A DNA stretch of 38,970 nt from a virus. Below, piece after piece: positions 1-38,970 of the stretch; the stretch's first letter is position 1, and every line of letters starts with the position of its first letter. The DNA lies in the IMG/VR virus record IMGVR_UViG_3300031585_000002, positions 1 to 38,970 of that record, one strand, 5' to 3'. Made by a program: the position numbers and the translations under genes. A model generated the notes under the pieces. That model did not search any database and was not told where the DNA came from. It saw nothing but the letters and a program-made list of their open reading frames with translations.

Positions 1-28
1 CTCACGTCGCAAATCTCTGCGCCAAAAC

Positions 29-45
29 CGGTCAAAAATTGGCAC
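29..45 (+). promoter_or_regulatory. Bipartite motif shared with the portal leader
   Basis: CGGTCA, five bases, then TGGCAC. The same two blocks with the same spacing recur at 4026-4042 just upstream of the portal gene. Both copies lie shortly before a start codon, so a phage-specific promoter or protein-binding site is possible. With only two copies, chance is not excluded. Confidence 0.25.
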
Positions 46-72
46 GACACATGCAAACCAGGAGAATTGATC

Positions 73-297
73 ATGATATCAGAATTCCCACCGCCGCGAC
101 CACCGCCACTTCCACCTCACGTGGAGCTCGAGCGCATAGCGAATCGACTCGCCATGATGGACACGATCGAGCTGGTCGCCGTCATCATGGAGACGATCGA
201 GATGATCTCGCGTCAGGACAGGAGTCGAGGTCGCAGGATCAGGAACGCAATTGCGCGATTGATTGCGTCCGTTCTCACAGCTAGCCAGGAGGACTGA
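73..297 (+). CDS. Hypothetical protein, first gene of the packaging block
   Basis: 74-residue protein of unknown function. It starts with a proline-rich segment (about residues 5-13) and continues as a predicted helix rich in I, M and E. The C-terminus is basic and hydrophobic (RIRNAIARLIASVL). The ATG at 73 was chosen because AGGAG lies at 60-64, eight bases upstream. The gene ends two bases before the next start, so the two are probably translated together. No family is recognised. Confidence 0.6.
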   Translation: MISEFPPPRPPPLPPHVELERIANRLAMMDTIELVAVIMETIEMISRQDRSRGRRIRNAIARLIASVLTASQED

Positions 298-299
298 TC

Positions 300-731
300 A
301 TGGCACCTATAGCATCTCCAACCGCGGATCAAATCTATGATCTTGAACAGGGCATCCGGATCAAACCAAACCAAGTTGTCGCTCGTATGTACCAGGTTGC
401 TAATCGTGTCTGCAATCATTTCGCGATCAGGCCGAGGCCTGCATATCATCCTGCCGGAGAAGGCACGATGATGGAGAGCTTCATTCTTGACCACATCCCG
501 AGTGGATTGAAGCTTCTCGGAAACGACTACGGAGTGACATCATATGATGAATGTGAGGCATTCGCAAAGATGATCGCAAGTGCACCAGTTGACTGGTCGG
601 AGAAAAGACCGCGCATGAGCAATGCCGTGCAGAATTATTTCCGACACGTGCACGATGTTTACAGAGAGTGCAAAGTCGTCACGTGGGACGAGTTTCATTC
701 CAAGGTGAGTTCAGATGCAGAAACAGAATGA
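300..731 (+). CDS. Hypothetical protein
   Basis: 143-residue soluble protein that I do not recognise. It has no signal peptide, membrane segment or cysteine cluster. AGGAGG lies about eight bases before the ATG. Its last 17 bases overlap the next gene. Its place ahead of the terminase genes suggests a packaging or head-assembly accessory role, but this is position only. Confidence 0.65.
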   Translation: MAPIASPTADQIYDLEQGIRIKPNQVVARMYQVANRVCNHFAIRPRPAYHPAGEGTMMESFILDHIPSGLKLLGNDYGVTSYDECEAFAKMIASAPVDWSEKRPRMSNAVQNYFRHVHDVYRECKVVTWDEFHSKVSSDAETE

Positions 732-1086
732 CCAACCGAAGCGCGGACGCGGGCGACCGCTGAAGGAACCTGTGCAGCCTCCGAGGCCAGGCACGGTCGA
801 CTCACTCGAGGCGATCGAGAAGAGGATCCACGTCCGAACCCTGTCCTACATTCACGCTTCGAGTCAGCGCCGCAAGATGGACGAGAACGTTCGGGCCGAC
901 TTGTGCCGACAGACCGCGATGCTGTACGAGCACGTCTACCGACTCACCATGGAAAAGCTCATGGGCCGAGCTCGCGGTGAAGAGCTCAAGACGCTTCCGA
1001 GCCTGCGTGGCGAGTTCAGACGCTTGGTGATTCAGCTTTCGTTGGCCGATGGCGTCGATGTCGAAGACGAGCTGGAGGAGTTGTGA
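715..1086 (+). CDS. Possible small terminase subunit
   Basis: 123 residues. The N-terminus is basic and AT-hook-like (KRGRGRPL, about residues 8-15), followed by a long predicted helical region and an acidic C-terminus. In many phages the small terminase, which recognises phage DNA for packaging, is a short helical DNA-binding protein encoded shortly before the large subunit. Size, charge pattern and position fit that role. No specific family motif is visible, and three small genes separate it from the large subunit. Another DNA-binding protein is equally possible. Confidence 0.35.
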   Translation: MQKQNDQPKRGRGRPLKEPVQPPRPGTVDSLEAIEKRIHVRTLSYIHASSQRRKMDENVRADLCRQTAMLYEHVYRLTMEKLMGRARGEELKTLPSLRGEFRRLVIQLSLADGVDVEDELEEL

Positions 1087-1358
1087 TGTCTTGGGTGATC
1101 AACGCAGAAGAAGCGAAGAAGATCGCAGATACCGTCAAAGTGCGTGAGGAAAAATACGAAGTCAGTTCATGGATCTGGAAGAAGATTCGGTCAGAGGCAT
1201 CACGAGGAAATCACAGGTGCACATTCGACGGATTCAGAGGTGATGACGCCGACAAGTTAGCCGAATGCCTGCGTGGACTTGGTTTCGAGGTCGATGTGGT
1301 TCCATGGGACGGAGATCGTTTATGGTGGAATACCATCATCGTGAAATGGGAGTTGTGA
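1086..1358 (+). CDS. Hypothetical protein
   Basis: 90 residues, unknown function. The ATG at 1086 shares bases with the preceding stop (TGATG), which is typical translational coupling; a GTG one codon earlier is the alternative. The C-terminal half alternates hydrophobic and charged residues (LGFEVDVV, NTIIVKW) and could form a small alpha/beta fold. The stop overlaps the start of the deaminase gene. Confidence 0.6.
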   Translation: MSWVINAEEAKKIADTVKVREEKYEVSSWIWKKIRSEASRGNHRCTFDGFRGDDADKLAECLRGLGFEVDVVPWDGDRLWWNTIIVKWEL

Positions 1359-1990
1359 TGTTCGAGCACATTTGTGGACTGCAAGGATACGATCCCATGA
1401 TCGATCCATGTCCTGGTTGCCTAGAGCGAGCTCGCCGGGCGGAGAGTGACAGAAAGCGTGCAGAGGATGACAAGGAGCCGATGAACTTCGACGTGCAGAC
1501 GCTTCTCGACGATGGAGCCGAACGTATGTTCACCCAACATGGTCGCGATCGAGTGAAGGCGGAACGCACAAACACTGGGCGCCCAAGCTTCCGCGAGATC
1601 TACATGCGCATGGCCCACGAGTTCGCTCGTCGCTCGACATGCAAGCGCCTCCAGGTCGGCACCGTGATCACGTCGGTCGACTTCCGCAAGGTGCTCGCGG
1701 TCGGCTACAACGGCAACGCCTCGGGTCTGCCGAATGAGTGCGACCGAGAGGAGCCAGGCAACTGCGGATGTCTGCACTCGGAGGAGAACGCGGTCATCAA
1801 CTGCGACGCTCCGCGCGAGACCCCGAAGCTCGTCTTCTGCACCCACCTCCCGTGCGTCATGTGCGCCAAGCGTCTCATCAACCTCGGTGGCGTGCGCACG
1901 GTCTACTATGCGCAGGACTATCGCAAGCGCGACGCGATCGATCTGTTCGCTCGAGCTGGCATCAACGTCTCACCGATGGGTGTCAAATGA
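1358..1990 (+). CDS. Deoxycytidylate (dCMP) deaminase family protein
   Basis: 210 residues. Zinc-dependent deaminase fold: the HSEEN motif gives zinc ligand H140 and catalytic E142, and PCVMC gives ligands C166 and C169. Family members convert dCMP to dUMP and so feed thymidylate synthesis; phages use them to adjust nucleotide pools. About 80 extra N-terminal residues precede the catalytic domain, including CPGC near residue 19, which may form a small extra metal site. The start is the ATG in the TGATG overlap; a later ATG near 1482 would remove the extension. The neighbourhood has no thymidylate synthase, so the host enzyme would use the product. Confidence 0.85.
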   Translation: MFEHICGLQGYDPMIDPCPGCLERARRAESDRKRAEDDKEPMNFDVQTLLDDGAERMFTQHGRDRVKAERTNTGRPSFREIYMRMAHEFARRSTCKRLQVGTVITSVDFRKVLAVGYNGNASGLPNECDREEPGNCGCLHSEENAVINCDAPRETPKLVFCTHLPCVMCAKRLINLGGVRTVYYAQDYRKRDAIDLFARAGINVSPMGVK

Positions 1991-2127
1991 AGATCTTCAC
2001 GTGGTTGGTGTCGAGGAAGCGATTGGACATCGCCATCGCAGCGCTGCGAGAGATTGCTGATACGTCGCGTGTCCCTGATTGCGGACGCGTTGGTCGAGCT
2101 CGAAAAGCCTTGAAGGAAATCCAGTGA
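1987..2127 (+). CDS. Small hypothetical protein
   Basis: 46-residue basic, helical peptide between the deaminase and the large terminase. It starts in an ATGA overlap with the deaminase stop and ends in a GTGA overlap with the terminase start, which supports real translation. It has an amphipathic N-terminus (MKIFTWLVSRKR) and no recognised family. It may simply couple terminase translation to the upstream genes. Confidence 0.5.
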   Translation: MKIFTWLVSRKRLDIAIAALREIADTSRVPDCGRVGRARKALKEIQ

Positions 2128-3959
2128 CAGTCGTCGACGAGAAGATCGCCTTCGCTGAGAAGCACCTCAAGACCAAGGAGGGCGTCAAGTGGAGGCTCAA
2201 GGGTCGCGAGTGGATCCGTGACGAGTTCTGGCGCCCAGCTGACGGTTGGAAGCTGTGGCGCCATGATGACGAGGAGCCATGCGATTCGTGCCTCGCCCGT
2301 GTCGGTGAGATCATCGATCATCCTGCCGACAACACAACGCTGAAGTGCAAGCAACGCGTCGAGGGCAGGGACGGCGCGACCCGATGCTCAGGTCTGTCGG
2401 CAGAACCAATCCTTGTCACGGTGCTCAATCTCGACCGCGGCGACGGCAAGACGACCAACCTTGCAGCCTATTCGCTGGCTACGCTTTACACCCAGAAGAA
2501 CAAGTGGATGTCAGGTCTCTGGGCGAGCGAGGACCAAGGAACTCGGATCTTCCGCGAGAACTGGGAGACTGCGATCAAGCAGTCCAAAGCTCTGAGCCAC
2601 CATAAGCGGACCAAGATCCACAACACACCGCCCGTGCTCGACGCCTTGTCGACGCACTCTCGCTTCGAGGTGTTGAGCGCGTCATTCAGGTCAGGCACCG
2701 GGGGACGCCGGACTCACATCCTGTTCGACGAGGCTCGAGACATTCCTGCTCGCACTGTGTCTGCTCTCTTGCCTTCGACCAACGCGATGCATGGTGTCGA
2801 GTGTCCTGCCGGTCACGTGCAGCTCACACCAGAGGATGTCGAGGCGATGGGTGGTGAGTATCCGAACGAGTGCAATGCGTGCGGTCGCAGGCTCGCTCCG
2901 TGGTGGCCGCGCATCATCCTGACAAGCGCAGCAGGCATCGTCTCGGACGACGATCGCGATTTCTTCTACCAGCTCGTCGAACACCTCAAAGCAAACCCGC
3001 ATCGCAACTACCACCTGTTCACATCGGACTCGTACGCTGGAACGTTGAATCCTCGCAAGTCCGAGAAGGTCACCTCGGCGATCACAGAAGTATTCGGCGT
3101 GCTGCCTGCGACGCGAGACTACATCGCTGCCGAGTATGGCAACAAGTGGACACGGTCCGGTGAAGACTTCATGAACGAGGCAGACGTTCGTTTGCGCATG
3201 GACCGCAAGATCCGGAACGAGGAAAGCGTCTGCTCTCGGCGCTCGATTGCGTTCCTCGACACGTCGTTGACGGTCGAGAAGACATCGCTGGTCATCATCT
3301 CCGAAGACGACACGGTCGAAGGAGCCGGTCTTTGGGAGTACGTCTATCTCAGCCATCTCATGTTCTGGTGGCCGGGCCACGGAGACCACGCGAATTGGAA
3401 GCGCATCAAGCCGGAGGTAGTCGAGGAATATCTGCGGAACGTGCTTCCGTTCTTTCCGAATCTCGTCAAGTTCGTGATGGACCGAAAGACTGGCGCACCT
3501 CGACGCAAGAAGAATCGTGACATCGAGGAAGCCTGGCCGGTCGAGCTCTATCGCAAGCTGAAGAATGGACAAGAGGCTTGGTGCCGAAGGCTCGAGCCAT
3601 GGACCGGGACCGAAGAGGACGGTGATGTTGGTTGGGATCTATTCAGGGCACGCATCGCCGAGAAGACGATCGCACTCCAGCATTCGCAGGCGATACTCGA
3701 CGAGATCAAAGGCGTGACCCTGCTTGTCCCGAAGCAAGGCGACGGTCGACCGAGAGTTGTGGACCGCAATCGTCGCATCATGCACAAGGACATCACGCAA
3801 TCGATCGCCGACATCTGCTACCTCATCAAGAAGGAACAACGCTTCGGAGGTCGTGGTCCTGTCACCAAGGAACAGGTGGCGAAGCGACTGGCAACAAGTG
3901 CACTCAAAGGCGGTACGCGACGGATTGGCAAGATGAGGCTAGGTCCTGACGGTTGGTAA
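2124..3959 (+). CDS. Terminase large subunit (packaging ATPase and nuclease)
   Basis: 611 residues. The N-terminal ATPase drives DNA into the prohead and the C-terminal RNase H-like nuclease cuts the concatemer. The Walker A-like loop is RGDGKTT (105-111). Walker B is HILFDEA, with D202 and E203. A nuclease acidic motif IAFLDTS centres on D379. Two cysteine clusters are unusual: C53/C56/C75/C88 before the Walker A, and CPAGH plus CNAC after the Walker B. Both look like zinc ribbons. The GTG at 2124 was chosen because it overlaps the preceding stop and has AAGGAA upstream. About 93 bases then separate it from the portal gene. The general function is secure; the packaging strategy is not deducible. 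Confidence 0.9.
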   Translation: MTVVDEKIAFAEKHLKTKEGVKWRLKGREWIRDEFWRPADGWKLWRHDDEEPCDSCLARVGEIIDHPADNTTLKCKQRVEGRDGATRCSGLSAEPILVTVLNLDRGDGKTTNLAAYSLATLYTQKNKWMSGLWASEDQGTRIFRENWETAIKQSKALSHHKRTKIHNTPPVLDALSTHSRFEVLSASFRSGTGGRRTHILFDEARDIPARTVSALLPSTNAMHGVECPAGHVQLTPEDVEAMGGEYPNECNACGRRLAPWWPRIILTSAAGIVSDDDRDFFYQLVEHLKANPHRNYHLFTSDSYAGTLNPRKSEKVTSAITEVFGVLPATRDYIAAEYGNKWTRSGEDFMNEADVRLRMDRKIRNEESVCSRRSIAFLDTSLTVEKTSLVIISEDDTVEGAGLWEYVYLSHLMFWWPGHGDHANWKRIKPEVVEEYLRNVLPFFPNLVKFVMDRKTGAPRRKKNRDIEEAWPVELYRKLKNGQEAWCRRLEPWTGTEEDGDVGWDLFRARIAEKTIALQHSQAILDEIKGVTLLVPKQGDGRPRVVDRNRRIMHKDITQSIADICYLIKKEQRFGGRGPVTKEQVAKRLATSALKGGTRRIGKMRLGPDGW

Positions 3960-4052
3960 TTTTCCACCTTCTTTTCCCTTGTTCTTGCGAAAATAATACA
4001 CTGAGCGTTTTCCGTTTGCGCGATTCGGTCAGCTCGTGGCACAACTAAATGG
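3960..4052 (+). promoter_or_regulatory. Terminase-portal intergenic leader
   Basis: 93 non-coding bases, AT-richer than the surroundings at the 5' side. They hold GTTTGCGCGATT (4014-4025), whose exact reverse complement occurs at 24626-24637 in the other large intergenic region, and CGGTCA-N5-TGGCAC (4026-4042), which also occurs at 29-45. No convincing sigma70 boxes are visible. The portal ATG follows with no clear Shine-Dalgarno sequence. A promoter or operator for the head genes is inferred. Confidence 0.35.
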
Positions 4053-5540
4053 ATGTCGAACTTCCTCGCAAGCACTGTCCTGGCTGCCGTTGGTTCACCG
4101 GCAGCCGGCTACATTGCGTCGAGTGATTTGCCTCCGGTCGAATCGGCGCGCTTCGACAAACCGAAGCGCCGGCGCAGCAGCGGATCTGGATCCACGATAG
4201 TCGGCGGATTCATCGACGGATACGACACGAACCGCGAGACCAAGGGAGACAAGTGGTACGGATCGTTCGGCGTCGACGGGATCAGCGCGAAGATGATGCG
4301 CAATCCTCACGTGCGCCAATCCGTTGCGTACGTGACGAATCCTCTCACTGCCGCTGACTGGAGATTCAAGTCGGCGAGCAAGGCACCTCGTGACAGGGAG
4401 GTGGCCGACTTCTGCACGCATGCGTTCTGCGAGAACTTGCCGTGGGACTCCATCGTCGAGAGGATGATCGGTGACGGCGCGAAGGATGGCTTCTCGGCCT
4501 CGGAGATGCTCGACGACAACCGTCCGATTTCTGCTGACCGTTTCCCGTCTCACCCAAGACCAGCTGCTGCTCTCGTTCCGATCGACATCGCCGAGGTCCC
4601 CAACAACACGATCCAGCGATGGTACCAGAACGCTGAGAAGCCGACCGAGGTCGATTGGATCGAGCAGTGGCAGCCGTACAGCGATGTTGAGAAGCCGGGG
4701 CCCCGACCGATCAAAGCAGACAGAATCGTCCGTCTCACCATCGGTCAGCGCGGAGCTGAGTTCACCGGCTTCCCGATCCTGCGCAGCGCCTACGGTCCGT
4801 GGAAGCTTCTCGATGCGGCCGAACTGTTTCGCGCCATTGGTCTCGAGCGGACAGCCGTCGGTAACCCGGTCGCCATCGCGTCCGAGAACGTCGAGTACGG
4901 ATCGGAGGAGATCGACGCGATCGAAGAGCTCCTGGAGAACATGCGCACCATGGCCAAGGGCGCCATGGTCCTCCCGGGCGGCTACAAGATCGAGTGGAGC
5001 GGCGCTGGCGAGAACGACATCGGGAATCTGAACATCGCCATCGAGGCGTTCAAGACGGACATCGCCGTCAACGTCACGGCAGGATTCACTCGACTTGGAC
5101 TCACCGGACCAGGGTCGTACGCTCTCGCGAACACCGCAGCTGGTCAGTATCACCTCGCCACGGTAGGGTGGGCCAAACTGCTTGCCCGATCGTTCAACCT
5201 CGGCGTGGACGGATGGTCGCCGGTGCGCCGCATCGTCGAGGCGAACTATGGCGTTGGCACTCCGCTGCCGACGCTCATGGCATACAACCTCCCGACGCGC
5301 GACATCGAGAAGGTTCTGAGCTTGACCTACAAGGGCGTGTCGGCTCGCGTTATCACGCCGGACGACGCACTCGAGGAAGAGACCCGCGGGATGCTCCAGA
5401 TCGGGCCGCATGATCCAGCGACGGCGCGAAAGAGTTCTGCGCCTCCTGTGTTCGGTCAATCTCCACGTGCACCGGGCGGTGATGAAGAGCCGGACGATGG
5501 CGACATGATGGATCAGGTCGAAGAGGAGGATGAGGCATGA
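4053..5540 (+). CDS. Portal protein (DUF935 / Mu gp29-like)
   Basis: 495 residues. Portal proteins form the dodecameric ring at the capsid vertex through which DNA passes and to which tails attach. The central region, with PILRSAYGPWKLLDAAELFR followed by an I-G-L-E segment, matches the pattern I associate with DUF935 portals, and the gene sits between terminase and protease as expected. The C-terminal tail is strongly acidic and disordered (about residues 470-495). Unlike its neighbours it lacks an obvious Shine-Dalgarno sequence in the 20 bases before the ATG. The family assignment is by pattern, not alignment. Confidence 0.82.
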   Translation: MSNFLASTVLAAVGSPAAGYIASSDLPPVESARFDKPKRRRSSGSGSTIVGGFIDGYDTNRETKGDKWYGSFGVDGISAKMMRNPHVRQSVAYVTNPLTAADWRFKSASKAPRDREVADFCTHAFCENLPWDSIVERMIGDGAKDGFSASEMLDDNRPISADRFPSHPRPAAALVPIDIAEVPNNTIQRWYQNAEKPTEVDWIEQWQPYSDVEKPGPRPIKADRIVRLTIGQRGAEFTGFPILRSAYGPWKLLDAAELFRAIGLERTAVGNPVAIASENVEYGSEEIDAIEELLENMRTMAKGAMVLPGGYKIEWSGAGENDIGNLNIAIEAFKTDIAVNVTAGFTRLGLTGPGSYALANTAAGQYHLATVGWAKLLARSFNLGVDGWSPVRRIVEANYGVGTPLPTLMAYNLPTRDIEKVLSLTYKGVSARVITPDDALEEETRGMLQIGPHDPATARKSSAPPVFGQSPRAPGGDEEPDDGDMMDQVEEEDEA

Positions 5541-7048
5541 ACCGGTTTGCGCGCGAACTCACGGCTGTAGCATGGGCGATGCATCCACGTCACCTCGGGG
5601 ATCTGATCTCTCGCGTCGACGTTCTCACCGACGAGCAGATCGAGAGCAAGGTGCGCGCCATCACTGAGCGCGGTGACCTGCTCGAGCGCGTACGCACCGG
5701 GAACGATCCGATGAATCTGAAGCGTCGCGCAGCCGATGTATCCGAGGCAGACCTCGACGTTCGCGACGGCGTAGCTCACATTCCAATCTCTGGACCAATG
5801 ATGAAACAGGTCCCGTCGATCTTCAATTGGATCGGGATCAAAGCCACTAGCACAGAAGCGGTCAGGGAAGAGCTCGCCGTCGCCGTCGAGAGCGGCATGG
5901 TCGACTCGATTGTTCTCGACATCGACTCACCTGGTGGAACCGTGGATGGCACCTCGGCCCTCGCCGCCGATGTTCGCGCAGCCGCGAGTCTCAAGCCTGT
6001 GACCGCAGTGGCTCCGGACCTGATGGCGTCGGCTGCGATGTGGGTCGGAGCGCAAGCATCGAAAGTTCACGTGGGCGAAGCCGCCACCGTCGGGTCCATC
6101 GGTGTCTATTCCGTCGTCGACGACACCCACCGCAAGCACGAGAAGGCTGGGATCCACACCCACGTTGTGAGTTCTCACGAGCTCAAGGGTGCGTTCGTCG
6201 ATGGATCTCAGGTCACGCAAGCGCAGCTCGACGATCTCGAGCGCGAGATGAACGAGATCAACGACGTGTTCGTGAGCGCTGTCGCAAGTGGTCGCCGGAT
6301 GTCGGCCGACAGCGTGCGCGAGCTGGCCACCGGCCAGACATGGATCGGCCAAGGCGCTGTCGATCGAGGTCTCGCCGACAAGGTGGTGGCTGCGTCTGAC
6401 CTTCCGAGGCGAGAGGCCCAGCCGGAGATCACGTTTGCTGTGCATTCCGTGTCTGCTCCGACATCAGAACAGATCGCGTCGGAATTCAAAAACCGATTCG
6501 CAACAATCGCCGCACCCGCGGCGTCAAAGGAGACCCCAATGACCGAGCAAGAACGCAAGGAGCTCGAAGCGCTGCGGGAGAAGAACGCGGCGCTGGAAAC
6601 CAAGAACGCACAACTGGCCGCCGACGCCAAGGAGGCAGACCTCCGCGCCAAGGCGGCTGATGTCGCGGCGCGCCGGAAGCTGTTGTCCGACTACGCCGAT
6701 CGCATCGAGCCGGCCATGCAAGCCGACATCGAGGAGTTCGTGCTCGACGAGAAGCGATCTCCGGAGAAGGTCGAGGCGTTCCTGAAGTCTCTCGATCGTG
6801 TCGTCCGCGATCGGCGCGAGAGCGTCGTTCCGCAGATGGACGGGACCGGAATCACGCCGGACATGATCAAGAGGCTCGGTCACCGAGCGATGGTTGGCGA
6901 GCCGAAGGTCGCTGCTTTCCTTGGTCTCAACGAACGCCGAATGAACGCCATCGACAACCTGGTCGACGGCGCCATGTCGGATGGCACGTTTATGCTGAAG
7001 GATGGCTCCAAAGTCACCACGGACCAACTCAAAGCCATGCTCCAGTAA
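5537..7048 (+). CDS. S49-family capsid maturation protease with C-terminal scaffold
   Basis: 503 residues, overlapping the portal stop by ATGA. The N-terminal part is a SppA/S49 serine protease: DIDSPGG near residues 129-134, nucleophile S165 in LMASAAMW, and general-base K217 in ELKGAF. The Ser-Lys spacing of 52 equals that known for bacterial SppA. The C-terminal part, from about residue 335, is a coiled-coil, charge-rich scaffold-like segment. This is the arrangement of lambda C and Nu3, where the protease matures the prohead and the scaffold shapes it. The scaffold also has its own internal start at 6539. Confidence 0.88.
   Translation: MNRFARELTAVAWAMHPRHLGDLISRVDVLTDEQIESKVRAITERGDLLERVRTGNDPMNLKRRAADVSEADLDVRDGVAHIPISGPMMKQVPSIFNWIGIKATSTEAVREELAVAVESGMVDSIVLDIDSPGGTVDGTSALAADVRAAASLKPVTAVAPDLMASAAMWVGAQASKVHVGEAATVGSIGVYSVVDDTHRKHEKAGIHTHVVSSHELKGAFVDGSQVTQAQLDDLEREMNEINDVFVSAVASGRRMSADSVRELATGQTWIGQGAVDRGLADKVVAASDLPRREAQPEITFAVHSVSAPTSEQIASEFKNRFATIAAPAASKETPMTEQERKELEALREKNAALETKNAQLAADAKEADLRAKAADVAARRKLLSDYADRIEPAMQADIEEFVLDEKRSPEKVEAFLKSLDRVVRDRRESVVPQMDGTGITPDMIKRLGHRAMVGEPKVAAFLGLNERRMNAIDNLVDGAMSDGTFMLKDGSKVTTDQLKAMLQ
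6539..7048 (+). CDS. Scaffold protein from an in-frame internal start
   Basis: 169 residues, identical to the C-terminus of the S49 protease gene. AAAGGAG (6526-6532) lies six bases before an in-frame ATG at 6539, a much better ribosome site than chance would usually give inside a gene. The product begins with a coiled coil (KELEALREKNAALETKNAQL) and is highly charged, as scaffolds are. By analogy with lambda Nu3, the free scaffold would be made in excess, guide capsid assembly and then be lost or cut. Separate expression is inferred from the signal. Confidence 0.7.
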   Translation: MTEQERKELEALREKNAALETKNAQLAADAKEADLRAKAADVAARRKLLSDYADRIEPAMQADIEEFVLDEKRSPEKVEAFLKSLDRVVRDRRESVVPQMDGTGITPDMIKRLGHRAMVGEPKVAAFLGLNERRMNAIDNLVDGAMSDGTFMLKDGSKVTTDQLKAMLQ

Positions 7049-7073
7049 TCTGGATGGCAAGGAGGAAAAGACG

Positions 7074-8138
7074 ATGAAGACTCTTCGCAACATCCTGATC
7101 CTGGTCATGGCAATGGCTTTCATTTGGGATGCGCACGCGACTGAGCTGAGCGCTGCTCGTGTCACTGATTGTCGCTACACCGGCGTGTCGAAGCGATACC
7201 TGATGAAAGCTTCGGACACGATCTACGCCGGCGGCATGGTCATGATCAACAGCTCCGGCACTGCGGAGCCAGCCGCGGCTTCGGCGAGCAATGCAGGAGT
7301 CGTCGGCGTGGCCCAGACCACGGTGACCGCTGCGGCCTCAGGGTCGTACTACATCACGGTGACCTCCGGAGTTCTTTGCAAGTTCGCTGGCACCACGCTC
7401 GGCCAGGATGACGTTGGCGATGTCGTCTACGCCGAGGATGACCAGACGGTCGACGAGACAGCCGGTTCGAATGAGCCAGTCGCCGGCGTTCTGCTCCAGT
7501 ACGTGAGCGCGAGCGAAGGCTGGGTGTTGATCGACGCCGGCATCAACACCGGTCGAACCAACGTGGTCGACGACCCTCTGACGCTCACCGGAGATCTGAC
7601 GGCAGGAGGTGGCGCAGGCGCGGTCACGTTCTCGGACTCTGCGAGCTCCATCGTCGTTCCCGATGACGACTCCACGGCGCTGCTGGTCGGGTCTACCGGC
7701 CTGCTCAATGGAATGACGTACGACAGCACGGACGATGCTGAGAACGTCGCCTTCGCGTCTGGCGTAGTCATGAACACCGTGTCGGTCACCGGGGCGACGA
7801 CTCTGGACAAGTCCGACTGCGGGAAGACGATGATGGTGACGGCAGGGATCGATGCAGCGTCGATCACTCTGCCTGCGACCGTTGACGGGTGCAGGCTGGA
7901 ATTCATGTACGTCGGTGCCGACGGAGGCGCCCTGCTCGATATCTCACCCAATGCGTCCGATGCTGTGCACGGGTCGTGCACCTTGGCTGCATCTGTTGTG
8001 GAGTTCTCCGGTACCGATGATGCGGACATCGGCTTGACGAAGGAGACTGTGAATACGGGCGACACGATCACTCTCATGGGTGACGGCACCGAGGGATGGT
8101 ACGTCCTCTCCTGCGCCGGCATCTGGGCCAACAACTGA
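7074..8138 (+). CDS. Decoration-like capsid protein with signal peptide
   Basis: 354 residues. The position between scaffold and major capsid protein, and a first domain of about 160 residues resembling DUF2190-type capsid decoration proteins (alanine/glycine/valine-rich beta structure around SDTIYAGGMVMI), suggest a capsid cement. A second beta-rich domain with ITLPATVDGCRLEF ends the protein. The N-terminus is odd: MKTLRN, a 12-residue hydrophobic core, then DAHA before TEL, a textbook Sec signal peptide. The start is firm because AAGGAGG lies about ten bases before the ATG at 7074. Export of a capsid protein would be unusual, so either the signal is not used or the role differs. Confidence 0.65.
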   Translation: MKTLRNILILVMAMAFIWDAHATELSAARVTDCRYTGVSKRYLMKASDTIYAGGMVMINSSGTAEPAAASASNAGVVGVAQTTVTAAASGSYYITVTSGVLCKFAGTTLGQDDVGDVVYAEDDQTVDETAGSNEPVAGVLLQYVSASEGWVLIDAGINTGRTNVVDDPLTLTGDLTAGGGAGAVTFSDSASSIVVPDDDSTALLVGSTGLLNGMTYDSTDDAENVAFASGVVMNTVSVTGATTLDKSDCGKTMMVTAGIDAASITLPATVDGCRLEFMYVGADGGALLDISPNASDAVHGSCTLAASVVEFSGTDDADIGLTKETVNTGDTITLMGDGTEGWYVLSCAGIWANN

Positions 8139-8165
8139 TCCCTGACGGGCTGAAAGGAGACACCA

Positions 8166-9086
8166 ATGCAACCCGTTTACACACCGTCCCAGCTCGAGAA
8201 GGGATTCCGTGCCCTGTTCATCGAACAGCTCATGATGGAGCCGATGAACTTGGTAGCGGACATCGCCACCATGTTGGACAGCCAGTCCAACGACGAAGAC
8301 ATCGCTTGGCTCGGGGATGTCGGTCCCATCGAGGAGGCCGAGGACGAACTGACGTTCTACGGTCTCAGCGACACCAGCTACAACCTCGAGAACAAGAAGT
8401 ACTGGGGTGGCCTCGCGATCAAGCGCGACGACCTCAACGATGACAAGGTCGGTGGCCTGCGGATCCGCGTGATGGATCTGGCCCAACGCGCTCGACGCAA
8501 GCCGAACGGCTTGCTCATTGATGCGCTGACCAACGGGACAACGGCGACCGACTTCACTGGCGAAGCGTTTTTCACTGCCACGCACACCGCGCGCGGGAAG
8601 GCATCGTCGAGCGGTGAGCTGTCGAACCTCATCACCGGAGATGGAACATCGACGGCGAACTGCGCGACAAACATCTCGGAGGCGATCGCAGCTCTGTACA
8701 ACTACGAGGACGAGGCCGGTGAGATCGCCAACGAGGGCTTCTCGCAGATCTTCATCGTCTACCCGCCGGCTCTGCACAAGCCAATCAGCGAGGCGGTTCG
8801 CGCTGGGATCATCAGCAACACGACCAATGTGCAGTTCGGTGATCACAACATCAATCTGATTCAGACTGGGCGACTGACCTCCGACTCGGCAGTCGACTAC
8901 TACATCGGCATCTCGGACGCTCTGGTCCGCGGTCTTGTTTGGCAGGATCGTGAGCCGGTGACGTTCGAGGCGCAGGAGCAGGGCGACACCGCGTTCCTCA
9001 AGGAGGTCTACGCGTACAAGGCTCGGTTCCGCGGCCGCGCCGGCTACGGCCGTTGGCAGCGGTTGGTGAAAATCAACAACACCTGA
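8166..9086 (+). CDS. Major capsid protein (Mu gpT-like)
   Basis: 306 residues with an AAAGGAG ribosome site. The overall pattern, including LVWQDREPVTFEAQEQ near the C-terminus and the closing aromatic/basic segment, fits the Mu-like major head subunit gpT family. That family has the HK97 fold and forms the capsid shell. It follows scaffold and decoration genes and precedes small connector genes, as in Mu-like phages. It has no signal peptide, unlike the preceding gene. A 12-bp GC hairpin follows the stop. Confidence 0.85.
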   Translation: MQPVYTPSQLEKGFRALFIEQLMMEPMNLVADIATMLDSQSNDEDIAWLGDVGPIEEAEDELTFYGLSDTSYNLENKKYWGGLAIKRDDLNDDKVGGLRIRVMDLAQRARRKPNGLLIDALTNGTTATDFTGEAFFTATHTARGKASSSGELSNLITGDGTSTANCATNISEAIAALYNYEDEAGEIANEGFSQIFIVYPPALHKPISEAVRAGIISNTTNVQFGDHNINLIQTGRLTSDSAVDYYIGISDALVRGLVWQDREPVTFEAQEQGDTAFLKEVYAYKARFRGRAGYGRWQRLVKINNT

Positions 9087-9098
9087 TCCTCCTGGTGC

Positions 9099-9133
9099 GA
9101 CCCGGGCGGCATGCTGTCTGTGCCGCCCGGGTC
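9099..9133 (+). terminator. 12-bp GC hairpin after the major capsid gene
   Basis: GACCCGGGCGGC (9099-9110) pairs perfectly with GCCGCCCGGGTC (9122-9133) around an 11-base loop. There is no U-tract, so it is not a standard intrinsic terminator. It may stabilise the capsid mRNA 3' end or reduce read-through into the next gene. Confidence 0.55.
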
Positions 9134-9145
9134 AAGGGGTGCGAC

Positions 9146-9508
9146 ATGTTCTTGATCAAATCCAAGGGAATGAAACTCCGGCTCCGCGATCGAGGTCGCG
9201 CCGGCGAGCCTATGCTCTCTGTCGGCCCGCTCAAGTGGGTCGCGTTCGATGCGCTGCCGAAGGGCCATGCGGTCGGCGATGACGTTGACATCGAGATTCG
9301 AGAGGTCATCGATCTGTCCACGTTTGATGGAGAAATTGAGGGCCTCCCGGGGAAGAAGGCGGATGAGACACCGAACCTCGACAAGATGACACGCACCGAG
9401 ATCGCCGAGTACGGGAAGTCCATCGGGCTCGAGTTGGACGCCAACGGCAAGAAGGACGATCTGATCGAGTCCGTGCTCTCGCGGCTCGTGGAACTCGACA
9501 AGGGTTGA
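9146..9508 (+). CDS. Mu gp35-like protein with HeH/LEM-type C-terminus
   Basis: 120 residues. A beta-rich N-terminal half is followed by a short helix-extension-helix module (about residues 83-117, MTRTEIAEYGKSIG ... DDLIESVLSRL), of the kind found in small Mu-type proteins encoded just after the major capsid protein. AAGGGG lies about seven bases before the chosen ATG; longer versions would run through the hairpin. Exact role unknown; a head-completion or DNA-contact protein is plausible from position. Confidence 0.6.
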   Translation: MFLIKSKGMKLRLRDRGRAGEPMLSVGPLKWVAFDALPKGHAVGDDVDIEIREVIDLSTFDGEIEGLPGKKADETPNLDKMTRTEIAEYGKSIGLELDANGKKDDLIESVLSRLVELDKG

Positions 9509-9511
9509 TCC

Positions 9512-9979
9512 GTGGCCTACACGCTCGTCTATACGTCCGTAGATGCTGACATCAAGCCTCGTGTAGCGGGCAGGCCACTCGGTGCAAGCACGGAACCAAC
9601 AGAGGATGAGGCATCCCAGTGGCTCAAGGAGGCTGAGGTAGCTCTCATCGGCGCCCTGCGCGGAGCTGGGGTGTCCCTGCCTGATGTTGGTGACGACGGC
9701 GCCGAGCTGATCAAGGCGTGGGTCGCAGACTACCCTGTCGGCAATCTCAAGATTGCGTGGATCGACGAGGCCGACGAGGGTCGCGAGATGGTCAATCGGT
9801 TCTGGGAGAGGCTTAACGAGATCCCAGGCAAGTCCGGTTTCTACGACGCGATGCTGAACGGCGGCTCAACAGGATCGTCGTCGCTGATGACCCGCGGGTA
9901 TGTGCGCAACAACGACGATGGTAAGAGCATCGCCGATGGAGACTTCGATCCGATGTTCGATCGGGACACGGAGTTCTGA
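9512..9979 (+). CDS. Putative head-tail connector (Mu gp36 position)
   Basis: 155 residues, GTG start with AAGGG upstream. Helical, acidic, no cysteine motif or membrane segment. It occupies the place of the DUF1320/gp36-type adaptor between the capsid genes and the tail-completion gene. Connector proteins stack under the portal and join it to the tail. The assignment rests on gene order and size only. Confidence 0.45.
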   Translation: MAYTLVYTSVDADIKPRVAGRPLGASTEPTEDEASQWLKEAEVALIGALRGAGVSLPDVGDDGAELIKAWVADYPVGNLKIAWIDEADEGREMVNRFWERLNEIPGKSGFYDAMLNGGSTGSSSLMTRGYVRNNDDGKSIADGDFDPMFDRDTEF

Positions 9980-9981
9980 CC

Positions 9982-10455
9982 ATGTCGGCGCGCCTCGTAG
10001 ATCTCGCAGTGGACGCGGTTGCCGACTACGTCGAGAGTAACTACACGACCTACCTGCGCATCGTCGAGACCGAGGTCGGACTTGCGTCTGATGCCTTGAC
10101 CGACCCGAAGGCGTACGTCCGCGCAGATCTCCCATTCGACAATCGCAACCCTAGGATCGCAATCTTCGAGGAGGATTGGGACTTCGGCGAGGACGACAAC
10201 GTCGACATCCACGCCGAGGTTGGTGTTGCCATCGTCTGGTCGAGTATCCATGATGCCGGTGACGAGGAAGGCGAGCTGATTGCGAGACGCAATCTCACGG
10301 CGCTGATCAAGTGCTTGTGGGCCGACCGCACTCTCGGTGGTACGGTGAAGTCGGTTTTGTTCCGTGACGGATTCTCTGGCGCCGTGTCAGAGGAAGAGCG
10401 CACACGCCATATCTTCAAACAGGATCTGGGGATCCTCTTGCAGGAGACCATGTGA
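9982..10455 (+). CDS. Putative tail terminator / completion protein (Mu gp37 position)
   Basis: 157 residues. Alternating beta and helical stretches, including VDIHAEVGVAIVW and RNLTALIKCLW, resemble the small alpha/beta terminator proteins that cap the tail tube and bind the neck. It lies directly before the tail-tube gene and overlaps it by TGATG. No invariant motif confirms the family, so confidence is moderate. Confidence 0.5.
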   Translation: MSARLVDLAVDAVADYVESNYTTYLRIVETEVGLASDALTDPKAYVRADLPFDNRNPRIAIFEEDWDFGEDDNVDIHAEVGVAIVWSSIHDAGDEEGELIARRNLTALIKCLWADRTLGGTVKSVLFRDGFSGAVSEEERTRHIFKQDLGILLQETM

Positions 10456-12182
10456 TGGCAGCTGAAACCGTTCCAACCCATCTGCTCAAGGCTTTCATTC
10501 GCGAACAGGCGTCATATGACACGTTCGAGCGGTTCGACCAGTACGATGCAGTCGCTCCGGTCAAGGGAACGTTCGAGCTCGAACCTTCGCAGCAGAACAC
10601 AGATCTCAACGAGGCTGTCGGGACTGCAAGCTACCAGGGGTCGACGCTATCGAATCGTGGCGTCACGCTTGCATCGTCGTTCAAAGTCAAGCCGAAAAAC
10701 CCAAGCGACATCGACGCGGATCTGAACCAGTACAACGACGGAAGTGGTACCGTCGTCGTCAAGGCGTACGATGTGAGCGACACCGTCAACGGGCCTGCTG
10801 TCGACCTCGCCAGTGCAGACGACCTCGACGCGTTCACGGCTGCGTATCAGTTGCTACCGGATGCCGCGAGCGAAGCCGTTGGAGATGGCTTCATCGTCAT
10901 GCACTCCAAGCAGTTCTCGTCGATCCAGTTCGACGATCTCTCGACTGGCTCTGGATCCGTGGCGACATGGGGCGGGGATGGCGGCAAATATCAGTACTCG
11001 ACCGGTGACGGAACATGGTCCGACCTCACCGTCACAGATGGAACCGATGCAACCGCAGGAGATGGACTACAGACCTTGCAACAGGCCGGCTCGATCCTGT
11101 TCACGATTCCTGAGGATTGGGCGAGCGTGACCATCGATGGTGATACCGGGTATGCGATCCGTTACTACATCACCGCTGCCCAACTCACCCAGACGGCCCT
11201 GATCGACACGACCAACAAGGACGAGCCGTTCGTGGTCGACGTCGACCAGATGGGGCCAGACATCAGAGCTCTCATCAAGGTTTCCATGGGGTGGGAGTCG
11301 GTGACCGGTATCACCAAGGTGGATTACAAGTTCTCCGATACCGTCATCCCGAATGGCCTGCAAGCGATGGCAAGCTACGGAGACAGGCTCCAGGAGACAG
11401 GATCTGGCTTGTGGGCAACAGAGATGACGGTCAAGATGAACGGCAACGAGGATCCAACCTTCGAGTTCTCGCTGTCCGGCGCCAGGTACGGAAGAGTCGC
11501 TCAGGATGTGATCGGATCTGGAGGCATCGCTACGTCTGCGACATCGCTTCCGCTCAACGATGCGAGTCGAGGATCCCTCATCGAGCCTTGTACGATTCAG
11601 GTCGGAGACGACACAAACTCCGGAGACGGTTACCTGGTCACGGCTCACAGCGACACATCTGGATCAGCGGACGCAACGATTTCTCCTGGGCTTGCAGGTG
11701 CAGGGGAAAGCGCCGGAGAGGCCATCAAGGCCTTGGCGCCATCTCAGGACCATGGCGGAACAGTTCTCGATGGAGTGAGCACGTCGATGACGATCGACGG
11801 TGTTTCTCTTGGCCTCATTGAATTGACAGCGACGGTGGCGACTGCAGTCATCGGGTTGGAGCAGGAGGCTGGAAGCGACAGGTCCACAGGTCTGGCCCGG
11901 GCCGGAGAGCGGAACATCGAGATCGAGATCAGTGGCTATTTCAAAACCTCAGCCACTGGAAGTGCGCCGATCGCTGGTCGTGCCTTTGACAATCCGAGTC
12001 ACGACGTGGATATCACGATCGGAACATCGTCGGGCCAACGCATGAAGATCTCGATCCCTGCGCTTGAGGGACGCGTGTCGAAGCTCGAGCATCCAGAGAA
12101 CGACGTTGTGATGGTAATGGTCAAGGGTCGAGCAAAGCAGTCAAGCTCGGCAGGTGATGAGTTCGTGATCACGTTCGATTGA
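10455..12182 (+). CDS. Major tail tube protein with inserted domain
   Basis: 575 residues, about twice or more the size of a simple tube subunit. It begins with an extended segment (VKGTFELEPSQQNTDLNEAV) and is beta-rich throughout. A Gly/Ser/Thr/Asp-rich stretch of roughly residues 140-260 looks like an inserted surface domain, and the closing part resembles an Ig-like or tube core strand set. The position before completion protein, chaperone and tape measure supports a tube role. AGGAG precedes the ATG. The inserted domain may decorate the outside of the tail and touch host glycans; this is inference. Confidence 0.6.
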   Translation: MAAETVPTHLLKAFIREQASYDTFERFDQYDAVAPVKGTFELEPSQQNTDLNEAVGTASYQGSTLSNRGVTLASSFKVKPKNPSDIDADLNQYNDGSGTVVVKAYDVSDTVNGPAVDLASADDLDAFTAAYQLLPDAASEAVGDGFIVMHSKQFSSIQFDDLSTGSGSVATWGGDGGKYQYSTGDGTWSDLTVTDGTDATAGDGLQTLQQAGSILFTIPEDWASVTIDGDTGYAIRYYITAAQLTQTALIDTTNKDEPFVVDVDQMGPDIRALIKVSMGWESVTGITKVDYKFSDTVIPNGLQAMASYGDRLQETGSGLWATEMTVKMNGNEDPTFEFSLSGARYGRVAQDVIGSGGIATSATSLPLNDASRGSLIEPCTIQVGDDTNSGDGYLVTAHSDTSGSADATISPGLAGAGESAGEAIKALAPSQDHGGTVLDGVSTSMTIDGVSLGLIELTATVATAVIGLEQEAGSDRSTGLARAGERNIEIEISGYFKTSATGSAPIAGRAFDNPSHDVDITIGTSSGQRMKISIPALEGRVSKLEHPENDVVMVMVKGRAKQSSSAGDEFVITFD

Positions 12183-12191
12183 TGGTGGCCC

Positions 12192-12740
12192 ATGGCAAAG
12201 GCTTATCGACGAAGATCCTCAAAAGGGACAGGGTCGTTTAGGATACAATTGGATATTGATCCGTCTCCGCGTGCGCTGGCGAAGCGTTTCGAATTCCTCA
12301 AAGGATTGCTTGGTGATCTCAAGCCGGCGTGGGATCGACTTACTCCACGCATGAGGGCGATTGCTACCGAGCAGTTCGATTCGAAGGGTGCATCCTCTGG
12401 AGAGAAGTGGCCAAAGCTCTCCGACACATATCGGATGCGCAAAGGGAGCAACGATCTTCTCGTGTACTCAGGCAAATTGCGCAGTCGCTTGGTCGATAAG
12501 GGTGTCCTTTCGAGGACAAAGACCACATTCAAATACGGAGTACGTGTGCCTGGAGCTCGGGCTCTATTTTTCGGGAGCAGGGCGAATAACATCAAGGCCA
12601 GGCCATTCATTACAGTGACAGACGATGTGAAGAAGGTGGCCACATTATCGGTGATGGAATATCTTGACGCGGTCATTCGTAGGTTCATTTTGCCTACGGG
12701 CCGATCGCTTGGGAACCAATTCATCAGAGGTAGGCAATGA
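12192..12740 (+). CDS. Virion morphogenesis protein (Mu gpG-like tail/head completion)
   Basis: 182 residues. The order of motifs fits the phage virion morphogenesis family that includes Mu gpG and P2 S: a basic N-terminus, LTPRMRAIATEQF, then GEKWPKLS, then LLVYSGKLRSRL, and finally ARPFITV. Members complete heads or join tails. In Mu this gene lies near the capsid genes; here it follows the tail tube gene, a rearranged order. It overlaps the next gene by four bases. Confidence 0.75.
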   Translation: MAKAYRRRSSKGTGSFRIQLDIDPSPRALAKRFEFLKGLLGDLKPAWDRLTPRMRAIATEQFDSKGASSGEKWPKLSDTYRMRKGSNDLLVYSGKLRSRLVDKGVLSRTKTTFKYGVRVPGARALFFGSRANNIKARPFITVTDDVKKVATLSVMEYLDAVIRRFILPTGRSLGNQFIRGRQ

Positions 12741-13276
12741 GAAGGGTTTGTGGAGAGAAGCCAGGAACAGAGGTCGTGTTTGTCCCTGTGTCATTCGACA
12801 ACAGATCTGATCCGACTCCGGTTCGAGTGAAATACAAGGTTCCTACCGAGATGGAGCGTCGTAAGTTGCTCGTGTTCGGACACTCTGTCAGTGTCCGGGT
12901 CGATGAAGACGGAAAACCGACTGGCATGACGATGGACGAACAGGGTAACGTTGACCGCGTTACCAATGCTCTATCTGAACTCGTCTTGTTCGTCGAGAAC
13001 TATGAAGGCCGCGCAGGCCCAATCATCAATGGCAAAGACCTAGCGCATCATGGCGACGATCTGATGGTCAAGGAAGTCTATGAGGAGATCACCAGATCAG
13101 TCGTGTTGTCGGATGGTGAGGTAAAAAAATCAGACGGGTCGTCAGACTCTCAAGATCGGACGACCCGGCTCTACGATGGGACTGCGGAGACTGTATCTCC
13201 AGAGGGCTCGACATCAAAAGAAACTGCGATGGGAAGTCAAACACCGACTATGAGCATGTCTCCAAGTTGGGAGTGA
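12737..13276 (+). CDS. Tail assembly chaperone, short form
   Basis: 179 residues. The gene lies immediately before the tape measure, where tailed phages encode a chaperone made in a short and a frameshifted long form (lambda gpG/gpGT). The first about 130 residues form the globular part; after the slippery A7 the zero frame gives a low-complexity Ser/Thr/Asp tail. It overlaps the preceding gene by ATGA. Confidence 0.75.
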   Translation: MRRVCGEKPGTEVVFVPVSFDNRSDPTPVRVKYKVPTEMERRKLLVFGHSVSVRVDEDGKPTGMTMDEQGNVDRVTNALSELVLFVENYEGRAGPIINGKDLAHHGDDLMVKEVYEEITRSVVLSDGEVKKSDGSSDSQDRTTRLYDGTAETVSPEGSTSKETAMGSQTPTMSMSPSWE

Positions 13277-13548
13277 ACGGAGACAGGATTGAGATACTCA
13301 ATCAATGCCCAAAGGCTTGGATGGCCTCTGTCCCGCAGGACATCATCGACGCTCTTGGCGACGCACAAGCGTTTCGACGCACTGGATCTCTGCCTTTTGG
13401 TGGAGGTATGCTCGACCAACATCCGCATTGGATTTGCATCGAACGGATCTTGTTTGAAGTCGAGGTAAGCGATGGCAAGAAAGGCAACCCAAAATATCGA
13501 TCTCGCTCTCCGCGGGAAAGACTTTGGCGCCTACGCTACCCTCAGTAG
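12737..13548 (+). CDS. Tail assembly chaperone, -1 frameshift long form
   Basis: About 270 residues: codons 1-131 of the short form, then a -1 shift at A AAA AAA (13123-13129) into the next frame, which reads without a stop from 13129 to 13548. The added 139 residues end with a motif-rich part (CPKAWMASVPQDII ... GMLDQHPHW), typical in look of the gpT half that binds the tape measure. The -1 frame has no good start of its own in this stretch except GTG 13273 at the overlap, so expression by frameshift is the best reading. The last 77 bases overlap the tape-measure gene. Confidence 0.72.
13123..13167 (+). promoter_or_regulatory. Programmed -1 ribosomal frameshift signal
   Basis: Slippery heptamer A AAA AAA in the zero frame (13123-13129), a five-base spacer, then a 9-bp perfect stem (13135-13143 with 13159-13167, CGGGTCGTC and its complement) closing a 15-base loop. 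All three classical parts are present in the correct geometry, and the -1 frame downstream is open. Confidence 0.8.
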
Positions 13549-15307
13549 GGCGAAGACTGCAACCACAAGCCTGGGTCCTGCTTTTGCCTCTGCGAATTCG
13601 TCCATGGCTGCGTTCGGTGCTGCAAGTTCGGTCATGGGAGGAAGGGTTGCTACAGCCTCATCTATGGTCAGCCAGTTCGCTGGTGTGCTCGGAAAGGGCG
13701 GTGCGTTTGGCCTTGCGATTGCCGGTGCGGCAATCGGTATCGGTGCTGTCACCAGAGGCCTGTTTGGAATCGTGACCTCAGCCGCTGATGCCGGAGATCA
13801 GATTTTCGATCTATCGCGCAGGTTTGGAATCAGCGTCGAAACTATGTCGCGTCTGAAATTCGTGGCAGACCAGAATGGCGCAAGCGCAGAACGACTTGGC
13901 AATGCGTTCAGGACGCTGAGTAGAAACGCAGTCACAGGAACAGCGCAATTCAGAAAGTGGGGACTGAGCCTACAGGATTCCAACGGCAATCTTCGGTCAT
14001 CCGAGGATCTGTTCTTTGCTGCCATCAAGAGGTTGAACGAACTTGAGAACTCGAATGTGAAAACAGCTGCCGCGCAGGATTTGTTCGGAAGGTCAGGCGC
14101 AGATCTCCTCCAGGTCGTTCATCTCGGGGAGGATGGCATTCGCTCACTGATGGAGCGCGCCGACGAACTCGGCGTTACCATGGGAACGCATGCAGCTGTT
14201 TCCGCAAACCAATTCAATAACAGCCTTGGGCAACTATCCGATACGACATCGGCTCTCAAGCGTGAGGTTGGAGACGGATTGCTGCCGCAGTTTGAGTCAT
14301 ACATCCGAATCGCAACAGACGTTGTGAATTGGGTCAGGCAGATGCGTGGAGAGTTCTCCGGTCTGCTTAGCATCATGCAACCGTTGAAGGCTGTCTGGGA
14401 CTACAACGTTGCAGTGATCGACAAGGTGGCCGATGAGCTCGGCTATACTGCGGATGTCGCATCTGATGCGGCTGCAATGGAAAAGAACCTCGAAGAGCAG
14501 CTTGATTCGACCTCTGGTGCCGTGGACAGGCAAATCACAAGGGTGAAATCCGCACGCAATGAATGGAAAGCATACAGTAGCGATATCTCTGCGGCGATTG
14601 CCGCTCAGCTTCGCGTCGAGGATGAAGCCTCGAAACGAACGCAAGATCTGTTCGCCACACATGACAAGTGGTTGAACGAATGGGCACAGAACAGCTTGGA
14701 CATGAGAATCCAAAGATCGAACGAAGAGGTAGAACTCGAGGAGGCCAACACAAAGAAGCGCATCGAGAACACCAGGCTCTGGGAGGACACTCAGCGTTCG
14801 GCCGCCATGGGTGCCGCCAATGCTTTGTCGAATGGGTTCCAGCAAATGATCCTTGATTCCGACAATGCAGGGGTCCACATGATCCGCGCTGTCGTTGATG
14901 CTGCTCAGGCAGCTGTTCTGTCGTATGCGGCAAGTGCGGCGGCTGCCGCTGCGTTCTCCCAGGCAGGTATCCCGATCCTTGGCCCTGTGCTTGCAGCCAC
15001 TTCGGCTGCAACAGTGTTCGGTCTGGTGAAGGGATTCCTGTCAACAATCCCTAGCTATCAGTATGGTGGCGTTGTGCCCGGGCCGAACAACGGTCGCGAT
15101 GACCGGCTTGTTCTCGCCCATGGCGGCGAGGTGTACTACTCCAGAAACGAACACGACGAGATGCTTGCGTTGATGCGTGGCAAGTCCGGTGGCGGTCTCA
15201 CGTTGCAGGTCAACACGGTGCTTCCTCCCGACTCGGCACAGACCACACGTCAGGTGCGCGCTATGCAGATCCACTACCGCAAATTGCAACGATTAGGGAT
15301 GGCGTAA
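13472..15307 (+). CDS. Tail tape measure protein
   Basis: 611 residues. Long helical protein with Ala/Gly/Ser-rich hydrophobic segments at about residues 75-110 and 485-540, as in tape measures that span the tail lumen and contact the host membrane. Glutamate/lysine-rich helices lie between them. GAGGT lies four to five bases before the ATG at 13472. Since tail length scales with tape length, a fairly short tail is expected. It follows the chaperone pair and precedes the distal tail protein. The stop shares bases with the next start. Confidence 0.85.
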   Translation: MARKATQNIDLALRGKDFGAYATLSRAKTATTSLGPAFASANSSMAAFGAASSVMGGRVATASSMVSQFAGVLGKGGAFGLAIAGAAIGIGAVTRGLFGIVTSAADAGDQIFDLSRRFGISVETMSRLKFVADQNGASAERLGNAFRTLSRNAVTGTAQFRKWGLSLQDSNGNLRSSEDLFFAAIKRLNELENSNVKTAAAQDLFGRSGADLLQVVHLGEDGIRSLMERADELGVTMGTHAAVSANQFNNSLGQLSDTTSALKREVGDGLLPQFESYIRIATDVVNWVRQMRGEFSGLLSIMQPLKAVWDYNVAVIDKVADELGYTADVASDAAAMEKNLEEQLDSTSGAVDRQITRVKSARNEWKAYSSDISAAIAAQLRVEDEASKRTQDLFATHDKWLNEWAQNSLDMRIQRSNEEVELEEANTKKRIENTRLWEDTQRSAAMGAANALSNGFQQMILDSDNAGVHMIRAVVDAAQAAVLSYAASAAAAAAFSQAGIPILGPVLAATSAATVFGLVKGFLSTIPSYQYGGVVPGPNNGRDDRLVLAHGGEVYYSRNEHDEMLALMRGKSGGGLTLQVNTVLPPDSAQTTRQVRAMQIHYRKLQRLGMA

Positions 15308-16227
15308 TGGCTTGGTCATCTGCATCACTCGCCGCGTACGAGACAGCACAGCTTGCACTCGACAAGCCGTTGCTGGCTACGCAGGTGATCCCTGTGTCTC
15401 CTGCCTACGCCAAGTGGGTGATCCATTCGGATATTGGCTCTGGTGATATCACAACGTGGACAGATAGATCAGCTACATCATCACCTGCAAGGCGAGCATA
15501 CGATGGTCGACCAGGCCTCATCACGACCACAAGCGCAACAGGAACCTACATCTGGTATTACATGCTGGATCTCGGTGCTTTGGTTGAGTTTGACTGCGCT
15601 TTCATTATCGGGCACAACGCAGGGTCTGAGAGTCTTACCGATCTCGATATACAAATCGCAGATGATAATGATTTCAGCACCAACGTGACAGAGATTGCAG
15701 ATTGGAATCCTCCGGATTTCGCAGATGACAAACGATTGGCTGATCTGTCATTGGCAGGGGGGAGGATCACGGCCAGATACGTACGACTTAGATATATTGA
15801 AATTACTGGAACATTGCCATTCAAGCCTGAGCTCGGCGAGTTCATCCTCGGCCGTCGCCGACAGCTCGAGTACAAGCCGCAGAGGCCGTACGACATCTAT
15901 GCTCTATCGGAAGAGTCATCGATCAAGAAAAACCCGAACGGCGTCATCAGCAAGACGGTGTACTCCCGCCGTGGTCGCGAGCTGACCGGAGATCTCTGGG
16001 TGACCGATGACACATACCTCGCCGACCTGGTGGCGTTCTACCGTCAGTGCCGCGGTCCGTTCGTGTGGGTGGAGAACCCGAGCTCGGCACCGTCGTCATG
16101 GCACTTCATGATGCGCGACGGGCCTCTGAGTATTCCGGATACCAATCCAGGCCTGCGCAATTACAGGCTGGTCGCTGACGAGCAGGGTCCTGAGTCGATG
16201 TATCTCGATGTCGAGGAGAATGGCTGA
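15307..16227 (+). CDS. Distal tail / minor tail protein with discoidin-like beta domain
   Basis: 306 residues. An N-terminal extended region leads to a beta-sandwich-like domain (about residues 75-190: IWYYMLDLGALVEFDCAFII, then ARYVRLRYIEI), a pattern typical of discoidin or galactose-binding-like folds. A C-terminal half follows with RELTGDLWVTDDTYLADLV. Such proteins form the ring joining tail tube to tip. TAATG overlap with the tape measure and TGATG with the tip gene. Confidence 0.55.
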   Translation: MAWSSASLAAYETAQLALDKPLLATQVIPVSPAYAKWVIHSDIGSGDITTWTDRSATSSPARRAYDGRPGLITTTSATGTYIWYYMLDLGALVEFDCAFIIGHNAGSESLTDLDIQIADDNDFSTNVTEIADWNPPDFADDKRLADLSLAGGRITARYVRLRYIEITGTLPFKPELGEFILGRRRQLEYKPQRPYDIYALSEESSIKKNPNGVISKTVYSRRGRELTGDLWVTDDTYLADLVAFYRQCRGPFVWVENPSSAPSSWHFMMRDGPLSIPDTNPGLRNYRLVADEQGPESMYLDVEENG

Positions 16228-18752
16228 TGCTTACGGTGAGCGCAGCGTGGGAGGAAGCAGTACTCAGGGCAGATGCACAGACACGTCTCCTTGTTGAGCT
16301 CTACGACGGGACCAACACCTACAAGGCCGTCAGCGGATCCATGGATCCAGGCAGTGACTTGGCGACATCCGATGTCCCCGTCGCAATATTGTCGTGGACG
16401 CAGATCGGATCTGTTCTTGACGCCTTGTCGCGAAAGATGCAGGTGAAGGCTGTAGAGCTCACCGTCCTTGACGGTTGGATACGCCCAATCGCAACGAATG
16501 TTCAGCTCGCCAGGCAGCGCGTCAGGATTTTCATCGGTGCATCTCAATTGGACGAGGCAGATTTCGTCAGTGCGTTCGTAGGCGAGATCGAAGACATCAT
16601 ACCTTCACCAGAGGACAAAGATGTTGCCACGATATACACAGTAGATTTGCTATCTGCCGTGTCTCGGGCAACAGTGGTGTCGTGGTGGTGGGGTCTCCAC
16701 CCGGCCGAGGCTTTGCACGGGGCCGATTCAGTGCACGGTTACGTGCACAGCGTTTTGGATAGGGCTCACATACCAGCAACCAACTTCGACGATGACTCGT
16801 TTGACCCGACCGACAGCCAGTTCGCAGACATCAAGAACGTTCTGATCTCCCAAGCCATGATGAGGTACGTGAACCTCGAGCCTGGGTGGAAGAAGCCATA
16901 CAAGGCGTCGTGGAGGGATGAGGTGCATTTCGGCGATGACCAGGTCGTCGACAGCCAGCTCAACATGAAAGAATCGCTTGCGCCAAAGCAAGCCTTGGAC
17001 ATGATCCACAATATATGCCAAATCATCTACGCGCATGTCGACTTCGACGAGACTGGTTCGTTTCGTTTGGTCAGATTCAATGCCAGCAATTCGATCGTCG
17101 ATGTGTGGGATGACGAGGTCGACATCTTCCCGGGTACGTTCAAGCAACTTTCCACGGGGATGGACAATCTGATCAATCGAGTGGTGTGGAACTTCGGCCA
17201 GCCAAGAATCAAGTACCAGGTGGATGATGCCGACAGCCAATCGGACTACGCGTACCCTGGCTCTGACGAGAGGGTGGAGACATACGAAATCACAACTCCG
17301 TACCTGAACGATTGGTCGGTTCTGGCCGAGCCGCTGAATACGACAGACACGTCATTCCTCATAGGTCGAGCTGGAATAGCGTCGATCTCAGGAAACAAGT
17401 CTGGCCTCACCGTGGATTCAACGTCACCAGTGTATCTGTTCCTACGTGAGATATTTCCGGAAGAATACGATGGAGACACAGAGAGCCATGACGAGGTTGT
17501 GAAGTGCGAGGGCATGACACGGTACACCTCTGTGTTCGGAAGGATCTTCGTGTGCGAGCTCGGTGGTGGTCTCGGTGACAGGCCGGTATGGGCTGCCGAG
17601 CCGATAGATTGCCTGAATGCAGAGATGACCAGCGTGACGAGAAACTGGCCGAGCGGTTCTCCGGGCAAAGAACACCAAGGCCTCGGCGCGACATTGGCGT
17701 ATGACGCAACCCTCCCAGTGATCACGTCAGAAATTATATTGAAGCGATTCAAGAATGGAGCTCCGGAGATTGAATGCGAAACTGACATCTCGAAGTTCAA
17801 GTATCAGATAGGAGACTTCATCGGACCGAAGTCCGACAGGTTCATGGCGTATGGTGAGGATGGACTTGACGGGACGAAAAAGTACGAGATCATCGGCAAA
17901 GAGGTCAGTCAGGATCTGAACAGCATCAAGTGGAAGCTGCTTGCTGTCAACGACGATTCCACCAATGCGTTTGTTGCCTCAGGTGTAAATTATGGTCGAT
18001 GGAGCGACATCTACCGACAGCTTGCTCAGCAGACAATCGCTCAGGCGTACAAGAGGAGTGGCCTGGTCATCACTCAGAGTGCCGGGTTGGTGGCTCAAAT
18101 AACGGCTGGAACAGCGGCCAACGGTCAGATGACTGCGACGATACCCCAAACCGATACGTACACGTGCCCAGCGAGCAAAGATATCTACGTGACTGTCGAC
18201 CTTGCATCTGAGATGTTGATCTTCACTCCGGTGGCAAACGGAGCAGGGGCTCCTACCATACCGAATACAGAGGTGCTTATCGGCATCATTGTGACTGATG
18301 GATCCGGCATCACGGCGATCGACACGAGTGGAACCATCACAGTGCCGATACCTGGCGGATACCTGCGACCTGGGTCTGGTCCGCTTGCTCAGCTCAACTC
18401 ATCTGGGTTCTACGATCTTGCTGGCACGCACCAAAACACACTCGCCGGATCGAACCTTGCGGCTGGGTCCGGTCCTTTGGCGCAACTCAACAGCTCCGGT
18501 CATTACAATCTTGCCGGCACGCATGTCGGATCTCTTCCCGGCTCGGACCTGGATGCCGGCTCTGGTCCGCTTGCTCAGCTCAACAGCTCAGGGCAGTATG
18601 ACCTCGGCGGAACGCACCAAAACACACTTCCGGCGAACACCGGGGTCACACCGGCATCGGTAGATCACTACACCTGGGATCGGAGGATACCGAGTGGAGG
18701 TCCGGCTTTGAACGGGAACCGCTTCGGAGGCGGCAGGACGCGGGTGCCTTGA
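16227..18752 (+). CDS. Tail-tip / baseplate hub protein (Tal-like) with C-terminal 31-residue repeats
   Basis: 841 residues. The N-terminal about 600 residues look like a phage tail hub: beta-rich, with a region around residues 235-290 (ALDMIHNICQIIYAHVDFDE) seen in hub or tail-associated proteins. A fibre-like C-terminus includes three tandem 31-residue repeats from residues 716 to 808 (GSGPLAQLNSSG ... GTH). Sited after the distal tail protein and before host-facing genes, it probably forms the tip that binds the receptor-binding proteins. No lytic enzyme motif was seen. General role likely; domain details inferred. Confidence 0.65.
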   Translation: MLTVSAAWEEAVLRADAQTRLLVELYDGTNTYKAVSGSMDPGSDLATSDVPVAILSWTQIGSVLDALSRKMQVKAVELTVLDGWIRPIATNVQLARQRVRIFIGASQLDEADFVSAFVGEIEDIIPSPEDKDVATIYTVDLLSAVSRATVVSWWWGLHPAEALHGADSVHGYVHSVLDRAHIPATNFDDDSFDPTDSQFADIKNVLISQAMMRYVNLEPGWKKPYKASWRDEVHFGDDQVVDSQLNMKESLAPKQALDMIHNICQIIYAHVDFDETGSFRLVRFNASNSIVDVWDDEVDIFPGTFKQLSTGMDNLINRVVWNFGQPRIKYQVDDADSQSDYAYPGSDERVETYEITTPYLNDWSVLAEPLNTTDTSFLIGRAGIASISGNKSGLTVDSTSPVYLFLREIFPEEYDGDTESHDEVVKCEGMTRYTSVFGRIFVCELGGGLGDRPVWAAEPIDCLNAEMTSVTRNWPSGSPGKEHQGLGATLAYDATLPVITSEIILKRFKNGAPEIECETDISKFKYQIGDFIGPKSDRFMAYGEDGLDGTKKYEIIGKEVSQDLNSIKWKLLAVNDDSTNAFVASGVNYGRWSDIYRQLAQQTIAQAYKRSGLVITQSAGLVAQITAGTAANGQMTATIPQTDTYTCPASKDIYVTVDLASEMLIFTPVANGAGAPTIPNTEVLIGIIVTDGSGITAIDTSGTITVPIPGGYLRPGSGPLAQLNSSGFYDLAGTHQNTLAGSNLAAGSGPLAQLNSSGHYNLAGTHVGSLPGSDLDAGSGPLAQLNSSGQYDLGGTHQNTLPANTGVTPASVDHYTWDRRIPSGGPALNGNRFGGGRTRVP
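18372..18650 (+). repeat. Three in-frame 93-bp tandem repeats
   Basis: Units at 18372-18464, 18465-18557 and 18558-18650 encode GSGPLAQLNSSG, a variable aromatic/polar segment and GTH. Units one and three are nearer to each other in DNA than to unit two at GGTCCGCTTGCTCAGCTCAA. Copy number could change by recombination without loss of frame. Confidence 0.8.
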
Positions 18753-18803
18753 TGGGAGTGGCAATGTATGGCACATTTGCATGGACACCACCAAGGAGGA
18801 TCC

Positions 18804-19976
18804 ATGCACCGCTTTCTTCTGATCGCTGTTCTTCTCGCATCGTGCGGAACGGAGTCATCCATGGCAACCAGTGATTTTCCGCCCAATGGATACGAAGTCA
18901 CTGGGACCGATGTGGTTTGGGCCGATGACTTCTCGATCACGGAGGGCATCGGTACCATCTCTTCAGTCGCCGATGCAGGTGGCGGTGACATCCGCGCGCA
19001 GACTGGTGCTGCGCATGGCCTGGTCGTCGGCCAATACGTCAGGTTTCAAGGCTTCACCAACTATGATGGCGAGTACGCGATCACGGCTGTCAGTGACACC
19101 ACGCACTTCGATGTCACCGCGACCTACGTGGCAACCGATACGGGTACGTTCTACACGAACTGGTGCGGCGCCGACTCCGTCCGCTTCGAGGACACGCAAC
19201 CGACCGAGGATCCAACGTACAAGTACGACTCCCTGATCGAGATCGAGGAAGGGCAACCGTATCGCATGACAGCTCTGGTGCAGGTCTCATCGATAGCATC
19301 GGCGAACGGTCTCATGGCTGTCGGCGTACACTGGTACGATGCCGACGATTCATTCATGAGCACGACGAACGTGCTCTCTGGGAAGCTCGATGCTTCCGGT
19401 CAATGGCAGCGCGTTACTGGAATTATCACGGCACCAATCGGAGCTCACTTCGCTGTGCCGTACGTCTTGAAGTATTCTCAGTTCGGCACCTACTACGCGT
19501 GGCTCGATGACATCGCGATTGAGCACATGCCGATCGCGTTCTCTGCGTACAGAGACTCAACGTCGCAAAATATACCAGACAGCATGGAGACGAGAGTACA
19601 ATTCGACGCGGAGGGATACGACTATGGGTCTGCGTACGATGATGCCAGCACGTTCAGATTTACGGCACCAATCCCAGGAGCATACCTGTTCACCACTCGC
19701 GTGCAGATATTCCCGTCCGGAGGAACATTCAACGGTAGCTCGACGGCGGCATTGTTTTTGTCGGTGAACGGAACGACCTACACCATGCTCGACCATCAGA
19801 GGATACCAGCCGGAGAAGCGTATCTCATGCTACAAGGGACGGAGACCGTACCGTTGGGATTCGGCGACACGGTCGAGATTACCGTCTTTCATGATGATGG
19901 AGGATCCCCTGCGATCCATGTCCAGCCGATAACATCGTCGACATACAGATCGACGTTTTCAGGAGTGCTTCTGTGA
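18804..19976 (+). CDS. Lipoprotein-signal receptor-binding candidate with C1q-like domain
   Basis: 390 residues. AAGGAGG lies six bases before the ATG at 18804, fixing the start. The N-terminus is MHRFLLIAVLLASC, with lipobox LASC. The middle holds a carbohydrate-binding-module-like beta domain (about 140-245). The C-terminal about 135 residues follow the C1q/TNF pattern: TRVQFDAEG, FRFTAPIPGAYLFTTRV, FGDTVEITVFH and a final STFSGVLL. C1q-like heads occur on phage fibres as receptor binders. A lipoprotein signal on such a protein is unusual: it may be a surface-displayed exclusion or decoy protein rather than, or as well as, a virion part. Confidence 0.65.
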   Translation: MHRFLLIAVLLASCGTESSMATSDFPPNGYEVTGTDVVWADDFSITEGIGTISSVADAGGGDIRAQTGAAHGLVVGQYVRFQGFTNYDGEYAITAVSDTTHFDVTATYVATDTGTFYTNWCGADSVRFEDTQPTEDPTYKYDSLIEIEEGQPYRMTALVQVSSIASANGLMAVGVHWYDADDSFMSTTNVLSGKLDASGQWQRVTGIITAPIGAHFAVPYVLKYSQFGTYYAWLDDIAIEHMPIAFSAYRDSTSQNIPDSMETRVQFDAEGYDYGSAYDDASTFRFTAPIPGAYLFTTRVQIFPSGGTFNGSSTAALFLSVNGTTYTMLDHQRIPAGEAYLMLQGTETVPLGFGDTVEITVFHDDGGSPAIHVQPITSSTYRSTFSGVLL

Positions 19977-20827
19977 CTTTGAAAAAACATCTCGAACGTC
20001 ATCCACGTTTCCAAGGCACCCGCGGCCTCCGCCGTCTCGCGCAACACCTTGCCAATGGTGAGACGCCGCCGGCCGAGACCATGTTGCCGGCAACGGCGAC
20101 GGTCATGGAGCACGCTGTCGCGGCGAGGATCGGACGCACGTGGCACCAGGAGAGGACCGCGTACTACCTCGCAGAGCTCGAGGCGATGCTCGACGGGAGA
20201 CCGCATCGATTGAGCAAGGCGCACATGGATCGCATTGCCGACGCTGTTGGGGTGTCGAGGAATGCTCTCGTAGGAGTAGGAGGAAACAAGATGCTACGCA
20301 ACGCAACGATCATCTGTGCTCTTCTCGCCGTGGCTCTTGCGTCGCAGCAAGCGTCAGCGGCAGAAGAGGTCGTTTCACTCGGCACGCTCCTTGACGACGT
20401 TGCCCTGAATTCATCGGCGAGCTCGCTGACCTTCTACATCGGGCGACGCGTCAACGACAGCAATCCGACCAGCTCGACTGACTCGAGCAGCGGTGACGCG
20501 GTGAAGGAATTCGACAAGGTTCGTCTCGAGGTGAGCTTTGATTACGGCGCGACATCGGTGGCGCTGACCCTGACATGCACTGAGGGTCAGACACGTGCCA
20601 CTGCGACCGGGCGCATTCCTACGGCGACCTACGACTCGGGCACCTACACGCTTGAGTGGGCCGGCGTGGTGACATCGCCAAGCATGAGCGCAGATACCAT
20701 CTACCCGATCGAGTTCAGGACGCGTCAGGCGGAGGTCATCAAGTGCGTGATATCGAGCTCCGGATCACCTGGCGCGAGCGACAAGGTCTCTGTCTCCGGA
20801 TGGGTCACGAAGAGCAAGGGAGTCTGA
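19973..20827 (+). CDS. Two-part protein: cytoplasmic-type N-terminus joined to a secreted domain
   Basis: 284 residues from GTG 19973, which overlaps the preceding stop. Residues 1-106 are basic and helical, with a helix-turn-helix-like stretch (HMDRIADAVGVSRNALVG). Residues 107-284 begin MLRNATIICALLAVALA, a signal peptide ending ASA before AEEV, followed by a beta-rich domain. A hydrophobic export signal in the middle of a protein makes little sense unless the second part is also made from its own start (see 20291). No family is recognised for either half. Confidence 0.55.
   Translation: MTLKKHLERHPRFQGTRGLRRLAQHLANGETPPAETMLPATATVMEHAVAARIGRTWHQERTAYYLAELEAMLDGRPHRLSKAHMDRIADAVGVSRNALVGVGGNKMLRNATIICALLAVALASQQASAAEEVVSLGTLLDDVALNSSASSLTFYIGRRVNDSNPTSSTDSSSGDAVKEFDKVRLEVSFDYGATSVALTLTCTEGQTRATATGRIPTATYDSGTYTLEWAGVVTSPSMSADTIYPIEFRTRQAEVIKCVISSSGSPGASDKVSVSGWVTKSKGV
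20291..20827 (+). CDS. Secreted beta-rich protein from an internal in-frame start
   Basis: 178 residues. AGGAGG (20278-20283) lies seven bases before an in-frame ATG, the best ribosome site in this area. The product starts with a full Sec signal peptide (cleavage predicted after SASA-like ASA at about residue 22) and a Ser/Thr-rich beta domain. I consider this the main product of the region, with the upstream 106 codons fused to it by absence of a stop codon. Function unknown; a tail-associated or surface protein is inferred from position. Confidence 0.65.
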   Translation: MLRNATIICALLAVALASQQASAAEEVVSLGTLLDDVALNSSASSLTFYIGRRVNDSNPTSSTDSSSGDAVKEFDKVRLEVSFDYGATSVALTLTCTEGQTRATATGRIPTATYDSGTYTLEWAGVVTSPSMSADTIYPIEFRTRQAEVIKCVISSSGSPGASDKVSVSGWVTKSKGV

Positions 20828-20828
20828 C

Positions 20829-21854
20829 ATGTTGCGCCTGTTGTTTGCTCTGTGTCTTCTGCCTCATGTCGCGATGGCTGCGAATGAGGGCGGTGATGGT
20901 TGGCTGATCGGTGTGCGCAGTGGTCATCCAGGATCGTTGCGATTCCATCTCGACGATGATGTTGTGTGGTCGCTCGGAGCAACGCTCAGCGCGTCGGACT
21001 ACTGGTGCGAGCACGACACCTCGACGACGCCAGATGAACTTGCGTGCTGGACCACGGACAGCGACGGTGGTGGCACAAACATCAAATGGCTCTCTATGCC
21101 CGACGGCACCGATGACCCTGTGTTCAGTGGCCAACTCTCCATCGGTGAAGGGACTGTCGCGTCATCTCCGGCGGATGGTGACCTGCTGATCGCCAACAAT
21201 ACCGGGACGCAGGGGGTTTATCTGAACACGCAAACATCAAATCGTCTGACGTTCACCAATCAGGCCGGAGGCAACCTGGAGGTTGTCGCCAACGAGGTAC
21301 AGGGTAACAGCCAGTTGTCCACGTACAACGCGAACGCCAAGGTGGAGAATCAGCAATCTGGCGGGAACATGAGCTTCAAGACCGTGTCCCATAGTGGCTC
21401 TGGACCCACGGGCATCACCACAATCGAGTCAGGAGCCCAGATCAGCACAAGTGATCGAGCAAGTGGTAATACGATCATACGGACTGGCGCCACGACTACA
21501 GATGGCAACACCGGTGATGTGATCATCTACCCAGGACAGGCTGGCGCTGGCGCTGCGGACTCCGGGTCCATCCTGATGGGCGTGAATGGGGACGCGACCG
21601 GTAAGGCTCTCACGATCGATGGAGCTACCGGTGCAGTTCTGCCGAACGTCGTTGTTGGGACGGATGCTTTGGCCGAGCCTTTCGCGTGCACAGCTTCTGT
21701 GGCCGGCGCCACGGTTTACGTCGACGACACGAATGATAGCGCAGCTGCCGTCCGTTGTGTGTGCTTCGCCATTGGGGATGACGGAGCAGGTACACCTACT
21801 ATGGATTGGCGCGATGCAGGTGATCCAGTTGGAACCGCGTGCTCGGCCTTCTAG
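20829..21854 (+). CDS. Fibre-like protein with signal peptide
   Basis: 341 residues. The signal peptide MLRLLFALCLLPHVAMA precedes ANEGGDG. The body is rich in G, S, T, N and D with short repeated beta strands (for example SGNTIIRTGATTTDGNTGD), as in beta-solenoid tail fibres. The C-terminal module has four cysteines. The first segment shares the aromatic/acidic composition of phage fibre attachment regions. One base separates it from the preceding stop. A receptor-binding or fibre role is likely from composition; secretion is unexplained. Confidence 0.55.
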   Translation: MLRLLFALCLLPHVAMAANEGGDGWLIGVRSGHPGSLRFHLDDDVVWSLGATLSASDYWCEHDTSTTPDELACWTTDSDGGGTNIKWLSMPDGTDDPVFSGQLSIGEGTVASSPADGDLLIANNTGTQGVYLNTQTSNRLTFTNQAGGNLEVVANEVQGNSQLSTYNANAKVENQQSGGNMSFKTVSHSGSGPTGITTIESGAQISTSDRASGNTIIRTGATTTDGNTGDVIIYPGQAGAGAADSGSILMGVNGDATGKALTIDGATGAVLPNVVVGTDALAEPFACTASVAGATVYVDDTNDSAAAVRCVCFAIGDDGAGTPTMDWRDAGDPVGTACSAF

Positions 21855-21874
21855 CCTAGAAAAGAGGGATATCA

Positions 21875-22435
21875 ATGAAAAAGATCTCAATTCCATTCAC
21901 TGTATTCTCTCTGGCCGCCGGCCTGTCCTGGCTCGTGTATGCGGCGGTCGGAGATGTGGTTTGGATCGGAACACGAGAAATGGTTGCCGAATTGGATGGA
22001 GCGCAGAAATCTGCACTTGCTACGCTCATCAATAGCGACTGGGGGGCCGGAACGGCTGGACAACTCGACAGCGAGCAATGTCACCAGGACCTACAGCCAT
22101 CGCCAGTCTGGACATGCAGGGTCGCCGCTGAGCGCACGCTCACGGATGAGGAGTATTTCGACAGGCGGATCGCTGGCGAGATCCAGCCAGGACAGGCCAC
22201 TACGATCGTGACGGATTCGATGGTGGTGACTGCCGACTATTCTGCGTGGGCGCTAGATGTGTTCGGTGTTCAGCTCTCGGGGATCTACGCGTGGAAGGTA
22301 TGGCGGGACGAAGACACGCCTACGACTGTGCACGCAGCGTACTGGCCGATCGAGACCGGGAGCAAGACAGAGTTTCGCGCCGCCGACAGTGCACAGCCAA
22401 CGCAGGTGCTCAGGATCATCGGTGAAGTCGAGTAA
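21875..22435 (+). CDS. Hypothetical exported protein
   Basis: 186 residues. MKKISIPFTVFSLAAGLSWLVYAA is a signal peptide or N-terminal anchor. The mature part is acidic, with two cysteines that could form a disulfide (CHQDL and TWTC region, about residues 69-83). AGAGGG lies before the ATG. It is the last gene of the host-facing block before lysis. Family unknown; a tail accessory or an exclusion protein is possible. Confidence 0.5.
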   Translation: MKKISIPFTVFSLAAGLSWLVYAAVGDVVWIGTREMVAELDGAQKSALATLINSDWGAGTAGQLDSEQCHQDLQPSPVWTCRVAAERTLTDEEYFDRRIAGEIQPGQATTIVTDSMVVTADYSAWALDVFGVQLSGIYAWKVWRDEDTPTTVHAAYWPIETGSKTEFRAADSAQPTQVLRIIGEVE

Positions 22436-22443
22436 CATCAGCA

Positions 22444-22479
22444 GTCACTAATTCGCCGTCGCCCATCGGCGCGAGTGAC
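22444..22479 (+). terminator. Nested hairpin before the lysis cassette
   Basis: GTCACT (22444-22449) pairs with AGTGAC (22474-22479), enclosing CGCCG/CGGCG (22454-22458 and 22467-22471). No U-tract follows. It may be an mRNA processing or attenuation element between tail and lysis genes. Confidence 0.4.
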
Positions 22480-22496
22480 AGTCGAGGAGTTGAGGT

Positions 22497-22802
22497 ATGA
22501 CCGTCGATGGTGACCATGGCAACGACAAGCTGTCTCTGATCCTAACGGAAGTGAGATACGCTCGAGAGGACGTGCGTGCAAACAGGGCCGCGATAGACGG
22601 TCTGCGCGGTGACATGACCGAGGAGCTGCATCGCGTCCACGATCGTGTAGACGCCAATGTCAGTAAGATCAACCGGAACAGCCAAGAGCTCGCGGCCGAT
22701 CGCGCTCGCCGAGGCATCTGGAAAAAGTGGACGGCGATTGTCGGATCGGTTGTCGGCGTTTGCACGCTGGCCTACACTCTGATCAGCGCCTTGTCGAACT
22801 GA
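22497..22802 (+). CDS. XhlA-like lysis accessory protein (coil plus membrane anchor)
   Basis: 101 residues: a long amphipathic coiled coil (about 10-72) followed by a C-terminal membrane helix (IVGSVVGVCTLAYTLISAL). This is the arrangement of haemolysin XhlA and related holin partners that bind the inner membrane next to an endolysin gene. GAGGT lies before the ATG. It directly precedes the amidase. Confidence 0.65.
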   Translation: MTVDGDHGNDKLSLILTEVRYAREDVRANRAAIDGLRGDMTEELHRVHDRVDANVSKINRNSQELAADRARRGIWKKWTAIVGSVVGVCTLAYTLISALSN

Positions 22803-22812
22803 AGGAGTCACC

Positions 22813-23412
22813 ATGTCTCTGCTGATTGCTTGCGACCCAGGACATCCGAGTTACGAAGGCGACCTTGGCGGGGGAACGTCCCCGTGTGGTCGCATCGTCG
22901 AGTGCGATTACACCATGCACATCGCCAGGATGCTGAACACGTCTCTTGCATCAGAGCATGATATCGATCTTCACTTGCTTCGATCGAGGAACGATGAGGT
23001 CGTGAGTCTCGAGGAACGCGGGAATCGTGCATCTGCCGTCAATGCAGATCTCGTGCTGTCGATCCATGTCAACAGCGCACCCAATTCTTCGTGGAGTGGT
23101 GGCATCATCTTCTATTGGCCTGGCAACGTGGTTGGATCCCAGGTCGCTGATCAGATCGCTTATTCATGGCCTGGCTCACTGCGGCGTGATCCGCCTAAGG
23201 TTGAGATGGCAGACATGCACATGTACCCAGGAGTGTGGGCGGTCTTGGGTGCGTACGAGCAGACAGCAGTCCTGGCCGAGTGCGGTTTCGCGACCAATCG
23301 TCACGACGTTGCCCTCATGGTGGAGCCGTCCGTCCAAGAGCAGATCGTTGGGGCGCTGCACCAGGGTATACGCAGGTTCAAACAGATCTCCGAGATCCAT
23401 AGCCTCGAGTAG
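22813..23412 (+). CDS. N-acetylmuramoyl-L-alanine amidase (endolysin, amidase_3)
   Basis: 199 residues. Cleaves the bond between muramic acid and the peptide stem of peptidoglycan to release progeny. The zinc ligands of the amidase_3 fold are visible: H11 in DPGHPS, E30 and H85 in SIHVNS; catalytic E156 lies in AVLAECGF. It is a single catalytic domain with no wall-binding module and no signal peptide, as in many Gram-negative phages, so it needs a holin. AAGGAG precedes the ATG. Confidence 0.9.
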   Translation: MSLLIACDPGHPSYEGDLGGGTSPCGRIVECDYTMHIARMLNTSLASEHDIDLHLLRSRNDEVVSLEERGNRASAVNADLVLSIHVNSAPNSSWSGGIIFYWPGNVVGSQVADQIAYSWPGSLRRDPPKVEMADMHMYPGVWAVLGAYEQTAVLAECGFATNRHDVALMVEPSVQEQIVGALHQGIRRFKQISEIHSLE

Positions 23413-23421
23413 GAGTGTCAA

Positions 23422-23700
23422 ATGGCAGAAGAGAAAAAAGTAGACATGGGAAAGTTTCAGCGTGTCGCTGCTTTCCTGTTCGGCCCAGGGATGCGCAAGG
23501 TTTCAGTGCTTGGATCGGCAATGGCGCTCGCTGAATGTGCCGGCGTGGTCGCGCTCTTCACTGGACACATGACTGAGGCAGTGTTCGTCGAGCACACCAT
23601 TGGTGTCCTGCAATGGGGTGGAGGCATCTTTGCTGTAGGCAATGTGCTGGAGCATGTCTCCTCGGCGGTCAAGGCACGAATCGAGAAGCCGCAACCATGA
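23422..23700 (+). CDS. Holin-like membrane protein
   Basis: 92 residues with two predicted membrane segments (about 31-49 and 56-78) and a charged N-terminus and C-terminus, typical of small two-pass holins that open the inner membrane at a set time. It follows the amidase by nine bases and overlaps the next gene by ATGA. No sequence family is recognised. Confidence 0.55.
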   Translation: MAEEKKVDMGKFQRVAAFLFGPGMRKVSVLGSAMALAECAGVVALFTGHMTEAVFVEHTIGVLQWGGGIFAVGNVLEHVSSAVKARIEKPQP

Positions 23701-24032
23701 AGCACCTGAAGTGGATCGGCATCGCTATCGGTGTCGTTCTCGTCGTGGCGCTGGGTGTGTACCTGCTCGGCGCGGAGGGTGGCGTCGGTGGTCTGCTTGC
23801 GTCTGCCGTAGCGCTGATCTTCGGCCGACGCGCGATGTCGGATGATGCACGTGACGAGCTGATCGAGATCGCCGATGATGGCCTCGAGGCTGTCGAGACG
23901 CGCACCGAGATGGAGCGAGAGGACAGAGAGCGCGATGCGGTTGCCGCCACGAGGGCGGACGCCGATGCACTCGAGGAGATGGCCAATGCTGCTGGTAACG
24001 ATGATGCTCCTTGGCGCAGGCGCCGAGACTGA
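23697..24032 (+). CDS. Membrane protein with coiled-coil tail (i-spanin-like)
   Basis: 111 residues. Hydrophobic N-terminus (about 5-46, possibly two close helices), then a highly charged helical tail ending in WRRRRD. Inner-membrane spanin subunits have one N-terminal helix and a periplasmic coil, so this is a candidate. The start is the ATGA overlap with the holin-like gene. Its last 68 bases are overlapped by the next gene in another frame, as is common for spanin pairs. No family motif was seen. Confidence 0.5.
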   Translation: MKHLKWIGIAIGVVLVVALGVYLLGAEGGVGGLLASAVALIFGRRAMSDDARDELIEIADDGLEAVETRTEMEREDRERDAVAATRADADALEEMANAAGNDDAPWRRRRD

Positions 24033-24441
24033 GGTCGATGCCCCCAATGTCCACGTCATCACCGGGGGGCTGTACGATGCTCCCCGGTTGACGCCGATGC
24101 CGTGGGGGGAGCTCCCTACCGCTGACTATCGCGATGACGGCGTGCTCCTCCCGTGGCGCCTCAATCTCGCGATGACCCGGTGGTGGGTCGCCATGGATGG
24201 TCTGCCTGATCTGTTCCAACGACAGCTCGACCGTCTCGAGCTCATCGAAGCTGCGGCGTGGTCCTCTGGCATCGAGCTCGGCGAGGCTCGGGAGCGGCAC
24301 CGCAACGTGACCGAGGAGCTCTCCCGGCCGCCTGCGGTGGAGACTGGCCTACCGACCTGGCTCCGGGCGACCATGCTCAGCGTGGCCGGAATCGTCCTGG
24401 TGATCGGAGGGGCTTACATCGGCTGGCAGCTCCACCCGTAA
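23965..24441 (+). CDS. Signal-peptide protein with C-terminal membrane helix, spanin-partner candidate
   Basis: 158 residues. MHSRRWPMLLVTMMLLGAGA is a signal peptide with basic n-region. A periplasmic region with a helical stretch follows (about 85-125), and a C-terminal membrane helix lies at about 135-153 (ATMLSVAGIVLVIGGAYIG). I chose ATG 23965 because it supplies the basic n-region; 23986 or 24001 are shorter options. A unimolecular spanin would need a lipobox cysteine, which is missing. It could still be a lysis partner. Last gene of the late block. Confidence 0.5.
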   Translation: MHSRRWPMLLVTMMLLGAGAETEVDAPNVHVITGGLYDAPRLTPMPWGELPTADYRDDGVLLPWRLNLAMTRWWVAMDGLPDLFQRQLDRLELIEAAAWSSGIELGEARERHRNVTEELSRPPAVETGLPTWLRATMLSVAGIVLVIGGAYIGWQLHP

Positions 24442-24492
24442 TCCAGTCAGCACGTTCATGTCATAGGATTCATGACTTCAGGAATGCATGCT

Positions 24493-24559
24493 GTGGCCTC
24501 GGAATGCCGCCTCTCGTCTGCGTAGAGATCATTCCGCGTGGACGCTCTGCCGAGGCCAC
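24493..24559 (+). ncRNA. Possible structured RNA closed by a 10-bp stem
   Basis: GTGGCCTCGG and CCGAGGCCAC pair perfectly over a 47-base interior. The interior holds a second pairing (CGGAAT 24500-24505 with ATTCCG 24531-24536) that competes with the outer stem. There is no T-loop or anticodon arm, so it is not a tRNA. It could be a small RNA, an attenuator or a DNA recombination site. Confidence 0.3.
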
Positions 24560-24780
24560 GAAACGCGCTCAGATCGCATCACAGAGCGTGGTCTAAAAGC
24601 AGAACGATAACAAGCACTACGGGCAAATCGCGCAAACTTTGCCATGACGCAGTGCGAACTACTTGATTTCATTGTGCCTATGCAAATATTGCGCAGTCGG
24701 ATCTGACGAACCACGCAAATACTTCTCGCTTCGGAGCATGCGAGCAAGTAATTTCAGCTACTTGCATTGCCACGTATGCG

Positions 24781-24796
24781 TGGCACATGCCATGCA
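24781..24796 (+). promoter_or_regulatory. Sigma54-like promoter before the early block
   Basis: TGGCACATGCCATGCA has GG and GC separated by exactly ten bases, the -24/-12 rule, and differs from the consensus TGGCACG-N4-TTGCA at two places. A start about 12 bases downstream would leave room for the ribosome site at 24823. Weak alone, as no enhancer-binding site is identifiable. Confidence 0.3.
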
Positions 24797-24835
24797 TATG
24801 TATTGGGCATGACACACACCATGAGGAGAGACGAG

Positions 24836-25087
24836 ATGGCCACCACGACCTACGAGATCCGATACCCCAACGGCCGCATAGACGCCGGCTACGACACGAT
24901 CGCTGATGCTGCCGCAGCGCTCCGCTCCGAGTACCCCGAGCTCGAGTACGGCCATGACGGCGACCTCGACGACCACGGCGAGCGCACACTGTGCTGGGCC
25001 TCCCTCGACGAGTCCGAAGACGACGACGGGAGCTCGGCGATCGCGTCCATCTACAGGTCCGAGCCAGACGTGTATTTCCTGCGCTAG
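24836..25087 (+). CDS. Acidic hypothetical protein, first early-block gene
   Basis: 83 residues, strongly acidic (DGDLDDHGE, DESEDDDG), no membrane segment. GAGGAGAG lies before the ATG at 24836. First gene downstream of the large intergenic region, a place where phages often keep small host-takeover proteins, some of them DNA mimics. Acidity would fit a mimic, but there is no direct evidence. Confidence 0.6.
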   Translation: MATTTYEIRYPNGRIDAGYDTIADAAAALRSEYPELEYGHDGDLDDHGERTLCWASLDESEDDDGSSAIASIYRSEPDVYFLR

Positions 25088-25093
25088 CCCCGG

Positions 25094-25127
25094 GCCGTGC
25101 CTCTCGGTGACGGGAGGCATCCTCGGC
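25094..25127 (+). terminator. GC-rich hairpin
   Basis: TGCCTC (25098-25103) pairs with GAGGCA (25114-25119), with an outer GCCG/CGGC pair (25094-25097 and 25124-25127). No U-tract. It lies in the 64-base gap between two early genes. Confidence 0.4.
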
Positions 25128-25151
25128 ACTACCGCTTGACAGGAGAGAGAG

Positions 25152-25379
25152 ATGGGCAACGCACAGGCAGGACTCGATACCGTGGATCTCTGGGGCGAGG
25201 ATGGAATCACGATCTACGTCAGCGATGACGGCGACATCGAGACGGAGCGCTGCAATATCGATGGCGAGGAGAACGAATGGACCCGCGTCATCGGACGTGA
25301 GCTTTACCCATGCTCGCTCGCAGATGCTCATTGCGCAATCCGCGATGAGTATCTGTCGCGCAATGGGGGCACACGATGA
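25152..25379 (+). CDS. Acidic hypothetical protein
   Basis: 75 residues with AGGAGAGAG before the ATG. Acidic N-terminal two thirds with a beta-like ITIYVSDDGDIE segment and three cysteines. Overlaps the next gene by ATGA. Unknown function. Confidence 0.55.
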   Translation: MGNAQAGLDTVDLWGEDGITIYVSDDGDIETERCNIDGEENEWTRVIGRELYPCSLADAHCAIRDEYLSRNGGTR

Positions 25380-25759
25380 CGATGCGTTGTGTTCAGTGCG
25401 GAGACCGATGCAGACTTCATCCAGCTGGTATTTGCCGCAAATGTCGTGAGCGCGCTCGACACCGCTCTCGGCACGACGCCGCGGAACGTGCCGAGCTCGA
25501 GTTGTTGCGCACACAGGATGTGCACAGTGATCGCCGACAGTATCTCGAGGTGCTGGAAAGTATCCGCTCCGCGGGTGCGACATGTATCGGCGTGCCCCCG
25601 ATCAGCAGCACCATGGCGGTCGCCTGTGTGCGCTCTGTCGACGGGAGGGAAGGGTGCGATACCTACAATCCATTCAATGGGATGTGGGCGCGAGTACAGG
25701 CACTGCGCAGTGCTTGCGAGCAGGTCGGCGTGCGAACACGGAAGGGAGAAACGAGATGA
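25376..25759 (+). CDS. Zinc-ribbon hypothetical protein
   Basis: 127 residues. CVQC (5-8) and CRKC (about 20-23) make a four-cysteine zinc knuckle at the N-terminus, followed by an arginine-rich helix (RERARHRSRHDAAERAELELL) that could bind nucleic acid. The C-terminal half carries more cysteines. Start and stop are both in four-base overlaps. A regulatory or nucleic-acid-binding role is inferred. Confidence 0.55.
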   Translation: MTMRCVQCGDRCRLHPAGICRKCRERARHRSRHDAAERAELELLRTQDVHSDRRQYLEVLESIRSAGATCIGVPPISSTMAVACVRSVDGREGCDTYNPFNGMWARVQALRSACEQVGVRTRKGETR

Positions 25760-25929
25760 CCACCAAGATCAATGCCGTTACCGATGAGCAGATCATTCAA
25801 CTCCGCGAAGAGGCCGAAGAGGCCTGGGACACGGAGCAGGTCCTGCTTTGCTTGCGGGCGCTCGTCCTCGGAGACGATGAAGCCCGGGCCGAGTGCGCCC
25901 GGGTCATCAGCGACGCAGAGGCGGAGTAA
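25756..25929 (+). CDS. Small helical acidic protein
   Basis: 57 residues, almost wholly helical and acidic (EEAEEAWDTEQVLLCLRAL). ATGA overlap with the preceding stop and GGGAG upstream support the start. Unknown function. Confidence 0.55.
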   Translation: MTTKINAVTDEQIIQLREEAEEAWDTEQVLLCLRALVLGDDEARAECARVISDAEAE

Positions 25930-25931
25930 CG

Positions 25932-26132
25932 ATGCTGCGCTGGTTGGGCCTCGCGTTTCTGATGCTCGCTCTCTCGTGCGTAATCGCCGCACGCGTGCAG
26001 GACCGCATGTCTGTGGAGATCTCGCGACGCAATTTCGTCCACTGCGGTCGCAGCTGCGATGACTCGCCGCGAGTCGCGACGTGCATCGTGACCTGTTGGT
26101 CGCTGTACGTCGATGGTGACAGGAATGAGTGA
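25932..26132 (+). CDS. Small membrane-anchored, cysteine-containing protein
   Basis: 66 residues. One hydrophobic segment (about 2-20) acts as signal or anchor. The mature part has four cysteines that would lie in the periplasm and could form disulfides. Such small exported phage proteins can alter the envelope or block superinfection; this is inference. Overlaps the next gene by eight bases. Confidence 0.5.
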   Translation: MLRWLGLAFLMLALSCVIAARVQDRMSVEISRRNFVHCGRSCDDSPRVATCIVTCWSLYVDGDRNE

Positions 26133-26355
26133 CAATCGGATCAGTATCGAGTTTTCCTCGGTCGAAAACGGACGACGCGGATATGGATGGATCCCGGCCG
26201 TCTACCTGAACGGCAGGAGTATCGGATCGACATGGTATCCACAGGGGACGAGTAAGGAGCTCGCGAGGGAACATGCAGAAGCCGATGCTCGAGAATTGGC
26301 ATCGCGATACATCGGAGATTGGGATATCTCTGTGTCTGAGAGGGTCGATCAATGA
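26125..26355 (+). CDS. Hypothetical protein
   Basis: 76 residues. Beta-rich front half (YGWIPAVYLNGRSIGSTWYP) and a helical second half. Start 26125 was chosen for a GGTGA five bases upstream; ATG 26113 would add four residues. No family recognised. Confidence 0.5.
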   Translation: MSDNRISIEFSSVENGRRGYGWIPAVYLNGRSIGSTWYPQGTSKELAREHAEADARELASRYIGDWDISVSERVDQ

Positions 26356-26606
26356 CAGCGAAAGAAGCACAGTCGTTGCTAGAGATGGCCGACGAGTTTC
26401 GCAGGACTGCCTTGGCGATGCGACGCGCTATCAAGAGGCGCAGTGCGCCGATCGCCACAATTCGAGAGGTCGGTGAAATCGGATTGCTCGAGTACCAGGC
26501 CGACCGTCTGTTCGAGCAGGCTCGCGAGATCGAGCGCACTCTGAGCAGAAGGCCGTGGTGGGTCCGTCTTGCCGACGTGATCGGAGGACGCAATGGTCGG
26601 GTGTGA
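26352..26606 (+). CDS. Helical basic hypothetical protein
   Basis: 84 residues, predicted as two long helices rich in R, E and L, with a tryptophan pair and a hydrophobic C-terminal turn. ATGA overlap with the preceding gene. Could bind nucleic acid or the membrane face; unknown. Confidence 0.55.
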   Translation: MTAKEAQSLLEMADEFRRTALAMRRAIKRRSAPIATIREVGEIGLLEYQADRLFEQAREIERTLSRRPWWVRLADVIGGRNGRV

Positions 26607-26778
26607 ATTCACTGTGACGGTGAGGCGTGAGGCTGGAGGGTGGTACTATTGCGCCTACATAGGGTGCAGACTTCTTGTTGAGGGATGGGTCAGGGGCTCT
26701 CGGGAAGAAGCGATGATGCACGGTATACTCGACGGCAAAGAGGCCCTCGATGAGCAACGGAAGGAGTCCGAGGAATGA
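26593..26778 (+). CDS. Small hypothetical protein
   Basis: 61 residues. A beta hairpin (FTVTVRREAGGWYYCAYI) leads into a charged helix; the shape resembles HicB-like or other small alpha/beta regulators but no motif proves it. Overlaps the preceding gene by 14 bases and the next by four. Confidence 0.5.
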   Translation: MVGCEFTVTVRREAGGWYYCAYIGCRLLVEGWVRGSREEAMMHGILDGKEALDEQRKESEE

Positions 26779-27350
26779 ACCGCATCGACAGACTCTTCAC
26801 CATCCTGTGCATCGTTGGCCTGGCCTACGTGGCCATCAGCCTTCTCTCTGGGTGCTCGTACAACCCGAAGCCACTCACATGGGAGGATGGCCTGGAGCGC
26901 TGTGCGTGCTCCGGTCAGATCCAAGTGATTGACCTCGACAGCGAGATCAGTGGCGCGACATCGGCCGCCATGGACCACTGGAACGCCATCCTCGGTCGTG
27001 ACTTATTCATCCGATCCGAGGCAGGCAGCACCGTAGTCGTGTATGTGGCCGACACCGATGATCCTGACACCAAAGCGCTGACAGTATTCCGCCGGACGCG
27101 TGGCCGGATTCGAGGTTGCAACAAGCTGCTCGAGATCCGCGTATCACCCGAAGCGGCGAAGCGAGATCAGCAACTCAACTCCGTGACCATAGCCCATGAG
27201 CTCGGTCATGTCCTAGGTCTCGGGCACAGCCCATACAAGGCGAGCCTGATGTACGTCCACGCATCATCGATGCCGGCTGCGGCATTCAGAATCCCTAGCC
27301 TCGAAGAAGAAGAGACCGAGCTCGTCAAGGCGATGTGGGGGCAGCCATGA
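26775..27350 (+). CDS. Matrixin-type zinc metalloprotease lipoprotein
   Basis: 191 residues. HELGHVLGLGH gives the metzincin signature with zinc ligands H141, H145 and H151 and catalytic E142; M159 in SLMY supplies the Met-turn. The fold size fits a small matrixin. The N-terminus is a hydrophobic segment ending LLSGC, a lipobox with C27, so the enzyme should be exported and lipid-anchored in the envelope. Substrates are unknown. In an early block this may change host envelope proteins, for example receptors, or inactivate competitors. It is flanked by unknown small genes, overlapping both by four bases. Confidence 0.8.
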   Translation: MNRIDRLFTILCIVGLAYVAISLLSGCSYNPKPLTWEDGLERCACSGQIQVIDLDSEISGATSAAMDHWNAILGRDLFIRSEAGSTVVVYVADTDDPDTKALTVFRRTRGRIRGCNKLLEIRVSPEAAKRDQQLNSVTIAHELGHVLGLGHSPYKASLMYVHASSMPAAAFRIPSLEEEETELVKAMWGQP

Positions 27351-27568
27351 CGTGGGACACTTACGACGAATGGAAGACGGGCGTATACCTCGATGACGAG
27401 ACAGAGGACGCTGAGGAGATTTGTGCAACCTGCGCTGAGTTGGCCGAGATGACCCACGTGTCTCCGCTCGGTGAGCGGATCTGTCGACGATGCGGAGAAT
27501 CCGGCGACTGGTCCGCTGACGGAATGGATGACCCCACACCAATCGAGGAGAAACGAAATGGATCTTGA
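27347..27568 (+). CDS. Zinc-ribbon acidic small protein
   Basis: 73 residues. CATC (about 27-30) and CRRC (about 47-50) form a four-cysteine ribbon spaced for one zinc, framed by acidic segments. ATGA overlap with the protease stop. Possible partner or transcription modulator; function unknown. Confidence 0.55.
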   Translation: MTWDTYDEWKTGVYLDDETEDAEEICATCAELAEMTHVSPLGERICRRCGESGDWSADGMDDPTPIEEKRNGS

Positions 27569-27767
27569 AGTAGGAGATGTCATTCAGATCGATCCAGAGA
27601 GTGATGATCGGTTCGCTGGATGTCTGATGATCGTCACTGAGCCAAAGACATGGGGTGCTCAGGGTTACGTGAGCGTCCCTAACCCAGGGTGCCCAGCGCG
27701 AGCTTTCTACAGGTGCAAAAAAGAGAATTTCGTCAGGATCGGCCACGCCGAGTGGATGGTCCAATAG
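27558..27767 (+). CDS. Small beta-barrel-like protein
   Basis: 69 residues. LEVGDVIQIDPESDDRFAGC then MIVTEPKTW and RIGHAEWMV look like an SH3/KOW-like strand pattern. The start is supported by GAGGAG eight bases upstream. Family not certain. Confidence 0.5.
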   Translation: MDLEVGDVIQIDPESDDRFAGCLMIVTEPKTWGAQGYVSVPNPGCPARAFYRCKKENFVRIGHAEWMVQ

Positions 27768-27772
27768 GCGAA

Positions 27773-27812
27773 ACCGGGTGCGCCCGGTCCTCGGGGCACG
27801 CTCCTACCCGAG
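27773..27812 (+). terminator. Two short adjacent hairpins
   Basis: ACCGGG-TGCG-CCCGGT (27773-27788) followed by CTCGGG (27790-27795) pairing with CCCGAG (27807-27812). They occupy the 71-base gap before the receiver-domain gene. No U-tract. Confidence 0.45.
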
Positions 27813-27838
27813 CTGATGAGCCAGGAGCTGGAGAGACG

Positions 27839-28210
27839 ATGCAAGACAAGATCACAGTGCTCTACGTTGACGATTACACCATACTGCTCGACTCGGTCCA
27901 GAGGCAACTCGAGTTCGCCGGGGAATACCGCGTCCTCACCACGGACAACCTCGTGGCAGCGTCGTCCATGCTCGCCGACGCGGATGTTGCGCTGCTCGAC
28001 TGGGATCCGATGGGCCCTGCCATGGTCGCTGCATGTTGTGCGGCCAAGGTGCCGTTCGTGATCTACACCGGAGACATCTCTCAGGTCACATGGAGCGTTC
28101 CGGTCCATGAACAATGCGGTGTGCTTCTCAGCAAGCCAGCGACCTCGGGGCAGCTTTCTTCGTGCCTGAGGTCTGCGATGGAGCTCGTCGGCAAAGGAGG
28201 TCAGCCATGA
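27839..28210 (+). CDS. Stand-alone response-regulator receiver domain (CheY-like)
   Basis: 123 residues, the length of a single receiver domain. All hallmark residues are in place: D11-D12 acid pair, phosphorylation site D53 in VALLDWD, T77 in VIYTGD and K99 in LLSKP. No output domain, histidine kinase or HPt protein was seen nearby. The ATG at 27839 was chosen for the GGAG about seven bases upstream. Receiver domains accept phosphate from host histidine kinases, so the protein could titrate or redirect host signalling. It overlaps the first paralogous-family gene by four bases. Confidence 0.8.
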   Translation: MQDKITVLYVDDYTILLDSVQRQLEFAGEYRVLTTDNLVAASSMLADADVALLDWDPMGPAMVAACCAAKVPFVIYTGDISQVTWSVPVHEQCGVLLSKPATSGQLSSCLRSAMELVGKGGQP

Positions 28211-28614
28211 CGCAACGCAAGTTCAAAGCTGGAGACAAGGTGCGCTGGTACGTGGTTGGAGGCGAGCCATTGTGGAATTTTGCGAACATAAGGTCCATGG
28301 GTGATGATGGGCATTGGGTAGAGGGTATCGTCGATCAGTCTCGTGGTGATGGGACCTTCCTGGTTGCTGGTCGAGGCGGTGGAGGATGGTGGTGGCCTCA
28401 ACCTGGCTTGGACAGTTCCCGCTACGGCGAACCCGGTTACCTTGAGTTGGTCGAGGCGGTGAAGGAGCCGAGATACAGGGTCAAGAATACTTTCGATGAT
28501 AGGTCAATTCGCATCTTGGACGATGATTGCGCAGTGCGTTCTGTTTTTCCCGTGTCATGTCGCCCTGAACTCGAGGCACTTTGCGCGAAGCTGAACGAGG
28601 AGAACCAGAAATGA
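28207..28614 (+). CDS. Paralogous family A, copy 1
   Basis: 135 residues. Shares with the genes at 28611 and 29778: FK-x-GDKV-x-WY, PLW-x-F, GxWxEG, WPQP, YGEPGYLEL, and RPELEAxC near the end. The N-terminal part looks like a small beta barrel, the C-terminus is a helix. AAAGGAGGT gives a very strong ribosome site. Function unknown. Confidence 0.65.
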   Translation: MTQRKFKAGDKVRWYVVGGEPLWNFANIRSMGDDGHWVEGIVDQSRGDGTFLVAGRGGGGWWWPQPGLDSSRYGEPGYLELVEAVKEPRYRVKNTFDDRSIRILDDDCAVRSVFPVSCRPELEALCAKLNEENQK

Positions 28615-28997
28615 CCGACCGCAAGTTCAAAGCTGGCGACAAGGTACGTTGGTATACCGTAGACGGAGAGCCCTTGTGGAGCTTCGATGCCATCTACGGG
28701 AAGGGCGACGATGGGCATTGGGAAGAGGGTATCGTCTCAATGCCGAATGACTATGTCTTTCTTGTCGGCGATTGGTGGTGGCCTCAACCTGACGACTCGC
28801 GTTCCCGCTACGGCGAGCCCGGCTATCTCGAGCTGATAGAGGCGATTCCGGAAAAGATGTTCAGGGTCGTGGACACTCTCGACGCCAGATCGATCTACAT
28901 CGAGGACGGTGAGTGTACAGCTCTTTCTGCTTTCCCCAAATTCTATCGCCCAGAACTCGAAGCTCTCTGCAAGAAGCTGAACGAGTGGGAGGTCTGA
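28611..28997 (+). CDS. Paralogous family A, copy 2
   Basis: 128 residues, tandem neighbour and closest relative of copy 1. The DNA itself is similar at the start (AAGTTCAAAGCTGG in both), suggesting a fairly recent tandem duplication. Same motif order as copy 1, without its glycine run. ATGA overlap with copy 1 and TGATG overlap with a 25-residue gene. Confidence 0.65.
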   Translation: MTDRKFKAGDKVRWYTVDGEPLWSFDAIYGKGDDGHWEEGIVSMPNDYVFLVGDWWWPQPDDSRSRYGEPGYLELIEAIPEKMFRVVDTLDARSIYIEDGECTALSAFPKFYRPELEALCKKLNEWEV

Positions 28998-29074
28998 TGC
29001 TCAAGAGGTTGATTTCGCGGTTGCGCGCCTGGTGGCGAGAGATCCAAGAACCGTTCGACATCTTTGACGAGTGA
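28997..29074 (+). CDS. 25-residue amphipathic peptide gene
   Basis: 25 residues starting in a TGATG overlap: basic and aromatic amphipathic front (LKRLISRLRAWW), acidic end. Too short for most gene callers. The overlap on its 5' side and the ribosome site just after it make translation plausible. Possibly membrane-active. Confidence 0.4.
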   Translation: MLKRLISRLRAWWREIQEPFDIFDE

Positions 29075-29091
29075 AAGAAAAGGGATTAGCC

Positions 29092-29367
29092 GTGAGCAAC
29101 ATCACCGACACGATCGACCTCCTCGATGCCGGGCTCCGCGAGACATCGCAAGCACTGCAAGACCTCGCGTTCTCGTGGCGCGAGGTATCGAAGGCCGACC
29201 AAGCGGCTCCACTGACGACGATCAAAAAGACGTGGATGGCCGTGCAGGAGCGCTTGCATGACGTGGCGAAGCTCAAGCGCGAGCTCAGGCTGATGTCCGA
29301 CGAGATAGAATATAGAGAGCGATACATCAGTGCCTTGGAAAAACTTTTGGCGGAGGCAACTTCATGA
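29092..29367 (+). CDS. Coiled-coil hypothetical protein
   Basis: 91 residues, nearly all helical with a coiled-coil C-terminal half (ELRLMSDEIEYRERYISALEKLL in pattern). GTG at 29092 is preferred because AAAGGG lies seven bases upstream; GTG 29071 overlapping the preceding stop would add seven residues. Unknown function. Confidence 0.5.
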   Translation: MSNITDTIDLLDAGLRETSQALQDLAFSWREVSKADQAAPLTTIKKTWMAVQERLHDVAKLKRELRLMSDEIEYRERYISALEKLLAEATS

Positions 29368-29774
29368 CTGGTTCCATGATGGGCGACGCATGCATCTGTG
29401 TCGACTACGAGGGCACGTACCTCGACTACGACGAAGTGGGGGTCACTGACGAGAGCGACAAGCTGTGTTCAGAGTGTCATCGCACGATTCCGGCAGGGGC
29501 TCCACACGTTGTCCACCTGGTCATGGAAGAGGAGCCGGAGTTCGACGACGAGGGTGAACAACTCGAGGCAGATCAGTGGGAGGAGTCGCATCGAGAGTGT
29601 CTCTGTTGCTCATCTGTGCGGAGGTCGCTGTTTGAGTGCGGATGGTACATCGGCATGGTGTGGTCGATGATTCGTGACCACATGGACGAGATGATGCCGT
29701 TCGAAGAGGACGATGACGGCGACGAGTCATGGCTTGACCCGCCGACGAAACCTATTGGCCCGAACGGGTGGTGA
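29364..29774 (+). CDS. Acidic cysteine-rich hypothetical protein
   Basis: 136 residues. CSEC (about 35-38) and later CLCC suggest a zinc site; long acidic stretches surround it and the C-terminus is proline/glycine-rich. ATGA overlap with the preceding gene. Unknown function. Confidence 0.5.
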   Translation: MTGSMMGDACICVDYEGTYLDYDEVGVTDESDKLCSECHRTIPAGAPHVVHLVMEEEPEFDDEGEQLEADQWEESHRECLCCSSVRRSLFECGWYIGMVWSMIRDHMDEMMPFEEDDDGDESWLDPPTKPIGPNGW

Positions 29775-29777
29775 CCC

Positions 29778-30170
29778 ATGAGAGAATTCAAAGTTGGAGA
29801 CAAGGTCAAGTGGTACGAGTTTGGCGACAAGCCGTTGTGGGATTTTGATCGCCCGAACTTCGTATCAGGACCGGGCAAGTGGGTCGAGGGCGTCGTCACC
29901 TCGGCGACAGATGCTGTGTTCGACGCCGATGGCTCGTGGGAGTGGCCGCAACCGGCTCATTGTCGATCCATGTACGGCGAGCCAGGCTACCTCGAGCTGG
30001 TCGAGGCGGTTCCGGAGCCGCAGTTTTCCATTCGGACGGTAGAAGGGCTTGACCGTCTACGGATCTTTTACAAAGACGCATGCAAGCCGGAGACTGGTTT
30101 CCCAGAATACTGCCGCCCTGAGCTCGAGGCCATCTGCAAGAAGATGAACGATGGAGGCGGTGAGAAATGA
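29778..30170 (+). CDS. Paralogous family A, copy 3
   Basis: 130 residues, the most diverged member: FKVGDKVKWYEFGDKPLWDF, KWVEGVV, WPQP, YGEPGYLELVEAV and RPELEAICKKMN are retained. Two unrelated genes and the 25-residue gene separate it from copies 1 and 2. Function unknown. Confidence 0.65.
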   Translation: MREFKVGDKVKWYEFGDKPLWDFDRPNFVSGPGKWVEGVVTSATDAVFDADGSWEWPQPAHCRSMYGEPGYLELVEAVPEPQFSIRTVEGLDRLRIFYKDACKPETGFPEYCRPELEAICKKMNDGGGEK

Positions 30171-30397
30171 CCGAGAAGAAAGTCCCGACCACGGTGTACC
30201 TAACGCGCAAGCAGGCGGACGGGCTTGCTCGGCTGGCGTTCAAGACGAACGTGCCGGCTGCCGTCTACATTCGCCAAGGCGTCGATCATGTGCTGCGCCT
30301 CCACTGCACGCACGAGGTGTTGGTTGACGGCACGGTCACGTCAGGCACGAAACGCTGCGCTGAGTGCGGCGCTGTCATGCGGGAGAAGAGAACATGA
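30167..30397 (+). CDS. Ribbon-helix-helix-like DNA-binding protein with cysteine tail
   Basis: 76 residues. The opening strand (PTTVYLT) and two following helices fit a ribbon-helix-helix fold, which binds operator DNA as a dimer. CAEC near the C-terminus, with C47 and H48-type residues upstream, may bind zinc. Overlaps the exonuclease-RecT gene by four bases, so it may regulate that operon. No operator was identified. Confidence 0.6.
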   Translation: MTEKKVPTTVYLTRKQADGLARLAFKTNVPAAVYIRQGVDHVLRLHCTHEVLVDGTVTSGTKRCAECGAVMREKRT

Positions 30398-31773
30398 GCG
30401 AACCGAAAAGAATCTGCCTCATCGACCTGTCCGGAATCTTCAGGATGCACTGGCATGCGACGGAGCACGAAGAGGTAGGCGAGGCGCACAAGAGGACCAT
30501 CCGTGACGTTGTTCACTTCGGCGCAGGGTACGATCACGTCGCCGTGTGTGTCGACATGCCTCCGTACAAGAGGCGCGAGATCGATCCGCAATACAAGGCG
30601 CATCGTGACAAGGCTCCGACCGTCATGATCGAACAGCTCAAGTCTGCCATCGACTGCATCCGCGATGAGGGGTACCACGTGCTCGGGTCGGATGGGTACG
30701 AGGCGGACGACATCATCGCGACGATGTGCGAGTGGGCCGAAAAGAACGGCTATGAGACCACCGTGTACTCGTCAGACAAGGACTTGCTCCAGCTCGTCAC
30801 GACGCAGACATCGGTGATCTCAGTGGCGACGCGCCAGAAGTTCGGTCAACAGGATGTCTTGGAAAAGTTCGGAGTGCACCCCGAGCTGATACCTGACATG
30901 CTCGCTCTGACCGGCGACAAGAGCGACAACGTTCCGGGTGTGAAGGGATGCGGCACGAAGACGGCGGCGAAGTGGATCAACGAGTACGGTGATCTCGCCG
31001 GCGTCCTGAGCAACGCAGACAAGCTCGGTCGGTTCGCTGAGATCGTCGAGATGTCCAAGGACCTCATCGGCCGTTCATGGAAGCTCGCGCAGCTGGCCAC
31101 CGATGCTCCGATCAGACCAGAGTCCATCCTCGAGCCGATATCGCCACGACACAGAGACGCAGAGACCGAGACGGTGATTCCGGAGGTACTGCCTCCGGCG
31201 ACTGTGTCGCACGTCGACGATCGCCGAGAAACCACGCAGCCGACAAAGAAGAGCACGGCATTGGTTGCGACCGACTACAGCCAGGCGCTCGAGCCACAGT
31301 CTTCGGCGCAAGCGTGGGGTCTTGCTCAGGCGTTGTTCAAGAGCCGCATGTTCGGCGACTTCCCAAATCCGGAAGCGATCCTCGGCGTGATCATGACAGG
31401 GCGCAGCTTCGGTATGGACGCTGTGTCTTCATTGCGTGGTTTCCACAGCATCAAGGGCAGAGCATCTCCGTCGTCTCAACTGCTCATCGGACTCGTGAAG
31501 CGTCACCCGGTGTGCGAATGGTTCCGGTTCGTCGATGGTGACGACAAGTCTGCGACGTGGGAAACGAAACGGCGCGATGAGCCCGAAGCGACAAGCATGA
31601 CCTACACGATCGACGATGCGCGCCTGGCTGGTCTACTAGCCAACGACAACTGGAAGAAGCGTCCGAAGACGATGCTTCGTTGGCGCGCCGGAGTGGAACT
31701 CGCCCGCATCGTCTACAGTGACATCGTCAGTGGTCTCTACACAATCGAAGAAGAGGAAGAACGGAATGGGTAA
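30394..31773 (+). CDS. 5'-3' exonuclease (FEN) fused to RecT-like single-strand annealing protein
   Basis: 459 residues in one open frame. Residues 1-235 are a FEN/Pol I-type 5' nuclease: D11 in LIDLS, YEADD (E103, D105, D106), SSDKD (D128, D130), LTGDKSDN (D175, D178) and the helix-3-turn-helix VKGCGTKTA. Residues 236-300 are a polar linker. Residues about 300-459 match the RecT annealing pattern: [39 protein letters not shown][13 protein letters not shown], and a closing [14 protein letters not shown]. The enzyme could chew one strand and anneal the other, a lambda Red-like system in one chain. Confidence 0.8.
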
Positions 31774-31796
31774 CGCAACAGAAGCCGAAGAATAGC

Positions 31797-31856
31797 GCCG
31801 GCAATGGTGCCGGCCGGGCCCGGGCGCGATGTCGTGGTGGCTGCACGCCCGGGCCC
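31797..31856 (+). terminator. Two strong GC hairpins after the fusion gene
   Basis: GCCGGCA-ATGG-TGCCGGC (31797-31814), then GGGCCCGGGCG (31816-31826) pairing with CGCCCGGGCCC (31846-31856). No U-tract. They separate the recombination gene from the downstream operon and could end or stabilise the transcript. Confidence 0.55.
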
Positions 31857-31880
31857 ACTTCTCTGAGAGGTGTCATGACC

Positions 31881-31988
31881 ATGAGCAAGATCGAATGGAC
31901 TGACGTGACGTGGAACCCTGTCACTGGATGCACCAAAATCGCAGCCGGCTGCAACGGCTCATTGCGAAAACTTCGGTGGGGCGAGTGA
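31881..31988 (+). pseudogene. Truncated DUF5131 (Gp37/Gp68) family start
   Basis: 35 codons starting [20 protein letters not shown] and then AAGC, the conserved N-terminus of phage DUF5131 proteins, which usually continue with a cysteine-rich body of over 200 residues. Here the reading switches after the second cysteine to unrelated sequence and ends at 31988. The rest is absent, so this is a deletion remnant. An ATG two codons earlier (31875) is an alternative. The downstream gene starts at the TGATG, so the remnant may now act only as a translation lead-in. Confidence 0.7.
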
Positions 31989-32374
31989 TGGCTCTCAAGG
32001 ATTACCCCACGTCAGAGCTCCAGGCCGAGGTGATGCGACGGCAGCACAACTGCCCGTTCTGCGTCGTGATGCGGGCGGAATTGGATTCCATCGCTGGAGC
32101 ACTAGGTGCAGCGCGGATGGATGACGCCGGCGGGTGGCATTACGAGGCTGTGGCTCAGCTTCTCCGAGAGCGCGACCACTACGGAAAGGCGTGCGTGGAA
32201 CTAAGCCAGAACCGCGAGCCGCCCTGGCTAGAGCAGCTCTGTGCAGCCCTCGGGTGGCATGGCGGCACGGTGCACGAGGCAATCCACGCAGTGAAAAGGC
32301 TGGTGGATGCTGCCAAAGAAAGGCCAAACGGCAGCCGCATGTGGGGCGAGATGCAGAAAAAACGAGGTCAGTAG
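31988..32374 (+). CDS. Helical hypothetical protein
   Basis: 128 residues. CPFC (about 22-25) may be half of a metal site; the remainder is helical with AQLLRERDHYGKACVEL. The start at the TGATG overlap with the truncated gene is the best option. Codon use and GC content are slightly higher than in neighbours near 32200, possibly a more recent arrival. Family unknown. Confidence 0.55.
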   Translation: MALKDYPTSELQAEVMRRQHNCPFCVVMRAELDSIAGALGAARMDDAGGWHYEAVAQLLRERDHYGKACVELSQNREPPWLEQLCAALGWHGGTVHEAIHAVKRLVDAAKERPNGSRMWGEMQKKRGQ

Positions 32375-32375
32375 C

Positions 32376-32627
32376 ATGGACGACAAAGATATCGATGCGG
32401 CCGTCGCCGAGCTCCACCTGAGGCGCAGGCACGCAGCTGGTCACTCGGCAGGATGCTTGTGCCAGTCGCGACCGTGGGGATCATGCAGGATGCTCAGGCT
32501 CATCGCAGGGTGGGAGATCGTGGAAAGCATTTGGAAGGAAGGAGCACGACGTGTCGAGAGCGAAGACAAAACCAAAGAAGCACATGAAGACATGGGGCTA
32601 TCACGGGTCGGGAAAGATAGTCCGTGA
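32376..32627 (+). CDS. Small hypothetical protein
   Basis: 83 residues with GAGGT before the ATG. A basic, histidine/cysteine-rich middle (RRRHAAGHSAGCLCQ) lies between two helices. Its 3' end overlaps the next gene by 77 bases in a different frame. Unknown. Confidence 0.45.
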   Translation: MDDKDIDAAVAELHLRRRHAAGHSAGCLCQSRPWGSCRMLRLIAGWEIVESIWKEGARRVESEDKTKEAHEDMGLSRVGKDSP

Positions 32628-32838
32628 TCATCGTGGTCTTGTCGTCATGACCACGAATCACTTCGAGGGAACGATGCGAGGATTCGGATCTCGCCGTTGC
32701 AAAGGAGCTGCACGTGTCATGATCTTTGGCGGTTGTCCGGAATGCCGAGAGTACCACGCCGAGACAATCAGCGACGACGACAGAGATCGGCTCGAGCGTG
32801 AGATCGGAGCCAAGTTTTCCAGGAGAAAAGCAAGATGA
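32551..32838 (+). CDS. Basic hypothetical protein
   Basis: 95 residues, GTG start with AAGGAGC about eight bases upstream. Lys/Arg-rich N-terminus and a beta-like middle with C-P-E-C; ends in SRRKAR. Charge suggests nucleic-acid binding. The overlap with the preceding gene is large, so one of the two starts may be misassigned. Confidence 0.5.
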   Translation: MSRAKTKPKKHMKTWGYHGSGKIVRDHRGLVVMTTNHFEGTMRGFGSRRCKGAARVMIFGGCPECREYHAETISDDDRDRLEREIGAKFSRRKAR

Positions 32839-33167
32839 ATTTCGACCACGGTCCGTTTGTCTTCGCCACTGTGATCGCATCGATCATCGCCATGGTCGTC
32901 TTTCCAATCTCATGCTCTGAGATTCCGCATGTCGACTTAGGCTACAGCAATCGGCACTGCACGCTCGCCAGGCAGAGCATCGAAGGCAGCGTGGTGCAGA
33001 CGTGCTATGCTGAGCCGACCGAAGGATTCGCCATGTGTCGATACCGCCTGGTGCACGTCCCGCTGGGCTGCGAGTGTCGCGAATGGCGTGTCCGTCTGAC
33101 GTGCAAGGGGCAGTGGGAGAAAGTCAAACGCGTGTGCGAATGCGAGGACATCGAGGATCAGTCATGA
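32835..33167 (+). CDS. Exported cysteine-rich small protein
   Basis: 110 residues. Hydrophobic N-terminal segment (about 8-24, FVFATVIASIIAMVVFP) followed by SCS, either an anchor or an imperfect lipobox. The mature part has nine or so cysteines, including CEC and CEC near the end, fitting disulfides or metal binding in the periplasm. ATGA overlap at both ends. Function unknown. Confidence 0.5.
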   Translation: MNFDHGPFVFATVIASIIAMVVFPISCSEIPHVDLGYSNRHCTLARQSIEGSVVQTCYAEPTEGFAMCRYRLVHVPLGCECREWRVRLTCKGQWEKVKRVCECEDIEDQS

Positions 33168-33562
33168 GTACCTACCAAGTCGGCGACACGATCGAATTCG
33201 AGCTCGCGCCGGACAGATTCAACTCGCGCTGGAATGCAGGTGGTCGATACGACCGTGGAGCAACGGGTGAATGGCGAGAGGCCAAGATTGTCAGCACCAG
33301 GATGACGTCTCTCGGCGAGACCGAGCTGAAGTCCGAGACCGCGGACGGCGACGTCTATTGCTTCCGCTTGACCGATTACGCAGGCTACCCGCATCATGGG
33401 ATCCGCCTGGTGCGCAAGTCGAGATCAGACGGAAAGCTCCGCCTTGTCGATCGCACCGACCCCATCGCTAAGACTCGATTCTATGCGACGACCGATCGTC
33501 TGATCGATGGAGATCGCATGGCGAAAGAACTCTTTGTTCCCTGGGAGGAGCGTAGGAAATGA
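33164..33562 (+). CDS. Beta-barrel-like hypothetical protein
   Basis: 132 residues. YQVGDTIEFEL and EWREAKIVST resemble the first strands of family A and of other SH3-like phage proteins, but the rest is unrelated. No catalytic motif seen. Start at ATGA overlap. Confidence 0.55.
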   Translation: MSTYQVGDTIEFELAPDRFNSRWNAGGRYDRGATGEWREAKIVSTRMTSLGETELKSETADGDVYCFRLTDYAGYPHHGIRLVRKSRSDGKLRLVDRTDPIAKTRFYATTDRLIDGDRMAKELFVPWEERRK

Positions 33563-34140
33563 GCGACAACAAACACGACGATGGCGGATTCGCGTTCCCG
33601 TGGACATCTGTTCGCGATGGTACGACTAACGAATGGTGCACCGGGATGACGCTGATCGACCGGTTCGCTGGGCAGATAGCTCGATCTGCGTATCAAATGC
33701 AGCAGGACCATGGACTATCACCACGTGAGATCGCGGAAGAGTGCTACAGGATGGCCGAAGCAATGGTCGCGGAGAAGCGTCGGCGAGAACATGGCAGCAA
33801 CAACGAATCAAGAATGTCCTCGGCAGAGTCCGCAGATCGCGAGGCTGCGGCGGGCTCTCTCCCTTCCCGGTGGTGCTCTGCCGAGGACACTTCACAGGAT
33901 GTTCTTGAGCGCATCAAGGTAGCGCTTCGGATTCCTGGTACCGATCGGAACTACGTTGAGTGGGCGTCTGAATGCCGAGACGCTTACGACGATTTGGATC
34001 GTGTGCGCAAGCGCATCTTTGAGATCGAGTCAAGATTGAAGAGCGCGAGAAGACTTCTCGAGATGTGGAAGGGTTGCCGAGGGAAGGACAAGTTTTATCC
34101 GTTCAGTTCAACCATCAAATGGCTCTCGGGAACGCCATGA
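33559..34140 (+). CDS. Common phage accessory protein with N-terminal GMTLIDRFAGQ motif
   Basis: 193 residues. GGFAFPW then GMTLIDRFAGQIARSAY, followed by a helix with YRMAEAMVAEKRRRE, is a pattern seen widely in phage early regions without a known function. The second half is a separate helical region. A 14-bp perfect inverted repeat (33815-33828 and 33876-33889) sits between the two halves inside the coding sequence, so the second half may be an added segment. Confidence 0.6.
   Translation: MSDNKHDDGGFAFPWTSVRDGTTNEWCTGMTLIDRFAGQIARSAYQMQQDHGLSPREIAEECYRMAEAMVAEKRRREHGSNNESRMSSAESADREAAAGSLPSRWCSAEDTSQDVLERIKVALRIPGTDRNYVEWASECRDAYDDLDRVRKRIFEIESRLKSARRLLEMWKGCRGKDKFYPFSSTIKWLSGTP
33815..33889 (+). 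repeat. 14-bp inverted repeat inside a gene
   Basis: TGTCCTCGGCAGAG pairs with CTCTGCCGAGGACA over 47 bases. The right arm and flank (GCTCTGCCGAGG) match the right arm of the intergenic inverted repeat at 24544-24555, hinting at a shared element. Confidence 0.6.
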
Positions 34141-34457
34141 TCAAGCGACACAAGACATGGTGGGCTATTCCTTTCGATCCAAAACTCAAGATGCACATGG
34201 TCGACGTATTCGGCGCGACTGGGACGATGCAGCCTCACATCATGGCGTGCGGCGCTGTGCTCGATCACTTCGCAGTTGCGTTCTCAACGAAGGCTTGGCG
34301 TGTCAACAGGTGCTCGCACTGCGAACGGATCCGTGCGTCGCGCGAGAGGAGAGATGCTTGCGCAGGGAGAAAGCAGCTCCGCCGTCGAGCGTCCGATCGA
34401 TTTGCGCTTGACAGCGGCGGCACTGGATCCGAGAGTAATGGCGGGTGTGAGCGCTGA
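34137..34457 (+). CDS. Basic cysteine-containing hypothetical protein
   Basis: 106 residues. A beta-rich front half is followed by CSHC (about 59-62) and an arginine-rich tail (RIRASRERRDACAGRKQLRRR) that could bind nucleic acid. ATGA overlap with the preceding gene. Unknown function. Confidence 0.5.
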   Translation: MIKRHKTWWAIPFDPKLKMHMVDVFGATGTMQPHIMACGAVLDHFAVAFSTKAWRVNRCSHCERIRASRERRDACAGRKQLRRRASDRFALDSGGTGSESNGGCER

Positions 34458-34486
34458 AAGTGAGATGGATGTGAATCAATTTTCCT

Positions 34487-34541
34487 ACCCAGGCCCCGCG
34501 TGCATTCCGTCTCACCGTGCACACACCCACGGGGCCTGGGT
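34487..34541 (+). terminator. 12-bp GC hairpin before the replication genes
   Basis: ACCCAGGCCCCG (34487-34498) pairs perfectly with CGGGGCCTGGGT (34530-34541); an inner GTGCA/TGCAC pairing lies in the loop. It lies in the 110-base gap upstream of the replication initiator. No U-tract, so termination is uncertain. Confidence 0.55.
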
Positions 34542-34567
34542 GGGGACTCTCATCGTCGAGGTGTCGC

Positions 34568-35431
34568 GTGTGGATTGAGTTGCACGACACCGCCAGAGAC
34601 CACCCGAAGATTCTGAAGCTCGCCAAGGACCTCGGCGTCAGCAGGGTCACGGCGCTCGGGCACATGTGCTCGCTCTGGCTTTGGTGTCTTCGGATGTCCG
34701 CGGACGGGTGCCTCGTGTCCATGGACATCGAGGACATCGAGATCGGAGCTGGTTGGGAAGGCACTTCAGGGGCCTTTGTCGAGGCCGCAAAACGACGCGA
34801 ACTCATCACAGCGAACGAGCACAACGAGCCTGTACTCAATGACTGGGAGCAGTACGCTACACACCTCAAAGCAGCGGAAAGAAAGAAAAAAGACAGAGAC
34901 AGGAAGCGTGCCGAGAGGGAGAAAAAACGCTTGTCCACGGACGTCCAAGGACATCCACGGATGTCCACGAAAATCCGCACTGACCAGACCAGACCAGACC
35001 AGACCAGACCAGACCAGACCGACATTACGTGCGCGGACGTGTCCAAGGACACGATCGGACGGTCCGGCATCCTGGCCGTGTTCGACCACTACCGCACATT
35101 CCACCCGCGGGCGCACAAGAGACCGAACTCCAAGATGACGGAGTGGCGGCGCATCCGGGATCGTATGGCCGAGGGGAGCACTACCGATGATCTCTGCAAG
35201 GCCATCGACGGCATGCACAAGACGCCGCACAACCTCGGCGAGAATGACCGCAACCAGAAATACCTTGGCCTCGAGCTCTGCATGCGCAACGCAAGCCAGG
35301 TGACTCGATTCGTCGAGAACGCCGATCGCTTGTCGCCAGCCGAGCAAGCGAAACGAGAGCGCGAGGAGATGGAACGAAGGCTTCAGGAGGCAATCAGGGC
35401 CGAGGAAGAACAGGACGACGACGATGCTTGA
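34568..35431 (+). CDS. Replisome organiser / DnaD-like replication initiator
   Basis: 287 residues. GTG start with GAGGTG five bases upstream; no ATG fits better. The N-terminal domain (about 1-95, MWIELHDTARDHPKILKLAK onward) looks like the winged-helix domain of phage replisome organisers. A basic linker holds the AGACC repeat. The C-terminal domain (FDHYRTFHPRAHKR, later LCKAIDG and a YLGLELCMRNA stretch) is the conserved DnaD-like tail. Such proteins bind the phage origin and recruit helicase through a loader, which would be the next gene. No polymerase is encoded, so host replication proteins must be used. Confidence 0.7.
   Translation: MWIELHDTARDHPKILKLAKDLGVSRVTALGHMCSLWLWCLRMSADGCLVSMDIEDIEIGAGWEGTSGAFVEAAKRRELITANEHNEPVLNDWEQYATHLKAAERKKKDRDRKRAEREKKRLSTDVQGHPRMSTKIRTDQTRPDQTRPDQTDITCADVSKDTIGRSGILAVFDHYRTFHPRAHKRPNSKMTEWRRIRDRMAEGSTTDDLCKAIDGMHKTPHNLGENDRNQKYLGLELCMRNASQVTRFVENADRLSPAEQAKREREEMERRLQEAIRAEEEQDDDDA
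34982..35021 (+). repeat. Pentanucleotide repeat (AGACC)7 in the initiator gene
   Basis: Seven perfect AGACC units at 34986-35020 with a partial leading unit. Because five is not a multiple of three, gain or loss of one unit would shift the reading frame of the initiator; a change of three units would keep it. In the present frame it encodes DQTRP repeats. Confidence 0.85.
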
Positions 35432-35945
35432 AGCCAGCAGAGATGATTTCAAGCTGAAGCTCATCAGCCTCATGCGATCGTACCCAACGTTTCGCATGCC
35501 GGAGAAAGAACGCGATGCAACTGGCGACTCCTACTTCGATCGCCTGTCACGCTACAAGACGGCAGAGGTCACAGATGCTATTGACTGCGCCGTCGACAGC
35601 CATCCGGATCGCTTCCCCTCTGTTGGCCAACTCATCGCCATCATCCGCCGCATGTCTACCGATAGGCATGCATCGATCAGATCAGCAACGCGCACGGACA
35701 TGACCGAGGCGGAGATGTCTGAAGCGAATGAGGCCAGGTCGCATCTCCCTGTCAATCCAGATCACCAATCGAGGTACATCAGCGCAGCGACGAGTGAAGC
35801 CGAGCGCATGGCACGAACATGGGAGATCGAGGACCTTTGCAGCGGAAGACATCCATGGGACGAGACTCCTCGAAACGTCGGCAAGGATAGATTCGCTTCG
35901 TTGCTGTCCATCCTCAAACCGTTCGATGAAAGGAAGATTCAGTGA
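35424..35945 (+). CDS. Helicase-loader-like replication protein
   Basis: 173 residues. The first about 75 residues (FKLKLISLMRSYPTFRMPEK, then YFDRLSRYKTAEVTDAID and FPSVGQLIAIIRR) fit the N-terminal pattern of phage loader proteins of the G39P type, which bring the replicative helicase to the initiator. The rest is less conserved. It overlaps the initiator by eight bases, and the pair forms an initiation unit. Confidence 0.6.
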   Translation: MLEASRDDFKLKLISLMRSYPTFRMPEKERDATGDSYFDRLSRYKTAEVTDAIDCAVDSHPDRFPSVGQLIAIIRRMSTDRHASIRSATRTDMTEAEMSEANEARSHLPVNPDHQSRYISAATSEAERMARTWEIEDLCSGRHPWDETPRNVGKDRFASLLSILKPFDERKIQ

Positions 35946-36193
35946 GTAATATCAAGATCGAAATCGAAAAAGGTATTCCCATTCCGCAAAAAAGAGGGAG
36001 GCATGGATGGATTTCTTGTTTGATCAAAAAAATGGAAATTGGCGACAGTTTTTTCGTTACATGCGATGACAAAAAAGCGAGATCGGTTCGGACATCAGTT
36101 AGAATCAGGTCCCGCGCTCTACAGATCCCATGCACAACAAGGTCAGTCGATGGAGGAATACGCGTGTGGCGTGTGGAGTCATTCGATGAGTGA
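35942..36193 (+). CDS. Conserved phage protein with IPIP and GDSF motifs
   Basis: 83 residues. IEIEKGIPIPQKRGR followed by MEIGDSFFV, SVRTSVRIRSRAL and VWRV is a familiar small phage protein pattern without a known function. GTG start in a GTGA overlap. AT-rich relative to neighbours at its 5' end. Confidence 0.6.
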   Translation: MSNIKIEIEKGIPIPQKRGRHGWISCLIKKMEIGDSFFVTCDDKKARSVRTSVRIRSRALQIPCTTRSVDGGIRVWRVESFDE

Positions 36194-36347
36194 ATCGACT
36201 CAGTGCGAGATCTGCGGATACTCTCCGATTCCATTCATGCTCCCAGAGCTCGAGCCTGATCTTACTTCTCTCGAGGATGGGACTGTCGTCTGCGGATTCT
36301 GCAAGTACCTCATCGAGGGAGACGAAGACGATGCCGAAGAAGAGTGA
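36186..36347 (+). CDS. 53-residue zinc-ribbon protein
   Basis: CEIC (7-10) and CGFC (about 37-40) form a compact four-cysteine knuckle, acidic tail. The start at ATG 36186 overlaps the preceding gene by eight bases. Likely a small regulatory or nucleic-acid-binding protein; unknown target. Confidence 0.55.
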   Translation: MSESTQCEICGYSPIPFMLPELEPDLTSLEDGTVVCGFCKYLIEGDEDDAEEE

Positions 36348-36582
36348 CATCATCACCGTGCATGGAGGGCCGGGGAGATTCTCCATCCTCGACCACGGAG
36401 GGTTCTGCACGGTTGCGCTTCTCGGCTACACTGGCGTTGATCATCCTGTCCGTGTGATCGGATGCTACGCTTCGGAGAACGCCAAGTGGAACCTGGAACG
36501 AGCACGAGAGCGAATCAAGAAAGCAATCAAAGAGTACAAGCACCCGAACTCAGATAGACCAACCCAAGGAGGATCGACATGA
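36331..36582 (+). CDS. Hypothetical protein
   Basis: 83 residues: a beta-like front half (GRFSILDHGGFCTVALLGY) and a charged helix (LERARERIKKAIKEY). Overlaps its neighbours by 17 and four bases. Not recognised. Confidence 0.5.
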   Translation: MPKKSDIITVHGGPGRFSILDHGGFCTVALLGYTGVDHPVRVIGCYASENAKWNLERARERIKKAIKEYKHPNSDRPTQGGST

Positions 36583-37106
36583 ATGAAGCAACCATTCGAC
36601 GTGAACTGACCCCTGAAGAGCTACAGAAGCTCGGGCCGCACGCAGGTCACATTCAGAGGCAGATCGATCTGAAGCGAATCGCTCGCAAGGAGGCAATGGA
36701 CTCTGCCAAGCTCGAGATCTCTGATCTCGAAGCCGAGCTTAACCAAGTGCTGAAGGAGCTGCACGACGGGTTTCGCCTCGAGCCGGCTCAAGCAGAGATG
36801 TGGGGAGACAGTCGCATCGACGATGCTCGAGAAGTCGTGCGCAAGGCGAGGGAGAAGTACGCGAGCGAGGCCGAGTCATTCGAGGACGATGTGGATGAGC
36901 AACCAGAGAGCGATCCTGTGGTCGAGAAGATGCCTGCTGATGACCTCGACTCGGAGCTGATCGACGCAGCCATAAAGCTTCGAGACAGCGGGGAACGACT
37001 CACAACGTCAGTGCTTCGTCGACGGCTGCGCATCGGAAAAGCCAAGGCTCAGAGGATTCTCGATGCGCTTCAGCACATAGACTCGATGTCGGATGTCGAG
37101 CCATGA
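36579..37106 (+). CDS. Coiled-coil protein with C-terminal winged-helix-like domain
   Basis: 175 residues. Helical coiled coil over about 25-105, an acidic linker, then LIDAAIKLRDSGERLTTSVL and RRRLRIGKAKAQRILDAL, the pattern of the FtsK gamma-like winged helix that binds DNA. AAGGAGG precedes the ATG. It could be a DNA-binding regulator or replication accessory. Confidence 0.55.
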   Translation: MNEATIRRELTPEELQKLGPHAGHIQRQIDLKRIARKEAMDSAKLEISDLEAELNQVLKELHDGFRLEPAQAEMWGDSRIDDAREVVRKAREKYASEAESFEDDVDEQPESDPVVEKMPADDLDSELIDAAIKLRDSGERLTTSVLRRRLRIGKAKAQRILDALQHIDSMSDVEP

Positions 37107-37396
37107 GTGACATGGAGAGATATGAGATTCAGACATCAGACGGGCCGAAAGAAGCCTATGGTGTCATCGTCGGACCATTCGCTATACGAGATGTGTCGAG
37201 CTTTGACGGACCAAAGTTCCATGTCGACCATCTCTTCACTGGCTATGCGGTCGCCGAGTTCTGTGACGAAGATCAAGCAGCTCTGTTCTGCCTCGAAGCG
37301 AATGAGCTCGCAAACTGGGTGTTCACGGATCCGCATGGATTTTTGCCTCAGGTTGCATTCGGTCATGCCATGAATGCAGCCATGAGCCTGAAATGA
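37103..37396 (+). CDS. Hypothetical protein
   Basis: 97 residues, mixed alpha/beta, with ATGA overlaps on both sides. Aromatic residues occur throughout (GPFAIRD, FHVDHLF). Not recognised; placed within the recombination module just before the resolvase. Confidence 0.55.
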   Translation: MSDMERYEIQTSDGPKEAYGVIVGPFAIRDVSSFDGPKFHVDHLFTGYAVAEFCDEDQAALFCLEANELANWVFTDPHGFLPQVAFGHAMNAAMSLK

Positions 37397-37821
37397 AAGT
37401 CCGCATCCCGGGACAGCCAGTCGGCAAGGGTCGACATCGGTCAGCGCGCATTGGAAAGTTCGTGCGCCACTACACGCCCACCAAGACTGTGTGCTGGGAA
37501 GCGCTTGCCCTCAGCATCATGGAAGACCAGCACACTGGAATGCCGTTCGATGTCCCAGTGCGTATGCACGTTGTCGCTGTCGGGAAACGTCCGAAGCGTC
37601 TCATGCGAAAGAAAGACCCGGAGGGTCGCATGTGGCGTTGCACCAAGCCCGACGGTGATAACGTGCTCAAGGCTGTGTGTGATGCCATGGTCAAAGCAGG
37701 CATCGTCATCGACGACACGCATCTCATCGATCAGCACGTTCTCTCGGTCTATGCCGCCAAGGGTGAGCAACCATGCGTCGAGGTCGAGTGGGATTGCGTG
37801 ACAGGAGGGCCTGAAGAATGA
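37393..37821 (+). CDS. RusA-like Holliday junction resolvase
   Basis: 142 residues. GQPVGKGRHR at the N-terminus and KPDGDN (85-90) with D87 and D89, plus D108 in VIDDTH, match the three catalytic aspartates of E. coli RusA. It cuts branched DNA formed in recombination and replication, and so readies phage DNA for packaging. It could work with the exonuclease-RecT protein. Start and stop sit in overlaps. Confidence 0.85.
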   Translation: MKVRIPGQPVGKGRHRSARIGKFVRHYTPTKTVCWEALALSIMEDQHTGMPFDVPVRMHVVAVGKRPKRLMRKKDPEGRMWRCTKPDGDNVLKAVCDAMVKAGIVIDDTHLIDQHVLSVYAAKGEQPCVEVEWDCVTGGPEE

Positions 37822-37913
37822 AGAGATACTCCAAAGAGAACGCATGGCTGCTTGTCATGCTCCTGGCTGTTGTGCTCGCGATGATCGCCGAGTGCAATGT
37901 TCCTATCTGGTGA
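37818..37913 (+). CDS. 31-residue membrane peptide
   Basis: Starts in an ATGA overlap with the resolvase. A charged front (MKRYSKENAW), then one membrane helix (LLVMLLAVVLAMIA), then ECNVPIW. A small membrane gene of this size could alter the host membrane. Too short for confident naming. Confidence 0.5.
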   Translation: MKRYSKENAWLLVMLLAVVLAMIAECNVPIW

Positions 37914-37916
37914 CCC

Positions 37917-38234
37917 ATGAGAGTACTCGTATGTGGAAGCCGTCACTGCATCGACACGCCGATGGTGTATGACGAGCTCGACAAGATTCACGCAGAGACA
38001 CCAATCACCGTGCTCATCAACGGAGCTGCAACTGGAGTCGACTCCATCGCGTCTTGCTGGGCGTATCAGAACGGAGTCACGTGCGAGAGCTATCCTTTGC
38101 AGTGGAATAGAAACAAACGCATGATCGACTTTGGTCGGCCTGATGTTGTCGTTGTATTCCCTGGTGGAGTTGGAACAGCTGACATGATCGCAAAGGCGAG
38201 AGAGGCTTGCGTGCCAGTGAGGAAGGTCCAATGA
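37917..38234 (+). CDS. SLOG-family (DUF2493 / YspA-like) nucleotide-binding protein
   Basis: 105 residues. LVCGSRH at the N-terminus, LINGAATGVDSIASCWA and VVVFPGGVGTADMI are the Rossmann-like nucleotide-binding motifs of the SLOG superfamily. Relatives sense or process nucleotide-derived signals, and some sit in defence or counter-defence systems. The ligand cannot be told. Three bases separate it from the membrane peptide gene. Confidence 0.75.
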   Translation: MRVLVCGSRHCIDTPMVYDELDKIHAETPITVLINGAATGVDSIASCWAYQNGVTCESYPLQWNRNKRMIDFGRPDVVVVFPGGVGTADMIAKAREACVPVRKVQ

Positions 38235-38419
38235 ACGATGCAGACAGAAGAGGCACAGCCTACCGCATCCTCAAGACACTCGAGCAGATGGCGGAGAAGT
38301 CGTGCGCAGATGACATCAAAATCTCTTCAGTATACGTTCGAAAGGACGGCAGCGCACGTATCGCCATCGAGCAATCTCCAAGGGGCGTCAGACAACTGCT
38401 CGGAGAGGACAAGTCATGA
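38231..38419 (+). CDS. Small hypothetical protein
   Basis: 62 residues, ATGA overlap with the SLOG gene. Helical front, then a beta strand pair (KISSVYVRKDGSARIAI). Not recognised. Confidence 0.55.
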   Translation: MNDADRRGTAYRILKTLEQMAEKSCADDIKISSVYVRKDGSARIAIEQSPRGVRQLLGEDKS

Positions 38420-38742
38420 GTACCAAGAGACGAATGAGGAGAACCACGATGCACAAGGGCGGTGTCGGTGATCCGCCAAACAAGCCGAGGCCAGCCAAAC
38501 CGAAGAACAACGCTGATGCTCCTGCGGTGTTCGCCACGATCGACAGGATCGACCGCATACCTCCAGACCAGATCGTCAGCAACGTTGTCCGCATGCCATG
38601 CCCTGCGTGCAAGAAGACCATCGTTGCTCCAGTGTCGGATGGTGTTGCAGCAGGGATCAGACAGTATCGGACCGTCGGCATCATCTGCAACGCGTGCGGA
38701 CAGCGGGTCATGGCTGCACGTCGGATGGTTGAGCTTGCATGA
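38416..38742 (+). CDS. Zinc-ribbon protein
   Basis: 108 residues. Basic N-terminus (KRRMRRTTMHK), then CPAC and CNAC about 30 residues apart, a typical four-cysteine ribbon. ATGA overlap with the preceding gene. Could bind DNA or RNA polymerase; target unknown. Confidence 0.55.
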   Translation: MSTKRRMRRTTMHKGGVGDPPNKPRPAKPKNNADAPAVFATIDRIDRIPPDQIVSNVVRMPCPACKKTIVAPVSDGVAAGIRQYRTVGIICNACGQRVMAARRMVELA

Positions 38743-38882
38743 TGCGATTCATCGGACCATCCATCGCCAACGTTGGAGCCATGATCATGTTCGTGACATC
38801 GGACAGTTTGGCCACGTGCATTGGTTCAGCCATGATCATGGTATGTATGTCTCTGCATCTCATTGTCGAGATGATGGAGTAG
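38739..38882 (+). CDS. 47-residue membrane protein
   Basis: Two short hydrophobic stretches rich in M, I and S (about 4-18 and 24-42). The start overlaps the preceding stop by ATGA. Possibly a small membrane-active protein; not recognised. Confidence 0.45.
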   Translation: MMRFIGPSIANVGAMIMFVTSDSLATCIGSAMIMVCMSLHLIVEMME

Positions 38883-38885
38883 CAG

Positions 38886-38970
38886 ATGATGTCTCCAGAA
38901 GAATATATTCAGTGGACTACACTGTATAGAATGTGCACCTCTCAAAATTATGGAAAAGGCGTCTCGCGAC
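38886..38970 (+). CDS. Partial gene running off the right end
   Basis: 28 codons visible, starting MMSPEEYIQW; GGAG lies six bases before the ATG. The frame is open to the last base. If the ends of the window are joined it would continue in frame to position 284. Function unknown. Confidence 0.5.
   Translation, partial: MMSPEEYIQWTTLYRMCTSQNYGKGVSR

Follow-up and report, generated by a model that had tools for sequence, protein, structure and literature searches.

The window analysed here is a 38,970-nucleotide stretch of DNA from a virus of bacteria (IMG/VR record IMGVR_UViG_3300031585_000002), in which a nuclease and a DNA-annealing protein are encoded as one continuous chain. The gene is an uninterrupted open frame whose product is a single chain of 459 amino acids (Table 1). 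A first-pass annotation had read both activities from this one frame, and the frame is indeed open throughout. No promoter or terminator of note was found around the gene.

Table 1. Position of the fusion gene, its parts and neighbouring genes in the window
Feature	Position	Strand	Basis and remarks
Ribbon-helix-helix gene, upstream	30167..30397	+	PF12651 2.9e-8; 4-base overlap with fusion start
FEN-RecT fusion gene, 459 aa	30394..31773	+	Start codon overlaps upstream stop (ATGA); fusion kept in 25 other records
PIN-like nuclease domain, residues 1-160	30394..30873	+	PF02739 5.1e-30; D11, D54, E103, D105, D106, D128, D130; pLDDT mostly >90
H3TH/SAM-fold part of FEN nuclease, residues 161-241	30874..31116	+	PF01367 1.8e-23; D175, D178
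Linker, residues 254-297	31153..31284	+	Predicted disordered, pLDDT <50; without strong internal ribosome site
RecT/Red-beta annealing core, residues 298-457	31285..31764	+	phrog_561 1.4e-20; 7ujl by profile and fold
Codon of R438, aligned with Red-beta R161	31705..31707	+	Alignment
Replication initiation protein gene, same early region	34517..35431	+	phrog_9474 2.1e-28
RusA Holliday junction resolvase gene, same early region	37393..37821	+	PF05866 2.9e-21; phrog_140 1.9e-26

Other features of the window lie near these genes. A weak FtsK gamma-like DNA-binding domain is found close to the replication genes (36579-37106; Pfam 1e-5, under the curated cut-off). Just after the fusion gene, at 31881-31988, there is a remnant of a DUF5131 gene, of which the first 24 residues match (Pfam 1e-9) and a stop follows after 35 codons; an intact DUF5131 gene (1.8e-72) is present at 4477-5355 of L020, another contig carrying the fusion. 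The same contig has a QueC gene (2175-2846; 5e-34) overlapping the end of its fusion gene, which hints at 7-deazaguanine DNA modification in that phage. Upstream in the window, 28114-28614, 28581-28997 and 29778-30170 encode three similar small proteins with the shared pattern GDKVRWY...GEPGYLELVEA...RPELEALCKK, apparently duplicated copies. Further upstream, the product of 26775-27350 combines a lipoprotein-like start with the zinc-protease motif HELGHVLGLGH, and has no PHROG match.

Both halves of the chain were recognised when searched with profiles. In the nuclease half, the Pfam model 5_3_exonuc_N covers residues 41-160 with 104.8 bits (curated cut-off 34.3) and the H3TH model 5_3_exonuc covers residues 161-241 with 83.3 bits (curated cut-off 40), while a PHROG exonuclease profile matches at 2.6e-41. 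Residues 1-241 are a full member of the FEN-type 5' nuclease family, and 5' nuclease activity dependent on divalent metal is predicted. In the other half, the PHROG profile "RecT-like ssDNA annealing protein" extends over residues 296-457, as expected from the RecT pattern reported in the first-pass annotation. The Pfam RecT model scores 15.3-17.5 bits on the window protein, under its curated cut-off of 24, and this cut-off is passed by two sister fusions, L179 (31.1 bits) and L134 (26.6 bits). When a profile of the RecT half was compared with the PDB, lambda Red-beta (7ujl) was the sole match with E below 0.01 (0.0052 for a profile of two sequences), and a profile built from fifty sequences brought its E-value to 1.2e-5.

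The predicted structure agrees with this layout. AlphaFold2 (25 family members) gives two confident domains (pLDDT mostly above 90) joined by a linker predicted to be disordered, and the RecT half modelled alone reaches a pLDDT of 93.6. By Foldseek, the FEN half matches the structures of E. coli ExoIX and T5 FEN, and the sole PDB match below 0.001 for the RecT half is the N-terminal domain of Red-beta (7ujl; 5.9e-5, probability 1.00, TM 0.60). By profile and modelled fold, the RecT half is an annealing core of the RecT/Red-beta family, for which ATP-independent annealing and oligomer formation are predicted. The set of FEN acidic motifs had been called complete, and all nine metal-binding acids listed in Table 1 are invariant in all aligned fusions; their equivalence to the T5 FEN set is based on motif and spacing. 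A decayed nuclease is ruled out by this invariance. R438 is likewise invariant in every fusion with a complete RecT half. It occupies the position of Red-beta R161, a DNA-contacting arginine (PMC9512822).

The fusion is a real, conserved design, and a widespread viral family rather than a one-off. It is present in at least 25 other records, namely 24 IMG/VR contigs and one contig of a Betaproteobacteria MAG (L179); the viral count is a lower bound, taken from the best 80 loci of each search, and some of these contigs are near-copies of one another. In the independent contig L002, the fusion chain is 49% identical to that of the window from end to end. The first-pass annotation had named two findings that would refute its reading, the lack of a significant match for either half and a sequencing error joining two genes. 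The profile matches dispose of the first, and with L002 and the further records at hand, sequencing error, gene join and chance are ruled out. Searches of viral contigs with patterns from the window returned only L002, and profiles of diverged members were needed for the others: L020 was found with a RecT profile, and a FEN profile built from the window, L002 and L020 then gave many more. The linker varies across the family from 54 to 196 residues, as measured between profile boundaries. A single frame break was met among the relatives, in L119 (2767-4612), a relative of L114: its FEN half and its RecT half (the one also found in L114) occupy separate frames that overlap, owing to a frameshift or an assembly error.

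Outside these contigs the fusion was rarely met. When bacterial and archaeal genomes were scanned twice with the RecT half, a single fusion came up (L179) and no host could be assigned firmly. Three fusion queries found no record with 80% coverage among 50,697 phages, and one such query found none among 72,556 plasmids. In UniProt, A0A6J5MUB0 (462 amino acids, uncultured Caudovirales phage) is matched by Foldseek over 472 columns (E 2.4e-41), and it apparently has the same architecture. It is labelled "PIN_53EXO domain containing protein", that is, as an exonuclease only, and we found no description of its RecT half. A literature search that covered mostly open-access papers returned no paper describing a FEN-RecT fusion. 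The fusion is a variant of the exonuclease-annealase recombinases rather than a new kind, undescribed in the papers found.

The RecT halves of the fusions form a single clade (support 98/97; 100% of bootstrap trees). The FEN halves also fall in one clade (96/94), which they share with four rows labelled as FEN alone: L128, L130, L138 and L147. L128 is a truncated fusion, and L147 has a C-terminal extension without any match. In L138 (528-1580 and 2992-3903) the same FEN lineage is a gene of its own; a full-length RecT gene lies apart from it, about 1.4 kb upstream, and this may be the unfused arrangement. In L130 (3013-4584), a FEN of this lineage continues in frame into a Sak4-like annealing protein (phrog_107 2.8e-35; phrog_124 3.7e-35), with an in-frame ATG and AAGGA upstream of it at the junction. 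This is again a FEN joined to an annealing protein, although the Sak4 half has a RecA-like fold; a search with L130 gave no second FEN-Sak4 example. Distances between FEN halves correlate with distances between RecT halves (r 0.64), a value reached in none of 5000 permutations. These trees and distances are most simply read as a single fusion that was inherited as one unit from then on.

Linkers of other members are enriched in possible internal starts. Of 45 in-frame ATGs in the linkers, 8 are preceded by a ribosome-site-like sequence, and of 209 within the domains, 6 are (p = 7e-4); the members concerned include L020, L102, L104, L107, L112, L117 and L126. Some fusions might also make free RecT from such an ATG, but linker composition could cause the enrichment. 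A start-codon scan of the window and L002 gave no good internal start in the linker, and the production of free RecT from such a site in the window is rejected.

One difference between the fusions and their free relatives is found at the C-terminus. In the window, the RecT core ends two residues before the stop and no C-terminal tail follows. After the core there are 0-12 amino acids in 20 fusions and 20-335 in 41 free RecTs, ranges that do not overlap. In Red-beta, the C-terminal region binds both lambda exonuclease and SSB (PMC8303780; PMC9512822), and truncation leaves Red-beta able to anneal but unable to support recombination (PMC5052646). Phages have pairs of a RecE-like or YqaJ/DUF3799 gene with a RecT gene, and free RecT relatives often adjoin an exonuclease gene (PMC8093625). 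Nucleases of the YqaJ, PDDEXK_1 and DUF3799 families, three that are usual as RecT partners, occur in none of 25 fusion records versus 11 of 23 free-RecT records (p = 6e-5), a comparison that covers three Pfam families and is weakened by the fragmentary state of many contigs. Since the fusions form one clade, both contrasts, in tail and in exonucleases, are inflated. Tail loss and the missing exonuclease families are each consistent with a fused FEN in place of a docked exonuclease. The window, possibly a partial genome, yielded no PolA, YqaJ, PDDEXK_1, DUF3799 or SSB; a phage SSB turned up in only 3 of 21 fusion records, the window not among them. As PolA was absent from all 49 records, a FEN belonging to a phage PolA module is ruled out.

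From the fusion itself, the co-inheritance and the genomic context, we infer that the nuclease and annealing halves would act together in recombination. We think it probable that the fusion is a one-chain exonuclease-annealase serving single-strand-annealing recombination of the phage. In its favour, two complete domains with invariant key residues are inherited jointly, the docking tail is missing, the three partner exonuclease families were not found, and a RusA gene and a replication initiator gene share the early region. The FEN half would start from a DNA end, nick or gap and remove the 5' strand, leaving a 3' single strand exposed. The RecT half, tethered to it, would bind this strand as it emerges and pair it with a complementary strand. 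The covalent linker would do the work of the C-terminal tail, which in Red-beta serves for docking on lambda exonuclease. The activities, their coupling and their order are all predictions of this proposal. Among the points against it, by analogy with Red-beta, the loss of the tail would also have removed the region corresponding to the SSB-binding part.

Lambda exonuclease is a processive ring, but FEN enzymes are as a rule structure-specific, with low processivity. They may therefore perform poorly in long resection from a blunt end, which is the main argument against such resection here. In a different order of events, RecT would pair the strands or anneal fork fragments, FEN would trim the 5' flaps for ligase after annealing, and another nuclease, perhaps from the host, would carry out resection. 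Flap cleavage is the classic activity of the FEN fold, and the FEN half most resembles ExoIX/T5 FEN and the PolI nuclease domains. Poxviruses have a FEN-like nuclease with a supporting role in double-strand break repair by an annealing-based pathway (PMC9415595). Trimming after annealing would also account for the recruitment of a FEN over an enzyme of the lambda-exonuclease type. However, none of the three usual phage resection nucleases was found in the fusion records, and the lost tail corresponds to the exonuclease-docking region of Red-beta, which favours a replaced resecting partner. We regard this order as the less likely one, though a serious competitor, and one chain could do both resection and flap trimming.

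It is improbable, in our opinion, that the two domains work independently, for instance FEN in RNA primer removal and RecT in recombination, with the fusion merely equalising their amounts. The long, variable and predicted-disordered linker would suit such an arrangement, as it imposes no fixed geometry; so would the linker ATGs that could give free RecT in several fusions other than that of the window, and the separate FEN and RecT genes of L138. But inheritance as one chain over deep divergence and the uniform loss of the tail suggest a functional link, and the window and L002 are without a good internal start. An artefact, whether a gene join created in sequencing or assembly or a gene in decay, has a negligible probability given that 25 other records carry the same fusion with all catalytic residues kept.

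How lambda exonuclease, a trimer, and Red-beta, a ring or helix, cooperate at 1:1 has been stated as an open question (PMC7496540). That cooperation becomes directly testable in a natural fusion, where the ratio is fixed at 1:1, each kind of active site is present once and the docking tail is lacking. The fusion suggests that a FEN nuclease can replace the lambda-exonuclease-type enzyme usual in phages. It is also a candidate for single-gene recombineering, a field in which exonuclease-annealase pairs have been inefficient outside their own host (PMC8093625). More broadly, uncultivated phages may harbour widespread one-component recombinases, in which one FEN lineage is joined to annealing proteins of different folds (mostly RecT, Sak4 in L130), so that the coupling is part of the chain itself and a docking tail is no longer needed; for this wider proposal we see the balance as even.

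Like the fusion, lambda Red consists of a 5' nuclease and an annealing protein of the RecT/Red-beta fold, and the 1:1 ratio that has been reported for the lambda complex (PMC9512822, PMC7496540) is inherent in the fusion. Lambda Red, however, is made of two chains with a lambda exonuclease/YqaJ-type nuclease and a docking tail, while here there is one chain, a FEN and no tail. The fusion departs from lambda Red and RecET in two respects: its nuclease is a FEN and not of the PD-D/EXK type, and it has no exonuclease-docking C-terminal domain. Its RecT half is related to the annealing proteins of the RecE/RecT and YqaJ/DUF3799-RecT pairs. In those pairs the nuclease is a separate protein, whereas in the fusion it is attached and belongs to another superfamily, with no separate partner among the three families tested. 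The first-pass annotation had considered a FEN partner unusual, and beside RecT it is, but it is not unparalleled in annealing-based recombination and repair. The T7 nuclease gp6, which works with gp2.5, belongs to the FEN superfamily. In poxviruses, the FEN-like nuclease G5 acts in repair (PMC9415595). In both cases nuclease and annealing protein are separate, and in the fusion they form one chain.
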